The notes beneath the pieces are model-generated. The model was not told the DNA's origin and did no database searches. It saw only the letters and a program-made list of their open reading frames with translations. From assembly GCF_003319115.1 (NCBI RefSeq), contig NZ_QOHF01000007.1:1-64000 (forward strand): 64,000 nucleotides of DNA. Reading direction: 5' to 3'. The translations under genes and the position numbers were made by a program. How positions within the stretch are numbered: the first letter of the stretch is position 1; every line of letters begins with the position of its first letter. The stretch comes from Geodermatophilus sp. TF02-6. Lineage in GTDB: Bacteria > Actinomycetota > Actinomycetes > Mycobacteriales > Geodermatophilaceae. This document shows, one piece after another, positions 1 to 64,000 of this stretch.

Positions 1-225
1 CCAGCGAAAACGGCGGATCCACACGGCTCTACGATGGTCGACCTATCGTCGCGAGCACCAAGCCGACGCACGCCGCCATCACTTCCGACGACGACTCAGG
101 CTCCAGGTTGTAGCCCTGTAGTACTAGGTCCGTCCCCCTCCGCTGGGGGCGTGGTCGACGTCCCCCGGCCCGGCAAGCCGCCATTCCACGTGAGGGCCGG
201 TGTCACAGGGGTCCCCTACTCTCGG

Positions 226-636
226 GTGGTGTCCGCCGCCGACTCGCTCGAACGCCTGCGCGCTGCCGCCGACGACGGGCGCCTCGACGAGCTGGCGCGT
301 CGGCACGGCGTCGCGCTGATCACCGTCTTCGGCAGCGCCGTCCGCACCCCGGAGCGGGCCCGCGACCTCGACGTCGCGGTGTCCCTTCCCGCGGGCTCGC
401 ACGGGCTGGTGGCGCTGGTCGGGGATCTCGCCGACCTGACCGCCAGTGACGACGTCGACCTGTTGGTTCTCGACGGCGCCTCCCCGACGGCGCGGTTCTC
501 CGGGCTGGTCGGCGTGCACCTGCTGTACGAGGCGTCGCCCGGCCTGTTCGCCCGCACCCAGATGGCTGCGGCTCTGGAGTTCTACGAGACGGCGTGGTTG
601 CGCGACCTGGAACTACAGCGGATGGCGACCTCGTGA
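226..636 (+). CDS. mntA: MntA-type nucleotidyltransferase antitoxin
   Basis: Minimal nucleotidyltransferase of the HEPN/MNT toxin-antitoxin class; family members silence the partner HEPN toxin by adding AMP to it. Visible is the core motif GSAVRTPERARDLD, a GS-x9-DxD arrangement close to the family's GS-x10-DxD, with a further acidic strand DDVDLLVLD about 35 residues later. The frame is open back to position 34, but the first 60 codons look non-coding, so I place the start at one of two adjacent GTG codons (226 or 229), giving about 136 aa, normal for the family. Its TGA overlaps the GTG of the HepT gene by 4 nt, which implies coupled translation. Confidence 0.85.
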   Translation: MVSAADSLERLRAAADDGRLDELARRHGVALITVFGSAVRTPERARDLDVAVSLPAGSHGLVALVGDLADLTASDDVDLLVLDGASPTARFSGLVGVHLLYEASPGLFARTQMAAALEFYETAWLRDLELQRMATS

Positions 637-1070
637 CACCTCGTCCCGTCGACGTCGCCTCGGTGCAGGCCAAGCTCCGGTCGATCGACGAGCTGCTGGG
701 CGCGCTGCGTCTGGTCGGAGAGGTCGACGGCGTCCGGCTCGAGCGGGACCTGCTGCTCCGCCTGGCGGTGGAACGAGCCCTGACCCAGGCCGTCGACCTG
801 ACCGTGGCGGTCTGCAGTCACGTACTGGCCGCCGAGACGACGACGGCTCCGACGACGTACCGCGACGCCGTCCGCGCTGCGGCCGAGCACGGCGTGATCA
901 CTGCTGCTCTGGCCGAGTCGCTGGTGGCCGCCGTCGGCCTGCGCAACATCCTGGTGCACGAGTACGCCCGCGCGGACCTCTCGATCGTCGCTGCGGCCGT
1001 GCCCGTGGCGCAGCGGGACCTGGCGGACGTCGTCCGGCAGGTCGCGAGGTGGTTGCAGCACCGGGAGTGA
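633..1070 (+). CDS. hepT: HepT-type HEPN ribonuclease toxin
   Basis: All-helical HEPN-domain protein of 145 aa (DUF86/HepT). It carries RNILVHEY at residues 104-111, exactly the Rx4HxY motif: Arg and His form the RNase site of the dimer, and the Tyr is the residue AMPylated by MntA in characterised pairs. Start chosen at GTG 633 because it overlaps the mntA stop (GTGA); the longer frame to 594 lies inside mntA. The stop overlaps another GTG (1067), so a third ORF is coupled to the pair. Predicted to cleave RNA when unmodified. Confidence 0.87.
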   Translation: MTPRPVDVASVQAKLRSIDELLGALRLVGEVDGVRLERDLLLRLAVERALTQAVDLTVAVCSHVLAAETTTAPTTYRDAVRAAAEHGVITAALAESLVAAVGLRNILVHEYARADLSIVAAAVPVAQRDLADVVRQVARWLQHRE

Positions 1071-1276
1071 CCCCGGGGCCGGTGCGGAACCCGCGTGGCG
1101 ACGCCGACCGGCTGTTCGACCTCGACGACTTCGGCGTGGTGTGCGCGCTCGACGTGGCGGTCGGCGCGGTGCGGTCGTTCCTGCGCCAGCGGGCGTGCAG
1201 GCACGGCCGGGCGCAGCCCGGCGACCGGTTCTGCGCGGCGTGCGGAGCGGCCCTCGTGGCTCCCGAGCTGCCGTAG
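1067..1276 (+). CDS. Small putative zinc-ribbon protein coupled to HepT
   Basis: A 69-residue ORF starting at a GTG that overlaps the hepT TGA by 4 nt, so it is probably translated with the toxin pair. The N-terminal half is acidic and hydrophobic (LFDLDDFGVVCALDVAV). The C-terminal half has CRHG followed after nine residues by FCAACG, a pattern like a degenerate zinc ribbon with a C-x-H pair and a C-x2-C pair. I do not recognise a family. It may be a third component of the TA cassette or simply the next gene in the operon; the support is coupling, frame and the Cys/His pattern. Confidence 0.5.
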   Translation: MTPGPVRNPRGDADRLFDLDDFGVVCALDVAVGAVRSFLRQRACRHGRAQPGDRFCAACGAALVAPELP

Positions 1277-1627
1277 GCCGGCGGCACGTCGCGTTCAGCC
1301 CTTGACTGCCACGCCGAGCCCGGGTACGCATCGCTGCGACGCTTCGCGACCAGCGCCACCGAGTCGATCGGCGTGTGGGTCAACGTGATCACCGACGATG
1401 CTCCAGCAGCACAGGTCGACACCGAAGCACTGTGAGCTCAGATCTGATCTAGCTGACCCGGGTGCTCGACCAGATCGCTGTACTCGCCGCCGCAGGTCGG
1501 CAGGCCGCCCGGTCTCCCCGGACCCGACGGCGAGGCAGGCGAGCAGTTGCCTACCTGCGCGGCAGGCGAGAGCGTGAGCCGAGGCGACGCCGCAGGGGCG
1601 TCCCCACCAGACGCGAGGAGCGGTGGC
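1277..1627. other. Intergenic region with a start-less open stretch
   Basis: About 350 bp without a convincing gene. Immediately after the stop at 1276 the same frame stays open to a TGA near 1437 and reads like coding sequence in its second half (for example ESIGVWVNVITDD), but it has no start codon and I cannot assign it; it may be the remnant of a decayed gene. The last 30 bp hold the leader and ribosome site of the next gene (gaggagcggtggc). Confidence 0.35.
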
Positions 1628-2251
1628 ATGCACGCACGGTCGACCAGCATCAAGGGCAACCCCGACAACGTCGACGCCGGCATCGCCTACGTCCGCGACG
1701 AGGTGCTGCCGGCGACCCAGCAGGCCGAGAGCTGCATCGGCCTGTCGATGCTCACCGACCGGGACAGCGGCCGCTGCATCGTCGCCACCGCGTGGAAGGA
1801 CGAGCAGGCCATGCGGGCGACCGCCGAGGAGGACCGCGCCGTCCGGGACCGCCTCACGCAGACCCTCGCCGGCGAGCAGGCCGACGTCCAGACGTGGGAG
1901 ATCGCCATCCTGCACCGGGAGCGCCCGGCCGGCGACGGCGCCGGCGCGCAGGTCTCCTGGGCCCGCATCGCGCCCAACCACCTCGACGACCTGCTACACG
2001 CCTACCGCAGCAACCTGATGCCCAAGCTCGCGGAGCTGCCCGGCTTCTGCAGCCTGAGCATGCTGGTCGACCGGCGCAACGGCCGCACGGTCAGCGTCAC
2101 CAGCTTCGAGACCCGCGAGGCCCTCGCGCTCGTGCGCAAGCACGCCCGGTCCCTGCGCGAGCAGTTCGCACGGGCCATGGGCGCCCGCATCGTGGACGTC
2201 GCCGAGATGGACCTCGCCCTCGCCCACCTGCGGGCGCCCGAGACCGTCTGA
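1628..2251 (+). CDS. Tandem ABM-fold (dimeric alpha/beta barrel) protein, copy 1
   Basis: 207-residue protein with two repeats of about 100 aa that look like antibiotic-biosynthesis-monooxygenase (ABM) ferredoxin-like domains. Each half has the pattern 'G..SMLxDRxxGrxxxxTxxxx', for example LSMLTDRDSGRCIV near residue 38 and LSMLVDRRNGRTVS near residue 138. ATG 1628 was chosen because the leader AGGAGCGGTGGC precedes it; the frame is open back to 1547. A close paralogue with the same leader lies at 28610-29230. ABM proteins include haem-degrading and quinone-forming monooxygenases, but no cofactor or substrate can be inferred here. Confidence 0.8.
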   Translation: MHARSTSIKGNPDNVDAGIAYVRDEVLPATQQAESCIGLSMLTDRDSGRCIVATAWKDEQAMRATAEEDRAVRDRLTQTLAGEQADVQTWEIAILHRERPAGDGAGAQVSWARIAPNHLDDLLHAYRSNLMPKLAELPGFCSLSMLVDRRNGRTVSVTSFETREALALVRKHARSLREQFARAMGARIVDVAEMDLALAHLRAPETV

Positions 2252-2257
2252 GCGGGC

Positions 2258-2638
2258 TCAGTCCTTCATGAACCGGACCGCCAGCGCGGCCGCGCCGTAG
2301 GCCAGCGAGCTGGCGACCGCCCGCACCGTGGTCCTCCGGCCCGCCCCGCGGGAGGTCGCCAGCGCGGTCACCGAGTCGAGCAGGTTCATCGCCGCCACCG
2401 CGACCAGCCCCCGGTCGACCTCCTCGTCGGTGCGCGCGGTCAGCGCCAGCGCGGAGACGACCAGCGCTCGGCTGCCGAACAGCCGCTGCAGCTGCAGGCC
2501 TCCTGGCGTCACCGGGACGCCGTACCCGGTGGCGACCGCTCGCGGCGCGACCAGGCTGACCAGCCCGAACGCCGCCCCGGCGGCGCCGAGCGCCCTCGCC
2601 AGCGCCCGCTTGGACACCCCTCCGACCGTCTGCGCCAT
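2258..2638 (-). CDS. Small multi-helix membrane protein (DUF4267-like)
   Basis: 126-residue protein with about three or four hydrophobic segments, including AAGAAFGLVSLVAPRAVAT, ALVVSALALTA and a C-terminal SLAYGAAALAVRF. The early LVAPRAVATGYGVPV and later FGSRALVVSALAL elements match what I recall of DUF4267-type membrane proteins, but the assignment is from memory. ATG at 2638 has a GGGAGA ribosome site upstream on this strand. It converges with the ABM-fold gene, only 6 bp separating their stops, and is divergent from the alpha/beta hydrolase at 2753. Confidence 0.65.
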   Translation of the reverse strand: MAQTVGGVSKRALARALGAAGAAFGLVSLVAPRAVATGYGVPVTPGGLQLQRLFGSRALVVSALALTARTDEEVDRGLVAVAAMNLLDSVTALATSRGAGRRTTVRAVASSLAYGAAALAVRFMKD

Positions 2639-2752
2639 GGCGATCTCCCTGTACGAGGCCCGGACGGCGTCGACCCGCCGTCCGCCGGAGTCAACCAGTC
2701 CGGCTCCCGGCCCGCACCAGCACGAGCCCGCCCGGCAGTAGCGTCGGACGGC

Positions 2753-3520
2753 GTGGCGGTCGACCCCCGCGGCGCCGACGTCGACGTGCAGCACCGCGCC
2801 ACCAGCTGGGGCGTGGTGCGCAGCCGCGTCGTGGGTCGGCCGCGGGACGGCGTCCCCGAGGTGGTCGTCGTCCACGGCCTGGCCGTCGCCGACTACCTCC
2901 AGCCGGCCCTGTGCGAGCTCGGCACCTGGACCCGCGCGCACCTGGTCGAGCTGCCCGGCTTCTCCGGCAGCGGGGAGCCGCCGCACCCGATGGACGTCGG
3001 CCAGTTCGCCGACGCCGTCGTCCAGTGGCTGGACGCCAGCGGCCTCGACCGCGTCGTCCTCGTCGGGCACTCCAGCGGCACCCAGGTGGCCGCCCACGTC
3101 GCCGTCCGCCGGCCGCACGTCACCAGAGCGCTCGTCCTCGCCAGCCCGACGATGGACCCGCGCTTCCGCAGCACCCGGCGGATCCTGCTGGCCTGGCGCC
3201 GCAACCACGCGCTGGAGCCGCCGAGCCTCGACGAGCGGCACACGCCCGAGCGGCAGCGGGCGGGGCTGCGCCGGGTCCGGCACGCGCTGCGCGTCCACCT
3301 GGCCGACGCCCTGGAGGACGTCGTCCCCTCCGTGCCGGTCCCCGTGCTCGTCCTGTACGGCGATCAGGACCGGATCTGCACCGAGGCGTGGGCGCGCGAG
3401 CTCGGCGAGCTGGCCCCCGACGGCCGGTTCCGCCTGGTGCCCGGCGCGCACAGCTTCGTGTGGACGGCGCCGTCGGCCTGGTCCGCGCCGATCGAGGAGC
3501 TCGCCCGCGAGGTGGCGTGA
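2753..3520 (+). CDS. Alpha/beta hydrolase
   Basis: 255-aa alpha/beta-hydrolase fold protein. Oxyanion-loop HGLAVADYLQP follows strand 3; the nucleophile elbow is GHSSG (about residue 104), the acid is in YGDQDRI (about 205), and the His is in PGAHSFVW (about 230), so the catalytic triad is complete. No signal peptide, so probably cytoplasmic. Substrate unknown; sequence resembles general esterase or C-C hydrolase members. Translation starts at GTG 2753. It ends about 50 bp before the Phd/VapC antitoxin. Confidence 0.82.
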   Translation: MAVDPRGADVDVQHRATSWGVVRSRVVGRPRDGVPEVVVVHGLAVADYLQPALCELGTWTRAHLVELPGFSGSGEPPHPMDVGQFADAVVQWLDASGLDRVVLVGHSSGTQVAAHVAVRRPHVTRALVLASPTMDPRFRSTRRILLAWRRNHALEPPSLDERHTPERQRAGLRRVRHALRVHLADALEDVVPSVPVPVLVLYGDQDRICTEAWARELGELAPDGRFRLVPGAHSFVWTAPSAWSAPIEELAREVA

Positions 3521-3527
3521 GCCCCGA

Positions 3528-3561
3528 TGTGGCTACACTCATGCCTTGAGATGTGGCCACA
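3528..3561 (+). promoter_or_regulatory. Promoter with two operator-like palindromes for phd-vapC
   Basis: Two matching 10-bp sites lie 24 bp apart: TGTGGCTACA (3528-3537) and TGTGGCCACA (3552-3561), the second a perfect palindrome. TACACT (3534-3539) fits a -10 box inside the first site, and AAGGGGG before the antitoxin ATG serves as ribosome site. Type II antitoxins usually repress their own operon by binding such paired palindromes; that use here is inferred from position. Confidence 0.55.
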
Positions 3562-3572
3562 AGGGGGTCGTG

Positions 3573-3830
3573 ATGAGCTCGATCGGCGTCCGTGAGCTGC
3601 GGGACGGGTTGAGCCGTTTCCTGGCCGAGGTCCGCGCCGGGCGCACCATCACGGTGACCGATCACGGCCGACCGGTCGCCCGCATCGTCCCGGTCGACGA
3701 GCCCAGCCCACTCGAGCGGCTGGTCGCCGAAGGGCTCGTGCAGCCGGCCCGCCAGCGCACGCGGTCGGCACCCCAGCCGGTCGAGGCCTCCGGGACGGTC
3801 AGCGACCTGGTCGCCGAGCAGCGCAGGTGA
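3573..3830 (+). CDS. Phd/YefM-type antitoxin
   Basis: 85-aa antitoxin of the Phd/YefM fold. The N-terminal half SIGVRELRDGLSRFLAEV and TITVTDHGRPVARIVP is the typical DNA-binding 'VRELRxxLSxxLxxVxxGxxxxVTxxGxPVAxIxP' pattern; the C-terminal half is the less ordered toxin-binding arm. ATG 3573 is preferred over the ATG at 3546 because it follows AAGGGGG and matches the family start. The stop overlaps the GTG of vapC by 4 nt. Probably represses its own promoter (paired palindromes at 3528-3561). Confidence 0.88.
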   Translation: MSSIGVRELRDGLSRFLAEVRAGRTITVTDHGRPVARIVPVDEPSPLERLVAEGLVQPARQRTRSAPQPVEASGTVSDLVAEQRR

Positions 3831-4264
3831 TCGCCTACTTCGACACGTCTGCCGTGGTACCGCTGCTCGTCCAGGACGAGCCCGGCTCCGAGGTGTGCCT
3901 CCGGGTCTTCCTCGAGGCGGCGGCCGTGGCGACCGTCCGGATGACGTTCGCCGAGACTTGCGCCGCGCTGGCCGGCGCATCCCGGCTCGGCCGCCTCACC
4001 GCCGAGGCACACGACCGAGCGCTGGTCGAGTTCGAATCGGTCTGGGCCCAGATGGACGTCGTCGAAGTCGACGACGTCCTCGTCCGCACAGCGGGAGCCT
4101 TGGCCCGCACGCATGCTCTCCGCGGCTACGACGCGGTCCACTGCGCTGCAGCCCTGCGATTGACCAGCGAACGGACCATCGCGCTGGCCGGTGATCGAGC
4201 CCTGCTCGCCGCCTGCCGCAACGAGGGTCTCCGGGTGATCAACACGCGCGCCCGAGCAGGGTGA
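3827..4264 (+). CDS. vapC: VapC-type PIN-domain toxin
   Basis: 145-aa PIN-domain endoribonuclease. The metal-binding acidic residues are visible: D6 (AYFDTSA), E43 (TFAETCA), D102 (RGYDAVH) and D123 (LAGDRAL). This set is complete, so the enzyme should be active. Family members cleave tRNA or rRNA and are neutralised by the cognate antitoxin. GTG start overlaps the Phd stop, giving a coupled two-gene operon. Confidence 0.9.
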   Translation: MIAYFDTSAVVPLLVQDEPGSEVCLRVFLEAAAVATVRMTFAETCAALAGASRLGRLTAEAHDRALVEFESVWAQMDVVEVDDVLVRTAGALARTHALRGYDAVHCAAALRLTSERTIALAGDRALLAACRNEGLRVINTRARAG

Positions 4265-4432
4265 TCCCCAGCGCTCGTGCGCTGCAGAGGGTCACAGCCC
4301 GGATCCTCCCGTGTGGGGTCACGACGACAGCCGGGCTCGCACGTCCAGACCTCGGTCCCGCGCGACCACGGCCCGGGCGCGGGCGGCGAGTTCCCCGTAG
4401 CAGTCCTGACAGCACCGCTAGGGTGCCCGGCC

Positions 4433-4944
4433 ATGGCGCGGCGCCTGGTCCCGTTGCTGGCCCTGGCGCTCGTCGGCTGCTCGATGGGCGCAGGCGTCAG
4501 CGACACCGGCGACGCGCCTGCTCCCACTCCTCCGGCTCCCACCACGACCGGCACCACGACCACACCACCGCCGGAGGGCCCGGTCACCCTCGCCTTCGCC
4601 GGGGACGTACACACCGCCGGGCGGCTCGAGGAGCGCTTCAGGTACCCCGAGACCGCGCTCGCCCCGGTGGCCCCGATGCTGGACGGCGCCGACCTCACCA
4701 TGGTCAACCTCGAGACCGCCGTCACCGACCGCGGCACCGCCCAGGACAAGACGTTCACCTTCCGCGCGCCGCCGTCGGTGTTCGACGACCTGCGGGTCGC
4801 CGGCGTCGACGTGGTGAGCATGGCCAACAACCACGGCGTCGACTTCGGGCCGGTCGGGCTCGCCGACTCCCTCGACGCCAGCCGGCAGCGGGACTTCCCG
4901 GTGGTCGGGGCTCCTGCGCCGAGCTCGGCGACTCGCCGTCCTGA
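4433..4944 (+). pseudogene. Truncated CapA-like lipoprotein
   Basis: Starts as a CapA/PgsA-type metallophosphoesterase-fold lipoprotein: signal peptide with lipobox ALVGCS, low-complexity Pro/Thr linker, then VTLAFAGDVHTAGR, MVNLETAVTDRG, FRAPPS and SMANNHGVDFG, all expected in the first half of the family. After about residue 160 (FPVVG) the family sequence stops; full members have roughly 200 more residues. The CapA frame runs on through unrelated codons to 5005, while another frame ends at 4944 with CAELGDSPS, which could be the original C terminus. An internal deletion with frameshift is the simplest reading; the head is certain, the tail is a guess. Confidence 0.7.
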
Positions 4945-5001
4945 CCGCGAGCGGTACCCGACGGCCGTGCCACCGGCAGGGCGGCGGCGCTACGGTCCGG
5001 C

Positions 5002-6351
5002 ATGACGTCCCCGGGGAAGGGCACACCGCCACGGGGGCGCCTGGCCCGCACGGCTCGGCTCGCCGCGCTGCCGGCCGCCTACGCCGGGCGCACCGCCGTC
5101 GGGATCGGCAAGCGGATCGGCGGCCGGCCCGCCGAGGCCGTCGCCGCGCAGGTGCAGCAGCGCACCGCCGAGCAGCTGTTCGCCACCCTCGGCCGGCTCA
5201 AGGGCGGCGCCATGAAAGTCGCCCAGGCGATGTCGGCGATGGAGGCCGCGCTCCCCGAGCAGCTGGTCGGCCCCTACCGCGAGACGCTCGTCCGGCTGCA
5301 GGAGGCGGCGCCGCCCATGCCGACCGCGCTGGTGCACCAGCAGCTCGACACGTCGTTCGGGCCCGACTGGCGGCGGCTGTTCCGGGACTTCGCCGACCGG
5401 CCCGCCGCGGCGGCCAGCGTGGGGCAGGTGCACCGCGCCACGTGGTCCGACGGCACGCCGGTGGCCGTCAAGGTCCAGTACCCCGGCGCCGGCGAGGCGC
5501 TCGTCGCCGACCTGGGCGTGCTGCAGGGGCTGGCGCCGGTCGTGCAGGCGGCCGCGCCCGGCCTCGACGCCCGGCAGCTGCTCGCCGAGCTGCGCGACCG
5601 GCTCATCGAGGAGGTCGACTACGCCCGGGAGGCCGAGGCCCAGACCGCGTTCGCCGACGCCTACCGCGGCGACCCCGACATCGTCGTCCCCGACGTCCTG
5701 GCGGTGCAGGAGCGAGTCCTCGTCACCCGGTGGGTCGACGGCACCCCCCTGTCGCGGGTCGTCGCCGACGGCGCCCCGGACGACCGCGACCGCGCCGGCC
5801 TGCTGCTCGTGCGCCTGCTGGCCTCCGGTCCGGTGCGCGCCCGACGGCTGCACGGCGACCCGCACCCGGGCAACTTCCGGCTGCTGGACGACGGCCGGCT
5901 CGCCGTCCTCGACTTCGGGGCCACCGAGGCCCTGCCGCACGGCTGGCCGGCCCGGCTCGGCCCACTGCTCGCCGCCGGGCGGGACGGCGACGCCGCGGCG
6001 CTGCACCGGATCGCCGCCTCCGCCGGCCTGCTCCGGCCGGACCAGGTGACCCCCGACGCCCTGCTCGACCTGCTCGACCCCTACCTGGCGCCGCTGCGCA
6101 GCCCGACCCACCGGTTCACCCGCGCGTGGTTGCAGGAGCAGACCCGGCGCGCCTCCGACCCCCGCAGCGCCGCCGCCCGCACCCAGCGCCGGCTGACCGT
6201 CCCGCCGCGGCACCTGCTGCTGCAGCGGGTGGCCGCCGGGCTGGTCGGCGTCCTGTGCTCGCTGGGCGCCACGGTGGCCGTGGACGGCGAGGTCCGGCGG
6301 TGGGTGCCCGGCTACGACGGCACCCGCACCGTCCATCGCGAGGAGGACTGA
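5002..6351 (+). CDS. AarF/UbiB (ABC1) family atypical kinase
   Basis: 449-aa protein of the ABC1/UbiB kinase-like family, linked to quinone biology or membrane lipid handling. Visible: the N-terminal family helix LKGGAMKVAQAMSAMEAA, the Ala-rich loop AAASVGQVH, the VAVKVQYPG lysine strand, HGDPHPGNF catalytic loop and AVLDFGATE metal-binding motif. The family's KxGQ motif reads KVAQ, so the Gly is replaced by Ala. A C-terminal hydrophobic stretch (VAAGLVGVLCSLGATVAV) may be a membrane anchor. Its stop overlaps the ATG of the next gene, so the two are coupled. Confidence 0.85.
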   Translation: MTSPGKGTPPRGRLARTARLAALPAAYAGRTAVGIGKRIGGRPAEAVAAQVQQRTAEQLFATLGRLKGGAMKVAQAMSAMEAALPEQLVGPYRETLVRLQEAAPPMPTALVHQQLDTSFGPDWRRLFRDFADRPAAAASVGQVHRATWSDGTPVAVKVQYPGAGEALVADLGVLQGLAPVVQAAAPGLDARQLLAELRDRLIEEVDYAREAEAQTAFADAYRGDPDIVVPDVLAVQERVLVTRWVDGTPLSRVVADGAPDDRDRAGLLLVRLLASGPVRARRLHGDPHPGNFRLLDDGRLAVLDFGATEALPHGWPARLGPLLAAGRDGDAAALHRIAASAGLLRPDQVTPDALLDLLDPYLAPLRSPTHRFTRAWLQEQTRRASDPRSAAARTQRRLTVPPRHLLLQRVAAGLVGVLCSLGATVAVDGEVRRWVPGYDGTRTVHREED

Positions 6352-6827
6352 TGACCGGCGAGGGACCACGCGACGCCGACCGGCGCAAGCAGGACACGCT
6401 GGCGCTCCTGACCCGGCCGGCGGTCGACGTCTGGGTCGCCACCGCCGGCACTGGCGACGCGGACGCCTCACAGCCCCACCTGGTTCCGGTGTCCCTCGCG
6501 TGGATCGACGAGCGCGCCGTCATCGCGGTGGAGGAGAGCTCGCGCACCGCCCGCAACATCGCCGGCGGCGGCACGGCCCGGCTCGGCGCGGGACCCACCC
6601 ACGACGTCGTGCTGCTCGACGTCCGGCTCGAGCGCTCTCTGCCCGTTCCCGACCCCGCGGCGCACGAACTGGCCGAGCGCTACGCCGCCCAGGCCGACTG
6701 GGACCCGCGCACCACCGGCCCCGGCTACCGCTTCCTGGTGCTGCGCCCGGAGCGCATCCAGGCCTGGCGCGAGGCGGACGAGATCCCCGGCCGGACGCTG
6801 ATGCACGCCGGCGCCTGGCTCGTCTGA
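6351..6827 (+). CDS. Pyridoxamine 5'-phosphate oxidase-fold flavin/F420-binding protein
   Basis: 158-aa split-barrel protein. The pattern LTRPAVDVWVATAG, PHLVPVSLAWIDERAVIAV, SRTARNIAGGGTARL and later HDVVLLDV matches small PNPOx/F420-dependent-reductase-like proteins. Start ATG 6351 shares its A with the TGA of the AarF-like gene (ATGA context) and has AGGAGG seven bases upstream. No catalytic residue can be pinned down, so flavin, F420 or haem binding is unresolved. Confidence 0.75.
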   Translation: MTGEGPRDADRRKQDTLALLTRPAVDVWVATAGTGDADASQPHLVPVSLAWIDERAVIAVEESSRTARNIAGGGTARLGAGPTHDVVLLDVRLERSLPVPDPAAHELAERYAAQADWDPRTTGPGYRFLVLRPERIQAWREADEIPGRTLMHAGAWLV

Positions 6828-6870
6828 CCCGGTTCCGCAGGTAGCGACTGGTCGGTCGGCGTGTGAACAG

Positions 6871-6944
6871 CAACAGGTGCCTTCCGACCAGGGAGGATCA
6901 GTGGTGTCGAGCCCCTGATCTCTTCTCGCGGAAGGCACCTGTTG
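6871..6944. repeat. Nested inverted repeat upstream of the transposase
   Basis: Perfect 16-bp inverted repeat: CAACAGGTGCCTTCCG at 6871-6886 and its complement at 6929-6944, enclosing a smaller GATCAG...CTGATC stem around 6896-6920. It lies just before the transposase frame and is probably part of the IS (subterminal or anti-readthrough structure). Confidence 0.75.
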
Positions 6945-7029
6945 GGGGAGCAAACTACGACGTGGCAGCGGTCGTGGCAGGCAGGTCCGGATCGGCGCGC
7001 CGGACGCGTCGCTGACCGGCTGCGGCGGC

Positions 7030-8394
7030 GTGGCGGTGCTCGCCGAGCTGGAGCACCGCCTGGGCGTGGCGGCGGCCTTGGACACCGCAGTTGGGCCGAT
7101 CAAGCAGCGTGACCGTGGCCTGTCGGCGGGGCAGTTCCTGCTCGCACTGGCGCAGGCGCAGATGTGCGGGGAGACCGCGCTGGTCGGCTGTGACCGGCGG
7201 CGCGCCGACGCGGTCGCCGAGGAGTTTTCGGCGGTGCCGACGCCGGCATCGACCACCGCGGCGACGCTGGCCCGCCGGTTGTCCGAGGAGCAGTGGCTGT
7301 CGGTGGAAGACGCCCTGGCCGCTGTCGCCGCCCGCGTGCATCGGCTGCTACCGGCCCGGCGACGGGCCGCGCTGGAAGGGCAGCCGCCGACGATCGATCT
7401 GGACACCACCGACACCGAGGTCTACGGCCGGCGCAAGCAGGGCGTGTCGTTCAACCACTGCGGGCAGAGGGTCGGTCGCACCCACCTGGCCAGCTGGGCG
7501 CAGGCCTCGCTGCCGCTGGCCGCCGATCTGCGCGACGGGCGCAGCGACCCGCGCACCTACTCCACAGAGCTGATGCAGCGGGCGCTGGCCGGGCTGGCCC
7601 GGATCGGGGTGTACCGACCCGGCGACCCGACCGCGCCGCGACCGCGGTTTCGGGATGGACACCGGTTACAGAGCGGCGAGCTGGCCCGCGCGGCGGTCGA
7701 GGCCGAAGGCGACTTCAGCATCGGTGTCCGCCGCGGTGAGGCGGTCTGGGCGGCGGTGTCCCGAGTGCCGGCCGGCGGCTGGGCCCCGGCCAAGGGCATG
7801 CCCGGCACCGAGGTCGCCGTCGCCGACTATGCCCCGGCCGGCTGGCCACAGGGCACCGTCTGCATCGTGCGCCGGGTCCGGCACAACGCCGCGGACATCT
7901 CCGCCGACCCGCGCGCCCGGTGGCGGCGCACCATCCCCAAAGAACAGCTCGCCCTGGCCCTCGACGGCGAGGTCGACGCCGTCTACGGCTACTCCTTCAT
8001 CGCCACCAACCTGCCCGCCGACAGCCCAGCACAGGCGGTGGCGATCGAGGCTTGGCATCGTGGTCGCACCGATGTCCAGGACCGCTTCCGCGACGCCAAG
8101 CACGGCGCCGCCCTGCTCCACCTGCCCTGCGGCGACCCGGCGGTGAACACCGCCTGGCTGTGGGCCGCGTTGCTGGCGCTGGCACTCTCGGCGTGGCTAT
8201 AAGAACTCGGCGGTCTCGATGACGGCGACGGCCGCGGCCGGGCGCACCTGGGCGGCCTGCGCCGCGAGCTGATCTGCGTCCCCGCCCGGCTGATCCGCCA
8301 CAGCCGCGAACTCATCCTGCGGCCCGCCCCCGGTCAGCACGGCATCCTCGCCGCCGTCCTGGCTCGGCTACGCACGCTACCGGCAGCGGCCTGA
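7030..8394 (+). pseudogene. IS1380-family transposase, inactivated
   Basis: DDE transposase similar to IS1380 throughout: LTGCGG upstream of 7030, GPIKQRDRGLSAGQFL, LDTTDTEVYGRRKQGV (first Asp), ADPRARWRR, YGYSFIATNL, and EAWHRGRTDVQDRFRDAKHG (Glu region). Two lesions are visible. First, an in-frame TAA at 8200-8202 interrupts it (AWL*ELGGL), while the frame continues with a family-like tail (LRRELICVPARLIRH) to TGA 8394; CAA to TAA is the likely change. Second, the motif MDTGY expected around the second Asp is present only in the +1 frame (ATG 7655), implying a compensated frameshift. The frame is open upstream of 7030 without a start codon. Confidence 0.82.
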
Positions 8395-8616
8395 CTCTCG
8401 GCCTCCCCGGCCCCGACTCCAAGATCACGAGCCTGTGGACCTCCGCCTCCCGGAGCGACATCCCGGCCACTGGGCTGCCCAAACCTCGGCCGGAACGACC
8501 CAATCAAGATCCAACCGCGTGATCGGCGGCGTGCCCGGCACCATCTGCGGAACCGGGTCTGACCGCGCCGTCCCGCGCTCCCGTCCTCACCGCTGCGGCA
8601 GCGGGACGGGCGGAGG

Positions 8617-9045
8617 CTACGGCGACGCCGACGGCCCGCCGGTCGGGGAGTCATCGTCGCCGGCGCGGTCCGGATCGGGCCAGACGTCGTCCGCCCGCCG
8701 CTTGCGCTCGTCCTGCGTGCGCCACCGCCTGACCTCGGCCCGCGCGAGCACGAAGGCCAGTAGCACCGGCCAGACGTACTTCGCCTTGTCCAGGAGCTCC
8801 CGCACCCACGCGGGCAGCTCGGGCAGGTCCCAGTCGGGCAGCGGGATGTTGGGCAGGTCCCAGTCAGGCCACGGGATGGCCGGCAGGTTCCAGTCCGGCA
8901 AGGAGATCGAGAAATGCGGCAGCGGAATGTCGATCCGGGACAGCAGCCACAGCCCGAGCACCGGCAGCAGCACGCCCAGCACGGCGGGCGCGGTGCGGCG
9001 GACGGCGTACCGGTGGGGGTGGGCGCGGATGGCCGCCTCCCGCAC
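8617..9045 (-). CDS. Membrane protein with PDWDLP repeats
   Basis: About 142 aa from a GTG at 9045 (an upstream ATG at 9135 would add residues that merely mirror a TetR remnant on the other strand). One transmembrane segment (APAVLGVLLPVLGLWLL), then a Trp/Pro-rich stretch with three tandem units of the type LPDWDLPxIP, then a second hydrophobic segment (YVWPVLLAFVLA) and a charged tail ending in acidic and Pro residues. The repeats lie in the loop between the two membrane segments. I do not recognise a family; function unknown. The N terminus may be truncated at the junction with the TetR fragment near 9060. Confidence 0.55.
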   Translation of the reverse strand: MREAAIRAHPHRYAVRRTAPAVLGVLLPVLGLWLLSRIDIPLPHFSISLPDWNLPAIPWPDWDLPNIPLPDWDLPELPAWVRELLDKAKYVWPVLLAFVLARAEVRRWRTQDERKRRADDVWPDPDRAGDDDSPTGGPSASP

Positions 9046-9081
9046 CGCGGCCCGCGAGCCGGGCTCCGGGTCGGCGCCCTG

Positions 9082-9333
9082 ATGGGCGACCTGGACGTCG
9101 CGGCCGCGCTCGCCCGCGACGAGGCCGCCGTCCACGACGGGCTGCTGCCCTGGGTCGAGGTCGCCCGGGCCGCCGGCGAGATCCGCAATGACATCCCGGC
9201 CGCCCGGCTGTGCTCCTGGATCACGGTCGTGCTCGACGGCTTCCTCAGCCGCCTCGCCGATGAGCAGGGCTTCACCGTCACCGCGGATCAGGACGTGCTC
9301 GTCGACACCGTCCGGCGCCTGCTCGCGCCGTGA
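9082..9333 (+). pseudogene. C-terminal remnant of a TetR-family regulator
   Basis: About 84 codons that read like the ligand-binding C-terminal part of a TetR/AcrR regulator (LLPWVEVARAAGEIRNDI, SWITVVLDGFLSRLA, DTVRRLLAP). There is no helix-turn-helix N terminus; upstream sequence belongs to the opposite-strand membrane gene. Best explained as a gene cut by a deletion or inversion next to the accessory region. Confidence 0.6.
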
Positions 9334-9481
9334 CCGCGCGGCTCAGCCACGAGGTGTCGGCCCCTCGCCGGCGCGAGACACTACACGCGCGTCAAGCGAT
9401 CACATGCAGTGAGCGGCAGCGGCATGACCAGACCAGCGGTACGTCCTCGTGCCTGCCGACGAACGCAAGTGGCGCCATCCG

Positions 9482-10105
9482 TCACGGCCACATTCCTTGG
9501 CTGACCAGTACGTCGACCTGACGCAGCAACCGTGCGAGGCTCGGCGCCGCCACAGCAGCGGCGTCCGGTTGCCACGCCGTCTCCGCATACTCGGAGATCA
9601 GCGAGGTGTACTCCGGGCCTACCCGCCGTGGACTTCTTCCTGGTGGAACGATGCCGCGCCGGATCAACGCGCTGCTCGAGCGGCGGCACAGGTCGACGAG
9701 CGCCCCCTTCGGATCGGCCAGCTCTTCCGGCGACTGCGGCAGCCGATCACGAGTGACACCGAAGAACGAGGCAAACGTCTGCCCGTCGGCCAGCAGCCAG
9801 GCGTCAAGGGTGTGGACTGCGATACGCAGAGCCAGCGCGGGCGCCTGCTCCTCGGGCGCCAGCAGCCTGCGGCGAAGCGTCATTGCGCAGTCGTTGCCAT
9901 CACGGTCGAGATCACGGACCGCCAGCCATGGGGCATGGCGCGCCGCCTGGTTGTACTTGGCGACACGGCGGTCGAACTCCTGCTTGCCGCGTGTCACCTT
10001 CACCCGGCGCGGATCGACCTCGAGCCCGCGGGTCCGTAACACGGCGGTCATCGCGACCCGGTCCGTCTCACCCTCGACGACGAGGCCCACCAAGCGCGGG
10101 CTCAA
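9482..10105 (-). CDS. TOPRIM-like protein (DUF4276-type), partner of AAA ATPase
   Basis: 207 aa. The N terminus LVVEGETDR (E11, G12, D15) followed by LAVRDLDRDG (D65, D67) is the acidic constellation of TOPRIM/OLD-type nucleases and of DUF4276 proteins, which are commonly encoded beside AAA ATPases. The middle has IAVHTLDAWLLAD, also typical of DUF4276. ATG 10105 overlaps the stop of the ATPase gene by 4 nt, so the two are coupled, ATPase first. By analogy with OLD, Gabija and PARIS systems it may be the nuclease or effector of a two-gene defence unit; that role is inference. Confidence 0.72.
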   Translation of the reverse strand: MSPRLVGLVVEGETDRVAMTAVLRTRGLEVDPRRVKVTRGKQEFDRRVAKYNQAARHAPWLAVRDLDRDGNDCAMTLRRRLLAPEEQAPALALRIAVHTLDAWLLADGQTFASFFGVTRDRLPQSPEELADPKGALVDLCRRSSSALIRRGIVPPGRSPRRVGPEYTSLISEYAETAWQPDAAAVAAPSLARLLRQVDVLVSQGMWP

Positions 10106-11265
10106 CGTGAGGCGAGGTCGATGCGTGCCAGCCGTTCTACGCCTTGGGGCCTCGACCGCGGAAGTCCCACCTCGGCAACGGTCAAGCCACTGTGGATGTC
10201 CTCCAGCGCGTCCTCATCCTCGGCGAGGATGTAACCCGTCGTCCCGTCGTTGCCGACCTCGAGCACGAGCACCTCATCGGGTCCCACGCTCTCGTCACTG
10301 AGCAGGTCGGGACTGTGGGTCGTGAGGATGACCTGGGCGCCGCCCCGTTGGGCGCGTGCGAGAACCGAGGGCAGCATCCGGACGACCTCCGGGTGCAGAG
10401 ACAGCTCCGGTTCCTCGAGCAGGACCGGGGCGCCCCGGCGCTGCACTTCGACCAGGGACCACAGCAGGCCGATGAGCCGCAGCGTCCCGTCGGAGAAGTC
10501 ACTCTCGTCCTGCCTCGCCCCACTGCTTCGCCAGTTCGTGTACCGACTCTCGAGGTGCGGACGACCCGCCGTGTCCTGGGTGATCGACAGCGACTCGAAC
10601 TGGGGTACCGCCACTTGCAGGGCGTCGGTGACACGACGTAACCATGCGTCCCGAGTCTTGACCGGAACGGCGTTCATCCGCGCGATGAAGTCGCCGCCGA
10701 AGGGGTCATCAGGGCGCGTCCCTGCGCGGGACGAGTCACGGATCACCTGCGGCACCAGGTGCAGATAACGCGTGGCCGCGAGGAATTCGGCCACTTCCCG
10801 GAAGTCCTTGTTCGCCGATATCTGCTCCAACGCGGTCTGCGTCAGCCGCTCCGGGTCGTCTTCGTCGTTCGAGTCTGGGCGGTTGAGCACCACCGCACCC
10901 CGGTCCCGGACGACCTCAGTGGCAACCACGACCCGGTTCCGTCCCGCGCCCTCGCCTCGGAAAGAAAGCTCGTAAGTCCAGCGCTGCGGTTCGTCGTCGT
11001 CACCCAGACTCACCTCGACTGAGACATGACCGTGGTTGTTATTTCGGGCGAAGAGACAACGCACACGACTGAGCCCACCGCGCGCGCCAACTGCATCCTG
11101 CAGCCCTCCTCCTGGACCGGCGAGGTCGCGCAGAAAGCGAATCGAGTCCAGGAGGTTGGACTTTCCGGACGCGTTGGGGCCGATCACGATGAGTCGCTGA
11201 CCGACTGGAATCCGTAGGTTCTTGAACGTCCGCCAATTACGCAGGGACAAACTTGTGATGCGCAC
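10102..11265 (-). CDS. AAA/ABC-type ATPase (AAA15/21, RecF/OLD-like)
   Basis: 387 aa. Walker A GPNASGKSN at residues 29-37 right after the N-terminal strand pair 'SLSLRNWRTFKNL'; signature-like SDGTLRLIGLL; Walker B PVLLEEPELSLHPE; H-loop ILTTHSPDLLS. This is the compact OLD/RecF-type ATPase without a long coiled-coil and without its own TOPRIM domain, which is supplied by the next gene. Codon use is less GC-extreme than in the flanking genes (more A/T at third positions), and both flanks hold truncated genes, so the pair looks acquired. Function by context: candidate phage-defence ATPase sensor. Confidence 0.85.
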   Translation of the reverse strand: MRITSLSLRNWRTFKNLRIPVGQRLIVIGPNASGKSNLLDSIRFLRDLAGPGGGLQDAVGARGGLSRVRCLFARNNNHGHVSVEVSLGDDDEPQRWTYELSFRGEGAGRNRVVVATEVVRDRGAVVLNRPDSNDEDDPERLTQTALEQISANKDFREVAEFLAATRYLHLVPQVIRDSSRAGTRPDDPFGGDFIARMNAVPVKTRDAWLRRVTDALQVAVPQFESLSITQDTAGRPHLESRYTNWRSSGARQDESDFSDGTLRLIGLLWSLVEVQRRGAPVLLEEPELSLHPEVVRMLPSVLARAQRGGAQVILTTHSPDLLSDESVGPDEVLVLEVGNDGTTGYILAEDEDALEDIHSGLTVAEVGLPRSRPQGVERLARIDLASR

Positions 11266-11480
11266 ACGGCCTCCTGTCTCGCGAGATCACTCTACGAGTC
11301 CGGGAGACCAAGACGAAGACGCGCGCGGTGTCGACCCGAGTCCGTCAGCAGCGTGACGCTCCCGTCGGCCCAGGAGAACCAGCGCCGTCGGGTTGGTGCT
11401 GCACCACCTCACCGTTGCTCTGGTGGTCACTCGGTGGACGAGCATGCGAAACGGTTCGCGGCCTGACTTGCCGACGGCGA

Positions 11481-12227
11481 TCAACCGGCTGATCGCCGCA
11501 TCGACCACATCTGGGCCGGGCGCTCGAACTGGGTGGCGATCTCCCAGCTCACCGGCGTGGCGGTCTCCTTGCGGAAGTTGGCGACCGCCACCCGCGCCAG
11601 CTCCGGGTCGGCGGCCACCCGGGAGGCCAGCTCCAGCGCACGGGACTCCACCGCGTCGTCGTCCACCGACTCCCAGGCCAGGCCCAGCTGCACGGCCCGG
11701 TCGCCGTCGATCTCCTCACCGAACAGCGCCATCGCCGCCGCCGCCTCGCGGCCGATCAGCCGGGACAGGATCACGAAGTGCCCACCGCCCGGGTGCATCC
11801 CCCGCCTGAGGAACCCGCACAGCAGCCGGGCGTCGCGAGCGACGATGCGCAGGTCGGTGGCCAGCAGCATGTTCATCCCCGCGCCTACCGCCGAGCCGCG
11901 CACCGCCGCGACGGTCGGCACGCGGACCTGCCCCAGCCGGTAGAAGGAGTCGTAGATGGTCGACATGCCCGCGTAGGCGGCGGGCTCCGCGGGGTCGCGG
12001 CCGGCGTCGGTCAGCGTCTGGATGTCCCCGCCCGCGCAGAACGACCTCCCCACCGCCCGCACGACGAGTGCCCCGACCTCCGGGCGGGCGTCCACCTCGT
12101 CGAACAGCGCGCTCAGCTCGGCGGCCATCGGAGGGGTCAGCGCGTTGCGCCGCTCCGGTGCGTTCAGCGTCACCACCGCCACCGCGCCGTCGACCTCGAG
12201 CAGCACCTCACCGGAGCCAGCAGCCAC
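11481..12227 (-). CDS. Enoyl-CoA hydratase/isomerase family protein, C-terminus shortened
   Basis: 248 aa from GTG 12227, which follows a GAGAGGTGGG ribosome site (the frame runs to 12272). Crotonase fold: first oxyanion-hole SFCAGGDIQTL, second GSAVGAGMNMLLATDLRI. The usual end of the family (a further helix of roughly 20 residues after the WSMR helix) is missing: the protein stops five codons after QMWSMR. The break coincides with the border of the ATPase/TOPRIM cassette, so the 3' end was probably lost when that DNA inserted. Activity may survive because the missing part is the trimerisation tail; this is uncertain. Confidence 0.78.
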   Translation of the reverse strand: MAAGSGEVLLEVDGAVAVVTLNAPERRNALTPPMAAELSALFDEVDARPEVGALVVRAVGRSFCAGGDIQTLTDAGRDPAEPAAYAGMSTIYDSFYRLGQVRVPTVAAVRGSAVGAGMNMLLATDLRIVARDARLLCGFLRRGMHPGGGHFVILSRLIGREAAAAMALFGEEIDGDRAVQLGLAWESVDDDAVESRALELASRVAADPELARVAVANFRKETATPVSWEIATQFERPAQMWSMRRSAG

Positions 12228-12299
12228 GAGCCCACCTCTCGTCGGGCGGCCGGCCTGCTGCCGGCCGTTCACGAGATGGCATCAGACCACGGACGGCGC

Positions 12300-13712
12300 T
12301 CAGACCGCGGCCGGCACCCGATCGCCCGGACGACGACGGGCGGACCGGACGACGGTGCGCGCCAGCCGCATGGGACCGGTGTCCCACGGTCGCAGGACCT
12401 CCGGGGCGGCGTCGGCGACCGGCGCCTCGACCGCCGCAGCAGCCGCCGCCGCAGCCCGCTCGGCCGCGGCCCGCTCGGCCGCCAGCGCCGCCTCGGCCGC
12501 CCGGCGCCGGGCCAGCACGGCCTCCTTCTGCCGGTCGATCCGCTCCCGCTCGGCCATCACCAGCAGCTCCTCGCGCGCCTGCGCGACGGTGAGCCGCGAC
12601 GCCTGCTGCATCTGCTCGACCTCGACGTCGCCGGAGTCCCGCATCGCCGCGAGCCGGTCGTAGGCGCTGGGCGGGCCGAAGGTGAGCAGCAGCTTCACCA
12701 GCACCGGCAGGACCTCGATGCACATGAACAGCAGCGACAGCATCGCCTGCGCGGCCGCCAGCGTGGCGTTGCGGTCGCCGAGCCGGTGCAGCGCCTCCAG
12801 CCGGATGAGGATGCCGCCGTTGGCCTCGTTGGTCGCGTCGAACGCCGACTGTAGCCGGTCCTGCTCCGCGGTCAGCCGGGCCAGCTCCGCGTTGTCGGTG
12901 TCCAGCGACGACGCGGCCTGCTGGGCGGCGCGCGCCTCGGCGGCCGAGGCGGCCGCGACGGCGGCGTCCAGCTCGCCCTCGGCCGACGTGACGACGGCGG
13001 CCTGCGCGTCCGCGGCCGCCCGGGCCTGCTCGTAGGCGGTGCCTGTCCCGGCCTCGCCGGTACCGCACGTGCCGTCGAGCTCGCACTGCGCCCTGGTCTG
13101 CAGCTCCTGCGCGGTGGCCAGCGCCTGGTCGTAGGCGGCCTGTTTCGCCGTCACCGCGCCGTGCACCGCCGCCAGCTCCGCGTCGCTCTGCCCGCCGCTG
13201 GCCACGACCGCCTCCTCGGTGGCGATCCGCTCCCGCAGCGCCGGCAGGCCGGCGAACCGGGCGTCGGACTCCAGCGACGTCCGGTACGCGTCGGCGGCTT
13301 GCGCCTGCATCGCCACGATCTCGGTGTCGATCTCCTTGTGGAACACCTGCAGGGTCAGCGGCGTCGCGACGACCGCGCCCAGCACCAGCGCCAGCCCCAC
13401 CCGGGGCACGGCCAGCACCAGGTTGCGCCTGAGCGACGCGTCGTGCGCCATGCCGACCAGCAGCATCCGGTCGAGGTTGACCACGACCGCGCCCCAGCCC
13501 AGGCCGACGAGCAGCGCGAACGGCCACCACACGCCCAGCGCCATGTGCACGGCGAACGCCATCGACAGGACGGCGAGCCCGCCGGTGCTCAGCAGGACGC
13601 CGCCCAGCGCGACGAACCGCGGCCGCGCGCCGGTCGCCGCCTCCAGCACGTCGGGACGCGCCCCGCCGAGCACGGCCAGGCCGTCGCCGATCCGCCGCTG
13701 CCGATCTGCCAT
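12300..13712 (-). CDS. DUF4407 membrane protein with long coiled coil
   Basis: 470 aa. Three N-terminal membrane segments (about residues 30-52, 55-75, 100-122), with VVVNLDRMLL after the second, then a long Ala/Glu/Gln-rich helical region (about 130-300), a fourth membrane segment (LSLLFMCIEVLPVLVKLLLTF) and a basic, Ala-rich cytoplasmic coiled coil. This arrangement is the DUF4407 family. ATG 13712 is preceded by a GGAG ribosome site; the longer frame to 14081 is not supported. The helical section between segments 3 and 4 should lie outside the membrane. Function unknown. Confidence 0.85.
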   Translation of the reverse strand: MADRQRRIGDGLAVLGGARPDVLEAATGARPRFVALGGVLLSTGGLAVLSMAFAVHMALGVWWPFALLVGLGWGAVVVNLDRMLLVGMAHDASLRRNLVLAVPRVGLALVLGAVVATPLTLQVFHKEIDTEIVAMQAQAADAYRTSLESDARFAGLPALRERIATEEAVVASGGQSDAELAAVHGAVTAKQAAYDQALATAQELQTRAQCELDGTCGTGEAGTGTAYEQARAAADAQAAVVTSAEGELDAAVAAASAAEARAAQQAASSLDTDNAELARLTAEQDRLQSAFDATNEANGGILIRLEALHRLGDRNATLAAAQAMLSLLFMCIEVLPVLVKLLLTFGPPSAYDRLAAMRDSGDVEVEQMQQASRLTVAQAREELLVMAERERIDRQKEAVLARRRAAEAALAAERAAAERAAAAAAAAVEAPVADAAPEVLRPWDTGPMRLARTVVRSARRRPGDRVPAAV

Positions 13713-13912
13713 CCGGAGCTCCCCGGGCGACGGGGGTCGTGGGTCAGCCGCCGCCTCAGCTGGCCTATCGGCAGCATCGCGCGCACCGACGACCGTGGTC
13801 CGTCCCACCGGCCCCGTCCGCCACAGCTCTTCGGCGCGGGTCCGGCGCCGGGCGTCGTCCGCCGTGCCTACCGTGGGCGGGCGCGCCGGGGCGCTCAGCG
13901 AGGAGGGTGGCG

Positions 13913-14116
13913 GTGGACGGCGAGGCGGAGGTCGTGACCAGCCCGGACGGGACGGCGAGCCCGCCCTGGGCGGCGCAGGCGGTCGACGTCCTGGCCGCGC
14001 AGCTCCCGGACGCCCGGGTGGCGACGCTGTCCGGAGCCGGGCACGAGGGGGTCGACACCGCCGCGGCCGCGGCCGCCGCACGCCTCACCTGCTTCTCCGG
14101 AGACCCGCGACGGTGA
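13913..14116 (+). CDS. Small ORF, possible alpha/beta-hydrolase C-terminal remnant
   Basis: 67 codons from GTG 13913, seven bases after AGGAGG. The translation (AAQAVDVLAAQLPDARVATL then SGAGHEGV) resembles the last strand, helix and catalytic-His loop of an alpha/beta hydrolase, without the rest of the enzyme. Its stop overlaps the GTG of the following lipoprotein gene, so it may be retained as a translated leader of that operon. Real product or decayed gene is unresolved. Confidence 0.4.
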   Translation: MDGEAEVVTSPDGTASPPWAAQAVDVLAAQLPDARVATLSGAGHEGVDTAAAAAAARLTCFSGDPRR

Positions 14117-15237
14117 CGCCGCGCCGCGCCCGCCGCACCGCCGCGGCCCTCGCCGTCGTCCTGGCCACCGCCGCCTGCACCGGCGGGAGCGGCGACGAGG
14201 TCGGGCCGGCGCAGGTCGACGTCCCCGACGACTCCCTCGCCCTGCTCGGCACCGTCGACCTGGACGCCGCCGTCGACGGCGACGCCCGCCTCTCCGACCT
14301 CGCGCCCTCCCCCGACGGCGACCCGGTCGCCCTCCTCGGCGACGGCGGCACGCGCAGCTGGCTGGTCGACGTCACGACCGGTGACGGGGGGCCGACCGCG
14401 ACCGGCGTCCGCGAGATCCCCGCCGTCGGGGACGACGCCGAGCTCGCCGTCCTGCCCGACGGCGGCGCCCTCGTCGCGGGCACGAACCCGACCGCCGGCT
14501 ACCGACTGCTCACCGTCCCGCCCGGCGGGACGACGCCCACCGTCACCGACCTCGGGCTGCGCCCCGACCGCGCGACCACCGCCCTCTCCCCCGACGGGCG
14601 CACGTTCTACGCCGCCGTGGCCCTGCCCGACGCCGGCCCCGCCCAGCTCCTCGCCGTCGACCTCGCCGCCGGCACCGTCCGCACCACCGCCCCGGTCGTC
14701 CCCGACGGCACCGTCGCCGCCCTGGCCGCCCGTCCGGACGGCGGCCTCGCCGCGCTGCTCGAGACCGCAGGACGCACCGTGCTCGGCGAGTACGACGCGG
14801 ACCTCCGGCCGGTCGGCGAGCCGGTCGACCTCGTCCCCGAGGCCCCGGTCAGCTCCCCGGCCGACCTGGCGCTCACCGCGGACGGCACCGCGGTCGCCAC
14901 CCTGCACCTCGGCGAGGCGCGCAGCAGCGGAGAGCTGGTCGCCGTGGCGGACGGCGCGGTGCAGACCGTCGTCGTCCTGGACGGCGTCGGCGACTCCGCC
15001 CTCGACCTCGCCATCGCCGCGGACGGCCGCACCGCCGCCGTGCCCCGGGCCGACCTGATGTTCCCGGCCGAGCTGATCACCGTCGACCTGGCGACCGGCG
15101 AGCGGGTCGCCGAGGTGCGGCTGTGCCCCGGCGCCGGCGTCCTCGGCCAGGTCGCACCCGTGGACGGCGGGGTCGTCGTCACCGGCTCGTGCATCGACGA
15201 CGACGGACCGCAAGCGACGGCGTTCCTCGTCGGTTGA
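14113..15237 (+). CDS. Lipoprotein with beta-propeller-like repeats
   Basis: 374 aa from GTG 14113 (overlapping the preceding stop). Signal peptide with lipobox LATAAC gives a lipid-anchored extracytoplasmic protein. The mature part consists of recurring blades with DGG or DGT turns (SPDGDPVALLGDGG, LPDGGALVAG, LSPDGRTFYAAV, RPDGGLAALLE, TADGTAVATLH, AADGRTAAVP), the spacing of a WD40/YVTN-like propeller of six or seven blades. Two late Cys residues (LCPG, GSCID) could form a disulfide. Ligand unknown. Confidence 0.75.
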   Translation: MTPRRARRTAAALAVVLATAACTGGSGDEVGPAQVDVPDDSLALLGTVDLDAAVDGDARLSDLAPSPDGDPVALLGDGGTRSWLVDVTTGDGGPTATGVREIPAVGDDAELAVLPDGGALVAGTNPTAGYRLLTVPPGGTTPTVTDLGLRPDRATTALSPDGRTFYAAVALPDAGPAQLLAVDLAAGTVRTTAPVVPDGTVAALAARPDGGLAALLETAGRTVLGEYDADLRPVGEPVDLVPEAPVSSPADLALTADGTAVATLHLGEARSSGELVAVADGAVQTVVVLDGVGDSALDLAIAADGRTAAVPRADLMFPAELITVDLATGERVAEVRLCPGAGVLGQVAPVDGGVVVTGSCIDDDGPQATAFLVG

Positions 15238-15321
15238 GCCGCCGGGACGGCGCGTCGGGCGGGCCCGCCACCCCCGGCTGAGCGTCCTCGGCCGACCGCT
15301 GAGCGTCGACGGCCTCCCCGT

Positions 15322-15393
15322 GTCGATCATGGGGTTGTGGCCGGCCAACTCGGCGTGTCTGCCCGTGTCACCCGCAACAACCCCATGATCGAC
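15322..15393. repeat. Dispersed palindrome family 1, copy 1
   Basis: Perfect 17-bp inverted repeat: GTCGATCATGGGGTTGT (15322-15338) and its complement (15377-15393), with a 38-nt loop holding GGCGTGTC and CCGTGTC. Same family at 17488, 23577 and 54503. It lies between two same-strand genes and could act as a terminator. Confidence 0.85.
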
Positions 15394-15507
15394 TCGAGGG
15401 GGGAGAGCCGTCGACCCGGTCCGGGGAGCCGACCTGTCCGCGGACGTGTCCGGACGGCGTCGCCCGGGCACGGACCCCGGCACCGACCGCCGTCGCGAAG
15501 GAGCCCC

Positions 15508-17367
15508 GTGACCGGAACCGACGTGCCCGGCCGGCGCCGTCCCTCCCTGCACTGGGGGGACGACGGCGCCGGGCCGGTGACCGAGCGCGACGCGGACGGC
15601 TACGCCGACCTGCGCACCTACGCCGCCATCGGCGACGGGCGCACCATCGCCCTGGTCGCCCGCGACGGCCGCATCGACTGGCTGCCGCTGCCCGACATGG
15701 ACGCCACCCCGGTGTTCGGCGCGCTGCTCGACGCCGAGCACGGCGGGTGCATCGAGCTGTGCCCGGTGGAGGAGTACACGGTCACCCGCACCTACGTGGG
15801 GCACACCAACGTCCTGGCCACGACGTTCACCACCGCGTCGGGCAGCGTGCGGGTCACCGACGCGATGAACACCGGGGTCGCCGGCCGGCTGCCCTGGGCC
15901 GAGCTGGGCCGCCGGATCGAGGGGCTGGCGGGCTCGGTCACCCTGCGCGCCGCCGTCCGCCCGGGCACGTGCCTGAACACCGCGGCGCCGTGGGTGCACG
16001 AGACGGTGCACGGCCCGGTGCTGCGCGTGAACGCGCTCACCCTCGCCGTGCGCCAGTTCGGCGCGGACGTCGTCGAGCACGGCGACCGGCACGTCGACCT
16101 CGTCTACACCACGTCCCCGGGCTCGCGGCACCTGCTGGCGCTGGTCGGCACGTACGACGAGCCGCTGTTCCTGCCGACGGCCGAGGCGGTCGACGCCGGC
16201 ATCGACCGCACCGTGGAGAACTGGGCCACCTGGGCGGGCAGCTTCGCGTGGGACGGCCCGTGGGAGGCCGCCGTCCGCCGCAGCGCCCTGGTGCTCAAGC
16301 TGCTCACCCACTCCCCGAGCGGGGCGATGGTGGCCGCGGCGACGACGTCGCTGCCCGAGTCCCCCGCCGGCGGCAAGAGCTGGGACTACCGCTTCCCCTG
16401 GGTGCGCGACTCGGCCTACGCGCTGACCGCGTTGTTCCGGTTCGGCCTGCGCGAGGAGACGCACGCGGCGATCAGCTGGCTGCTGGCCACCATCCGCCGG
16501 CACGGACCCGAGCCGCGGGTCTTCTACACGCTGACCGGCGAGCGGTCCGGACCGCCGGGGACCCGCGACGTGCCGGGCTGGCGCGGCATCGGCCCGGTCG
16601 TCGTGGGCAACACCGCCGACGAGCAGCTGCAGCTGGGCCCCTACGGCGACCTGTTCTCCATCGTGTCGCTCTACGTCGAGCACGGCAACGTGCTCGACGC
16701 GCAGACCGGCCGGCTGCTCGCCCAGATCGCCGACCTCACCTGCGACCGCTGGCGCAGCCGCGACTCGGGCATGTGGGAGCTGCCCGAGTGCCGGCACTAC
16801 ACGACGTCCAAGCTCGGGGCCTGGGTGGCGCTGACCAAGGCCGTCGAGCTGGCCGAGGCCGGGCAGATCCCCGGCGACCCGTCGCGCTGGCGCAGCGAGG
16901 CCCAGTGTATCCGCACCTGGGTCGAGCAGAACGGCTGGTCGGAGGAGCGCGGCGCCTACGTCTGGTACCCGGGCACCGACCGGCTGGACGCCTCGATCGT
17001 GCTGCACGCCATCAGCGGGTTCGACCGCGGCGAGCGGATGAGCCGCACCCTCGACGCGCTGCGCGCCGAGCTCGGCGCCGGCCCCTACCTGTACCGGTAC
17101 AGCGGCGCGGCCGAGGAGGAGGGCGCGTTCCTCGCCTGCTCGTTCTGGATGGTGTCCGCGCTGACGCTCTGCGGCCGGCACGAGGAGGCCTGCGCGCTCA
17201 TGGACGAGCTGATGGGCAGCGCCAACGACGTCGGCCTGCTCGCCGAGATGCTCGACCCCGCCAGTGGTGACCTGATGGGCAACCTGCCGCAGTCGCTGAG
17301 CCACCTGGCCCTGGTCAACGCCGCGATCACCGCGGGCAAGCAGGAGGGCGACCCGCAGCAGCGCTGA
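15508..17367 (+). CDS. Glycoside hydrolase family 15 (glucoamylase/trehalase-like)
   Basis: 619 aa, cytoplasmic (no signal peptide). N-terminal beta-domain (about 1-250; YAAIGDGRTIALVARDGRIDWLPLP is the usual family opening), then the (alpha/alpha)6 barrel with SWDYRFPWVRDSAYAL. Catalytic Glu candidates: GMWELPE, and EEEGAFLACSFWMVSAL near the C terminus. Actinobacterial relatives act on trehalose or on alpha-glucans. Start at GTG 15508 after GAAGGAG; the frame is open further upstream but that part overlaps the palindrome at 15322-15393. Confidence 0.88.
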   Translation: MTGTDVPGRRRPSLHWGDDGAGPVTERDADGYADLRTYAAIGDGRTIALVARDGRIDWLPLPDMDATPVFGALLDAEHGGCIELCPVEEYTVTRTYVGHTNVLATTFTTASGSVRVTDAMNTGVAGRLPWAELGRRIEGLAGSVTLRAAVRPGTCLNTAAPWVHETVHGPVLRVNALTLAVRQFGADVVEHGDRHVDLVYTTSPGSRHLLALVGTYDEPLFLPTAEAVDAGIDRTVENWATWAGSFAWDGPWEAAVRRSALVLKLLTHSPSGAMVAAATTSLPESPAGGKSWDYRFPWVRDSAYALTALFRFGLREETHAAISWLLATIRRHGPEPRVFYTLTGERSGPPGTRDVPGWRGIGPVVVGNTADEQLQLGPYGDLFSIVSLYVEHGNVLDAQTGRLLAQIADLTCDRWRSRDSGMWELPECRHYTTSKLGAWVALTKAVELAEAGQIPGDPSRWRSEAQCIRTWVEQNGWSEERGAYVWYPGTDRLDASIVLHAISGFDRGERMSRTLDALRAELGAGPYLYRYSGAAEEEGAFLACSFWMVSALTLCGRHEEACALMDELMGSANDVGLLAEMLDPASGDLMGNLPQSLSHLALVNAAITAGKQEGDPQQR

Positions 17368-17424
17368 GGAGGCCCGCCGCCGTCGTCGGCCGGGCGCGGA
17401 CTGGGGCCGCCGGCAGCTCCCGTC

Positions 17425-17474
17425 GTCGGTCATGGGGTCGTGGCCGCTCCTGGTTGTCGATCATGGGGTTGTCG
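17425..17474 (+). repeat. Two solitary half-arms of palindrome family 1
   Basis: GTCGGTCATGGGGTCGTGG (17425-17443) and GTCGATCATGGGGTTGTCG (17456-17474) match only the left arm of the family-1 palindrome and have no right arm. They directly precede the complete copy at 17488-17559. Confidence 0.7.
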
Positions 17475-17487
17475 ACCGCTCCTCATG

Positions 17488-17559
17488 GTTGATCATGGGG
17501 TTGTTGCCGGTCCGCGCGGCGTGTCGGGCCGTGTCGGCGGCAACAAGCCCATGATCAAC
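17488..17559. repeat. Dispersed palindrome family 1, copy 2
   Basis: 21-bp arms with one mismatch (left 17488-17508, right 17539-17559; core GATCATGGGGTTGTTGCC). Loop contains GGCGTGTCGGGCCGTGTCGG in the same orientation as copy 1. Sits in the 305-bp gap between the GH15 gene and the DUF6318 lipoprotein; apart from this array and its half-arms I see nothing else in the gap. Confidence 0.85.
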
Positions 17560-17672
17560 ATGTCGAGATGGGGACCCTCGCTCGGGTCGGACGACGCCTG
17601 ACCGTCGCTCGACCGGGTCGGCTTTCCCCAGGGCGAGCTCGACAGGCCGCTGACCTGGCTAACCTCCCTGCC

Positions 17673-18245
17673 GTGCATGATCGGCTCCGGTTGGCGACGG
17701 CTGCTACGTTGGTGGGGATGGCGCTGCTGTCCGGGTGCTCCGACCGGCAGGAGGCCAGCACCACGCTCCCGACGTCGGCGGCCGCGCCGACGACGGAAGC
17801 GCTGCCTCTACTTGGTCCGCCCGACTTCCCCGTGCCGCCCGAGGCCCGCACCAAGGACGCCGCCGGAGCCGAGGCATTCCTCCGCTATTACACCGCTCTG
17901 CTCAACAGGCAGCGGCCACTCCTGGAAGGTCAACCCCTCCGTGACCTCGGCCCTGAGTGCGAGGACTGCTGGCGCATCGCCAAGAACTACGAGGAGGCGA
18001 AGGCGGCAGGACAACACTATGAAGGTGGAGAACTCACCATGAATGATGTTGCCGACCCGGATTTGAACGATGAGACGGCTTCTCTCGTCTTCGGGGTGCG
18101 ACAGGAAGCCGTCGACTTGGTAGACCACAACGGTGAGCCGGTTGTGCCTGGCTTGGAGACCCAGCCCAACATGGGCTCGGGCATGACGCTGAACTGGTCC
18201 GAAGACGATCACTCCTGGCTAGTGAAGAGCATGACACTCGGGTGA
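17673..18245 (+). CDS. DUF6318-family lipoprotein
   Basis: 190 aa from GTG 17673. Short n-region (VHDRLRLA), hydrophobic core and lipobox LLSGCS; Ala/Thr/Pro linker; then the DUF6318-type domain with AFLRYYTALLNRQ, CEDCWRIAKNYEEAKAAG and a C-terminal strand region (SWLVKSMTLG). The C-x2-C pair is typical of the family. No strong ribosome site was seen for this GTG, but an internal ATG at 17718 would remove the charged n-region. Its TGA overlaps the GTG of the next secreted-protein gene. Confidence 0.75.
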   Translation: MHDRLRLATAATLVGMALLSGCSDRQEASTTLPTSAAAPTTEALPLLGPPDFPVPPEARTKDAAGAEAFLRYYTALLNRQRPLLEGQPLRDLGPECEDCWRIAKNYEEAKAAGQHYEGGELTMNDVADPDLNDETASLVFGVRQEAVDLVDHNGEPVVPGLETQPNMGSGMTLNWSEDDHSWLVKSMTLG

Positions 18246-19129
18246 GAGCGCGCATTCAGCATCTGCTCGCGATCACTCTCGCCGTATGCGCGTTAGCACT
18301 GTTCGCGCCCGTCAAGGCCATGGCTTGCCCGTTCGACGGCGGATGCTCGTCCGTGAACCTCGACGCAGGTGCAGCGACTATCGAGCTCTCCGGTGAACAG
18401 GCCGCGCGGGTCGTCGGGGTCGCCTCGGCCGAGATCCCGATGTTCGTCTATCGACTGCGCCAGCAGTGCGTGGTCGCCGCGGAGTTGACCGGGAACTGCT
18501 CCCCGGCCAGCATCCGCACCTGTCCGCAGCAGCCAGGGCGGGTCATCGACTACTTCTTCGTGCAGCGCCGTCCGGTCGTGCAACCCGGCGAGGCCGACGT
18601 CCTCGACGGATTCGGCGTGGGTGATCCCATCGGTGACTGGGAGAACCTCCGTGAGGGCTGCTTCGACATCACCGACCTGAACCCGCCGCCGTCGCCGGGG
18701 GAGGTGTTCGCCTACTTCCAGCGGCTCCCGCTCCCCCGCTTGGAGACCCGCCACCAGCCGCCCGGCAATGGACTGTCCGGACTCCCGGTGATCTTCTACA
18801 CCGACTCCCCCGCCACGCAGACCTTCACCGTCGACATCCGCGGCTTCACGGTCGTCATCGCCGCCCGCGCCGAGCAGTACACCTGGCACACCGGTGACGG
18901 GCCACCGCTCGTCACCACCGATCCCGGCCGGCCGTACCCCGACCAGACCGTCGAGCACGAGTACGAGTCCGGCACCCACACCGCATCGCTCACCGTCACC
19001 TGGGGTGCGACCTTCACCGTCGACGGCAGCGCACCGGCCGACGTCCCGGGCACCACGACCACCGACGGCCCGCCGATCACCTTCGACGTCCTCGAGGCCC
19101 GACCGGTCCTCACCGACCCCTACGACTGA
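18242..19129 (+). CDS. Secreted protein, possible PKD-like domain
   Basis: 295 aa from a GTG overlapping the preceding stop. Signal peptide (RIQHLLAITLAVCALALFA, cleavage near KAMA). Several Cys residues (CPFDGGCSS, QQCVVAA, GNCSPAS, RTCPQQ, EGCFD) suggest disulfides. The C-terminal part reads YTWHTGDGPPLVTTDPGRPY ... HEYESGTHTASLTVTW, the W-x-GDG ... Y-x-H-x-Y-x-x-x-G pattern of PKD-like beta sandwiches. Forms a coupled two-gene operon with the DUF6318 lipoprotein; together they look like a cell-surface pair. Function unknown. Confidence 0.7.
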   Translation: MRARIQHLLAITLAVCALALFAPVKAMACPFDGGCSSVNLDAGAATIELSGEQAARVVGVASAEIPMFVYRLRQQCVVAAELTGNCSPASIRTCPQQPGRVIDYFFVQRRPVVQPGEADVLDGFGVGDPIGDWENLREGCFDITDLNPPPSPGEVFAYFQRLPLPRLETRHQPPGNGLSGLPVIFYTDSPATQTFTVDIRGFTVVIAARAEQYTWHTGDGPPLVTTDPGRPYPDQTVEHEYESGTHTASLTVTWGATFTVDGSAPADVPGTTTTDGPPITFDVLEARPVLTDPYD

Positions 19130-19333
19130 CACACGTCGGAGCGCCGTCCCAGGAGCCGGCGCCGGCCGCCCCGTTTCCATCCGGCTGATGAGTCCGACCC
19201 TCACCTGAGGTAGTCCGAGCTCGGGCGGCCTCGCGAGACCCGTGCTGGGGGCACTCACGGCGGCCCAGCTCGGCGGTCCGGTACCTGTGGATAACCCGCG
19301 GTCCTGACCGTGCGGGCTGCCACGGTGTGTCGC

Positions 19334-19804
19334 ATGACGATCCCACCCCTCGCCGAGGTGCCGGTCCGCTCCTCGCTCGCGCTCACCCGCCGTTGGGCCG
19401 CCCTGTTCAGCCCCCTGTTCTTCGACTCCCGCAGCCTGTGGCTGACCTGGCTGGGCCCGGACGGCCGGCAGGCCCCGGCCCTGCTGCCCGTCGACGACGT
19501 CCCGGCCCGCCCCGACCACCGGCTGCTGCGCGGCCTGCTCGACCTGCACGACGGCGTCACGAGCGGACAGCTCGAGGGCGGCCACCTCGCCATGGCGCTC
19601 TGCCGCCCGGGCCCGCCGGTGGAGGACGCCGAGGACACGGACTGGGTGTTCGCCCTGCACGACCTGTTCGACGAGCAGATCGACGGCACGTGGAGCCTGC
19701 ACCTGGCCGCAGGCGGTCGGGTCGAGCCCCTCGTCGAGGCGCCGAACTTCTTCGCCGCCCTGGGTTGGGCCACCGCCGGCGTGACCGGGCGGAGCGCCCG
19801 GTGA
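19334..19804 (+). CDS. Conserved hypothetical protein
   Basis: 156 aa from ATG 19334 (the ORF's earlier start at 19310 lacks a ribosome site). Soluble, with LALTRRWAALFSPLFFDSRS, LWLTWLGPDGRQ, LLDLHDGVTSGQLEGGHLAM and DTDWVFALHDLFDEQIDGTW. No signal peptide or transmembrane segment. I do not recognise the family. The stop overlaps the GTG of the next gene by 4 nt, so the pair is an operon. Confidence 0.65.
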   Translation: MTIPPLAEVPVRSSLALTRRWAALFSPLFFDSRSLWLTWLGPDGRQAPALLPVDDVPARPDHRLLRGLLDLHDGVTSGQLEGGHLAMALCRPGPPVEDAEDTDWVFALHDLFDEQIDGTWSLHLAAGGRVEPLVEAPNFFAALGWATAGVTGRSAR

Positions 19805-20466
19805 GCTCGCAGGGCTGGGCTCCCACCGGGCACGGCGGCACCACACCGCTCCCCCCGCACCCGACCGGCCGCCCGTGGCCGGGGGCCGCCGTGGCTGCCC
19901 AGGGACCGAGCGCACCGACCGCGCCCGACTGGACGCCCCAGGCGATCGGCTCCAGCGGGGCGCCTTCCCCGGCTCCCGACGTGTCGATGACGCCCGGCTG
20001 GTACGCCCCGCCGCCGGACACCGGCCGACACGACGGCGGCAGCGGGCGTCGTCGCACGATCCTGGTGGTCGCGGGCGTCGTCCTGGCCGTGCTCGGGTCG
20101 GGAGCCGCGGTGCTCGGAGTCCGGGCTCTCGGAGAGCCGGACACCCCGCAGGAGGCGGCCGAGGCCTTCCTCACCGCGAACCAGCGCTACGACTGGCGGG
20201 CGTCCTGGGAGCTGCTGTGCCACAGCGAGCAGGCCGGGCACGGCTCCCTCGACCACTACATCCGAACGCAGGACGCCGCCATCGCCGCCGTGGGCCCGCT
20301 CGATGACGGCCTCACGGTCACCGTCGGCGCGGCACGCCCCAACGGGCACTCCACACCGCAGTCCTACGTCGTCGACATGGTCCTCTCCCGAGGCGGCGAG
20401 TCCGAGCGGTCCGAGATGCTGGTGGTGGAGGAGGACGGCGGCTTCCGTGCCTGCGGCTTCGCGTGA
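19801..20466 (+). CDS. Single-pass membrane protein with Pro-rich cytoplasmic arm
   Basis: 221 aa. A long Pro/Gly/Ala-rich N-terminal arm (about 1-80), a positively charged SGRRR stop, one transmembrane helix (TILVVAGVVLAVLGSGAAVLG), then an extracytoplasmic domain beginning DTPQEAAEAFLTANQRYDW and ending in paired strands (SEMLVVEEDGGFRACGF). That domain resembles the DUF4878/NTF2-like folds found on actinobacterial membrane proteins. GTG 19801 overlaps the upstream stop. Function unknown. Confidence 0.65.
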   Translation: MSSQGWAPTGHGGTTPLPPHPTGRPWPGAAVAAQGPSAPTAPDWTPQAIGSSGAPSPAPDVSMTPGWYAPPPDTGRHDGGSGRRRTILVVAGVVLAVLGSGAAVLGVRALGEPDTPQEAAEAFLTANQRYDWRASWELLCHSEQAGHGSLDHYIRTQDAAIAAVGPLDDGLTVTVGAARPNGHSTPQSYVVDMVLSRGGESERSEMLVVEEDGGFRACGFA

Positions 20467-20505
20467 GCGCGGGCCGGCCGGTGGTCGGAGGCCGAGCCGG
20501 CGGAC

Positions 20506-21108
20506 TCACCCGTGCCGGAACGGCGCTCTCGTCGGCGGGCGCCATCCCGGGTCGCGGCCGGTGAGGCCGAGCAGCCGGTCGAACGCCGGGGCGTCGTCCG
20601 GCACGGGCACCGGCGGGCCGAACAGCCCCGGTCGCGGCTCCCCCGCCGCGACCGGGGCCACGAACCCCGTGCACGCCGCCACCGACGCCGGATCGGCCCA
20701 GTACTCCTGACCGGTGGCCACGGCGAGGTCCCAGCCGTGCACCAGCACCTCGTCGAGCGCGACGACGGCCGCGACCGGGGCCGGCATGACCACCCCGCCG
20801 GCCTCGGCAGTCCCCTCCCACGCGGAGGGCTCCTGCCACGCCTCGACCAGCGCATCGAGCTGGGCGGGGACGAGCTCGCGCCAGTCCTCGGGCAGCCGGG
20901 AGGCGTCGGCCGACGGAGCGCCCTGCACCGGCGTCTTCTCCGCGGCTCGGTGGAACGCCACCGTCAGCCCCACCAGGTGGTCGAGCAGCCCCGCGACCGA
21001 CGTGTCGGCGCACGGCGTCGGCCAGGTGAGCTGGTCGTCCCCGATCTGGGCCACCACCCCCGCCACCACCGCAGCCTGCGGGGCGAGGTCCACACGCGTC
21101 GACTCCAT
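20506..21108 (-). CDS. TIGR03086-type DinB-like metal-binding protein
   Basis: 200 aa, four-helix DinB/mycothiol-dependent maleylpyruvate-isomerase-like fold. TWPTPCADTSVAGLLDHLVG near residue 30-50 and EVLVHGWDLAVATGQ near residue 125-140 supply the metal-binding His residues (DHLVG, VHGWDLA). This is the TIGR03086 signature, found in mycothiol-producing actinobacteria. ATG 21108 fits the family start; the frame runs to 21330. Convergent with the gene ending at 20466. Substrate unknown. Confidence 0.8.
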   Translation of the reverse strand: MESTRVDLAPQAAVVAGVVAQIGDDQLTWPTPCADTSVAGLLDHLVGLTVAFHRAAEKTPVQGAPSADASRLPEDWRELVPAQLDALVEAWQEPSAWEGTAEAGGVVMPAPVAAVVALDEVLVHGWDLAVATGQEYWADPASVAACTGFVAPVAAGEPRPGLFGPPVPVPDDAPAFDRLLGLTGRDPGWRPPTRAPFRHG

Positions 21109-21494
21109 GCGGTCCAGACTGCCCGCCGGCCCGGAACTCAGCGATGACCCCGGGAGGTCGCCGGCCTGGTCGCCGCCAAGGGCACCGCCCCGGGCGTGCG
21201 GAGCATGTCGAGTCGGGGACGCTCGTGCTGTGTCCGCTCCTGGGACAGGGCTCGACTCTGTGCAGGGACACCCACCGGCGGTCACTCGGGTCATGCGCGT
21301 TCGGGGCAGCCACTGCCGATAGCGAGTCACCTCCTGACCACAGTCATACGGCGTGTCGCAACCTTACGTGAGTGTTGACCTTGCCATCTCGAACCGGCCG
21401 GATTCGTCTCGGTTGCGGCTTGGGCGCTCTGGTGACGCGCGGACGACGGCGGTGAGCCTGTCGTCGTCCCAGCCGGCCCCTCTCGGGAGTTCTC
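21109..21494. other. Intergenic region without a gene
   Basis: About 385 bp between two divergent genes. Contains only short ORFs with no family resemblance. A TTGACC at 21375-21380 could be a -35 box but I find no -10 at the right distance. The ribosome site for the Excalibur gene (CGGGAG) is in the last 12 bp. Confidence 0.4.
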
Positions 21495-21938
21495 ATGCGC
21501 CGCAGCACCATCGCAGCTGGTGTCCTCGTCACCGCCGCCCTGTCCCTCGGCTCCACCGGCACGGCCAGCGCCGCCGATCTGAACTGCAGCGACTTCACCA
21601 CACAGGCGGAAGCCCAGGCCAGCTTCGACTCCACCCCCGGGGACCCCAACGACCTGGACCGGGACGACGATGGCATCGCGTGCGAGTCCCTGCCCGCGGG
21701 CGCGTCCGGAGGAGCCACGACCGAGGACGGCACCACCCTCGCCGGCAGCGACCAGTCGAGCAGGGGCACGAGCGGCGACAGCCAGGTCGCCACCCAACCG
21801 GTGGGCGCCGTCGCGGCCGGTGACGGCAGCTCGGCCGAGGACGGCGGCGCGCTGCCCTATGTCCTCGGGAGCGTGGCCCTGACCGCGGCCGGTGGCGCCG
21901 CCCTCGCCGCCCACCGATCCTCCCGCGCCGCGGCCTGA
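21495..21938 (+). CDS. Secreted Excalibur-domain protein with C-terminal anchor-like segment
   Basis: 147 aa. Signal peptide with cleavage after ASAA. The Excalibur calcium-binding domain follows: LNCSDFTTQAEAQ and DLDRDDDGIACE, with the DxDxDGxxCE signature and paired Cys residues. After an acidic Gly/Ser linker comes ALPYVLG, a hydrophobic stretch (SVALTAAGGAALAA) and HRSSR, laid out like a sortase sorting signal though without a canonical LPxTG. The adjacent sortase gene supports that reading; whether LPYVLG is recognised is inference. Confidence 0.8.
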   Translation: MRRSTIAAGVLVTAALSLGSTGTASAADLNCSDFTTQAEAQASFDSTPGDPNDLDRDDDGIACESLPAGASGGATTEDGTTLAGSDQSSRGTSGDSQVATQPVGAVAAGDGSSAEDGGALPYVLGSVALTAAGGAALAAHRSSRAAA

Positions 21939-22008
21939 CCGGCGGCACGTGCGGCACCGTGCACCGCCGACCCGCTCCGGCCGGCCCGCGGCCGGAGCGG
22001 ACGGGGCC

Positions 22009-22782
22009 GTGCGCATCACGGGGGCCTATCCCCCACCCCTGACCCCCGCGGTGCCGGCGGACGACGTGACGGCGCTGCTCGCCCGCCCGCCCCGCGTCAC
22101 CCGCTACGGCCGGCACCGGCGGCCCCCACGACCGCCGGCCGCCCGCGCCTGGGCCGCGGCGTCGGTGCTGCTGGCGGCCACGGGGATCGCCGCGATCGTC
22201 GTCCTGCCGGGTCGCTCCCCGGATCCGGCGCGGCTCGACGTCCCCGGCGCGGTCGCCGAGCAGCCCGCGCGGACACCACCCACGCAGAGCCCGACCGCCG
22301 CGCCGGTCGTCCCGGTGGCCGCGGCTCGGCAGCTGCCGGCCAGCGAGCCGGTCACCGTGCGCATCCCCGCGCTCGGCGTGCGCTCCGCGGTGATGCGGCT
22401 CGGGCTCGAGCGGGACGGCAGTATGCAGGTCCCGCCGGGCGCCCACCCGGTCGGCTGGTACGTCGGGAGCCCCACGCCGGGCCAGCTCGGGCCCGCCGTC
22501 CTCGCCGGGCACGTCGACTGGGACGGCGAACGCGGCGCCTTCTACGGCCTGCGCGAGCTGCGCCCCGGAGACGCCGTCGCCGTCGACCGCGCCGACGGGA
22601 CCACCGCCACCTTCCGCGTCGACCGGGTGGAGGAGCACACGAAGGACGACTTCCCGTCCGACGAGGTCTACGGCGACCTCGACCACGCCGGGCTGCGGCT
22701 GATCACCTGCGGCGGGGCATTCGACGAGGACACCGGCGACTACCTCGACAACGTCATCGTCTTCGCCAGCCTGTCGGCCTGA
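22009..22782 (+). CDS. Class E/F sortase
   Basis: About 257 aa from GTG 22009 (GTG 21949 and an ATG at 21892 inside the previous gene are alternatives). N-terminal cytoplasmic arm, one transmembrane helix (AASVLLAATGIAAIVVLP), Pro/Ala linker, then the sortase barrel with VTVRIPALGVRSAV, LAGHVDWDGERGAFYGL (catalytic His) and LRLITCGGAFD (catalytic Cys). The usual C-terminal Arg is not obvious (DYLDNVIVFASL). Extracytoplasmic transpeptidase; likely substrate is the neighbouring Excalibur protein. Confidence 0.83.
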   Translation: MRITGAYPPPLTPAVPADDVTALLARPPRVTRYGRHRRPPRPPAARAWAAASVLLAATGIAAIVVLPGRSPDPARLDVPGAVAEQPARTPPTQSPTAAPVVPVAAARQLPASEPVTVRIPALGVRSAVMRLGLERDGSMQVPPGAHPVGWYVGSPTPGQLGPAVLAGHVDWDGERGAFYGLRELRPGDAVAVDRADGTTATFRVDRVEEHTKDDFPSDEVYGDLDHAGLRLITCGGAFDEDTGDYLDNVIVFASLSA

Positions 22783-22914
22783 CGCGTCAGCGTCCGGGCA
22801 CTCGCGTTCCGCCCCTGTGAGCGCCGAGTACACGACGACGGTGGGACGGTCGAGCCCGGCCAGCTCGGGACCGGCTCGTCCCCGCCGGTCGGCAGACCAG
22901 GATTGTTGCACCTT

Positions 22915-22931
22915 GCTAGCATGCAGCTAGC
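22915..22931. promoter_or_regulatory. Operator-like palindrome of the FitA/VapC operon
   Basis: GCTAGC-ATGCA-GCTAGC, a 17-bp palindrome ending 9 bp before the antitoxin GTG. TAGCAT (22918-22923) inside it fits a -10 box, so antitoxin binding would block the promoter. No matching -35 was recognised. Confidence 0.55.
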
Positions 22932-22939
22932 CTTCTGCC

Positions 22940-23161
22940 GTGAGGACCCTCTACCTGCGCAACGTCCCCGACGACATGGTCGAACGACTGGAGCGGCTGG
23001 CCGCCCGGGATGCGATGTCTCTGAGCGCCTTCGTCGTCCGCGAGCTGGCGAGGCTGTCCCGTCGCGCGGACAACCCCGCGCTGCTCGGTGACCTCCCGGA
23101 CCTCGACGTGGACCCCGCCGACGTCATCACGGCCCTGGACGACGAGCGCACCGCCCGGTGA
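22940..23161 (+). CDS. Ribbon-helix-helix antitoxin (FitA/VapB-like)
   Basis: 73 aa. N-terminal [20 protein letters not shown] then [16 protein letters not shown] is a ribbon-helix-helix DNA-binding unit; the acidic C-terminal arm would wrap the toxin. GTG 22940 lies 9 bp after the palindrome at 22915-22931, suggesting a very short or leaderless transcript. The stop overlaps the GTG of vapC by 4 nt. Confidence 0.85.
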
Positions 23162-23541
23162 TCGTGGTCGATGCCTCAGCAGCGGTGTCGGCACTGCTCA
23201 ACGCCGACGCCGCACGGCAGGCGCTGGCCGAGGAGGACGTCCACGTCCCGCACCTGGCCGACGTCGAGGTCCTCAGCGCTCTCCGGCGATCGGTGACCGG
23301 CGGCCGAGTGACCGTGGAGGCGGCGGACGCTGCGCTGCGCACCTGGCGCCGGCTGGGGATCACCCGTCATCCGCTTACCGGGTTGCTGGACCGGATGTGG
23401 GCATTGAGGGAGAACGTGTCCGCCTACGACGCGGCCTACGTCGCGCTCGCCGAGGCCCTCGGTTGCGCCGTCCTCACCGCCGATGCCCGGCTCAGCCGGG
23501 CGCCGGGACTGCGCTGCCCGGTCACCGTCGTCCCCCGCTGA
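23158..23541 (+). CDS. vapC: VapC-type PIN-domain toxin
   Basis: 127 aa. PIN domain acidic residues D5 (VVDASA), E37 (ADVEVLSAL), D91 (SAYDAAY) and D109 (LTADARL) are all present, so the nuclease should be functional. Translationally coupled to the ribbon-helix-helix antitoxin. Distinct from the toxin at 3827: shorter and paired with a different antitoxin fold. Confidence 0.9.
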
Positions 23542-23576
23542 CCCGGGCCGCCGACTCCGCCCGCCACCGCGGAGTC

Positions 23577-23642
23577 GATCATGGGGTTGTTGCGGCCGAC
23601 ACGCGGCGACACGCCGCTCGAGGGAGCAACAACCCCATGATC
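23577..23642. repeat. Dispersed palindrome family 1, copy 3
   Basis: Perfect 17-bp arms: GATCATGGGGTTGTTGC (23577-23593) and complement (23626-23642). The loop (CCGACACGCGGCGACACGCC) is the reverse complement arrangement of copies 1 and 2, so this copy is inverted. It lies between the convergent vapC and fmdA genes, a place suited to a bidirectional terminator. Confidence 0.85.
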
Positions 23643-23742
23643 ACCGCCGAGAGGACGGGCGCGGGACCATCACCGCCGAGAGGGCGGCCGCGGGACCACC
23701 ACCGCCGAGAGGGCGGCCGCCGGCAGAACAGGGTCGGCAGGC

Positions 23743-24996
23743 TCAGAACGCCGAGCGGGGCACACCCTGACCCGGGTCGATCCGCACCGGCCCGGACGCC
23801 GACGGCTCGACCGGGAAGTCGAAGATCCCGGTCGGCAGGTAGACCGTCGCGCAGGAGTTCGGGATGTCGACGACCCCCGACAGCCGGCCCTCGATGGGCG
23901 CCGCGCCGAGGATCATGTAGGCCTGCTCCGGCGTGTAGCCGAACCGGGTCAGGTAGTCGATCGCGTGCAGGCAGGCCCGCTGGTAGGACAGCTGGGAGTC
24001 CAGGTAGCGCTGCTCGCCGTCGAGGGTCACCGACGTCCCGGAGAAGGCCAGGTAGCGCTCGTACCGCGGCTCGACGTTGCCCGGGATGAAGATCGCGTTC
24101 TCCGCGACGCCGTAGGTCTGCATCCCGCCCTTGATGACGTCGACGTGCAGGTCGATGAAGCCGCCCATCTCGATGGCGCCGCAGAAGGTGATCTCGCCGT
24201 CGCCCTGGGAGAAGTGCAGGTCGCCCACGGACAGCTTCGCGCCCGGCACGAACACCGGGTAGAAGACCCGGCTGCCCTTGGAGAAGTTCTTGATGTCCTG
24301 GTTGCCGCCGTTCTCCCGAGGCGGCGCGGTGCGGGCGGCCTCGCCGGCGACCCGGTCGAACTCCGCACCGGACAGCGAGCCGAGGACGGCGTCCTGCGGC
24401 AGCGGCGGCAGGGCCAGCGGCGGTACCCGGTCGGGGTCGGTGGCGATCAGCGCGGCCTCCCGCCGGTTCCACGTGGCGAGCAGATCCGCCGAGGGCGCGG
24501 TGCCCATCAGCCCGGGGTGGACCAGCCCGGTGAACGACACCCCGGGCACGTGCCGGGAGGTCGCCGTCTGGCCGCGGAAGTCCCAGACCACCTTGTAGGC
24601 GTCGGGGAACTGCTCGGTGAGGAACCCGCCGCCGTTTCGCGTGGCGAAGATACCGGTGTAGCCCCAGCCCTGCCCGGCCAGCGGCCCGGAGTCCTCCTGC
24701 GGGATCGGCCCGACGTCGAGGATGTCGACCATCAGCAGGTCGCCGGGCTCGGCACCCTCCACCGCGATCGGCCCGCTCAGGCAGTGCACCCGTGACAGCG
24801 GCGCGTCCCGGACGTCGTCGGCGGAGTCGTCGTCGTGGATGGCCCCGTCGAACCACTCGCGGCAGTGCACCCGGAAGACGTCCCCCGGCCGCACCGTGAC
24901 CGCCGCCGGGATGTCGGGGTGCCACCGGTTGTGGCCGACGAGCTCCTGCTCGGTGAACCGCTTGGTGGAGTCGAGGGGGAACACGACGTCGGGCAC
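23743..24996 (-). CDS. fmdA: Formamidase/acetamidase
   Basis: 417 aa, the usual length of FmdA-type enzymes, which hydrolyse formamide or short aliphatic amides to the acid and ammonia in the cytoplasm. Recognisable blocks: HNRWHPDIPAAVTVRPGD, HCREWFDGAI, HCLSGPIAVEGAEPGDLL, FPGVSF-like VPGVSFTGLVHPGLMG, NGGNQDIKNFSKGSRVFYPV, FSQGDGEITFCGAIEMGG. fmdB starts upstream on the same strand and ends 15 bp before this ATG, so both are one operon, fmdB then fmdA. Likely role: nitrogen acquisition. Confidence 0.93.
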   Translation of the reverse strand: MPDVVFPLDSTKRFTEQELVGHNRWHPDIPAAVTVRPGDVFRVHCREWFDGAIHDDDSADDVRDAPLSRVHCLSGPIAVEGAEPGDLLMVDILDVGPIPQEDSGPLAGQGWGYTGIFATRNGGGFLTEQFPDAYKVVWDFRGQTATSRHVPGVSFTGLVHPGLMGTAPSADLLATWNRREAALIATDPDRVPPLALPPLPQDAVLGSLSGAEFDRVAGEAARTAPPRENGGNQDIKNFSKGSRVFYPVFVPGAKLSVGDLHFSQGDGEITFCGAIEMGGFIDLHVDVIKGGMQTYGVAENAIFIPGNVEPRYERYLAFSGTSVTLDGEQRYLDSQLSYQRACLHAIDYLTRFGYTPEQAYMILGAAPIEGRLSGVVDIPNSCATVYLPTGIFDFPVEPSASGPVRIDPGQGVPRSAF

Positions 24997-25011
24997 GGGG
25001 CACCTCCGGGG

Positions 25012-25290
25012 TCAGGGACGGGGCAGCCGGGCGAGCGCCGGGTTCGGCTCCGGCGGCGGGACACGTCGGGACGGCGGCGCGGCGACCACCGCGGGCTCGG
25101 TGGCGCTGCGCTCGGTGGCCTCGATCAGCGCCCGGGCGCGGGGCGACCCGAGCGACAACCGCGGCGCGGTGAAGACCCGCCGGGAGGGTGCGGCGCAGTC
25201 CGGGCAGGGCTCGGCCTCGGCGGCGGTGCCGATCGGCCGGGCGACCTCCAGCAGGCCGTGCTCGGGGCAGCGGTACTGGTAGACGGCCAC
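25012..25290 (-). CDS. fmdB: FmdB-type zinc-ribbon regulatory protein
   Basis: 92 aa from GTG 25290, after GGAGGAGG. Starts AVYQYRCPEHGLLEV, a family opening (YxYxC), followed by CPDC 21 residues later: a zinc ribbon with one His replacing a Cys (CPEH). The C-terminal tail is Ala/Pro rich. FmdB proteins accompany formamidase genes; regulation of fmdA is presumed from family name and position, not shown by sequence. Confidence 0.85.
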   Translation of the reverse strand: MAVYQYRCPEHGLLEVARPIGTAAEAEPCPDCAAPSRRVFTAPRLSLGSPRARALIEATERSATEPAVVAAPPSRRVPPPEPNPALARLPRP

Positions 25291-25459
25291 GGCGGCCTCC
25301 TCCCCCTCCGGCCGTGGCGGGGCGCGGGCACCGCCGTCCGGCTGCCGGCCGACCGTACCGGCTCCGGGCCGCCGTACTGCCGGCGTTCTCCGCGCTCTGC
25401 CGGCCGGACGGCAGGGCCCAGGGCGCCCACAGAGTCCGCAGGGAGCTGGCCGAGTCCGC

Positions 25460-25690
25460 CGCAGAGGCTGGGGGTGGCCGCGGTCGGCACCGCGCCGCGG
25501 TCGACGTTCGCCGGCATCGGCGAGGCGCACCAGGTCGTCGCCGCGCTGCGGGAGCTCGACCGGCCGGTCGAGTGCCTGGACCTGGCCGGGGAGGGGCACG
25601 CGTTCCGGCGGGCGGACTGCCGCAAGCTGCTGAACCGGACGACGCTGCGCTTCCTCACCACCGCGCTCGACGGGGCAGGAGCGCCGGACG
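25460..25690 (+). pseudogene. Remnant of a prolyl-oligopeptidase-type hydrolase C terminus
   Basis: Within the 465-bp gap between fmdB and the DUF1810 gene, the + frame reads HQVVAALRELDRPVECLDLA then GEGHAFRRADCRKLLNRTT, which is the end of an S9/alpha-beta hydrolase (last strand, GEGHxF with the catalytic His, C-terminal helix). No N-terminal part is present. The rest of the gap shows no gene. Confidence 0.5.
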
Positions 25691-25755
25691 GACCGGGGAC
25701 ACCCGCCGAGGCGTCCCGACTTGCCCGGGAGCCCGCCGCGGCCGACCCTGCCCCC

Positions 25756-26178
25756 GTGGACGACCCCTTCGACCTCGAGCGGTTCGTGCGGGCCCAGGAC
25801 GGCGGGGTGTACGAGCAGGCGCTCTCCGAGCTGCGGGCCGGCGCGAAGCGCGGCCACTGGATGTGGTTCGTCTTCCCGCAGGTCGCCGGGCTGGGCCGCA
25901 GCCCGACCGCGCAGCACTACGCGATCTCCGGGCTGCCCGAGGCCCAGGCCCACCTCGACCACCCGGTGCTCGGTCCGCGGCTGGTGGAGTCCGCGCAGGC
26001 GCTGCTGGACCTGCCGGGCAGCGACCCGGTGCGGGTGCTCGGGCCGATCGACGCCGTGAAGCTGCGCTCGTCGATGACCCTGTTCGAGCGGGCCGAGCCG
26101 GAGGCCGCGGTGTTCGGGCAGGTGCTCGACCGGTACTTCGGCGGTGAGCGGGACGAGGCGACGGTGCGGCTGCTGTGA
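25756..26178 (+). CDS. DUF1810 family protein
   Basis: 140 aa from GTG 25756. Entire family pattern visible: DPFDLERFVRAQDGGVYEQA, AGAKRGHWMWFVFPQVAGLG, SPTAQHYAISGLPEAQAHL, LGPRLVESAQALLDL and IDAVKLRSSMTLFE. DUF1810 proteins are small, soluble and of unknown function. The frame continues upstream into the hydrolase remnant, so the start is taken at the first codon that fits the family. Confidence 0.88.
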   Translation: MDDPFDLERFVRAQDGGVYEQALSELRAGAKRGHWMWFVFPQVAGLGRSPTAQHYAISGLPEAQAHLDHPVLGPRLVESAQALLDLPGSDPVRVLGPIDAVKLRSSMTLFERAEPEAAVFGQVLDRYFGGERDEATVRLL

Positions 26179-26215
26179 ACGCGCGGGTCCGGCCGGCGAC
26201 GGGCAGGCTGTATCC

Positions 26216-27256
26216 GTGAGTCAGGACAACGGCGGCTCCGGGTACGTCACCGCGGGCCAGGAGTACCGACGCGACCAGAACTACGTCCCCGACCGGATCA
26301 CCGCCGACGGCTCGAGCGGCTGGCCGGTCGAGGCCGGCCGCTACCGGCTGGTCATCGCGCGGGCCTGCCCGTGGGCCAACCGGGCGGCGATCGTGCGCCG
26401 GCTGCTGGGCCTGGAGCCGGTGGTCTCCATGGGCATCTGCGGGCCGGTCCACGACGAGCGGTCGTGGACGTTCGACCTCGACCCCGGCGGCCGCGACCCG
26501 GTGCTCGGCTACGAGCGGCTGCAGGAGGCCTTCCTCGCCCGCTTCCCCGACTACGACCGCGGCATCACGGTGCCCGCGATGGTCGACGTCCCGAGCCGGC
26601 AGGTCGTCACCAACGACTTCATGCAGATGACGCTGGACTTCTCCACCGAGTGGACCGCGTTCCACCGCGACGGTGCACCCGACCTCTACCCGGAGAAGCT
26701 GCGCGACGAGATGGACCAGGTCATGCGCCGGGTCTACACCGAGGTCAACAACGGCGTGTACCGGTGCGGGTTCGCCGGCTCGCAGCAGGCCTACGACGAG
26801 GCCTACGAGCGGCTGTTCACCGCGCTGGACTGGCTCTCCGAGCGGTTGGCCGGGCAGCGCTACCTGATGGGCGAGACGATCACCGAGGCCGACGTCCGGC
26901 TGTTCACCACGCTGGCCCGCTTCGACGCCGTCTACCACGGCCACTTCAAGTGCAACCGGCAGAAGCTCACCGAGATGCCGGTGCTGTGGGCCTACGCCCG
27001 CGACCTGTTCCAGACCCCCGGCTTCGGCGACACCATCGACTTCCCGCAGATCAAGGAGCACTACTACGTCGTCCACGCCGACATCAACCCGACGCAGATC
27101 GTCCCGGTCGGGCCGGACACGTCGGGGTGGCTGACCCCGCACCACCGCGAGGAGCTCGGCGGCGCGCCGTTCGGCGACGGGACGCCGCCCGGGCCGGTGC
27201 CGCCCGACGAGGAGGTGCCCCCCGAGCACGGGCCCGGCGGCATCGGCCACCGCTGA
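26216..27256 (+). CDS. Glutathionyl-hydroquinone-reductase-like GST (ECM4/YqjG type)
   Basis: 346 aa from GTG 26216. N-terminal thioredoxin fold with the redox motif ACPWANRA (Cys about residue 52), VTNDFMQM cis-Pro region after VPAMVD, and an alpha-helical GST domain with YLMGETITEADVRLFTTL. This is the ECM4/YqjG group, which reduces glutathionyl-hydroquinones or halogenated quinols. Actinobacteria make mycothiol rather than glutathione, so the thiol partner is probably mycothiol; that is inference. The C-terminal 40 residues are Pro/Gly rich. Confidence 0.88.
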   Translation: MSQDNGGSGYVTAGQEYRRDQNYVPDRITADGSSGWPVEAGRYRLVIARACPWANRAAIVRRLLGLEPVVSMGICGPVHDERSWTFDLDPGGRDPVLGYERLQEAFLARFPDYDRGITVPAMVDVPSRQVVTNDFMQMTLDFSTEWTAFHRDGAPDLYPEKLRDEMDQVMRRVYTEVNNGVYRCGFAGSQQAYDEAYERLFTALDWLSERLAGQRYLMGETITEADVRLFTTLARFDAVYHGHFKCNRQKLTEMPVLWAYARDLFQTPGFGDTIDFPQIKEHYYVVHADINPTQIVPVGPDTSGWLTPHHREELGGAPFGDGTPPGPVPPDEEVPPEHGPGGIGHR

Positions 27257-27262
27257 CACCCC

Positions 27263-27323
27263 AGGCATGGGAAGCGATACGTGTATCTCCGGGCTGAGAA
27301 CGCAAGGATGGCTTCCCATGCCT
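27263..27323. terminator. Palindrome family 2, copy 1 (imperfect)
   Basis: Arms AGGCATGGGAAGC (27263-27275) and complement (27311-27323), with partly matching inner sequence. Located between convergent genes (GST + and AlaX -). Same arms as the copy at 29237-29303. Terminator role inferred from position. Confidence 0.6.
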
Positions 27324-27348
27324 GCCCACCCCGGGGACGGGAGCGCGG

Positions 27349-28089
27349 TCAGGCGATGCGCACCCGCAGCCGGCGGAAGCCGCGGCCCTTGTTCTCCATC
27401 TTGGTCACCTCGACCCGTCCCACCATCGCTGTCGAGGCGACGTGCGTGCCGCCGTCCGCCTGGGTGTCCAGGCCGACGATGTCGACGATCCGCACCACCT
27501 CGATGTCCGGCGGCAGCAGGTCGGTCGCCGTCCGGATGACGTCCGGGATGGCGAAGGCCTCCTCCCGCGGCAGGGTCTTCACCTCGATGCGGCGGTCGGC
27601 GGCGATCTCGGCGTTGACCGCCTCGGCGACCCGCTCCTTGAAGTCCGGCGGCACCTCGGCGAGGTCGAAGTCCATGCGCGCGGTCAGCGGCTCCATGTTG
27701 CCTCCGGTCACCAGGGCCCCGAAGTCGCGGAACACGACGCCGGTCAGCACGTGCAGGCCCGAGTGCGTGCGCATCAGCTGGGTGCGCCGCTCGTCGTCGA
27801 GCGCGCCGCGGACGGCGGTGCCGGCCGGGGGCACCGGGTCGCCCTCGACCGGGACGAGGTAGAGCTCGTCACCCTTGCGGGTGCCGGCGATCCGGGTGCG
27901 GACGCCGCCCCACAGCAGCACGCCCTCGTCCGGGGGCTGCCCGCCGCCGCCGGGGTAGAAGGCGCTGCGGTCGAGCACGATCCCCCGCTCGGGGTCGGCG
28001 GCGACGACCGTGGCGTCCCACTCGCGCACGGTCGCATCGGCCAGGTCGAGGCGGTGGGTGTGTCCGTGTCCGTCGCTCACCCCTCGCAT
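27349..28089 (-). CDS. AlaX-like alanyl-tRNA editing protein
   Basis: 246 aa. Matches the AlaRS/ThrRS second-additional-domain fold: FYPGGGGQPPDEG, RTHSGLHVL (first zinc-binding His pair) and ADGGTHVASTAMVG, where the usual Cys before GGTH is Asp. These free-standing domains hydrolyse mischarged Ser- or Gly-tRNA(Ala). ATG 28089 has a GGAG five bases upstream; GTG 28080 is possible. The loss of one zinc ligand could be tolerated, since some AlaX proteins vary there. Confidence 0.82.
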   Translation of the reverse strand: MRGVSDGHGHTHRLDLADATVREWDATVVAADPERGIVLDRSAFYPGGGGQPPDEGVLLWGGVRTRIAGTRKGDELYLVPVEGDPVPPAGTAVRGALDDERRTQLMRTHSGLHVLTGVVFRDFGALVTGGNMEPLTARMDFDLAEVPPDFKERVAEAVNAEIAADRRIEVKTLPREEAFAIPDVIRTATDLLPPDIEVVRIVDIVGLDTQADGGTHVASTAMVGRVEVTKMENKGRGFRRLRVRIA

Positions 28090-28138
28090 GTTGCTCCAGC
28101 CGGCCGGACGGCGGTGCGCACGCGGCCCCGCCGCAGGC

Positions 28139-28337
28139 TCACCCGCTCCGCCGCACGTGCCGTTCGGCGATCTCCCGGCCCGCGCCGACGGCCAGAGCCG
28201 CGGGGTGGACGGAGTCCGGGAGGTCGCACGCCTCCTCGTCGGAGGTGCCGAAGTCGCTCACGTCGTGCTCGGCGAGCAGTTCCCTGACCTGTTCCTCCAG
28301 CGGGGAGCCCGCGTGGTCCCGCCACCGCGACCCTCAT
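28139..28337 (-). pseudogene. Small gene frameshifted at its start
   Basis: ATG 28337 follows a very good ribosome site (GGAGGAG, 6-7 bases away), but its own frame gives unlikely Arg/Gly-rich protein. One base later the frame reads SRWRDHAGSPLEEQVRELLA followed by EHDVSDFGTSDEEACDLPD to a TGA at 28139, which looks like normal acidic coding sequence of about 60 aa. A single extra base after the ATG would explain this. No family recognised. A sequencing error is also possible. Confidence 0.45.
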
Positions 28338-28609
28338 CGCAGCTCCTCCCTCCCGCGTCGACGGCGACAGGGGCATCGTCCGCAGCCGGCCGGGCCGTGT
28401 ACACCCGGCAGCCGGGACTTCCTCGCCGCCGCCCCGCTGCGGCCGGCCGACGCCGTCCGCGCGGCGATCCACCCCGCTGCCGACCCGCGCCCGACCGCGG
28501 CGCGATCCCCCGTTGCCTCCGGCCGCGAGGACGAGGACCCTGGGCCGCGCGGCGATGCCGCAGGAGCACCGCCGTCTCGGACGAGCACGTCCAGGAGAGG
28601 AGCGGTGGC
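28338..28609. other. Intergenic region without a gene
   Basis: About 270 bp (520 bp counted from the AlaX start) with no convincing gene on either strand. The final 20 bp carry AGGAGAGGAGCGGTGGC, the leader of the second ABM-fold gene, nearly the same as the leader of the first copy at 1615-1627. Confidence 0.4.
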
Positions 28610-29230
28610 GTGTACGCGCGATCGACCACCATCCGCGGCAACCGACAGGCGATCGACGAGGGGATCGGCTACGTCCGCGACGAGGTGATGCCCGCCGTCC
28701 AGCGGATGGAGGGCTGCGTCGGCCTGTCGATGCTCACCGACCGGGAGAGCGGCCACTGCATCGTCACGACGTCCTGGCGCGACCAGGAGGCGATGCACGC
28801 CAGCGCGGAGGGTGTCCGCCCGTTGCGCGACCGGGCGGCCGAGGTCTTCGGCGGCCAGCCCGAGGTGCACGAGTGGGAGGTCGCCGTGATGCACCGGGTG
28901 CACGAGGCACACCACGGCGCCTGCACCCGGGTCACCTGGATCCGCGGCGACCCCGACTCGATGGACCGTGCACTCGACGCCTACCGGATGAGCCTCGTCC
29001 CCCGGCTCGAGGACCTCCAGGGGTTCTGCAACGTCAGCCTCATGACGCACACCGCCGAGGGCATGGCCGTCACGGCCGTCACCTACGACAGCCACCAGGA
29101 CATGGCCGACACCCGCCAGCAGGCCCGGGCGCTGCGCGACGAGTTCGCACCCGCGCTGGGCGTCGCCGTCACCGACATCGCCGAGTTCGACCTCGTCCTG
29201 GCCCACCTGCGGGTGCCCGAGACCGCCTGA
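28610..29230 (+). CDS. Tandem ABM-fold protein, copy 2
   Basis: 206 aa from GTG 28610; aligns end to end with the protein at 1628-2251 (both begin xARSTxIxGN, share GIxYVRDEVxPAxQ, GLSMLTDRxSGxCIV, and end HLRxPET plus one residue). Two ABM-like halves as in copy 1. In the second half this copy has SLMTHTAEGMAVTAVT where copy 1 has SMLVDRRNGRTVSVTS. Followed by a strong palindrome (29237-29303) before the convergent acyl-CoA dehydrogenase gene. Confidence 0.8.
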   Translation: MYARSTTIRGNRQAIDEGIGYVRDEVMPAVQRMEGCVGLSMLTDRESGHCIVTTSWRDQEAMHASAEGVRPLRDRAAEVFGGQPEVHEWEVAVMHRVHEAHHGACTRVTWIRGDPDSMDRALDAYRMSLVPRLEDLQGFCNVSLMTHTAEGMAVTAVTYDSHQDMADTRQQARALRDEFAPALGVAVTDIAEFDLVLAHLRVPETA

Positions 29231-29236
29231 CCGCGG

Positions 29237-29303
29237 GCCGGGCATGGGAAGCGATACGTGCGTTCTCGGGCTGCAGACGCACGTATCGCTTCCCATGCCC
29301 GGC
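29237..29303. terminator. Palindrome family 2, copy 2 (27-bp perfect arms)
   Basis: Perfect 27-bp inverted repeat (29237-29263 and 29277-29303) around a 13-nt loop, core GGGCATGGGAAGCGATACGT. It begins 6 bp after the ABM gene and ends 9 bp before the stop of the convergent acyl-CoA dehydrogenase gene, so it can terminate both. Confidence 0.8.
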
Positions 29304-29312
29304 CGGTGGCGC

Positions 29313-30383
29313 TCAGACCACCCGGGTCAGGGCGGGCCACAGGTCGTCGGCGCCGTCGGCGAGCAGGCCGGCGCCGAGCACCCTCGACCAGGTCAGCTCC
29401 GAGCCGGCCTCGTCGCGCCACGACCACAGGCGGCGGGTGAGGTGGTGCAGCCGGTGCTCCTGGGTGAAGCCGATGGCGCCGTGCACCTGGTGGGCCAGCC
29501 GGGCGACGACCTCGACCGCGGCTCCGGCGCGCACCTTGGCCGCCGCGGCGGCCAACACGGCGTCCTCCCCCCGCTCCAGGGTCTGCACGGCGGCGTCGAC
29601 CAGCGCGCTGACCGCGGTGACCTCGCCGGCCATCTCGGCCAGCTCCATCTGGATCGCCTGGAACCGGCCCAGCGGCCGGCCGAACTGCTCGCGCTCGCCG
29701 GCGTAGGCCACCGTCCAGGCCAGCACCTGCTCGCACGCCGCGGCCAGCTGCACCGCCCGGGCCAGCGCGTAGCGGGCCTTGACCTCGCCGGCCTGGGCGT
29801 CGGTGAGCAGCGCGCCGGTGGCCGGCACCTGGTCGAGGACCAGCGACCCGCGCGGCTCCCCGGCCAGGTTCGCCGCGGACGTCGCCTCCAGCGCCGAGGC
29901 GTCGACCAGCGCCAGCACCGACCCGTCGACCGCCTCGGGTCCGCGCGCCAGGACGGCGACGTGCCGCGCGACCCCCGCCCACGCGAGGTCGGTCGCCGCA
30001 CCGCCCAGCGTGAACCGCCCCGGCCCGTCGCCGTCGTCGGACGGGGCGGCGGTGACCATGTCGGCCACCGCGACGGTGAGCGGCTCCTCGACCGGCGGCA
30101 GCTCCAGGCCGTGCGCCACCAGCGCCGGACCGGCGACCAGCAGCTGCTCGGCGACCGGCACCGCCGCCGCACCCGCGGCCAGGGTGCGGACGACGGCGAC
30201 CGCGTCGGCCAGCTCGCCGCCGGACCCGCCGGCCTCCTCGGGCAGCCCGACCCCGGTCAGCCCGGCCTCGGCCAGGGTGGCCCACAGGCCGGCGTCCCAC
30301 GGCCGCTCGGGCGTGAGGACGAACGGCTCGTGGCCGGCGAGGATGTCCCGGACGGTCTCGACCACCAGGTCCTGGTCGCTCAT
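29313..30383 (-). CDS. Acyl-CoA dehydrogenase (short form)
   Basis: 356 aa. Opens with a poorly conserved N-terminal helix domain (GLTGVGLPEEAGGSGGELAD is the recognisable family block); the C-terminal domain carries AGEREQFGRPLGRFQAIQMELAEM and ARLAHQVHGAIGFTQEHRLH, typical ACAD blocks. The central FAD/substrate motif region is weak (TLGGAATDLAWAGVAR), as in the small subunits of heteromeric FadE pairs. It lies 76 bp downstream of a second, canonical ACAD, so the two probably form an alpha2beta2 enzyme as in actinobacterial sterol or side-chain degradation; the heteromer is inferred. Confidence 0.85.
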   Translation of the reverse strand: MSDQDLVVETVRDILAGHEPFVLTPERPWDAGLWATLAEAGLTGVGLPEEAGGSGGELADAVAVVRTLAAGAAAVPVAEQLLVAGPALVAHGLELPPVEEPLTVAVADMVTAAPSDDGDGPGRFTLGGAATDLAWAGVARHVAVLARGPEAVDGSVLALVDASALEATSAANLAGEPRGSLVLDQVPATGALLTDAQAGEVKARYALARAVQLAAACEQVLAWTVAYAGEREQFGRPLGRFQAIQMELAEMAGEVTAVSALVDAAVQTLERGEDAVLAAAAAKVRAGAAVEVVARLAHQVHGAIGFTQEHRLHHLTRRLWSWRDEAGSELTWSRVLGAGLLADGADDLWPALTRVV

Positions 30384-30459
30384 CGCAGTACTCCCTGGCT
30401 CGACTCCGCGCTCGCTCCACTCCTCGCTCGTTCCTCGCTGCGATGCTCACTCGCTGTCG

Positions 30460-31626
30460 TCATCGCAGCCCCAGTCCGCGTGCCACGATCCCGCGCAGGA
30501 TCTCGTTGGTCCCACCCCGCAGCGTGTAGCCCGGCGCGTGCAGCTGCGCCTCGGCCAGCGCCCGGCCGAGCGGGTCCGGCGAGTCCAGCGACACGGGCAC
30601 CTCGACCACCCGGCGGACCTCGTCGACCAGGTCGGCCTCGAACGTCGTCCCGACGTCCTTCACCAGGGCGGCGGGGATGTCGGGCAGCTCGCCGCGGTCG
30701 AGGGCCGCGGCGATCCGCAGCGACAGCTGCCGCAGCGCCAGCAGCCGCGCGCTCACCCGCCCCAGGGTCGCCAGCTGGGCGGCGTCGCCGGAGTCGGCCG
30801 CGCGCCGGGCGAACTCGGCCAGCAGCGGGTAGGTCGACAGGAACCGCTCCGGCCCGGACCGTTCGAACGCCAGCTCCGCGGTCACCTGGTGCCAGCCGGC
30901 GCCCTCCTCGCCGAGCAGCATGTCGCCGGGGACGACGACGTCGTCGAAGACCACCTCGTTGAAGTGGTGCCCGCCGTCGAGGATGCGGATCGGGTTGACC
31001 GTGACGCCCGGCAGCGACAGGTCGACCAGCAGCTGGGTCAGCCCCTGGTGCTTGCCCCGCGGCCCCTCCCCGGGCGGCCCGCTGCGCACCAGCACGATCG
31101 CGTAGTGCGCGTGGTGGGCGTTCGACGTCCAGACCTTGGCGCCGTTGACCACCCAGTCGCCGCCGTCGTCGCGGCGGGCGCGGGTGCGGATGGAGGCCAG
31201 GTCGGAACCGGAGTCCGGCTCGCTCATGCCGATGACGAAGAAGCACTCGCCCGCCGCGATCCGCGGCAGGATCGCCCGCCGCTGCGCCTCGGTGCCGTAG
31301 CGCAGCAGGTTCGGCCCCGACTGGCGGTCGGCGATCCAGTGCGCGGCCACCGGGGCACCTGCGGCCAGCAGCTCCTCGGTGACCGCGTAGCGCTCCATCG
31401 CCGAGCGCTCGTGCCCGCCGTACTCCTTGGGCCAGGTCATCCCCAGCCAGCCCCGCTCCCCCAGCTTCCGGGAGAACGCCGGGTCGACGCCCGAGAGCCA
31501 GGTGTCGACGTGCGTGGTGAACGTGCCCGCGGCCAGCTCGGCGGCGAGGAACTCGCGGACCTGCGCCCGCACCTCCTCCGCGGCCTCGGACGGTGGCGCG
31601 GGCGCCAGGGTCAGCGAGCTGTTCAT
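30460..31626 (-). CDS. Acyl-CoA dehydrogenase (canonical form)
   Basis: 388 aa. All ACAD blocks visible: RGWLGMTWPKEYGG, GMSEPDSGSDLASIRTRA (FAD-binding), WVVNGAKVWTSNAHHAHYAI, FNEVVFDDVVVP, ELAFERSGPERFLSTYPLL, and YTLRGGTNEILRGIVARGLG. Oxidises an acyl-CoA to enoyl-CoA with electrons to ETF. First gene of a two-gene ACAD operon. Its substrate is unknown; the partner gene suggests a bulky acyl chain. Confidence 0.9.
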   Translation of the reverse strand: MNSSLTLAPAPPSEAAEEVRAQVREFLAAELAAGTFTTHVDTWLSGVDPAFSRKLGERGWLGMTWPKEYGGHERSAMERYAVTEELLAAGAPVAAHWIADRQSGPNLLRYGTEAQRRAILPRIAAGECFFVIGMSEPDSGSDLASIRTRARRDDGGDWVVNGAKVWTSNAHHAHYAIVLVRSGPPGEGPRGKHQGLTQLLVDLSLPGVTVNPIRILDGGHHFNEVVFDDVVVPGDMLLGEEGAGWHQVTAELAFERSGPERFLSTYPLLAEFARRAADSGDAAQLATLGRVSARLLALRQLSLRIAAALDRGELPDIPAALVKDVGTTFEADLVDEVRRVVEVPVSLDSPDPLGRALAEAQLHAPGYTLRGGTNEILRGIVARGLGLR

Positions 31627-31833
31627 ACCGTGCGACTCCCCACCTCGGTGTGGCCTGTCCTCCCCGGTTCTACAGGGGCGCCGGGCACCGCGCCCACCGG
31701 GTCGAGCTCCTCCCCCGCGGTCACGGGCGCCCGGTCGACCCGGACGGCGTGCCCGCGCGGGTCGCCGGCGACCACCCCCTGACCACCCCGGCGGGGCCGA
31801 GCAGGGGTGGGGCGCCGGGAGCAGGAGGCGGCG

Positions 31834-32163
31834 TCAGCGGTCCGCCGTCGGCTCGTCGTCGTCCGGCTCGGGGCCGCGGGTGAGCTGACGCAGCTCGGAG
31901 ACGACGTCGCCGGCCACCGTCGTCAGCGAGTTGACCGCCCCGGACACCAGCCGCCGCACCCCCGCGCCGTCCAGGCCGAGCAGCGAGCCGAACCCGGCGG
32001 CGACGTCCACCCCGGGGAAGGCCCCCGCCGCGCCGCGCCCGTGCCCGTCGGCCAGCTCCGGCGACCAGCGCATCGCGTCGCCGGACATCGTGATGTCACC
32101 GGTGGCCCCGTCGATGGACTCGATGACCGGGTTGGGGGCCCCCGGGTCGGGGGAACGCTCCAT
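31834..32163 (-). CDS. Small acidic hypothetical protein
   Basis: 109 aa from ATG 32163. N-terminal NPVIESIDGATGDITMSGDA, a Gly/Ala segment (FPGVDVAAGFGSLLGLDGAG), then an amphipathic helix (VRRLVSGAVNSLTTVAGDVV) and a very acidic tail (PEPDDDEPTADR). No family recognised. Lies downstream of the RsbP-like phosphatase gene on the same strand, 100 bp away. Confidence 0.55.
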   Translation of the reverse strand: MERSPDPGAPNPVIESIDGATGDITMSGDAMRWSPELADGHGRGAAGAFPGVDVAAGFGSLLGLDGAGVRRLVSGAVNSLTTVAGDVVSELRQLTRGPEPDDDEPTADR

Positions 32164-32266
32164 GGCCGCCTCCCGCGCCGCACGTGCCGTGCGCCGATGG
32201 TCGCGCGCGGCGGTGCCCGGCGCCAGAGCTGACCGGCGCGGTGCCGAAGCGACGCGGCAGCGCGGG

Positions 32267-34543
32267 CTACGGCGACCGGGTGATCGCCAGCAGCGCGACG
32301 TCGTCGGGCCGCAGCCCGCCGGCCAGCTCGGCCAGCAGCCGGTCGCACAGCTGGTCGGGGTCGGCCGTCCCGGCCCGCGCCGCGGCGTCCAGCAGGCGCG
32401 CCAGCCCCTCGTCGAGGTCGGCGTCGCGGCTCTCCACCAGCCCGTCGGTGTAGAGCAGCAGCGTCGCCCCCGGCGCGAGCACCCCGGCCCACTCCGCCGC
32501 CGGGGCCGGCGCCGGCGGGGCGCCGAGCATCCGGGCCGGCCGCACGTCGAGCAGCCGCGCGCTGCCGCCCGCGACGACGACGGGCGCCAGGTGCCCGGCG
32601 GAGGCCACCAGCAGCCGGCCACTGCCGGGGTCGAGCGTGGCGAACAGCGCGGTCGCCATCCGCTGCAGGCCGAACAGCGACCACCCGGCCTGCAACCGGT
32701 CGACGACCGCGCTCGGCGGCGGCCGGTCGGCCAGCAGCGCCCGGTAGACGCTGCGCAGCTGCCCCATCACCGCCGCGGCGGTGATGTCGTGGCCGACGAC
32801 GTCGCCCACGGCCAGCGCCACCCGCTGCCCCGGCAGCGGGACGACGTCGTAGAAGTCGCCGCCGACGTCGGCGCCCCGGCTGGCCGCGAGGTAGCGGACG
32901 GCGACCGCCAACCCGGGCACCGGCGGCGGGGCCGGCGGCAGCAGGTTGGCCTGCAGCGTGTGCGACGTCCGGGTCTCCAGCTCCAGGCGCTGGGCCTTGT
33001 CCACCACCTGCGACACCTGCAGCGCCAGCTGCTCGGCGACCTCCACGTCGGCCGCGGTGAACGGCCCGCGCCGCCGATCGCTGCCCAGGGTCAGGACGCC
33101 GAGCACGCGGCCCTCGGCCAGCAACGGCACGCACACCAGGTCGACCAGGTCGAGGGCGCGGGCGATCTCCAGGTGCCGCTCGTCGGAGGTGACCTCGGCC
33201 AGCCACCGCTCGCCCAGCTCGCGGATCCACACCGTCCGGCCCAGCTCCATCGCCTGCACGCTCGGGTGCAGCGACCCGCGGTGCGGCAGGTGCCGCTCCT
33301 GCAGCTCGGCGGCCAGCCCGCGGCGCAGCGGGTCGCCGTGCCGGACGGCCGGCCGGGTCAGGCCCTGCTCGGTGACCAGGTCGATGACGCAGACGTCGGC
33401 CAGCCGGGGCACCGTCAGCCCGGCCAGCCGCTCGGCGGTCTCGGCGACGTCGCCGGCCGAGGCCATCAGCCGGGCGGCGTCGAGCAGGAACGCCGAGCGC
33501 TGCGCCTGCCGGGCGGCCTGCTCGTGCAGCCGCACCCGCTCCAGCGCCTGACCCGCCTGCCGGCCGATGGTCGCCAGCAGGTCGGCGTCGGCCGGGGCCA
33601 GCGAGCCGCGCTGCCCGGGCTCGGTGATGTCGATCAGCTCGCTGTCCCCCGCCGCCCCGAGCAGCAGCACCAGCGCCCCCAGGTGGCGGCTGTCGGCGTC
33701 CACGGGGACGATGACCAGCGCCTCCTGCCCGGTCTCCTCCATGGCCGCGGCCAGCGCCGGCCACACCGCCCGGATCCCGACGCCCAGCGGCACCGTGTGC
33801 ACCCCGCCGCCGCGCACCAGCTCCGCCCCGCCGACCGCGGCCGCCTCCATCGCCGACAGCAGGTCGGCGGGGATGCCGTCGGCGGCGACCAGCTCGAACG
33901 GCGGCACCGACGCCCCCGGCCGCGCCGTCGGGTGCCGGTCGGCGGCCAGCCACAGCCCCGCGCCGCTGGCGCCGACGGCCTCCCGGCTGCGCGAGACGAC
34001 CACCTCGGCCACGTCGCGGGCCGAGGTCGCCGCCGACACCTCCGAGACGACCTGCTGCAGCGCGCGCGACCGAGCCTCGGACTCCGCCGCCGCGCGCTGC
34101 GCGGCCAGCAGCGCCCGCTCGTAGCGCCGCCGGGAGGTGGCCTCGAACACGGTGGCCCGCACCAGCACCGGCGCGCCGCCCGGGTCGCGCAGCTCGACCG
34201 CGTTGAGCAGGCACGGCAGCAGCGACCCGTCGACCCGGACGACGTCGAGCGCCACCTCCCGCACCGCGCCCTGCATCCGCAGCAGCGGCGCCAGGTGCGT
34301 CTCGTAGAACACCCGGCTGCCGACGTCGAGCAGGTCCTGCAACCGCGACCCGAGCACCTCGCCGGCCGCCCGGCCGGTCCACGCGCAGAAGGTGCGGTTG
34401 ACCTTCACCACCCGCCCGTCGGGCAGCGCGGAGAAGTACCCGCACGGGGCGTTCTCGTACAGGTCGACCGGGTCGTCCTCCAGCAGCCGGCGCAGGTGCG
34501 CCGGGTCCTCTCCCGGGTCGGGGGGCCGCAACTGGTCCGGCAC
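32267..34543 (-). CDS. rsbP: PAS-GAF-PP2C (RsbP/RsbU-type) phosphatase
   Basis: 758 aa. N-terminal PAS domain (about 25-140; ENAPCGYFSALPDGRVVKVN), linker coiled coil, a first GAF (about 160-315), a second GAF (about 330-500; LVCVPLLAEGRVLGVLTL), then a SpoIIE/PP2C domain (about 530-758) with ADVGGDFYDVV, AVGDVVGHDITAA, SAGHLAPVVV, YTDGLVE and RPDDVALLA, the metal-binding set. Such enzymes dephosphorylate STAS anti-anti-sigma proteins to switch on a stress sigma factor. The RsbQ-like hydrolase is 6 bp upstream in the same operon, as in Bacillus RsbQP. Cognate sigma factor not in the window; the STAS protein at 52866 is a possible but distant target. Confidence 0.87.
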   Translation of the reverse strand: MPDQLRPPDPGEDPAHLRRLLEDDPVDLYENAPCGYFSALPDGRVVKVNRTFCAWTGRAAGEVLGSRLQDLLDVGSRVFYETHLAPLLRMQGAVREVALDVVRVDGSLLPCLLNAVELRDPGGAPVLVRATVFEATSRRRYERALLAAQRAAAESEARSRALQQVVSEVSAATSARDVAEVVVSRSREAVGASGAGLWLAADRHPTARPGASVPPFELVAADGIPADLLSAMEAAAVGGAELVRGGGVHTVPLGVGIRAVWPALAAAMEETGQEALVIVPVDADSRHLGALVLLLGAAGDSELIDITEPGQRGSLAPADADLLATIGRQAGQALERVRLHEQAARQAQRSAFLLDAARLMASAGDVAETAERLAGLTVPRLADVCVIDLVTEQGLTRPAVRHGDPLRRGLAAELQERHLPHRGSLHPSVQAMELGRTVWIRELGERWLAEVTSDERHLEIARALDLVDLVCVPLLAEGRVLGVLTLGSDRRRGPFTAADVEVAEQLALQVSQVVDKAQRLELETRTSHTLQANLLPPAPPPVPGLAVAVRYLAASRGADVGGDFYDVVPLPGQRVALAVGDVVGHDITAAAVMGQLRSVYRALLADRPPPSAVVDRLQAGWSLFGLQRMATALFATLDPGSGRLLVASAGHLAPVVVAGGSARLLDVRPARMLGAPPAPAPAAEWAGVLAPGATLLLYTDGLVESRDADLDEGLARLLDAAARAGTADPDQLCDRLLAELAGGLRPDDVALLAITRSP

Positions 34544-34549
34544 GGCGGC

Positions 34550-35344
34550 CTAACCGGCGAGGAAGGCCCGGATCGCGGCGGCCGTCTCCTCCGGCGCCGA
34601 CAGGTGCGGGCAGTGCCCGGTCGCGGCCAGCCGGGTGAACACGCTGCCCGGGACGTGCTCGTGCACGTAGCGGCCCACCGCCTCCGGCGCGATGGCGTCG
34701 GCGCTGCACTGCAGCACGAGCGTGGGCACCCGGACGCCGGGCAGGTCCGCGCGGTTGTCGGAGAGGAACGTGACGCGGGCGAACTGCCGGGCGATCGCCG
34801 GGTCGGTGCGGCAGAAGCTGTTGGACAGCTCGGCGGCCAGCTCGGGGTGGTCGGGGCCCATGACCACCGGGCCCATCGCCGCCGCCCAGCCCAGGTGGTT
34901 GCTGTCCAGCGACTCCAGCAGCGCGGCGACGTCGGCCCGCGAGAAGCCGCCGGTGTAGTCGCCGTCGTCGACGTAGCGCGGGTTCGGGCCCACCATGACC
35001 AGCGCGCCGAACACCCCGGGCGCCCGCGCGGCGGCCAGCACGCCGATCATCGCGCTCACCGAGTGCCCCACGAACACGGCGTCGCGCAGCGCCAGCTCCC
35101 GGCAGACCTCCACGACGTCGGCGGCGTACCCGCGCAGCGAGCCGTACCGGACCGGGTCGTAGGCCGAGAGGTCCGACCGCCCGGAGCCGACGTGGTCGAA
35201 GAGGACGACGCGGTGGTCGGCGCCGAACCCGGGCGCGACGAAGCGCCACACCTCCTGGTCGCAGCCGAACCCGTGGGCGAACACCATCGGCCGCCCGTCG
35301 GCGGCTCCGCTGACGCGGACCCGGTTGCGGGCGAGCACGCTCAC
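34550..35344 (-). CDS. rsbQ: RsbQ-type alpha/beta hydrolase
   Basis: 264 aa from GTG 35344. Closely resembles Bacillus RsbQ throughout: FAHGFGCDQ, VGHSVSAMIG (nucleophile about S95), ALVMVGPNPRYVDD, FCRTDPAIARQFARVTFLSD, VLQCSADAIAP (acid) and GHCPHLSAP (His). RsbQ is needed with the PAS phosphatase RsbP for the energy-stress response, apparently acting on a small ligand. The next gene, 6 bp away, encodes the PAS-PP2C partner. Confidence 0.92.
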   Translation of the reverse strand: MSVLARNRVRVSGAADGRPMVFAHGFGCDQEVWRFVAPGFGADHRVVLFDHVGSGRSDLSAYDPVRYGSLRGYAADVVEVCRELALRDAVFVGHSVSAMIGVLAAARAPGVFGALVMVGPNPRYVDDGDYTGGFSRADVAALLESLDSNHLGWAAAMGPVVMGPDHPELAAELSNSFCRTDPAIARQFARVTFLSDNRADLPGVRVPTLVLQCSADAIAPEAVGRYVHEHVPGSVFTRLAATGHCPHLSAPEETAAAIRAFLAG

Positions 35345-35435
35345 CGGGCGAACGTATCCGGCCGGTCGCCCTCCTGTCCCCACCCGCCGTCCCCCGGTGC
35401 CCCACGGGCGGCACCGGGGACGGTCGCGGGCGCGG

Positions 35436-35591
35436 TCAGTAGCGGGACGTCCCGCAGTCGGCGCAACGCTTGCGCGGCGGGTGGGTCACGCACTCGCAGT
35501 TGGGGCAGGTCCAGGCGCTCCGGTCAGGGCGCTGGTGGGTGCGCGAGCCGGACGGGTGCCGGGTGGGGCGTTCGGTGGTGGTCGGGCTCAT
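35436..35591 (-). CDS. Small zinc-ribbon protein
   Basis: 51 aa. ATG 35591 sits 7 bases after GGAGG. Basic Thr/Pro/Arg N-terminal half, then WTCPNCECVTHPPRKRCADC: two C-x2-C knuckles 11 residues apart, a complete zinc ribbon of rubredoxin or RanBP2 type. A short nucleic-acid- or protein-binding role is plausible; no family name can be given. Confidence 0.72.
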   Translation of the reverse strand: MSPTTTERPTRHPSGSRTHQRPDRSAWTCPNCECVTHPPRKRCADCGTSRY

Positions 35592-35855
35592 GAGTACCTC
35601 CTGGTCGCACCCCGGGCAGGGCGCGGCTACCTCATCGGGGTGCGACCCGACGGTACGCGGCCGATGTGGCGGGAATGTGACCTCCACATTGCCGTGCGTG
35701 ACCGACCCGGTCCACCGGACCCGCGACCCGTGCGGTGTGCGCAGAGGCCTCTGCCGGTCACGGCCGCGTCTGCGTCCGGAACGCGCGCAGGTCGGTGCGC
35801 TCCAGCCGGGGGCCACCGGGGTCGCCTTCCTCCTCGCCGGAGTGGGAGCGCGCCG

Positions 35856-36590
35856 GTGCCGGCGATGAGTTCCTCGCCGGCCAGCGGTCAGGACGACGTG
35901 CGCGCGACGATCGTCCTCGTCCCGGGAGCCGGTGGGCGGGCCTGGTACTGGCACCGGCTGGTGCCGGAGCTGGCGCGACGCGGCCAGGCGGCGGTCGCCG
36001 TCGACCTGCCCGCCGGGGACGACTCCGCGGGCCTCGAGCAGTACACGCAGACGGTGCTCGACGCGGTCTTCGGCCCCTCGACCCGGCCGCTGGTCGTGGT
36101 CGGTCAGTCGATGGGCGGCCTCACCGCGCCCCTGGTGTGCGACCGGGTGCCGGTCGACCTGCTGGTCCTGCTGAACGCGATGGTGCCCCGACCGGGCGAG
36201 ACCGGCGGCGAGTGGTGGACGGCCACCGGCCACGAGCGGGCCCGGGCGGAGGCGGCACGCTCCTCCGGCTGGCCGCTGGACGACGAGGACGACCCGTTCG
36301 TCCACGACGTCCCGCCGGAGGTCATGGCCACCGCACCGACGCCGTTCGCCCAGTCGGGGACCCCGTTCACCGAGCCGTGGCCGCTGCCCGCCTGGCCCGA
36401 CGTGCCCACCCGCGTGCTCGCCGGCCGGGACGACCGGTTGTTCCCCCTGCAGTTCCAGCGGCGGGTGGCCGCCGAGCGGCTGGGCCTGCCGGTCGAGGAG
36501 CTGCCCGGCGGGCACCTGATCGCGCTCAGCCGGCCGGCCGAGCTCGCCCAGCGGCTCGTCGACCTCGTGCTCGCCGCTCCCGGCCGGTAG
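35856..36590 (+). CDS. Alpha/beta hydrolase
   Basis: 244 aa from GTG 35856 (ATG 35865 is an alternative). LVPGAGGRAWYWHRL oxyanion region, VGQSMGG nucleophile elbow, AGRDDRLFP acid and GGHLIALSRP His, all in order. Strongly similar to the small esterase group in which the elbow reads GQSxGG instead of GHSxGG. Cytoplasmic; substrate unknown. Confidence 0.83.
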   Translation: MPAMSSSPASGQDDVRATIVLVPGAGGRAWYWHRLVPELARRGQAAVAVDLPAGDDSAGLEQYTQTVLDAVFGPSTRPLVVVGQSMGGLTAPLVCDRVPVDLLVLLNAMVPRPGETGGEWWTATGHERARAEAARSSGWPLDDEDDPFVHDVPPEVMATAPTPFAQSGTPFTEPWPLPAWPDVPTRVLAGRDDRLFPLQFQRRVAAERLGLPVEELPGGHLIALSRPAELAQRLVDLVLAAPGR

Positions 36591-36721
36591 CCGCCCGGTG
36601 ACCGCCACGACGTCCGGCACGGTCCCGGCCGCTGCGGAGCGCCTGACCCGCACGTGCGGGAGTGCCGGGGGACCATGGGCGTTCGTCCGCCGCAGTCGAG
36701 TGCCGATGGAAGAGACGCGCA

Positions 36722-39034
36722 GTGCCGACGACGCAGCCCGATGTCGTTCCCCACCCCGAGATCGAGTCCGAACAGCAGTACGTCCATGACCTCTACGACC
36801 GGCTCGACGCCGCCCGGGAGCTCGCCGAGCGACGGCTCGAGCAGGCCATCGCCTGGCCCGCGGTCGACCCGCAGGCCCTGCAGGAGCGCGACGCCACCGT
36901 GCGCTTCCAGACCGAGCGGGTGACCGCTCTCGACGCCGCCGAGGCCGGCCTGTGCGTCGGCCGGATCGACCGCACCGACGAGGGGCCGCTCTACATCGGC
37001 CGGATCGGGCTGGCCGCCGACGACGCCGGTGGCGACCCGGCCCTGGTCGACTGGCGGGCCCCCGCGGCGCGGCCGTTCTACACCGCCACCCCGGTGCGCC
37101 CGCTGGGCGTGTCGCGCCGCCGGCACATCCGCACCCGCGGGCGCACCGTCGTCCGGCTCGACGACGAGCTGCTCACCGACGGGGTGGCGACCTCCGGGCT
37201 GACCGGCGAGGCCGCGCTCATGGCCGCCCTCGACACCGCGCGCACCGGCCGGATGACCGACATCGTCCGCACCATCCAGGCCGAGCAGGACCGCGTCATC
37301 CGCGCCGACGACCGCGGCGTCCTCGTCGTCCAGGGCGGGCCGGGTACCGGCAAGACCGCCGTCGCCCTGCACCGCGCCGCCTACCTGCTCTACACCCACC
37401 GCGAGCGGCTGGCCCGCCGCGGGCTGCTGGTCGTCGGGCCGACGCCGACGTTCCTGCGCTACATCGCCGACGTGCTGCCCTCCCTCGGCGAGACCGGGGT
37501 GCTGCTCGCCGGGCTCGGCCAGCTGCACCCGGGCCTGGACGCCCGTGGGTGCGAGTCACCGGAGACCGCCGCGGTCAAGGGGCGGCTGGAGATGGTGGAG
37601 GTGCTGCAGCGGGCGGTCGACGACCGGCAGGTGGTGCCCGAGGGCCCGCGCGAGGTGGTCGTCGACGGGTTCGCGCTGCGGCTGCGCCCGAACGACGTCA
37701 AGCGCGCGCGGACCGCCGCCCGCCGAGCCGACCGGCTGCACAACCTGGCCCGGCCGGTGTTCGCCCGCCGCATCGTCGACGTGCTGACCGCGCGGTACGC
37801 CGAGCGGCTCGGCGCCGGCATCGACGGCGGGAGCGGCCTGCTCGATCGGGAGGACGTCGCCGCGCTGCGCCGCGAGCTCGAGACCGAGCCCGCCGTCCGG
37901 CTGCTGGTCGACGACCTGTGGCCGGTGCTCACCCCGGAGCGGCTGCTCACCGAGCTCTACGCCGACCCCGCCCGCCTCGCCGCCGCCACCCCCGGCTGGT
38001 CGGACGCCGACCGGGCGCTGCTGCACCGCCCGCGCGGCAGCGCTGTGTCCCCAGCAGCATGGACGCCGGCCGACGTGCCGCTGCTGGAGGAGGCCGAGGA
38101 GCTGCTCGGCTTCGACGACAGCGCCCAGCGGGCGCGGGCCGAGCGGGACCGCCGCCGCCGGCTGGCGCAGGCCCAGGAGACCCTCGACGTGCTGCACGGC
38201 TCGCGGTCGGTCGACCTCGAGGACGAGCATCTCGAGGCAGAGGTGCTCAGCGCCGGCGACCTCATCGACGCCGAGGCGCTGGCCGAGCGGCAGCGGGCGG
38301 TCGACACCCGCACCACCGCGGAGCGGGCCGCCGCCGACCGCACGTGGACCTTCGGCCACGTCGTCGTCGACGAGGCGCAGGAGCTCTCCCCCATGGCCTG
38401 GCGGCTGCTGGTGCGCCGCTGCCCCACCCGGTCGATGACCGCCGTCGGCGACCTCGCCCAGACCGGCACCCTCGGCGGCGCCGAGCACTGGGAGGAGACG
38501 CTGCGCCCGCACGTCGGCGACGCCTGGCGGCTGGCGGAGCTGACCGTCAACTACCGCACCCCCGCCGAGATCATGGCCGTGGCTGCCGACGTCCTGGCCG
38601 CCGGCGGGACGGGCGCGACCGCGCCGCGCTCGGTGCGCCCCGGCACCGCCGCCCCCTGGGCCGAGGTGACCGGCGAGACGGCGCTCGCCGGCCGCGTCGC
38701 CGAGGTCACCGCCGGGCTCGCGACCGGCGAGGGCACCACGGCGGTGGTCGCGCCGGCGAGCCGGGTCGCCGAGGTCGCCGCCGCGGTGGCCGCGCGGGTG
38801 GACGGCGTCTCCGCGGGCCCCGAGGCCGACTCCGCGCTGGGCCCGGTGGTGCTCACCCCGGCCGAGGCCAAGGGCCTGGAGTTCGACGCGGTGCTCGTCG
38901 TCGACCCGCGGCGCATCCTGGACGAGGGCGTGCGCGGGCACAACGACCTCTACGTCGCGCTGACCCGCGCCACCCAGCGGCTCGGCGTCCTCTCCCCCGG
39001 CGCGCTGCCGGCGGAGCTGTCCCGCCTGGCCTGA
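36722..39034 (+). CDS. HelR/HelD-like UvrD-fold ATPase
   Basis: 770 aa from GTG 36722. N-terminal coiled arm (residues about 15-70), then YIGRIGL..., VDWRAPAARPFYTATPV, QAEQDRVIRADDRGVLVVQG, Walker A GGPGTGKTAVALHR (about residue 205), VVDEAQELSPMAWRLL (Walker B), VGDLAQTGTLGG, LTVNYRTP, and VVLTPAEAKGLEFDAVLVVD plus YVALTRATQRLGVL. This is the HelD/HelR group of actinobacteria, which removes or recycles RNA polymerase and, in Streptomyces and mycobacteria, contributes to rifamycin tolerance. HelR function here is inferred from family. Confidence 0.85.
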   Translation: MPTTQPDVVPHPEIESEQQYVHDLYDRLDAARELAERRLEQAIAWPAVDPQALQERDATVRFQTERVTALDAAEAGLCVGRIDRTDEGPLYIGRIGLAADDAGGDPALVDWRAPAARPFYTATPVRPLGVSRRRHIRTRGRTVVRLDDELLTDGVATSGLTGEAALMAALDTARTGRMTDIVRTIQAEQDRVIRADDRGVLVVQGGPGTGKTAVALHRAAYLLYTHRERLARRGLLVVGPTPTFLRYIADVLPSLGETGVLLAGLGQLHPGLDARGCESPETAAVKGRLEMVEVLQRAVDDRQVVPEGPREVVVDGFALRLRPNDVKRARTAARRADRLHNLARPVFARRIVDVLTARYAERLGAGIDGGSGLLDREDVAALRRELETEPAVRLLVDDLWPVLTPERLLTELYADPARLAAATPGWSDADRALLHRPRGSAVSPAAWTPADVPLLEEAEELLGFDDSAQRARAERDRRRRLAQAQETLDVLHGSRSVDLEDEHLEAEVLSAGDLIDAEALAERQRAVDTRTTAERAAADRTWTFGHVVVDEAQELSPMAWRLLVRRCPTRSMTAVGDLAQTGTLGGAEHWEETLRPHVGDAWRLAELTVNYRTPAEIMAVAADVLAAGGTGATAPRSVRPGTAAPWAEVTGETALAGRVAEVTAGLATGEGTTAVVAPASRVAEVAAAVAARVDGVSAGPEADSALGPVVLTPAEAKGLEFDAVLVVDPRRILDEGVRGHNDLYVALTRATQRLGVLSPGALPAELSRLA

Positions 39035-39112
39035 TCGGGGTGGCCGGTCCGGCGGCGCGCCGGACCGGTGTGGAGGAAGCTGGGTGGGCCGTGCGAGAGG
39101 ACGGGGAACGAC

Positions 39113-41095
39113 ATGGTGGCGCCCGAACAGCTGGCCGTGCCGGCCTGCGTCGACACCGCACGCCGGCCCGCGCCGCCGCAGCGGCCGCTGACCCGGTGGC
39201 TGCTGCACGACCGCGTGCAGCCCGAGGGGCCGGCCTCCGCCGGCACCGGGCACCGGGGCCACCCGTGGTGGCAGGTCATGTGCCTGACCGGGGTGGACTA
39301 CTTCTCCACGCTGTCCTACCTGCCCGGGATCGCGGCGCTGACCGCCGGGGCGCTGTCCCCGCTGGCCACGCTGCTCATCGTGGCGCTCACCCTGTTCGGC
39401 GTCCTGCCCATGTACCGCCGGGTGGCCGAGGAGAGCCCGAACGGGCAGGGCTCGGTGGCGATGCTGGAGGACCTGCTGCCCTTCTGGCGGGGCAAGGTCT
39501 TCGTCCTCGTCCTGCTCGGCTTCGTCGCGACCTCGTGGATCATCACGATCACCCTGTCCGCGGCCGACGCCAGCGTGCACGTGCTGGAGAACCCGTTCTT
39601 CCCCGACGCCCTGCACGGGCACGCCGTCGCGCTCACCGTCGTGCTGCTGCTCGTCCTCGGCGGGGTGTTCCTGCTCGGCTTCACCGAGGCCGTCGCCGTC
39701 GCCATCCCCCTGGTCGCGGTGTTCCTGCTGCTGAACCTGGTGGTGGTCGTCGTCGGGATGAGCGACGTGCTGGCCCAGCCCGCCGTGATCGGCGACTGGG
39801 TCGGGCGGCTGACCGAGGGCGGCGGCGGGTTCGGCGACGTGGTGCTCCCCACGGTGGCCGCCTTCCCGCTGCTGGTGCTGGGGTTGTCGGGGTTCGAGAC
39901 CGGGGTCAGCATGATGCCGCTGATCGCCACGGACGGGCGGACGCCGGCGCAGCGGCTGGCCACCCGGGTGCGCAACACCCGCAAGCTGCTCACCACCGCA
40001 GCGGTGATCATGAGCGGGTACCTGATCGCCACCACCCTGGTGACGACGGTGCTCATCCCCCCGGGCGAGTTCGCCCCGGGCGGCGCGGCCAACGGCCGGG
40101 CGCTGGCCTACCTGGCCCACGAGCGGGTGGGCCAGGTGTTCGGCACCGTCTACGACGTCAGCAGCATCCTGATCCTGTGGTTCGCCGGCGCCTCGGCGAT
40201 GGCCGGCCTGATCAACATCGTGCCGCGCTACCTGCCGAGCTACGGGATGGCACCGGAGTGGGGCCGGGCGGTCCGGCCGGTCGTCCTGGTCTACACCGCG
40301 GTGAGCGTCCTCATCACGCTGGTCTTCCGGGCCGACGTCAACGCGCAGGCGGGGGCGTACGCCACCGGGATCCTGGCGATGATGGTGTCCGCCGCCCTCG
40401 CGGTGACCATCTCGGCGGCGCGCCGTCGGCGCCGCGGGCCGGCCATCGGCTTCGCCGTCCTCACCGCGGTGCTGCTCTACGCGCTGGTCGACAACGTGGT
40501 GGAGAAGCCCGACGGGCTGACCATCTCCGCGTTCTTCGTCCTCGGCATCGTGGCCATCTCGCTGGTCTCCCGGATCACCCGCACCACGGAGCTGCGCGCC
40601 GAGCGCATCGAGTTCGACGACGTCGCCCGCCGGTTCGTCACCGACTCGCTGGCCCACGACGGCCGGCTGCACCTGGTGGCCAACAAGCGGCAGGCCGGCG
40701 ACCGGGAGGAGTACGCGGAGAAGGAGGCCGCGCAGCGGACGATGAACCCGGTGCCGTGGACGGCCGACGTGCTGTTCCTGGAGGTCGACGTGGTCGACCC
40801 CTCCGTCTTCAGCGGGGTGCTGCACGTGCACGGGGTGCAGGTCGACGGGCACCACGTCCTGCGCACCGACGCGCCGGCGGCGCCCAACGCGATCGCGGCC
40901 GTCCTGCTGGCCCTGCGCGACGCCACCGGCGTGCGGCCGCACGCGCACTTCGAGTGGTCGGAGGGCAACCCGCTGACCCACCTGTTCCGCTACCTGCTGC
41001 TCGGCCAGGGCGACACCCCGCCGGTGGTGCGCGAGATCATCCGGGAGGTCGAGCCCGACCCGGCCCGGCGCCCCGGCATCCACGTCGGCGGCTGA
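39113..41095 (+). CDS. APC-superfamily amino-acid permease
   Basis: 660 aa, about 12 membrane helices in residues 60-490 followed by a soluble cytoplasmic C-terminal domain (about 500-660; [40 protein letters not shown]). The N-terminal stretch [20 protein letters not shown] contains the helix-1 binding motif. Actinobacterial members of this group have no assigned substrate. ATG 39113 (M16 of the longest frame) gives the right N terminus; the region before it is not conserved. Confidence 0.82.
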
Positions 41096-41100
41096 GAAAG

Positions 41101-41202
41101 GGCCTCCCTGCCCCCACCCCTCGGGGAAGGACCCCGTCCTCCCCACCCCTCGCAGGCTCGGGGCGGGGCCCGGGACGGGGCCGGGGACCCTGCAGGGAGG
41201 CC
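41101..41202 (+). repeat. C-rich repeat family 3 within an inverted repeat
   Basis: Core AAGGACCCCGTCCTCCCCAC at 41128 on, extending to 41182 (GGGACGGGGCC). It is framed by GGCCTCCCTG (41101-41110) and its complement (41193-41202). Further copies at 54432 (+) and, reversed, at 46151-46206, with degenerate reversed ones at 46086 and 47567. Confidence 0.7.
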
Positions 41203-41225
41203 ACCCGAGCGCATGGGCCGGCGGG

Positions 41226-41432
41226 TCAGCGCCGCGGCACCGGCCGACGGCGGCGCCGCACGACCCCCTCGTGGACGGCGGCGATCCCCCCGGCGGCGGC
41301 GAGCAGGACGGCGCCGCAGCCGACCACGGACACCCCACCCATCGACGCGGCGTCCCACTCGGCCCAGACGATGCCCACGACCAGCGTCAGCAGACCGACG
41401 GCGCCCAGCAGCGGCGCGAGCCACCTGCTCAT
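41226..41432 (-). CDS. Small two-helix membrane protein
   Basis: 68 aa from ATG 41432. Two hydrophobic segments (WLAPLLGAVGLLTLVVGIVW and SVVGCGAVLLAAAGGIAA) and a basic tail (VRRRRRPVPRR), so both ends probably face the cytoplasm. No family recognised. Confidence 0.6.
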   Translation of the reverse strand: MSRWLAPLLGAVGLLTLVVGIVWAEWDAASMGGVSVVGCGAVLLAAAGGIAAVHEGVVRRRRRPVPRR

Positions 41433-41770
41433 GCAGCCCCCTCTCCCCCGGGAGGTGATCAGACCACGGGCCACCGACACCCCCGGCCGGCCGCGGCGCG
41501 CCCGCTGCGCAGCGCGACCGGCCGACCGCGGTGTCGCTCCTCCCTCACCGCGGACCGGCCGTCGGCCGGCTCAGGCGCAGCCGCGCACGCGGCGCACCAC
41601 CCCGCTGGCCGGCTTCGCCGGGATCCGCCGCGCCGGCCACCCGTCGCTCGTCCGGGAGCCAGGCGGAGCCCCTGGCCAGCAGGCGGGCGCTGTCGTCGAC
41701 TCAGGGTCGGTGCACGGGGAGGGGGCCTGGTGCGAGCTTGCGAACGGCGGGGGGACGCGGGGTCCTCTTC
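41433..41770. other. Intergenic region with a possible gene tail
   Basis: About 340 bp. On the minus strand a frame ending at TGA 41571 reads SDGWPARRIPAKPASGVVRR, which looks like the end of a protein, but it has no start and no recognised family. Nothing else seen. The segment separates a small membrane gene from the SIR2 gene. Confidence 0.3.
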
Positions 41771-43399
41771 TCAGCCGGGCCGCTGCTGCTGGAGGCGGTC
41801 GTCGCGCGGACGGCTGGCCTCGTCGGGCGGAGCGCCGTCGGCCCCGCCGTCGCGGGGCCGGGCTCCCAGCCGGCGCAGCAGGGCGGCCACCTCGCCGGTC
41901 GCCCACGAGGTCGACCCGGCGGGCACGGTGCGCGCCACCCGCTGCAGCGCCCCGGCCAGCGCCCGCTCCTCCTCGCTGAGCAGGCCGCTGTAGGCGGGGT
42001 CGAGCAGGTAGCCGGTGGGTGGGGTGGACAGGCAGCCGATGAGGTCGAGCAGCACCTCCAGCAGGCGGGCCGCCTCGGCCGGCGAGGCGTCGGCGGGCGA
42101 CATGGCCACGGTCTGCACGTCCTGCTCCCACAGCCGGGCCCGCGCCGGGTCGTCGCGCAGCGCCAGCACGGTGCCGCTGCGCCGGCGCGGCGCCGCTCCG
42201 GGCACCTGGCTGGCGGTGCGCACCTGGTGGGCGATGCGGATCAGGTCGTCGTCCTGCATCGAGGTGCCGACGAACAGGACGTGCCGGGTCAGCAGCAGCG
42301 AGTGCAGCACCCCGGCCAGCGCGGCCCGGGAGTCGCCGCCCAGGTACTCCTCGCGGGTCAGCACGATGCTGTCCGGGTGCGCGGCGTCGCCGTGCAGCTT
42401 GAGCAGCCAGGGCCGGCCCGGCTCGGCGTCCTCGAACGGCAGCACGGCCAGGTCGCGGCCGATGTCGGTGGCGGCGAGCTCGACCAGGGGGTCGTAGTTG
42501 GTGGTGACGAACTCCTGCACCGGCAGGTCGGCGATCAGCGCGTGCGCCAGCGCGTAGTGGCCGGGGCCGAACCGCTCCTGCACGTAGCGCTCCAGCCGCT
42601 CGCGGCCCAGCTCCCGGGCCAGCAGGGCCGCGGCGTCCTGCGCCGGGAGCCGGGACAGCCCCTCCCGCAGCGCGCCGTCCAGCCCCGACCGCCCGGCCAG
42701 TTCGTCGACCAGCTGCTCCCAGGTCGGCAGCCCGGCCGCCGCGCTCATCCCCGCGCCGGCGAAGACGGCCAGCTGCCCGCGCCGGGCCCGCTCGCCGAGG
42801 TCCTCGGCCAGCCGCCGCAGGTACGGGGGCAGGTCCCAGCTGTCCGGCTCGGCCCGGCGCACCCGCTGCGCCGCGGCCAGGTCGCTGGGCCCGCGCAGCA
42901 CCAGCGCGACGTCGAAGCCGTGCTGCTCCGCCGAGTCGCGCAGCGCCGGCAGCAGCCGCTGCAGCAGCGTGCCGCGCCGCCCGGCGGCCCCGCCCCAGCC
43001 GGTACCCAGCGGGGGCAGCGCGACCAGCCGGCGGGCCCGGCCGTGCACCGGCTCGGGCACCTCCCGCCGGGCGACGGCGGCCAGCGCCCGGCAGGCGCCG
43101 TCGACGAGCCACGGCAGGACGTCGGCGGGGTCGAGCGTGCCGTCGTCGACGGTGTCGACCAGCCACAGCCGCCGCGCTCCGCCGCCGTCGGACCCGCGGG
43201 GCACCTCGAGCACCCGCTCGTCGCCGCGCCAGGAGAGGTCCAGGCGGAGGTCGTCGCCGTCCTCGCTGGTCGCCAGGCCGGCGGGGAGCAGCTCGCGCCA
43301 CTCGGCGGTCACCCGCAGCGAGCGGTCGGTCGGCACCAGGACGTCGTCGCACACCAGCCGGCGCAGGTCGGCCCCGACCACGAAGACGTGTCCGGTCAC
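41771..43399 (-). CDS. Macro-like plus SIR2-domain protein (candidate NAD-consuming effector)
   Basis: 542 aa. Residues about 1-170 look macro-domain-like (VFVVGADLRRLVCDDVLVPTD, then LVALPPLGTGWGG at 125-137). Residues about 200-410 are a SIR2 domain of the SIR2_2 type: AVFAGAGMSAAAG (215-219), EFVTTNYDPLVELA, LLKLHGD (His about 336), LFVGTSMQDDDLIRI. A helical tail of about 100 aa ends in an Arg/Gln-rich segment. In bacterial immunity SIR2 domains deplete NAD+ in infected cells; here the macro-like domain could sense ADP-ribose-type nucleotides. The gene is monocistronic; start ATG 43399. Family assignment firm for SIR2, tentative for macro. Confidence 0.8.
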   Translation of the reverse strand: MTGHVFVVGADLRRLVCDDVLVPTDRSLRVTAEWRELLPAGLATSEDGDDLRLDLSWRGDERVLEVPRGSDGGGARRLWLVDTVDDGTLDPADVLPWLVDGACRALAAVARREVPEPVHGRARRLVALPPLGTGWGGAAGRRGTLLQRLLPALRDSAEQHGFDVALVLRGPSDLAAAQRVRRAEPDSWDLPPYLRRLAEDLGERARRGQLAVFAGAGMSAAAGLPTWEQLVDELAGRSGLDGALREGLSRLPAQDAAALLARELGRERLERYVQERFGPGHYALAHALIADLPVQEFVTTNYDPLVELAATDIGRDLAVLPFEDAEPGRPWLLKLHGDAAHPDSIVLTREEYLGGDSRAALAGVLHSLLLTRHVLFVGTSMQDDDLIRIAHQVRTASQVPGAAPRRRSGTVLALRDDPARARLWEQDVQTVAMSPADASPAEAARLLEVLLDLIGCLSTPPTGYLLDPAYSGLLSEEERALAGALQRVARTVPAGSTSWATGEVAALLRRLGARPRDGGADGAPPDEASRPRDDRLQQQRPG

Positions 43400-43474
43400 G
43401 CCCGGGGGTTGCCCCGGGCGGCCTGCCGCGAACCGGTACGGGAACGGCCGCTCGCGACCCGGCGCGGTCGGAGC

Positions 43475-44101
43475 TCAGCCGAGGGCGCCGCAGCCGCCGG
43501 CGCCGCACGCGCACCCGGCGCAGCCGGCCGGACGGGCCGGGGCCGGCGGCCGGGCGGCGAGCGCGCGCAGGTTGAGGGCGCCGACGAGGAGGAGGACGCC
43601 GAGCAGGCCGACCGCGAGCGCGGCCACCACGGCGGCGCCGCCGGCCGCCCGCGACCAGCCGGCGACCAGCCCGGTCGCGACGAGCAGGCCGGTGACCAGC
43701 GCCCACCACACCAGCGCGGCCCGACCGCCGCGGCGGACGGCCCCGCCACGACCGAGCAGCGCCAGCGCCCCCGCGAGCAGCCCGGCCGGCACGGCGGCGA
43801 GCAGCACCCAGCCCGAGGCGGACGCCGACGCGAGCGCGACCCCGACCGCGGCCAGGCCGGCGCCGAGCGCCGCGGCGCCCGCCCCCCGGCTCCGGGCGCC
43901 GGAGGCCAGCACCGCGCCGCGGCCCACGGCCAGCGCGCCGGCGACGCCGAGCAGCAGCCGGGCGCCGCCGGCGTCCCAGACCACCGCGACGACGGCGACG
44001 AGCAGCAGCGCGATCCCACCGGCCAGCCACCGGGGCCACGCCCGCCGGGCCTGCTCCGGGCTCGTCCGCTCCGCCGTCCGCACCGCTGCGCCGTCCGCCA
44101 C
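43475..44101 (-). CDS. Polytopic membrane protein with Cys-rich tail
   Basis: 208 aa from GTG 44101. About six hydrophobic segments, from WLAGGIALLLVAVVAVVW to VVAALAVGLLGVLLLVGALN, with Ala/Gly-rich loops, then a short tail RPAGCAGCACGAGGCGALG holding five Cys residues in 13. This could bind a metal. No family recognised. Divergent from the DUF1206 gene and 75 bp downstream of the SIR2 gene on the same strand. Confidence 0.55.
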   Translation of the reverse strand: MADGAAVRTAERTSPEQARRAWPRWLAGGIALLLVAVVAVVWDAGGARLLLGVAGALAVGRGAVLASGARSRGAGAAALGAGLAAVGVALASASASGWVLLAAVPAGLLAGALALLGRGGAVRRGGRAALVWWALVTGLLVATGLVAGWSRAAGGAAVVAALAVGLLGVLLLVGALNLRALAARPPAPARPAGCAGCACGAGGCGALG

Positions 44102-44308
44102 GGGGGCCAGTGTCCCCCACCGGGGCGCGCCGGCGCGGCCAGCCGGAGCCGGTCCCTCCGGCCGGGCGCGGTCCGTGACCGGCCGCCCCGGGGCCGCGAC
44201 GGGCGGCGGCCCGTCGGCCGGCCGGCTGAGATCCGACCGACACCGGAGCCCGTGGTGTGCCACCCTGGTCCGTCTCCCAGGACGGGGAGAGCGGGGAGGG
44301 AGCCGGCC

Positions 44309-45160
44309 ATGAGCGGGCACGGGACGATCGGATCGGCCGCCGGAGCCGCGGACCGGGCGGGGAACAGCGACGTCCTCGAGCACCTGGCCCGGGTCGGGCT
44401 GGTCGCCTACGGCGTCGTCCACCTGCTGATCGCCTGGCTGGCCCTGCAGCTCGCCTGGGGCCAGGGCGGCGGCCAGTCGGCCGACCAGTCCGGAGCGCTG
44501 GCCACCCTGGCCGGGCAGCCGCTGGGCCGGCCGCTGCTGTGGCTGCTGGCGGTCGGGCTGATCGCGCTGGCGGTCTGGCAGGCGGCCGAGGTGCTGCGCT
44601 GGCGCAGCGGCCTGGTCTCGTCCGGCGACGCGCGCAAGAAGGCCCTGGGCAAGACGGCCAAGTCGATCGTCAAAGCGGTGGTCTACGTCGTGCTGGCGGT
44701 CCTGGCCATCCGCTTCGCCACCGGCGGCGGGCAGTCCAGCGCGGCGCAGCAGCAACAGCAGACGGCGGGCGTCTTCGCCTGGCCCGGCGGGCGCTGGCTG
44801 GTCGGCGTCGCCGGGCTCGTGCTGGTCGGCGTGGGCGTCTACCTCGTCTACAAGGGCGTCTCGAAGCGGTTCCTCCAGGAGATCGACCTGGCGCAGACCC
44901 CGCCCGGTGCGCGGTCGCTGGTGGAGAAGCTCGGCCTGGTCGGCTACCCCGCCAAGGGGATGGCGCTGGGGCTGGTGGGCGGGCTGCTGGCCTACGCCGC
45001 CGTCACCTTCGACGCGGCGAGGGCCAGCGGGCTCGACGGAGCGATGCGCACGATCCTGGGCGCGCCGTTCGGGCAGGTGCTGCTCACCCTCGTCGCCGTG
45101 GGCATCGCCGCGTTCGGCGCCTTCTGCTTCGTCCGCGCCCGCTATCCCCAGCGCACCTGA
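44309..45160 (+). CDS. DUF1206 membrane protein
   Basis: 283 aa. Six membrane helices arranged as three repeats: ARVGLVAYGVVHLLIAWLAL, SIVKAVVYVVLAVLAIRFAT, EKLGLVGYPAKGMALGLVGG, each beginning with the repeated 'xxGxVxYGxVHL' type motif of DUF1206. Gln run (QQQQQT) between the second and third pairs. ATG 44309 follows GGGAGGGAGCC. Function unknown. Confidence 0.88.
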   Translation: MSGHGTIGSAAGAADRAGNSDVLEHLARVGLVAYGVVHLLIAWLALQLAWGQGGGQSADQSGALATLAGQPLGRPLLWLLAVGLIALAVWQAAEVLRWRSGLVSSGDARKKALGKTAKSIVKAVVYVVLAVLAIRFATGGGQSSAAQQQQQTAGVFAWPGGRWLVGVAGLVLVGVGVYLVYKGVSKRFLQEIDLAQTPPGARSLVEKLGLVGYPAKGMALGLVGGLLAYAAVTFDAARASGLDGAMRTILGAPFGQVLLTLVAVGIAAFGAFCFVRARYPQRT

Positions 45161-45183
45161 GCACCGGCCAGGTGCGTCCGCGA

Positions 45184-45267
45184 ACGATCAGGTGAGCTGG
45201 TCGTTCCGCGTCCTGGCTCAGTGTCGACGGTGAGCCAGGACGCCGGACCATGAGCTCACCTGATCGT
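45184..45267. terminator. Double inverted repeat between convergent genes
   Basis: Outer arms ACGATCAGGTGAGCT (45184-45198) and complement (45253-45267); inner arms CGTCCTGGCTCA (45209-45220) and complement (45231-45242) around a 10-nt loop. Lies between the DUF1206 gene (+) and the SDR gene (-). Bidirectional terminator is the simplest use. Confidence 0.65.
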
Positions 45268-45283
45268 CCTGTGGGGACGACGG

Positions 45284-46051
45284 TCAGGTGCGGGGGCCGC
45301 CGGCGACGTAGACGACCTGGCCGGAGACGAAGCCGGCGCCCTCGCTGACCAGGAACGACACGGTGTGCGCGATGTCTGCAGGGACGCCGGCGCGCTGCAC
45401 CGGGATCGCCGCGGCCCGCTCGGTGACGTACTCGTCCCAGTCCCTGCCCAGGCGGGCGGCGGTCGCCCGCGTCATGTCGGTGACGATGAAGCCCGGCGCG
45501 ATCGCGTTGGCGGTGACGCCGAAGCGGCCCAGCTCGATGGCGAGGGTCTTGGTGAAGCCCTGCAGCCCGGCCTTGGCGGTCGCGTAGTTGGCCTGGCCGC
45601 GGTTGCCCAGCGCCGAGGTGCTCGACAGGTTGACGATCCGCCCCCAGCCGGCCTCGATCATGTGCCGCTGCACCGCCCGGGTCATGAGGAACGAGCCGCG
45701 CAGGTGCACGTGCAGGACCACGTCCCAGTCGGTGTCGGTCATCCTGAACAACAGGTTGTCGCGGGTGACGCCGGCGTTGTTGACCAGCACCACGGGCGGG
45801 CCGAGCTCGGCGGCGACCCGCTCGACGGCGGCCTGCACCTGGTCGGCGTCCCCCACGTCGGCGCCCACCGCCAGCGCCCGGCCCCCGGCGGCCTCGATGG
45901 CCTGCACGGTCACCTGGGCCTCGTCCTCGCGCAGGTCGACCACCGCGACCGCGAACCCGTCGGCGGCCAGCCGCCGGGCGGTGGCGGCGCCGATGCCGCG
46001 GGCGGCGCCGGTGACGATCGCGACGCGGGCGGATCCGGTGGGTGCGGACAT
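45284..46051 (-). CDS. Short-chain dehydrogenase, 3-oxoacyl-reductase-like
   Basis: 255 aa. Rossmann motif TGAARGIGAATARRL, NNAGVTRDNL, NLSSTSALGNRGQANYATAKAG (S, Y-x3-K catalytic set) and APGFIVTDMT. Most like 3-oxoacyl-ACP/acetoacetyl-CoA reductases (FabG/PhaB). Last gene of the liv-thiolase-SDR run; with the thiolase it could interconvert acyl-CoA thiolysis products. Confidence 0.9.
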   Translation of the reverse strand: MSAPTGSARVAIVTGAARGIGAATARRLAADGFAVAVVDLREDEAQVTVQAIEAAGGRALAVGADVGDADQVQAAVERVAAELGPPVVLVNNAGVTRDNLLFRMTDTDWDVVLHVHLRGSFLMTRAVQRHMIEAGWGRIVNLSSTSALGNRGQANYATAKAGLQGFTKTLAIELGRFGVTANAIAPGFIVTDMTRATAARLGRDWDEYVTERAAAIPVQRAGVPADIAHTVSFLVSEGAGFVSGQVVYVAGGPRT

Positions 46052-46150
46052 GTGGCAGCTCCTGTGGTCGAGGGCCGGCCCGTCCAGGGACCCGCCCCGA
46101 GCCTGCGAGGGTGGGGAGGACGGCGGCCCCCCTGTAGGGTCCCGCCGCCG

Positions 46151-46206
46151 GCCCCGTCCAGAGGCTCACCCTGAGCTTGCAAAGGGTGAGGAGGACGGGG
46201 TCCTTT
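46151..46206 (-). repeat. C-rich repeat family 3, inverted copy
   Basis: Reads GAGGACGGGGTCCTTTC at its end, the complement of the family-3 core, in the gap between the SDR and thiolase genes. A weaker copy precedes it (46086-46125) and another lies at 47567-47613 after the thiolase start. Confidence 0.6.
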
Positions 46207-46232
46207 CATGGCGGGGGCAGGGGGGTCCTTGT

Positions 46233-47444
46233 TCAGACCCGCTCGAACAGCGCGGCCAGGCCCTGCCCGCCGCCGATGCACATCGTCTCCAGCCCGTACC
46301 GGGCGTCGCGGCGGACCATCTCGCGGGTGAGGGTGGCCAGGATGCGGCCCCCGGTGGCGCCGACCGGGTGGCCGAGGGAGATGCCGGAGCCGTTGACGTT
46401 CACCCGGTCGAAGTCCGACCCGGTGAAGCCCCACTCGCGGGTGACCGCGAGGACCTGCGACGCGAAGGCCTCGTTGAGCTCGATCAGGTCGACGTCGGCG
46501 AGCTTCAGGTCGGCCAGGGCGAGCGCCTTGGCCGTGGCCGGCACCGGGCCGATGCCCATGGTCGCCGGCGGCACACCGCCCACGGCCCAGGAGACCAGCC
46601 GGACCAGCGGCCGCAGACCCAGTTCCGCGGCCTTGTCCGGGTGCGTCACCACGCAGACCGCGGCGCCGTCGTTCTGCCCGCTGGCGTTGCCCGCGGTCAC
46701 GGTGGCCTCCGGGTCGTCCTTGCCCATGATCGGGCGCAGCTTCGCGAGGGTCTCCACCGTGGAGTCCGGGCGGATGTGCTCGTCGCGGTCGACGACGACC
46801 TCGCCCTTCCGCTGCTTCACCGTCACCGGCACGATCTCGTCGGCGAACCGGCCCTCCTCGGTGGCGGCGGCGGCCCGCTGGTGGCTGCGCACGGCGTACT
46901 CGTCCTGCTCCTCGCGGCCGATCCGGTAGTCGCGGCGCAGGTTCTCCGCGGTCTCGAGCATGCCGCCGGGCACCGGGTGGTTGCGCCCGCCGGCGGTCAC
47001 CCGGCCGCGGGCCAGCCCGTCCTGCAACAGCACACCCGGCCCGGCCTTGACCCCCCAGCGCATCGCGGTCGTGTAGAAGGGCGCGTTGCTCATCGACTCC
47101 GCGCCGCCGGCCAGCACGACCTCCGAGGCGCCCGAGGTGACCTGCATCGCCGCGTAGAGCACCGCCTGCAGACCCGAGCCGCAGCGCCGGTCGATCTGCA
47201 GCCCGGAGGCGGTCACCGGCAGGCCGGCGTCCAGGGCGGCGACCCGGCCGAGCGCCGGGGCGTCCATCGTCGGGTAGCAGTGGCCGAGCAGGACGTCGTC
47301 CACCGCCTCGGGCGCCAGCCCCGTCCGCTCCACGACGGCGCGGATCACCGTGGCGGCGAGCTCCTGCACCGGTACGTCCCGGAGCGAGCCGCCGAAGCCC
47401 CCCACCGGGGTCCGCAGGGGCTCGCAGATGACCGCATCGCGCAC
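46233..47444 (-). CDS. Acetyl-CoA acetyltransferase / 3-ketoacyl-CoA thiolase
   Basis: 403 aa, standard thiolase length. Nucleophile Cys in IDRRCGSGLQAV, later NASGQNDGAAV, GPVPATAKAL, LNEAFASQVLAV (active-site Asn/His region) and VNVNGSGISLGHPVGATGGR, then MCIGGGQGLAALFE (second Cys). Cleaves 3-ketoacyl-CoA or joins two acetyl-CoA. Lies between the substrate-binding protein and SDR genes. Confidence 0.93.
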   Translation of the reverse strand: MRDAVICEPLRTPVGGFGGSLRDVPVQELAATVIRAVVERTGLAPEAVDDVLLGHCYPTMDAPALGRVAALDAGLPVTASGLQIDRRCGSGLQAVLYAAMQVTSGASEVVLAGGAESMSNAPFYTTAMRWGVKAGPGVLLQDGLARGRVTAGGRNHPVPGGMLETAENLRRDYRIGREEQDEYAVRSHQRAAAATEEGRFADEIVPVTVKQRKGEVVVDRDEHIRPDSTVETLAKLRPIMGKDDPEATVTAGNASGQNDGAAVCVVTHPDKAAELGLRPLVRLVSWAVGGVPPATMGIGPVPATAKALALADLKLADVDLIELNEAFASQVLAVTREWGFTGSDFDRVNVNGSGISLGHPVGATGGRILATLTREMVRRDARYGLETMCIGGGQGLAALFERV

Positions 47445-47616
47445 GGGTCCTCCTCGTCGTCGGCTCAGCCTGCCGGGCCCGAGTCTCCTCCCGCGGTCCC
47501 TGCGTGCAACGGCGCCCCCTCCCGGGGGAGGGGGCGCCGCAGGTGACGTGCTGGAACGGCCCCCTCCCAGGGGCCCGCCCCGAGGTACGAGGGGTGGGGA
47601 GGGAGGGGGTCCTTGT

Positions 47617-48858
47617 TCAGCCGGCCAGGCCCTCGGCGAACTCGCCCTCGAAGGCGTCCTGGACGACGGTGGCGCCCCCGGGGACGTCGGCCGGCCGCAG
47701 GATGAAGCTCTCCAGGCTCGGGGACCTGCCCTGCTCGAAGCCGTTGATCGGCACGATCAGCCCGCCGGTGTCGATGTCCTGCAGGTCGTTGAACGCCTGC
47801 AGCACACCGGCGCGGGTGAGGTCGCCGTTGTCACAGGCGGCGTCGAGCACCTGCTTCATCGTCTCTCCCATGCCGTAGCCGAACACCGCGCCGAGGCTGG
47901 GCTGCACGTCCGGGTGGGCGGCCTGGTACTGCTGCAGCAGGTCGGGGTGCTGGTCCCACGCGGAGATGGGCGAGGCGACGTAGAGGTGGTCCTTGAGCGC
48001 CTGCGCCGCGGGGCCCTGCAGCAGCCCCGGGGCGAAGACCGGGTTGCTGCCGATGATCGGCACGTTCAGCCCCTGGGCGGCCGCCACCGCGGCGGCCGAC
48101 GCCGTCTGGGTGGGGGCGACGGTCAGCGCGATCGCGTCCACCCCGGCCGCGGCGAACTGGGTGATCTGCGCGGTCATGTCCTGGTCGCTGGACTTGATCT
48201 GCGCCGGGATCACCTGCAGGTTGCGCTCCTGGGCGACGGCCTGGGTGCCGGCCAGCCCGTTCTCCCCGTACTCGCCCTCGAAGTAGATGTGCCCGACGGT
48301 GTCGCCCTCCTTCAGCAGGCCCTGCTTGAAGAGGTAGTCGTACCCGTTGGAGATCTCGACGTCGTAGGTGGCGCCGAGGACGCCGGTGCCGGGGATCTCG
48401 GTGAGCGTCCTGGCCCAGGCGGACGGGAAGTTGACGATCTGGTCGGACTCGTAGTTCTGCGCCAGCGCGGTGTTGATCGGCGAGCCGATCGTCTGCTGCA
48501 TCGCCAGGATGTTGGGCTCCATGCCGCTGTAGAGCTGCACGCCGGTCTGCGGGACGTAGCCGGTGTCCTGGACGTCGAGTTCGACGTCGTAGGTGTCGCA
48601 GACCTGGTTGTCCTGCCAGAACAGCTGGTTGGCGTTGGTGATGTCGTTGCCGAGCGCGGCGAACACCCCGGTCAGGTCGGTGAGGACGCCCAGGGTGATC
48701 GTCGTCCCCTCGATGCCGACGTCGGTGGCCACCTCGCCGCTGGCCTCGCCGCCGCTCCCGCCGCTGTCCTGCGCCTTGGTGCTGCAGCCGGCGGCCGCCA
48801 CGACGGCGACGGCCGCGGCCACCGCCGTGCCCGCGCGCAGAGCTCTGCTCGCTCTCAT
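47617..48858 (-). CDS. Branched-chain-amino-acid-type ABC transporter substrate-binding lipoprotein (LivJ/K-like)
   Basis: 413 aa. Signal peptide with lipobox AAAGCS; acidic Gly/Ser linker; then the type-I periplasmic-binding fold with ITLGVLTDLTGVFAALGN, YSGMEPNILAMQQTIGSP, VGHIYFEGEYGENGLAG and GVDAIALTVAPTQTAS. Lipid-anchored outside the membrane. ATG overlaps the LivM stop by 4 nt, placing it at the end of the transporter genes. LivK-type systems of actinobacteria may bind compounds other than amino acids. Confidence 0.9.
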   Translation of the reverse strand: MRASRALRAGTAVAAAVAVVAAAGCSTKAQDSGGSGGEASGEVATDVGIEGTTITLGVLTDLTGVFAALGNDITNANQLFWQDNQVCDTYDVELDVQDTGYVPQTGVQLYSGMEPNILAMQQTIGSPINTALAQNYESDQIVNFPSAWARTLTEIPGTGVLGATYDVEISNGYDYLFKQGLLKEGDTVGHIYFEGEYGENGLAGTQAVAQERNLQVIPAQIKSSDQDMTAQITQFAAAGVDAIALTVAPTQTASAAAVAAAQGLNVPIIGSNPVFAPGLLQGPAAQALKDHLYVASPISAWDQHPDLLQQYQAAHPDVQPSLGAVFGYGMGETMKQVLDAACDNGDLTRAGVLQAFNDLQDIDTGGLIVPINGFEQGRSPSLESFILRPADVPGGATVVQDAFEGEFAEGLAG

Positions 48859-50081
48859 CTGGTCTCGCTCCCTTGTGCTGGTCGATCGGAGGGGGTGGGT
48901 GGGGAAGTGGGGGCCGCGTCTGCGCGGCGGGCGGGTGCACGGCCCCGGCGCAAGCCGGATCGCAGTCGCTGGGCGATGCCGGCCAGGCCGGCGGGTTCGA
49001 ACAGGATGACGAGGACGATCGCGGCGCCGTAGAGGTAGCGGGCCGCGAAGCTGGCGGAGATCCCGCCCTGCCCTGGGGCGCTGACCAGCGGCAGCACGTC
49101 GGCGTAGCGCTGGAAGACCAGCGGCAGGGCGGTGACGAACAGCGCCCCCAGCGCCGCGCCGCCCACCGAGCCCAGGCCGCCGAGGACGACCATCGCCAGG
49201 TACTGGATGGAGACCACCAGCGTGAACGACTCGGGCGCGACGCTGCCGATGGACAGCGCGTAGAGGACGCCGGAGAGCCCGGCGTACATCGAGCTGACCA
49301 GGAAGACCCGCGCCTTGTAGGCCTGGACGTTGACGCCCATGACCGAGGCGGCGACCTCGCTGTCGCGCAGGGTCTGCAGCGCCCGCCCGGGGCGGCTGCG
49401 CAGCAGGTTGCGGGCGAAGACGTAGCCGGCCAGGGCCAGGACCAGCCCGAGGTACCACAGCCGCTCGGCCTCCCGGAAGGGGACGCCGAGGACCGCCAGC
49501 GGCGGGTCGTCGTTGCCGAAGGAGAACCCGAACAGCGAGAACTGCGGCGCCGAGCGGCCGTTGAAGCCGCCGGTCACCGGCGTCCAGGTGTTGATGACGT
49601 GGACGCCGATGAACACCAGGCCCAGCGAGGCGACCCCGAGGTAGATGCCGCGCAGCCGCGCCGCGATCGGGCTGAACACCAGGCCGGCCAGGCCGGCGAG
49701 CAGCACGCCCACGACCATGCCCACGACCGGTGGCGCCCCGAGCCCCTGCAGCTCCGCCCGCGTGCCCAGCCCGCCGGACTCCCCGGAGACGTAGACGTAG
49801 CTGTAGGCGCCGACGGCGAGGAAGAAGGCGTGCGCCAGGGACAGCTGCCCGGTGGTGCCGACCAGCAGGTTCAGCCCGATGGCGCCGACGGCCGCGCCGA
49901 AGACGGCGAAGCCGGTCCGCAGCCAGAACTCGTCGACGTAGAACGGGACGGCCAGCAGGACCACCAGCAGCGCGGCGGTCAGCAGCGGCCGCAGCAGCGA
50001 CCGGCGGGGGCGGGCGTTCGACGCCGGGCGGGCCGGTGCCCGGGTCGCCCCCCGCGCCGCCGGGAGGGTCTGCTCAGACAC
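48855..50081 (-). CDS. livM: LivM-type ABC permease
   Basis: 408 aa with about nine membrane segments. Diagnostic blocks: AVGAIGLNLLVGTTGQLSLA (start of the core), FFLAVGAYSYV, GIYLGVASLGLVFIG and the EAA-type loop ETVAxxxG-like VAASVMGVNVQAYKARVF. C-terminal tail is Arg/Pro rich. Overlaps LivH upstream (8 nt) and the binding protein downstream (4 nt). Confidence 0.9.
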   Translation of the reverse strand: MSEQTLPAARGATRAPARPASNARPRRSLLRPLLTAALLVVLLAVPFYVDEFWLRTGFAVFGAAVGAIGLNLLVGTTGQLSLAHAFFLAVGAYSYVYVSGESGGLGTRAELQGLGAPPVVGMVVGVLLAGLAGLVFSPIAARLRGIYLGVASLGLVFIGVHVINTWTPVTGGFNGRSAPQFSLFGFSFGNDDPPLAVLGVPFREAERLWYLGLVLALAGYVFARNLLRSRPGRALQTLRDSEVAASVMGVNVQAYKARVFLVSSMYAGLSGVLYALSIGSVAPESFTLVVSIQYLAMVVLGGLGSVGGAALGALFVTALPLVFQRYADVLPLVSAPGQGGISASFAARYLYGAAIVLVILFEPAGLAGIAQRLRSGLRRGRAPARRADAAPTSPPTPSDRPAQGSETR

Positions 50082-50964
50082 GGGTGAGCTCCTTGGTGCC
50101 GAAGAGCCCCGACGGGCGGACGAGCAGGACGGCGATCATCACGACGTACGGCACCACCTCGCCGAAGCCGCGGCCGAGGAAGAGCAGGTGCTCCTGGTAG
50201 CCGGCGGCGAAGGACTCGGCCAGCCCGATGAGCAGCCCGCCGACCAGCGCGCCGCCGGTGGAGTCCAGGCCGCCCAGGATCGCCGCCGGGAACGCCCGCA
50301 GCGCCACGGTGTAGGCGGCGGCGCTGACCCCGGGGGTGGGTGCGCCGACGAGGAACAGCGCCGCCACCGCGGCCAGGGCGCCGGCGACGATCCAGGCCAC
50401 CGCGGAGACGCGGCCCTGCCGGATGCCCATCAGCGCCGCGGTCTCGCCGTCCTCCGCCGAGGCCCGCATGGCCACGCCCCAGCTGGAGTACTTGAACAGC
50501 ACGAAGAACACGACGATGAGCAGGCCCGCGACGACCATGGCGATCAGCCGGTTCTGGCTGATCCCGACCCCGCCGATGCGGACCGACTCCCCGCCCCAGG
50601 GGTGCGGCACGTTGAGGATGTCCGGGCCGATCCGCCGGATGAGCTCGGTGAGCAGGATGATGTCGACGCCGATGGTGACGATCGCCAGGCTGATCACCGG
50701 GGCGCCGCGCAGCCGGTTGATGACCAGCCGCTCGATGAGGAACGCGGCCAGCGCGGTGACGAGGATGCCGACCAGCACGGCCGGCAGGAAGCCGATGGGC
50801 CCGGACAGCCGGGCCATCGTGTAGGCGCCGAGCAGTAGCAGCGAGCCCTGGGTGAAGCTGACCACCTCGCTGGCCTTGAAGATGATCACGAAGCCGAGCG
50901 CGATGAGCGCGTAGATCGCGCCCAGCGATACGCCGTTGAGCAGCAGGGACAGGAACTGGGTCAC
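50074..50964 (-). CDS. livH: LivH-type ABC permease
   Basis: 296 aa from GTG 50964. Family start FLSLLLNGVSLGAIYALIAL, then GFVIIFKASEVVSFTQGSLL and the cytoplasmic loop AMRASAEDGETAALMGIRQG, followed by GGLDSTGGALVGGLLIGLAE. The start overlaps the LivG stop and its own end overlaps LivM, as in tight liv operons. Confidence 0.92.
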   Translation of the reverse strand: MTQFLSLLLNGVSLGAIYALIALGFVIIFKASEVVSFTQGSLLLLGAYTMARLSGPIGFLPAVLVGILVTALAAFLIERLVINRLRGAPVISLAIVTIGVDIILLTELIRRIGPDILNVPHPWGGESVRIGGVGISQNRLIAMVVAGLLIVVFFVLFKYSSWGVAMRASAEDGETAALMGIRQGRVSAVAWIVAGALAAVAALFLVGAPTPGVSAAAYTVALRAFPAAILGGLDSTGGALVGGLLIGLAESFAAGYQEHLLFLGRGFGEVVPYVVMIAVLLVRPSGLFGTKELTRV

Positions 50965-51823
50965 GACGGGCTCCCCGGGGAGTCGGTGCGGTGGTGGACG
51001 GCGGCCGGGGCGGGGCTGTCCTCCTCGCCGGAACCCAGGTAGGCCCGGATGACCTCGGGGTCGGCCTGCACCTCGGCGGGGGTGCCGTCGGCGATCCGGC
51101 GGCCGAAGTCCAGGACGGTGACCCGGTCGGCCAGGGACATGACCATGCCCATGTCGTGCTCGACCAGGATGACCGAGATCTCCAGCGCGGCCCGGATCTC
51201 GCGGATCGCCTCGGCCATGCGGGCGGTCTCCTCCGCGTTCATCCCGGCCACGGGCTCGTCGAGCAGCAGCAGCCGGGGTTCGGTGCACAGCGCCCGCGCC
51301 ACCTCGACCCGCTTCTGGTCGCCGTAGGAGAGGACGCCGACCGGGGTGTGCAGCTCGTCGCCGATGTCGAGGAACTCGGCGATCTCCCGGATCCGCTCGC
51401 CGTGCACCCGCCCCTCCCGGGTGGCCCGGGGCAGCCGCAGCCCGGAGGAGAGGAACCCCGCCCTCGTCAGGTGGTGCCGGCCGAGCATGAGGTTCTCGGC
51501 CACCGTCTGGGCGCCGGAGAGCGCGATGTTCTGGAACGCCCGGGCCACGCCGACGTCGGCGATCTGGAACGGCCGCATCCGGTCGAGCCGGGCGTCGCCG
51601 AAGCGGACCTCGCCCTCGCTGGCCCGGTAGACCCCCGACAGGACGTTGAACATCGTCGACTTGCCGGCGCCGTTGGGCCCGATGACGGCGTGGATGGTCC
51701 CCGGAGCGACCGTGAAGGACACGTCGTTCAGCGCCCGGATCGCCCCGAACCGGACGCTGACGTGCTCGACCTCGAGCGGGGCGACGTCGGTGCGGGGGGC
51801 CGCCCGCTCGGCGCCGGCCGCGC

Positions 51824-51827
<4 letters not shown>
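50961..51827 (-). CDS. livG: LivG-type ABC ATPase
   Basis: 288 aa from GTG 51827. Walker A GPNGAGKSTM, Q-loop VARAFQNIALS, signature region VLSYGDQKRVEVARAL (LSYGD instead of LSGGQ, a usual LivG variant), Walker B LLLLDEPVAGMN, H-switch VEHDM. The C terminus extends with an acidic/Ser tail. Overlaps the LivF stop by 4 nt. Confidence 0.92.
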
Positions 51828-52624
<797 letters not shown>

Positions 52625-52865
52625 GCGGGCTCCGGCCGTGCGGAGGCCTCCGCGGTCGGGGCACCTGGACCGGACCCGGGTGATCTGGAGCACATGGCGG
52701 GACACTGTAAGCGGACGGCGTCCCACCGGAACCCCGACGCGGTGTTTCGTGACCTCCAGGTGATCTGGGTCCCCCGCGTGGGGGACCGGGCGTCGGCCGC
52801 GGTCGGAGGTGTCGCCGCCGGTCAGCGCCGGGCGCGGCGCAGCCCGCGACGGGCGCTCCCGGCCG

Positions 52866-53282
52866 TCAGGCGGCGCTGCCGGCGCCGGGGGCGACGAGCT
52901 CGACGCCGAGCAGCTCCCACAGCCCCGTGATCTGCAGCGGCCGGACGACCGCTCGGCCGGACGCGAGCACGCGCAGCCGCACGCCCCGCTCGGACGCCTC
53001 GCGGTGGGCGCGGGCCAGCACGCACAGGCCGGCCGAGTCCAGGAAGGTCACCCCGTCGAGGTCGACGGTCAGGGCGGGGGCGTCGAACGCGGCGTCGACC
53101 GCGGCCTGCAGGGAGGGGGCGGTGCAGGCGTCGACCTCGCCGGTCACGGTGACGACGACGCCCGCGGCGGAGGTGGTCACGTCGATGGACACGAGCTCGT
53201 CGGTGGGCACGAGCTCATCGATGGACACGAGCTCGTCGGTGGGCACGAGCTCGTCGGTGGACGGGAGGGAGACAGCGGTCAC
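52866..53282 (-). CDS. STAS-domain anti-anti-sigma protein
   Basis: 138 aa. Residues about 40-135 form a STAS fold with VTVTGEVDACTAPSLQAAV, VDLDGVTFLDSAGLCVLARA (the phosphorylatable Ser in DSAG) and VLASGRAVVRPLQITGL, typical of anti-sigma antagonists of the SpoIIAA/RsbV type. The N-terminal 35 residues are tandem repeats (see the repeat entry) and not part of the fold. GTG 53282 follows GAGAGG. Possibly a target of the RsbP-like phosphatase 18 kb away. Confidence 0.83.
   Translation of the reverse strand: MTAVSLPSTDELVPTDELVSIDELVPTDELVSIDVTTSAAGVVVTVTGEVDACTAPSLQAAVDAAFDAPALTVDLDGVTFLDSAGLCVLARAHREASERGVRLRVLASGRAVVRPLQITGLWELLGVELVAPGAGSAA
53181..53252 (-). repeat. 36-bp tandem repeat inside the STAS gene
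   Basis: Two 18-bp units alternate (GTCGATGGACACGAGCTC and GTCGGTGGGCACGAGCTC) in an A-B-A-B order, plus a partial unit. They encode repeats of TDELV/IDELV in the N-terminal arm. Being in frame, the copy number could change without a frameshift. Confidence 0.85.
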
Positions 53283-53543
53283 GGAACGCCTCTCGGGGAG
53301 AGCGAACCCGTACGAGGACCACGGCAGGAGTGCCGGGGTGCGGCGCGGAGTCCGGGCTGTGCCGCGGCTGACCTGTTGAACCGCTGCCTGCGACGGTAGA
53401 GAGTGGAGCGCATCAAATCAAGGTCGGCCGGAGCGGGCGGACCGGGATCGAGGTCCGCCGCAGCGGGGGCGCAGGGTCGTGGTCTGCGGCGGCGGCCCGC
53501 GCGGGCCGCCGCCGCCGTCCCGCGGGCGGGGATACTGGTCGTC

Positions 53544-53834
53544 GTGTCGAAGCGGTTGACGGTGTGGGGCGGGGTCTGGCTGGCTGTGTCGGTCGCGGCC
53601 TTCCTGCTGCTCGACCCGATCCTCGCCTCGTTCATCGCCATCGTCGGGCTGTGCCTGTGGGTGGTGGCGCTGATGGCCAGTGACTGGGACCGGCACTCCA
53701 CCTTCGAGCAGCGCGAGCTCGCCCGCGCCCGCCGCCGCGCGGCGCAGCGGGAGAAGACCAAGGAGGCGCGCGCCAGGGACCGCGCCCGCTGGGAGGCCCA
53801 CCAGCAGCGCAAGGGCGACCGCTCCGCCCAGTAG
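53544..53834 (+). CDS. Small membrane protein with basic helical tail
   Basis: 96 aa from GTG 53544. Two hydrophobic segments (TVWGGVWLAVSVAAFLLL and ASFIAIVGLCLWVVAL) and a long Arg/Ala/Glu-rich tail (RELARARRRAAQREKTKEAR) that should be helical and cytoplasmic. No family recognised, though small actinobacterial proteins of this kind are frequent. Confidence 0.6.
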   Translation: MSKRLTVWGGVWLAVSVAAFLLLDPILASFIAIVGLCLWVVALMASDWDRHSTFEQRELARARRRAAQREKTKEARARDRARWEAHQQRKGDRSAQ

Positions 53835-54053
53835 CCCCACCACCGGTCGACCTCCGCGGTGTCCGCCCGGGAAAACCGGTCGACACCGCGGCGCCGTCGT
53901 CCCTACGGTCGCCGCCATGCGGTCCTGAGCTCCCCCGAGCGACGTACCCCGCGGGTCGAGCCGACGCTCCCCGCCGTCCGCGCCCCCCTTGCTCTCCCCG
54001 GCTGCGCGCAGCCCCGCCCTCCTCCCGGAGGCCCTCGTGTCCCGGAGGCCCTC

Positions 54054-54428
54054 GTGTCCCGTCCGCACCGCACCCTCGACGGCGCCCCCACCACCGCCCG
54101 CGCCGCGCTGCCCGAGGCGGAGGCGGCCGCCTTCGACCGCCTCGCCGGCGCCGTCCTCGCCCGACCCGGTGCCGCGCTCGGCGCCGTCCTCCGCGCCACC
54201 CTGCCCGGCACCGCCGGCGTCCGCTGGCTGCGGACGGCGGGCCTGCCGCCGACCGCCCGGCCGGCGGACCTGACCACCGAGCAGTGGCTGTCGCTGTACC
54301 GCTGCTGGTCCGGGGCGGGGCACGCCCCGTCGCCGGGCGCCCCGGGGGGTCGCGGCCATGGCTCGCCCGCCCACCCGTCGGCGCACGGCCACGCGCCCGG
54401 GGCGATGGCGATCCCGCGCTGGCAGTAG
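54054..54428 (+). CDS. Putative remnant with rRNA-dimethyltransferase-like C-terminal domain
   Basis: 124 aa from GTG 54054, which follows GGAGG. Residues about 25-85 resemble the C-terminal helical domain of KsgA/Erm-type rRNA adenine dimethyltransferases (FDRLAGAVLA..., then WLRTAGLPPTARPADLTTEQ), while the methyltransferase domain is absent. The tail is His/Gly/Pro rich (HGSPAHPSAHGHAPG). The segment just upstream contains an 18-bp direct repeat including the start (GGAGGCCCTCGTGTCCC twice, 54026-54059). Most likely a decayed gene or a small orphan; low certainty. Confidence 0.35.
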   Translation: MSRPHRTLDGAPTTARAALPEAEAAAFDRLAGAVLARPGAALGAVLRATLPGTAGVRWLRTAGLPPTARPADLTTEQWLSLYRCWSGAGHAPSPGAPGGRGHGSPAHPSAHGHAPGAMAIPRWQ

Positions 54429-54431
54429 TAG

Positions 54432-54487
54432 AAGGACCCCGTCCTCCCCACCCTTCGCAGGCTCAGGGCGGGACCCGGGACGGGGCC
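54432..54487 (+). repeat. C-rich repeat family 3, copy
   Basis: AAGGACCCCGTCCTCCCCAC followed by the CTTCGCAGGCTCAGGGCGGG variant of the family; just upstream of a family-1 palindrome at 54503. Confidence 0.7.
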
Positions 54488-54502
54488 ACCCCCTCGGGCG
54501 GT

Positions 54503-54568
54503 GATCATGGGGGTGTTGCCGCCGACACGTGCGGACACGCCGCACGCGCCGGCAACAACCCCATGATC
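54503..54568. repeat. Dispersed palindrome family 1, copy 4
   Basis: 18-bp arms with one mismatch (54503-54520 and 54551-54568). The loop has the inverted order (CCGACACGTGCGGACACGCC), as in copy 3. Located between convergent genes (orphan ORF + and sacsin-like gene -). Confidence 0.82.
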
Positions 54569-54642
54569 GACTTCGGCAGGGTGGGGCGGGGTGGGGTGGG
54601 TCAGGGCGGGGCAGGGGGCGGTGGGGCGGGGCGGGGCGCGCC

Positions 54643-57600
54643 CTACAGATCGACGGCGTCCTCGGCGGCGAGCGCGCCGGCGCGGTCGGGGTGCGCGAAC
54701 GCCTCGGTCAGGGCCTGCCGCAGCGGCCACGCCCCGGCCCGCCAGGCCAGCGCCCGGCCGAACGCGGCGGGGGTGCCGTCGACGTGGTCCACCCCGGCGG
54801 ACCCGCGGCCGGCGGCCGGCCACCACGCCACCGTCCGGCCGCCGGCCCGCAGCGGCTCGTGGACGGCGACCTCGCCGGTCAGGTGCGCGACGCCGAGCCG
54901 GGCGGCGGCCAGCCCGGCCCCCGGCAGCTCGGCCCAGCGCAGCGTGCGGACCGGCCGGCTCTCCACCGTCGCCCGCACCACCTCACCGGCCAGCGGGAGG
55001 TCGAGCAGGTCGGCCACCGGGCCCGCTGCACCCCCGGCCGGCACCGGCGCGTCGTCGAGCAGCGGCACCAGCCAGGGGGCGTCGAGGACGACCGCGTCGG
55101 CGGCCGGCACCACCCGGTCGGGCGCGACCCGCACCCGCTCCGGCGGTGGCACGTCCATGCCGTCGAGCGCCGCGGCCAGCCGGGCGTGGACGGTGCGCAG
55201 CACGGCGGGGACGACCGTGCGCCGCGGGTCCCCGAGCCGGTCGAGCAGGTCCAGCGCGCCGTCGACGTCGGCCAGCACGTCGGCCACCGTCGCCGGCGGG
55301 CGCAGCAGGTCGAGCAGGGCCGGGTCGGCCTCGGCCGGGTCGTACAGGCCCTGCAGCTGCGTGCTCTCCGGGTGCCGCAGCCGGTCGGGCCGGCGCCCGC
55401 CGAGCACCGGGTGGGTGGACAGCCACCAGCGCAGGTAGCCCGGTACCGCCACCCCGTCGAGGACGACGTCGGCCCAGGCCTGGCCCGGCAGCGCGGCCAG
55501 CAGCGGCAGCGCCCGCGGCCAGTCGGCGACCAGCTCCAGGTCGCGGACGGCGGTCAGCGGCGGCCAGTCCGGTGCCGGGACGCCGGCGGGCAGCCGGTCG
55601 AGGACGGCGTCGGCCCAGTCCGCGGTGCCGTCGACGTCGAGGTCGTCGGGGTCCTCGGCGGACACCGGCGCGAACCCGTCGAGCACGCCGACCGCGCGGA
55701 GGACGGCGGGGTCGGCGTCCACCGCGGGGCCGAGCGTGCCCAGCGCGCCGGGCGCCAGCACCGCGGCGAACGGCGACCCGGGCAGCACCAGCTCCCCCGC
55801 CGGCGCCCACCCGCCCTCGGCGTCGGGCAGCGCCAGCTCGGCCAGCCAGGGCAGCTCCCCCGGCGCGGGACCGGCGGCGGCGACCAGCGTGAGGACGGCG
55901 TCGGCGAGCTCGGCCGGGTCGGTGTCGGCGTCCCAGCGGTCCTCCACCGCGTCCATCGCGGCCTCGACCGCGGCCCGCACCCCGAGGTCGGCGAGCACGC
56001 CCGCGGCGGTCGCCGGCCGCGCGCCCAGGCGCTCGAGCAGCCGGCGGGCGGCGGGCGGCGCGACCGCCCCGGGGTCGGCCAGCCGCAGCCCCAGCGGGCC
56101 GAGCCGCCGCACGGGCAGGCCGGCATCGGGCAGCAGCACCCCGGCCGGGCCGTGCGCGGTGCGGCCGTCGGCGAGCGGGACGGGGAGCGCCGCCAGCTCC
56201 TCCCGGTCGGCGCCGTCGAGGGCCGCGTAGAGCCGTGCCCACCACGCCGGTGGGCGGGCGGTGCCGCGCACCGCCTCCACGACTTCGGCCGTGCGGACCC
56301 GGCGCACGCCCAGGGCGGCCAGCGCCGGAGCGTCGGTGCGGCGGGACCAGCCGGCCGGCAGCAGCCCGGGCACCACGTCGGTGAGCGCGGCGACCCGCTC
56401 CTCGGTCGGCTCGGTGAGCACGGCGGCCCGGCCGGGGGACTGCCGCACGTCCTCGTGCCCGGCGACCGGCAGCCACGCGGTCTCGCGCAGCCGCTCCAGC
56501 GCCGCGGTGCCCAGCGCCGCGTCGAGCTCGGCGCCGGCCAGCCCGACCCGGGGCACCAGCGCGAGCACCGAGCCGTCCCCGCCCACCCCGCCGGCCAGCC
56601 CGGCGAGCAGGTCGGCGTAGGCGCGGGCGGCCTCGACGACCAGCGCGTCGGTGACCGGGCCGGGCAGCACGTGCCGCCGGTCGGGGCCCAGCGGGAGGGG
56701 GGCGATCAGCCGGGCCGGGAGGGCGAGGGGCTCGTCGCTGGGCGTGGGGGCGTGCACCTGCTGCGGCAGGGGCAGCGGCACCGGGCGGCCGTCGTCGTCC
56801 AGCGGCACGGCCCAGGTGACGGTGTACCCGCGCCGGTCGCGCTCCTCGACCGGCCGCTCGGCGAGCAGCTCGGCGGCCAGCACGCCGCTGCGGCGGGCCA
56901 GCCGCCAGGTGGTCGTCCGGCCGTCGTCGGTGAGGTCGGCGTCGCCGTCCCGGTGGCGCACCGCCAGCGACCGGGGGACGCCGTCGACGACGACGTCGAG
57001 CTCGGCCAGCCCGGGCAGCGCCAGCAGCAGCGTGGCGTCGAGCTGCTCCAGGGCGGTCCGGACGGCGGTCCGCGACCCGGCGCGCAGCGGCAGCACCACC
57101 TCGGTGGCCCAGCCCCCTGTCGTAGAGCCCTCTGTCGTAGAGCCCTCTGTCGTAGAGCCCTCTGTCGTAGAGCCCGCCGGCGGCGCCCCCTCGGCCGGCC
57201 ACGGCAGCCGCAGCACCGGCACCGCGCCGCCGCGGCGGGCCAGCTCGTCGGCCAGCGCGGGTACCGCCGCCACCTCGGCGCGGGTGCGCGCGGCGCTGAA
57301 GGCGACCCCGCCGCTCGTCGAGCGCACCTGCGGTTCGTCGCTGACCGCCAGGACGGCGGCGAAACCGACCCCGAACCGGCCGATGGTGTCGACCGTCGGC
57401 CCACCCTCGACTCCGGAGCGGCCGACCGTGTCGACCTCGTCGCGCTTGGCCGAGGCGCGCAGCGAGGCCAGCCCCTGCACCCCGGCGGCGTCCAGCGGCG
57501 CGCCGGTGTTGGCCGCGCGCAGCACCTCGCCCCCGGCGCCGTCGTCGGCCAGCTCCAGCCGCAACCGGCCGGGCAGCCCGGCGCGGGCGGCGGCGTCGGC

Positions 57601-57903
57601 GGCGTTCTGGGCGAGCTCGACGAGCAGCCGGTCGCGGTAACCGCCCCGGACCAGGTCCTCCTCGGCGTTGGCGTCCTCGCGGAAGCGCGCCGGGGAGTCG
57701 GCCCAGGCGGCGAGCACCCGCCGCCGCAGCTCGGCGGTGTGGAACGGGTCGGGCGCCTCGGAGGCCTCGCGGGGGTCGGGCGTCTCCGAGGCCTCGCGGG
57801 GGTCGGGCGTCTCCGAGGCATCGAAGGGATCGGGCGTCTCCGAGGCATCGAAGGGATTGGGCGTCTCCGAGGCATCGAAGGGATCGGGCACGGCGGTCAG
57901 CAT
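54643..57903 (-). CDS. Giant sacsin-like HATPase protein with two in-frame tandem repeats
   Basis: 1086 aa from ATG 57903. After a repeat-rich N terminus (PDPFDASET-type), a GHKL/Hsp90-type ATPase opens with RDRLLVELAQNAADAAARAG (N-box with the Mg2+-binding Asn), TIGRFGVGFAAVLAVSDEPQ (G-box) and VVLPLRAGSR; this is the sacsin N-terminal ATP-binding-like domain. The remaining 700 residues are Ala/Leu/Pro rich with no recognised domain. Family members in actinobacteria are about 1000 aa and of unknown function. The PPK2 gene starts 45 bp away, divergent. Predicted cytosolic. Confidence 0.78.
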   Translation of the reverse strand: MLTAVPDPFDASETPNPFDASETPDPFDASETPDPREASETPDPREASEAPDPFHTAELRRRVLAAWADSPARFREDANAEEDLVRGGYRDRLLVELAQNAADAAARAGLPGRLRLELADDGAGGEVLRAANTGAPLDAAGVQGLASLRASAKRDEVDTVGRSGVEGGPTVDTIGRFGVGFAAVLAVSDEPQVRSTSGGVAFSAARTRAEVAAVPALADELARRGGAVPVLRLPWPAEGAPPAGSTTEGSTTEGSTTEGSTTGGWATEVVLPLRAGSRTAVRTALEQLDATLLLALPGLAELDVVVDGVPRSLAVRHRDGDADLTDDGRTTTWRLARRSGVLAAELLAERPVEERDRRGYTVTWAVPLDDDGRPVPLPLPQQVHAPTPSDEPLALPARLIAPLPLGPDRRHVLPGPVTDALVVEAARAYADLLAGLAGGVGGDGSVLALVPRVGLAGAELDAALGTAALERLRETAWLPVAGHEDVRQSPGRAAVLTEPTEERVAALTDVVPGLLPAGWSRRTDAPALAALGVRRVRTAEVVEAVRGTARPPAWWARLYAALDGADREELAALPVPLADGRTAHGPAGVLLPDAGLPVRRLGPLGLRLADPGAVAPPAARRLLERLGARPATAAGVLADLGVRAAVEAAMDAVEDRWDADTDPAELADAVLTLVAAAGPAPGELPWLAELALPDAEGGWAPAGELVLPGSPFAAVLAPGALGTLGPAVDADPAVLRAVGVLDGFAPVSAEDPDDLDVDGTADWADAVLDRLPAGVPAPDWPPLTAVRDLELVADWPRALPLLAALPGQAWADVVLDGVAVPGYLRWWLSTHPVLGGRRPDRLRHPESTQLQGLYDPAEADPALLDLLRPPATVADVLADVDGALDLLDRLGDPRRTVVPAVLRTVHARLAAALDGMDVPPPERVRVAPDRVVPAADAVVLDAPWLVPLLDDAPVPAGGAAGPVADLLDLPLAGEVVRATVESRPVRTLRWAELPGAGLAAARLGVAHLTGEVAVHEPLRAGGRTVAWWPAAGRGSAGVDHVDGTPAAFGRALAWRAGAWPLRQALTEAFAHPDRAGALAAEDAVDL
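57114..57174 (-). repeat. 15-bp tandem repeat in the sacsin-like gene
   Basis: Four units of CTCTGTCGTAGAGCC-type sequence in frame, coding the protein repeat GSTTE. They lie between two strands of the ATPase part, so they extend a loop. Confidence 0.85.
57746..57890 (-). repeat. 27-bp tandem repeat at the 5' end of the sacsin-like gene
   Basis: Five 27-bp units (for example TCGGGCGTCTCCGAGGCCTC) coding 9-residue repeats PDPFDASET or PDPREASET. They form the disordered N terminus. In frame, so copy number can vary without loss of the gene. Confidence 0.85.
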
Positions 57904-57948
57904 CCCAGCGGGCGTGCGAGGGGCCCGTTGCCGGGTACCCCGGAGACC

Positions 57949-58881
57949 GTGAGCGAGATTGATGTCTCGAGATACCGGCTGCAGGCCCTGCCGGACGAGG
58001 ACTCCGACGAGGACTGGGACGACGACGGCGAGCTGTTCGGCCCCGACGGCAAGCGGGTCGAGACCTGGCGCGAGGGCTACCCGTACGCCGAGCGGCTGCC
58101 CCGCCCGGCCTACGAGCACGAGAAGCGCCGGCTGCAGATCCAGCTGCTGCGGCTGCAGAGCTGGGTCAAGGACACCGGGCAGAAGCTGGTGATCGTGTTC
58201 GAGGGGCGCGACGCCGCCGGGAAGGGCGGCACCATCAAACGGTTCACCGAGCACCTCAACCCGCGCGGCGCCCGGGTGGTGGCGCTGGACAAGCCGTCGG
58301 AGCGCGAGCAGACCCAGTGGTACTTCCAGCGCTACGTGCAGCACCTGCCGGCGGCCGGCGAGATCGTGCTGTTCGACCGGTCCTGGTACAACCGCGCCGG
58401 CGTCGAGCGGGTGATGGGCTACTGCACCGACGAGCAGTACAGGCGGTTCATGCGCCAGGCGCCGGAGTTCGAGCGGATGCTGGTCGACAGCGGCATCCGG
58501 CTGGTCAAGTTCTGGTTCTCGGTGTCCCGCCGCGAGCAGCGCACCCGGTTCATCGTCCGGCGGATCGACCCGGTGCGGCAGTGGAAGCTCTCCCCCACCG
58601 ACCTGGCCTCCCTGGACCGGTGGGACGACTACACCGCGGCCAAGGAGGCGATGTTCGCCGCCACCGACACCGAGTGGGCGCCGTGGACGGTGATCAGGAG
58701 CAACGACAAGAAGCGGGCCCGGCTGGAGGCGCTGCGGTACGTGCTGTGGACCGTGCCGTACACGGACGAGGACGCGTCGGTGGTCGGCTCGCCCGACCCG
58801 AACATCGTCGTGGCGGCGGCCGACGTGCTGGAGGCCGACCGCGAGGCGCTGGAGCGCGAGGACCTGCTGGCGGCCCGGTGA
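57949..58881 (+). CDS. ppk2: Polyphosphate kinase 2
   Basis: 310 aa from GTG 57949. PPK2 class: Walker A-like FEGRDAAGKGGTIKRF, the DRSWYNRAGVERVMG lid and substrate region, REQRTRFIVRR, PVRQWKLSPTDLASL and DTEWAPWTVI. An acidic N-terminal extension (SDEDWDDDG) precedes the core. Single-domain PPK2 enzymes use polyphosphate to phosphorylate nucleoside diphosphates. Its promoter must share the 45-bp gap with the divergent sacsin-like gene. Confidence 0.93.
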   Translation: MSEIDVSRYRLQALPDEDSDEDWDDDGELFGPDGKRVETWREGYPYAERLPRPAYEHEKRRLQIQLLRLQSWVKDTGQKLVIVFEGRDAAGKGGTIKRFTEHLNPRGARVVALDKPSEREQTQWYFQRYVQHLPAAGEIVLFDRSWYNRAGVERVMGYCTDEQYRRFMRQAPEFERMLVDSGIRLVKFWFSVSRREQRTRFIVRRIDPVRQWKLSPTDLASLDRWDDYTAAKEAMFAATDTEWAPWTVIRSNDKKRARLEALRYVLWTVPYTDEDASVVGSPDPNIVVAAADVLEADREALEREDLLAAR

Positions 58882-58964
58882 TCGAGCGCCGGACCCGCAG
58901 CAGCGGGAGCCCCGGTCACCGGGTCACCGCCACCGGAGGGAGCCCGTGCCGCAGCCCTCACGGG

Positions 58965-59186
58965 TCAGGTCTCCCGGGAGCTGGGGAACTGCGAGTCGTG
59001 CATGACGTCGACGACGGAGCGCCCGGAGCGCACCGCGGCGACCATGTCCCGCTCGCGGGCGGCGATCCGTTCGGCGAGCTCGACGACCTGCTCGGCGCCC
59101 TCCTGCGCGACGACCACCGCCCCGCAGGTGTCCAGCGCCGCCGGCCGGGCCAGCAGCGAGGCAGGCCCGGCCGGGCCTGCCGTCAT
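58965..59186 (-). pseudogene. C-terminal remnant of an RraA-type protein
   Basis: 73 codons starting at an ATG that overlaps the stop of the MaoC gene by one base. The sequence GAVVVAQEGAEQVVELAERI, then ERDMVAAVRSGRSVVDVM, is the final strand and helix of RraA/demethylmenaquinone-methyltransferase-fold proteins; the N-terminal 150 residues are missing. Might still be translated as the last ORF of the operon. Confidence 0.5.
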
Positions 59187-59650
59187 CAGACGTACTGCCG
59201 GACCACGATGGTCGCCACGCACGCGGGCTTGGTGCCGCCCTCGGTTTCGAAGGTGACCGTCTGCTGGATCTGCACCCCGCCGGTGATCTCGGTGACCTCG
59301 TCGACGACGGCCTTGGCGCGCAGCTTGCTGCCCACCGGCACCGGCGAGGGGAAGCGCACCTTCTCTGTGCCGTAGTTGACGCCCATCGAGAAACCGGTGG
59401 TCTCGGTCAGCTGCGGCAGGAACCGCGGGACGAGCGAGAGGGTCAGGTAGCCGTGGGCGATCGGGCCGCCGAAGGGGCTCTCCCGCTTGGCGCGCTCGAC
59501 GTCGACGTGGATCCACTGGTGGTCACCGGTGGCGTCGGCGAAGAGGTTCACCATGTCCTGGGTGATCTCGACCCAGTCGGTGGGGCCGAGCTCCTGGCCG
59601 ACGAGGCCCTTGACGCCCTCGACGCCGTCGACGGTGGTGGGGGTGGCCAT
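59186..59650 (-). CDS. MaoC-like enoyl-CoA hydratase
   Basis: 154 aa single hot-dog domain. Catalytic block FADATGDHQWIHVDVERAK (D and H of the hydratase 2 motif), then SPFGGPIAHGYLTLSLVPRF. ATG 59650 is 16 bp before the stop of the upstream acyl-CoA ligase gene on the minus strand. Hydrates enoyl-CoA to (R)-3-hydroxyacyl-CoA; fits the SDR in the same operon. Confidence 0.9.
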   Translation of the reverse strand: MATPTTVDGVEGVKGLVGQELGPTDWVEITQDMVNLFADATGDHQWIHVDVERAKRESPFGGPIAHGYLTLSLVPRFLPQLTETTGFSMGVNYGTEKVRFPSPVPVGSKLRAKAVVDEVTEITGGVQIQQTVTFETEGGTKPACVATIVVRQYV

Positions 59651-59666
59651 GGGTTCTCTCCTGTCC

Positions 59667-61289
59667 TCAGGTGGTCTGGTGGGCGGACGCGGCCACGCTA
59701 CGGGCCCAGCCCAGGTCGGCCTTGCCCGAGGGGCTGCGGCGCAGCTCGTCGACGACGACCAGCTCGCGCGGGCGCTTGTGGTCGGCCAGCCGCTCGCCGA
59801 CGAAGTCCCGGGCCTCCTCGTCGGTGAGCGCGGTGCCCGGCCGCAGCGCGACGACGGCCACGATGCGCTGACCCCACCGGGGGTCGGGGGCGCCGACCAC
59901 CATGGCGTCGCGCACCGCCGGGTGGGTGAGCAGCACCTGCTCGACCTCCTCGGCGAAGACCTTCTCGCCGCCGGTGTTGACGACCCGGCTGCCGCGGCCG
60001 TGGAAGACGACGGTGCCGTCGGCCTCCAGGCTGGCCATGTCGCCGGGGACGACCCACCGCCTCCCGCCGATCTCGCGGAAGGTCGCCGCCGTGGCCTGCT
60101 CGTCGCCCTGGTAGCTGATGTGCTCGTCGACCGGCGCGGCCAGCAGCCCGATCTCCCCGGAGCCCGGCGGGACCGGCCGTCCGGCGTCGTCGATGACCGC
60201 CGCGCCCGGGAAGAGCCGGAACCGGGCGGTCTCGGTCGCCTCACCGCGCCGGGTCTCCACGACGGCGTAGGGCCCACCCTCCGAGGAGGCGACCAGGTCC
60301 CGGCAGACCGCGTCGGCGTGCCGCAGCAGGCGCTGCTTGACGTCCGCGCTCCAGGTCACCCCGACGCTGATCACCCGGCGCAGGCCGGACAGGTCGTAGG
60401 GGCGGCCGGCCGCCTCGGCGGCGTCGAGCGCGTCGGCCAGTGGGCGGGCGAAGACGTCGCCGACGATCGAGACCGTGTCCACCCCCTCCCGCTGCACGGT
60501 GGCGGCCAGCTCGTCGGGGTCGTAGGACCTCGAGGGCAGGTAGACCACGCGGCCGCCGGCCAGCAGCGCGCCGAACGTGGTGTACATGCCGGTGGCGTGC
60601 ATCAGCGGCGGGGCGGGCAGGCAGACCATGGCGTCCCGGTCGAGGCCCAGCCGCGCCAGCGTGGCCCGCAGCTCCTCGAGCGTGCGCGGCAACGGCTCCC
60701 CGAGCAGGAGCAACCCGTTGGCGCAGACCACGCCGAAGAGCCAGGAGTGCCGGGAGAGCACGCCCTTGGGCCGTCCGGTGGTGCCCCCGGTGTACATCAG
60801 CCACAGGTCGTCGCCGCGCTCGATCCGCGGCGCCGGCGCGGCGGCGGAGATCGCCTGCTCGTAGGCGTCGGCCCACGGCGGGACGTCGTCCGGCCCGCCG
60901 ACCTGCACCAGCGCCTGCAGCTCCGGCAGCGCGGAGCGGGCCTCGGCGAACCGCTCGGCCAGGGCGGCGTCGAAGACCACCGCCTCGGCCCGCGCGTCCT
61001 CCAGCAGGGCGACGATCTCGTCGCGCCGGTACCGGTAGTTGACGTTCAGCGGCACCGCCCGGAGCTTGAGGACCGCGTAGACGCTCTCCAGGTACTCGAT
61101 GCCGTTGTAGAGCGCGACGGCGACCCGGGACTGCGGCCCGACGCCCCGGGCGGCGAGGTGCCCGGCGAGGTGGGCGGCCCGCTCGTCGAGCTCGGCCCAG
61201 GTGCGGGTGCGCTCGCCGTGGCTGACCGCCAGCCGGTCGCGGCGCAGGTCCCCGACCGTCTCCAGGACGGTCGCGAAGCTCTCGTTCAC
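59667..61289 (-). CDS. Acyl-CoA synthetase (AMP-binding)
   Basis: 540 aa from GTG 61289. AMP-binding signature LMYTGGTTGRPKGVLSRH, HATGMYTTFGALLAGGRVV, GVTWSADVKQRLL, GDMASLEADGTVVFHGRGSR and the C-terminal lysine region RSPSGKADLGWA. Activates a carboxylic acid as CoA thioester. The start overlaps the amidohydrolase stop by 4 nt, so the genes are coupled. Confidence 0.92.
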   Translation of the reverse strand: MNESFATVLETVGDLRRDRLAVSHGERTRTWAELDERAAHLAGHLAARGVGPQSRVAVALYNGIEYLESVYAVLKLRAVPLNVNYRYRRDEIVALLEDARAEAVVFDAALAERFAEARSALPELQALVQVGGPDDVPPWADAYEQAISAAAPAPRIERGDDLWLMYTGGTTGRPKGVLSRHSWLFGVVCANGLLLLGEPLPRTLEELRATLARLGLDRDAMVCLPAPPLMHATGMYTTFGALLAGGRVVYLPSRSYDPDELAATVQREGVDTVSIVGDVFARPLADALDAAEAAGRPYDLSGLRRVISVGVTWSADVKQRLLRHADAVCRDLVASSEGGPYAVVETRRGEATETARFRLFPGAAVIDDAGRPVPPGSGEIGLLAAPVDEHISYQGDEQATAATFREIGGRRWVVPGDMASLEADGTVVFHGRGSRVVNTGGEKVFAEEVEQVLLTHPAVRDAMVVGAPDPRWGQRIVAVVALRPGTALTDEEARDFVGERLADHKRPRELVVVDELRRSPSGKADLGWARSVAASAHQTT

Positions 61290-62170
61290 GCCCCGGGGCC
61301 GTCCAGCCCGAACAACCTCGCGGCGTTGCCCTTGAGGATCTTCGGCCGGACGGCGTCCTTCACCCCGATCCGCTCGAAGTCGGCCATCCACCGCTCGGGG
61401 GTGATGACCGGGAAGTCCGAACCGAAGAGCACCTTGTCCTTGAGCAGCGAGTTGGCGTACTGCACCAGCTGCGGCGGGAAGTACTTCGGCGACCAGCCGG
61501 ACAGGTCGATGTAGACCTGCGGCTTGTGGGTGGCCACCGACAGCGCCTCGTCCTGCCACGGGAAGGACGGGTGGGCCAGGATGACCTTCATGTCCGGGAA
61601 GTCGACGGCCACGTCGTCGACGTGCACCGGGTTGGAGTACTTCAGCCGGATGCCGCCGCCGGCCCGCTGACCGGCGCCCACGCCGGTCTGGCCGGTGTGG
61701 AACAGCGCGACCAGGCCGTGCTCGGCGATGACCTCGTAGAGCGGGTAGGCCATCCGGTCGTTCGGGAAGAACGCCTGGGTGTTCGGGTGGAACTTGAACC
61801 CCTTGACGCCGTACTCGGTCACCAGCCGGCGGGCGGCCTTGACCCCGGCCGCGCCGCGGGCCGGGTCGATGCTGGCGAACGGGATGACGACGTCGCTGTG
61901 CTCGGCGGCGAGCTCGGCGACCTCCTCGTTGGTGGGCACCGGGTCCTCGCCGGTCTGGGAGACGCTGTCCACGCCGAAGGCGACCGCGGCCATCCTCCGC
62001 TCGCGGTAGTACTCGGCCAGCTCCGGCAGCGAGTACTGGGGCATCGTCCCGATGCCGAAGTACTCCCCCATGTCCTCGGCGCCGGCGGTGCGCGGGGGAC
62101 CGCCCTGGACCGACTTGTGCACGTGGGTGTGCACGTCGATGGCGACGACCTGGTCGACGTCGATGGCCAT
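61286..62170 (-). CDS. Amidohydrolase (ACMSD-type)
   Basis: 294 aa. Metal motif IDVHTHVHKS at the N terminus, FKFHPNTQAFFPND, LFHTGQTGVG, VILAHPSFPWQDEAL and LFGSDFPVITPERW, the HxH...H...H...D set of amidohydrolase_2. Group members decarboxylate or hydrolyse ring-cleavage products such as aminocarboxymuconate semialdehyde. In this operon it likely acts on a carboxylated intermediate before CoA activation; inferred. Confidence 0.88.
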   Translation of the reverse strand: MAIDVDQVVAIDVHTHVHKSVQGGPPRTAGAEDMGEYFGIGTMPQYSLPELAEYYRERRMAAVAFGVDSVSQTGEDPVPTNEEVAELAAEHSDVVIPFASIDPARGAAGVKAARRLVTEYGVKGFKFHPNTQAFFPNDRMAYPLYEVIAEHGLVALFHTGQTGVGAGQRAGGGIRLKYSNPVHVDDVAVDFPDMKVILAHPSFPWQDEALSVATHKPQVYIDLSGWSPKYFPPQLVQYANSLLKDKVLFGSDFPVITPERWMADFERIGVKDAVRPKILKGNAARLFGLDGPGA

Positions 62171-62179
62171 GCCGGCGCC

Positions 62180-63091
62180 TCACCTCTCCTCGGGGACGCC
62201 GGGGATGGTGTCCGGCTTGAACGGCTGCAGGTGCGGCTGGAAGGTGGTCGGGAAGGCCTCGGCGATCGCGTCGGCGGTCCAGCCGCCCTCGCGCACCTCG
62301 GCGACGACCTCGGACGGGTGCGACCAGATGGAGATGCGGTCGCCGCCGAGGCCGAAGGCCTGGCCGGTGATCCCGGCGGCCTCGTCGGAGGCGAGGAAGA
62401 CCACGAGCGCGGCGACGTCGGCGGGGGTGCCCAGGCCGCTGGCGCGGACCTCCCCGGGGATCGGCTCGCCGCGGTCGGCCTTCTCGACCAGCTCGGCCAT
62501 GCCGGGGATGGTGGCGACCATGCGGGTCAGCGCGACCGGGATGACGGCGTTGACCGTGGTGCCGCTGCGCTCGAGCTCGGCGGCCCAGGTGCGCACCAGG
62601 CCGACGATGCCGGCCTTGGAGGCGGTGTAGCCGGTCTGGCCGAAGCTGGCGCGCTGGCCGGCCGGGGAGCCGATGAGGACGAGCCGGCCACCGCCGCCCT
62701 GCTCCTTGAACTGCCGGGCGGCGGCGCGGCCGCAGGTGAAGGTGCCGCGCAGGTGGGTCTGGACGACGACGTCGAAGTCGGCGTCCTCCATCTTCAGCAG
62801 CGAGCGGTCCCGCAGGACGCCGGCGTTGGCGACCATGACGTCGAGGCGGCCGAACTCCTCGACCGCCTTGGCGACGATCGCCTCGGCCGCCTCGGTGGAG
62901 CCGATCGCCGAGCCCTCGGCCACCGCGGCGCCGCCGGCCTCCCGGATGGCCTCGGCGGTCTCCTCCGCGAGCGCGACGTCGAGGTCGTTGACCACGACGG
63001 CGGCGCCGGCCGCGGCGAGCGCCTCGGCGTAGGCCTGACCGAGGCCGCGCCCGGCCCCGGTGACGACGGCGACCTTGCCGTTGAGCTGCAT
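62180..63091 (-). CDS. SDR, hydroxyacyl-CoA dehydrogenase-like
   Basis: 303 aa. Long SDR with TGAGRGLGQAYAEALAAAGA, MVANAGVLRDRSLLKMEDADF, VLIGSPAGQRASFGQTGYTASKAG (S, Y-x3-K) and a C-terminal extension ending PFKPDTIPGVPEE. First gene of the operon SDR, amidohydrolase, acyl-CoA ligase, MaoC, RraA remnant. Similar to actinobacterial 3-hydroxyacyl-CoA or sterol-side-chain dehydrogenases. Confidence 0.9.
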   Translation of the reverse strand: MQLNGKVAVVTGAGRGLGQAYAEALAAAGAAVVVNDLDVALAEETAEAIREAGGAAVAEGSAIGSTEAAEAIVAKAVEEFGRLDVMVANAGVLRDRSLLKMEDADFDVVVQTHLRGTFTCGRAAARQFKEQGGGGRLVLIGSPAGQRASFGQTGYTASKAGIVGLVRTWAAELERSGTTVNAVIPVALTRMVATIPGMAELVEKADRGEPIPGEVRASGLGTPADVAALVVFLASDEAAGITGQAFGLGGDRISIWSHPSEVVAEVREGGWTADAIAEAFPTTFQPHLQPFKPDTIPGVPEER

Positions 63092-63249
63092 GTGAGTCCT
63101 CTCGACTGCGGGAACCGGACGCAGGAGGCGTGCGCCGAGCGCACGGACGCTCCTGCCGCCGCTGGCAAGTTATTCACCTCCGTGGCGGGCGTCAACGCCT
63201 GGTCGCAGTGCAGCGGTCCGGCGCCGACGGGTGGTCCGGTCCCGACGGG

Positions 63250-64000
63250 TCAGGAGGGCCCGGGGCCGCCGTCGGGTCCGAGCCGCTCGACCAGGCCGGC
63301 GGCGATCGCCGCCGCACCGGCCTCGTAGCGGGTCCGCAGCCGCAGCGCGACGTGCTCGGCGCGCACGGCCGGCCAGTCGGCCGGCAGGTACTCCACCGGC
63401 AGCCCCGGGTCGGAGCGGGCCAGCAGCGTCCACTCCGCGAGCAGCCACAGCTGGCGCGCCAGGTCGTCGGGCGCGCCGGGCAGCGGGTCGGGGCGGTCCC
63501 AGCGGGCGAGGAAGCGCTCGTAGCCGCGGGCGATCGTCGCCAGGTCCCACGCGTCGTCGATCAGCTCGGCGACCTGGCTGGGGGCGGCCACCTGCGCACG
63601 GAAGACCTTGAGGTGGTCGAGCACGTCCAGCTCCTGCACCAGCGCCTCGACGTCCACCACGCGCGGCGCCACCCACAGCCCGTTTTGCAGCATGCCGAAG
63701 CCCGCCCACTGCAGCCGGGAGCGCAACAGGTGCCGATCGGCCCGCCGGCTCTCGGGGAGGGAGAACCCGAGCAGCGTCCACTGCCCGTCCCACGTGCGGT
63801 TGACCGGCGACTGCCAGGCCCGCTCGCCTCCCTCGACCAGCTCCGCGCGCACCCGGGGGGACGGGGAGAGGTAGATGCGCTTGCCGCGCCGGCGCCGGTG
63901 CAGCGTGCCGCGGCGCAGCATCCGGCTGACCGTGGACCGGGCCGCGTGCTCGCCGACGCCGACCCGGGCCAGCGCGTCGATCAGCCCCGGTGTGGGGACG
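63250..64000 (-). CDS. PaaX-family transcriptional regulator (N terminus beyond window)
   Basis: At least 250 aa, open to the window edge on the minus strand. Upstream residues show a winged-helix GEHAARSTVSRMLRRGTLHR, then the PaaX blocks KRIYLSPSPRVRAEL, WTLLGFSLPESRRADRHLL, SRLQWAGFGMLQNGLWVAPR and, near the C terminus, RLRTRYEAGAAAIAAGLVER. PaaX proteins repress aromatic-acid (phenylacetyl-CoA) catabolic genes and dissociate on binding a CoA ester. It lies 158 bp upstream of the SDR operon on the same strand, so it is a plausible regulator of it. Confidence 0.85.
   Translation of the reverse strand, partial: VPTPGLIDALARVGVGEHAARSTVSRMLRRGTLHRRRRGKRIYLSPSPRVRAELVEGGERAWQSPVNRTWDGQWTLLGFSLPESRRADRHLLRSRLQWAGFGMLQNGLWVAPRVVDVEALVQELDVLDHLKVFRAQVAAPSQVAELIDDAWDLATIARGYERFLARWDRPDPLPGAPDDLARQLWLLAEWTLLARSDPGLPVEYLPADWPAVRAEHVALRLRTRYEAGAAAIAAGLVERLGPDGGPGPS

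Follow-up and report, generated by a model that had tools for sequence, protein, structure and literature searches.

Two overlapping genes on the minus strand of a 64-kb window (the whole stretch of Geodermatophilus sp. TF02-6 DNA that was analysed, 64,000 nucleotides) raise the question of whether an ATPase and a small putative nuclease form an undescribed phage defence system, as the original prediction proposed, or belong to a family that has already been named. Gene A (11265-10102, minus strand) starts with GTG and encodes a compact ABC ATPase of the OLD/PtuA/Rad50 type with 387 amino acids. Gene B (10105-9482, minus strand) starts with TTG and encodes a predicted TOPRIM nuclease of 207 amino acids. 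Both open reading frames and the 4-nt overlap claimed for them were borne out in strand and coordinates; the stop codon of A and the start codon of B share the letters TTGA at 10102-10105.

Conservation of the pair was examined among relatives of A. Of 535 pattern matches from a single scan of GTDB species contigs, 481 encoded such relatives (tblastn, E ≤ 1e-3), which indicated that the motif pattern selects them beyond chance. The best 80 of the 481, 43-68% identical to A, were retained; they come from Actinomycetota, Acidobacteriota, Pseudomonadota, Chloroflexota, Planctomycetota, Bacteroidota, Bacillota and others, and the nearest among these 80 is from Quadrisphaera granulorum (68%). An intact B starts within 60 nt of the end of A in 69 of the 80 loci, 33 of them with a 4-nt overlap; four loci carry a partial B and seven have none by this rule. 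Among the seven, B is cut by the contig end in L069 and L075 and lies 163 nt behind a shortened A in L078, A is broken in L108, and three (L056, L063 and L101) have no B in the stretch read. Over 70 pairs (2,415 comparisons), identities of A and of B were strongly correlated (Spearman 0.87; Mantel r 0.92, with 0 of 1,000 permutations as high). This shows that A and B travel together; as shared descent alone can yield such a correlation, it is not a sign of contact between the two proteins. The pair is a real, conserved two-gene module.

Catalytic residues of the ATPase and its partner

The Walker A, signature, Walker B and H-loop motifs of A had been described as intact, and all four proved to be present and kept. 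In an alignment of 79 rows, from which two of the 80 loci (L078 and L108) were left out, K35 of the Walker A motif GPNASGKSN, each residue of the signature SDG (S258, D259 and G260) and all of the Walker B motif EEPE (E284-E287) occur in every row, and H317 in 77 rows. The best Pfam match of A was to AAA_21 (E 2.3e-34), and its matches in NCBIfam and PHROGs were either below cut-off or to families of unknown function.

The AlphaFold model of B has a pLDDT of 95.8. Its six best aligned solved chains were C-terminal regions of OLD proteins and AriB of PARIS, with modest Z values, so that the proposed relation to OLD and PARIS found support in predicted structure; the sequence of B itself gave chance matches alone against the PDB. 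In the model, E11 follows strand 1 and D65 stands at the end of strand 3, as in TOPRIM domains (predicted strands 5-10 and 60-65, against E11 and D65/D67). B is therefore predicted, on the basis of this model, to be a TOPRIM nuclease. The EGxTD and DxD acids named in the original prediction lie in the motifs VEGETD (E11 and D15) and DLDRD (D65 and D67), and they held up in the 70 B proteins aligned, for which 11 of the 80 loci were left out (the four with a partial B and the seven without). E11 and D65 are invariant, together with C73, D107, K133, G163, W178 and S189, while D15 is kept in 65 and D67 in 67 of the 70. The remaining three proteins (L085, L098 and L124) carry N at this second Asp of the DxD motif and retain the invariant C73, D107 and K133; judging from sequence, their catalysis is possibly altered. 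Position 101 is E in 69 of the 70 and D in the TF02-6 copy alone.

In the OLD protein of B. pseudomallei, metal A is bound by E400, D455 and D457 and metal B by E404, T506 and E508, and K562 is catalytic (PMC6755086). The residue order of B fits this arrangement, with E11, D65 and D67 followed by D15 and E/D101 and then by K133, where the pairing of K133 with K562 and of D101 with E508 is taken from the order of secondary structure elements rather than from superposed coordinates. No conserved counterpart of T506 was found in B. A basic stretch at 141-160, kept in most rows, may bind nucleic acid. The description of B as DUF4276-like held up weakly: PF14103 matched at E 6.9e-5, and its 23.6 bits fall below the Pfam gathering cut-off of 30.2. 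The Pfam OLD-like_TOPRIM model was likewise below its gathering score (E 0.0096), and NCBIfam and PHROGs gave no matches to B. We found no literature on DUF4276.

Relation to HEC-01 and other named systems

Both proteins matched PADLOC models of HEC-01 over their full length. A aligns to HEC-01A (PDLC04180; E 1.5e-155, 516 bits) with residues 1-380 on model positions 1-379 of 382, and B, encoded next to it, to HEC-01B (PDLC04194; E 3.5e-54, 182 bits) with residues 4-200 on positions 4-197 of 204. HEC stands for Hma-embedded candidate; several of these candidates are reported to be active, including HEC-06 (PMC12988326). HEC-04, a fusion of an ABC ATPase and a TOPRIM domain, protects against T4 and T5 (PMC12111858), and HEC-01 is named among the predicted systems of Desulfovibrio piger strains (PMC12724379). 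TOPRIM-linked OLD-ABC modules have been interpreted as suicide effectors that back up BREX and related systems, among them Hma (PMC12839542). The literature searched yielded no report of experiments on HEC-01, the founding HEC preprint lying outside that search. The pair is thus another member of the HEC-01 family, which is already catalogued but little studied. Since the family is catalogued as a candidate anti-phage system, the pair is a good example of it and not a new system. The claim of novelty consequently fell, with HEC candidates published, the HEC-01 label in use and the TOPRIM-linked OLD-ABC class described. The claim of an OLD-type ATPase with a TOPRIM partner, a PARIS/OLD-like logic, mobility and a possible role in defence is supported by structure prediction, by conservation of motifs and operon and by patchy distribution.

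Some of the relatives that share this gene order are enclosed in Hma operons. When HmaA and HmaB proteins from two of the 80 loci served as queries (these two loci being counted), an HmaA-like gene was found upstream in 14 loci and an HmaB-like gene downstream in 10; 15 loci had at least one of them, and in nine the pair lies between HmaA and HmaB. Nine proteins were also named by PADLOC, as HmaA in L066, L069, L088, L094, L105 and L109 and as HmaB in L088, L096 and L117. The subfamily therefore includes embedded copies of the kind that gave HEC its name. Unlike these, the TF02-6 copy is not embedded in an Hma operon, and no specific HmaA was found in the TF02-6 genome.

Several other systems were considered. 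For PARIS, in which separate genes encode the ATPase and the TOPRIM protein, a place as class 4 OLD has been discussed (PMC10568477). A matches the PARIS AriA model (PDLC02980) at E 2.2e-33, over a model of 304 positions that represents the same stretch as AAA_21, and the match to HEC-01A is far stronger. A has 387 residues against 464 in AriA, and B 207 against 306 in the AriB chain. None of the 14 PADLOC matches of B at E ≤ 1 was to an AriB model, and membership in PARIS was rejected on this effector sequence. Most likely, by analogy, the pair works like PARIS without being PARIS.

Class 1 and class 2 OLD proteins and GajA of Gabija resemble the pair in its predicted ATPase and TOPRIM folds, and their catalytic acids come in the same order. 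In OLD classes 1 and 2, however, both parts are on one chain, whereas the TF02-6 pair consists of two separate ORFs, and membership was rejected for this reason. In Gabija, a GajA fusion is followed by a UvrD-like helicase; the TF02-6 pair has neither the fusion nor an adjacent UvrD-like helicase gene, and what lies beyond B is a TetR-like fragment and a transposase, so that Gabija was also rejected. If B is a DNase, A could load it on invading or replicating phage DNA for direct degradation, in the manner of class 2 OLD and Gabija-like nucleases, instead of RNA cleavage bringing the cell to a halt; we regard this version of the same module as plausible, at somewhat less than an even chance.

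In the case of MADS, A matches Mad3 (NF047739) at E 6e-22 with 78 bits, a long way short of the 420 bits that NCBIfam requires, and the match of B to Mad4 is weak (E 0.011). No further MADS genes were noticed among the genes examined beside the pair, and a literature search on MADS gene names returned nothing relevant. In one relative (L097:2087-4918), a 943-residue ORF just before A matches Mad3 with its C-terminal third (E 4.2e-105), suggesting from sequence a MADS neighbour or a second ATPase. PtuA of Septu and retron systems is partnered by the HNH nuclease PtuB or a reverse transcriptase. The partner of A is the TOPRIM-like B, and no reverse transcriptase was found among the genes examined around the pair; membership was rejected on both counts.

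Distribution, local setting and probable acquisition

The distribution of the pair is patchy. B was found in one of 112 genomes of the family, that of TF02-6 itself (E ≤ 1e-3). At class level, the HEC-01A profile (E ≤ 1e-30) and the HEC-01B profile (E ≤ 1e-3) each matched nine of 394 genomes, TF02-6 included, and at phylum level A was found in eight of 346 (E ≤ 1e-15), namely TF02-6, four genomes at 50-56% identity and three at 26-28%. One clear copy is present in the TF02-6 genome, where a second match to the ATPase reached just E 5.2e-4. Viral contigs held no close relatives of A or B, in a search with single-protein patterns by which close kin only are detectable. B had no match in plasmids or phages at E 1e-5, and A none in phages and four distant relatives in plasmids (23-27% identity).

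Codon use is softer in the pair, as had been claimed. GC3 is 0.773 in A and 0.798 in B, the lowest of nine genes measured; the other seven range from 0.826 in the nucleotidyltransferase gene through 0.842 (PIN), 0.893 (transposase), 0.936 (enoyl-CoA hydratase), 0.953 (gene 1547-2251) and 0.978 (ABC1 kinase) to 0.984 (hydrolase). Low GC3 (0.77-0.80 against 0.94 in the adjoining core gene), together with the presence of B in one of 112 family genomes, indicates that the pair was probably acquired. A cellular DNA-repair pair, with a RecF/Rad50-like ATPase and a nuclease unrelated to phage, would fit the best alignments of A, which are to SMC, Rad50 and PtuA heads, and the many housekeeping genes among the scanned neighbours of relatives. 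Taking into account the rarity of B in the family, the mixing of phyla in the tree of A and the foreign codon use, we consider such a role very improbable.

Truncated genes had been proposed on both sides. On the A side this did not hold: the adjoining gene (11481-12272) encodes an intact enoyl-CoA hydratase/isomerase of 263 aa and is matched at E ≤ 1e-60 in every genome of the genus (26 of 26). Only the B side looks eroded, with a TetR-like C-terminal fragment at about 9058-9333, which scores below the Pfam cut-off (E 0.041) and for which the other 25 genomes of the genus gave no match, and a DDE transposase gene at 7030-8202 on the plus strand (PF13701, E 1.2e-14) that covers profile positions 26-373 of 435 and is probably incomplete.

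The pair lies within a 9.2-kb stretch of variable gene content (2253-11480). In G053, which is among the nearest genomes by the hydratase gene, that gene lies 6 nt from the one matching 1579-2252, and the stretch therefore separates genes that are adjacent there. One part of the stretch (5406-5636, ABC1 kinase) does have a match in G053, beyond gene 1579-2252, and in G054 and G050 the kinase gene is found close to these same genes, so that the region has been rearranged rather than cleanly inserted. The same interval holds other genes in G054, G055 and G058 (PIN, SNF2 helicases, metabolic genes and a cupin; 17 of 18 ORFs scanned). It is a gene-turnover spot and not a fixed defence island. No direct repeats were found at its ends among the 20 largest of 37 repeat families, and the 64-kb window holds no tRNA genes. 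An Rfam scan of 7000-13000 at gathering scores gave no match. A scan of 9200-11600 gave no promoter, and one terminator-like site was found there, on the opposite strand and at chance level. A PGA_cap gene at 4277-5005 matches the first half of its model alone (1-123 of 255) and then ends, and is probably broken.

Among relatives, no other partner recurs conspicuously near the pair in neighbour clustering; several clusters arise from synteny in four Actinomyces, and a cluster that is ABC-transporter-like occurs in 10 loci, at least 1.5 kb from the pair. The scanned neighbours (141 of 283 picked proteins, L045 to L086, up to 900 aa; of 17 longer ones, nine and that of L066) were mostly ordinary genes with few defence genes, which speaks against a general defence-island setting. 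This scarcity, the overlapping two-gene operon and its low GC3 are also what would be seen if B were a toxin and A its antitoxin, maintained with a mobile element since loss is costly, with phage defence incidental. Further pairs of this kind lie nearby: a Phd/YefM antitoxin with a PIN toxin at 3570-4264, within the variable stretch, and at 34-1067, about 8 kb from A and B, a likely HEPN/MNT pair in which a nucleotidyltransferase (below the cut-off for Polbeta, E 4.5e-5) precedes a HepT-like RNase (E 3.2e-21). Repeated embedding in Hma operons fits defence better, however, and an ATPase with an intact catalytic site exceeds the needs of an antitoxin. We judge this explanation unlikely, and it overlaps with a defence role, PARIS itself having toxin-antitoxin logic.

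A free-standing clade and a proposed mechanism

In a tree of the 79 A rows (midpoint-rooted for drawing only, with Hma labels covering L045-L124), a 25-row clade with the TF02-6 copy contains none of the 15 Hma-labelled loci. L039, from outside the 80 loci, joins this wider clade (26 rows, SH-aLRT 99, in a tree in which L039-L041 carry a default label) and does lie in an Hma operon, with HmaA on one side (E 1.9e-115) and an HmaB-like methylase on the other (E 7.4e-100). After about 155 residues, its B (L039:2-1495) runs into the HmaB-like methylase frame (PADLOC HEC-01B 4-155, HmaB 223-495) and looks truncated. The genome of L040 also has Hma (phmmer; L162). Within the wider clade, 14 actinobacterial rows including TF02-6 form a clade (SH-aLRT 99) without any Hma-labelled locus in flanks of up to 10 kb, with members from Quadrisphaera, Propionibacterium, Pseudopropionibacterium, Gordonia, Corynebacterium, Microbacterium and Actinomyces. 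The TF02-6 copy stands alone, as do its 13 closest kin in the tree, in the sequence retrieved.

In PARIS, AriA holds AriB, which on triggering is freed as an active tRNase (PMC12409363). By analogy with AriA and AriB, we infer a sensor role for A and an effector role for B. We consider it probable that the pair is an HEC-01 module standing on its own, an abortive-defence cassette of the split OLD type, similar to PARIS, in which A restrains B until infection. A, expected to act as an ATP-bound oligomer, would serve as both sensor and gatekeeper, keeping B inactive in a putative A-B complex until a sign of infection, such as a protein of the phage or nucleic acid in an abnormal state, is met. 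The ATPase cycle would then release or activate B, which as a two-metal TOPRIM nuclease would cut RNA or DNA that both cell and phage need, and the infected cell would stop before phage release.

The ATPase family behind HEC-01 is widespread, with 481 stretches in one scan of GTDB species, and its mechanism has been little explored. A compact, free-standing actinobacterial copy with a near-standard active site is a handy test piece for release of the AriA-AriB type in split OLD/TOPRIM pairs, and it bears on whether such pairs need Hma at all. A bolder proposal, which we hold tentatively and consider rather unlikely, is that the 14-row clade is a self-sufficient immune system, in which A senses a phage-coded inhibitor of host defence and the short TOPRIM effector has an RNA target of its own, for example a tRNA held by the basic stretch at 141-160. 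If this is true, the Hma-embedded copies would represent this same alarm, taken on as a reserve for when Hma is blocked.
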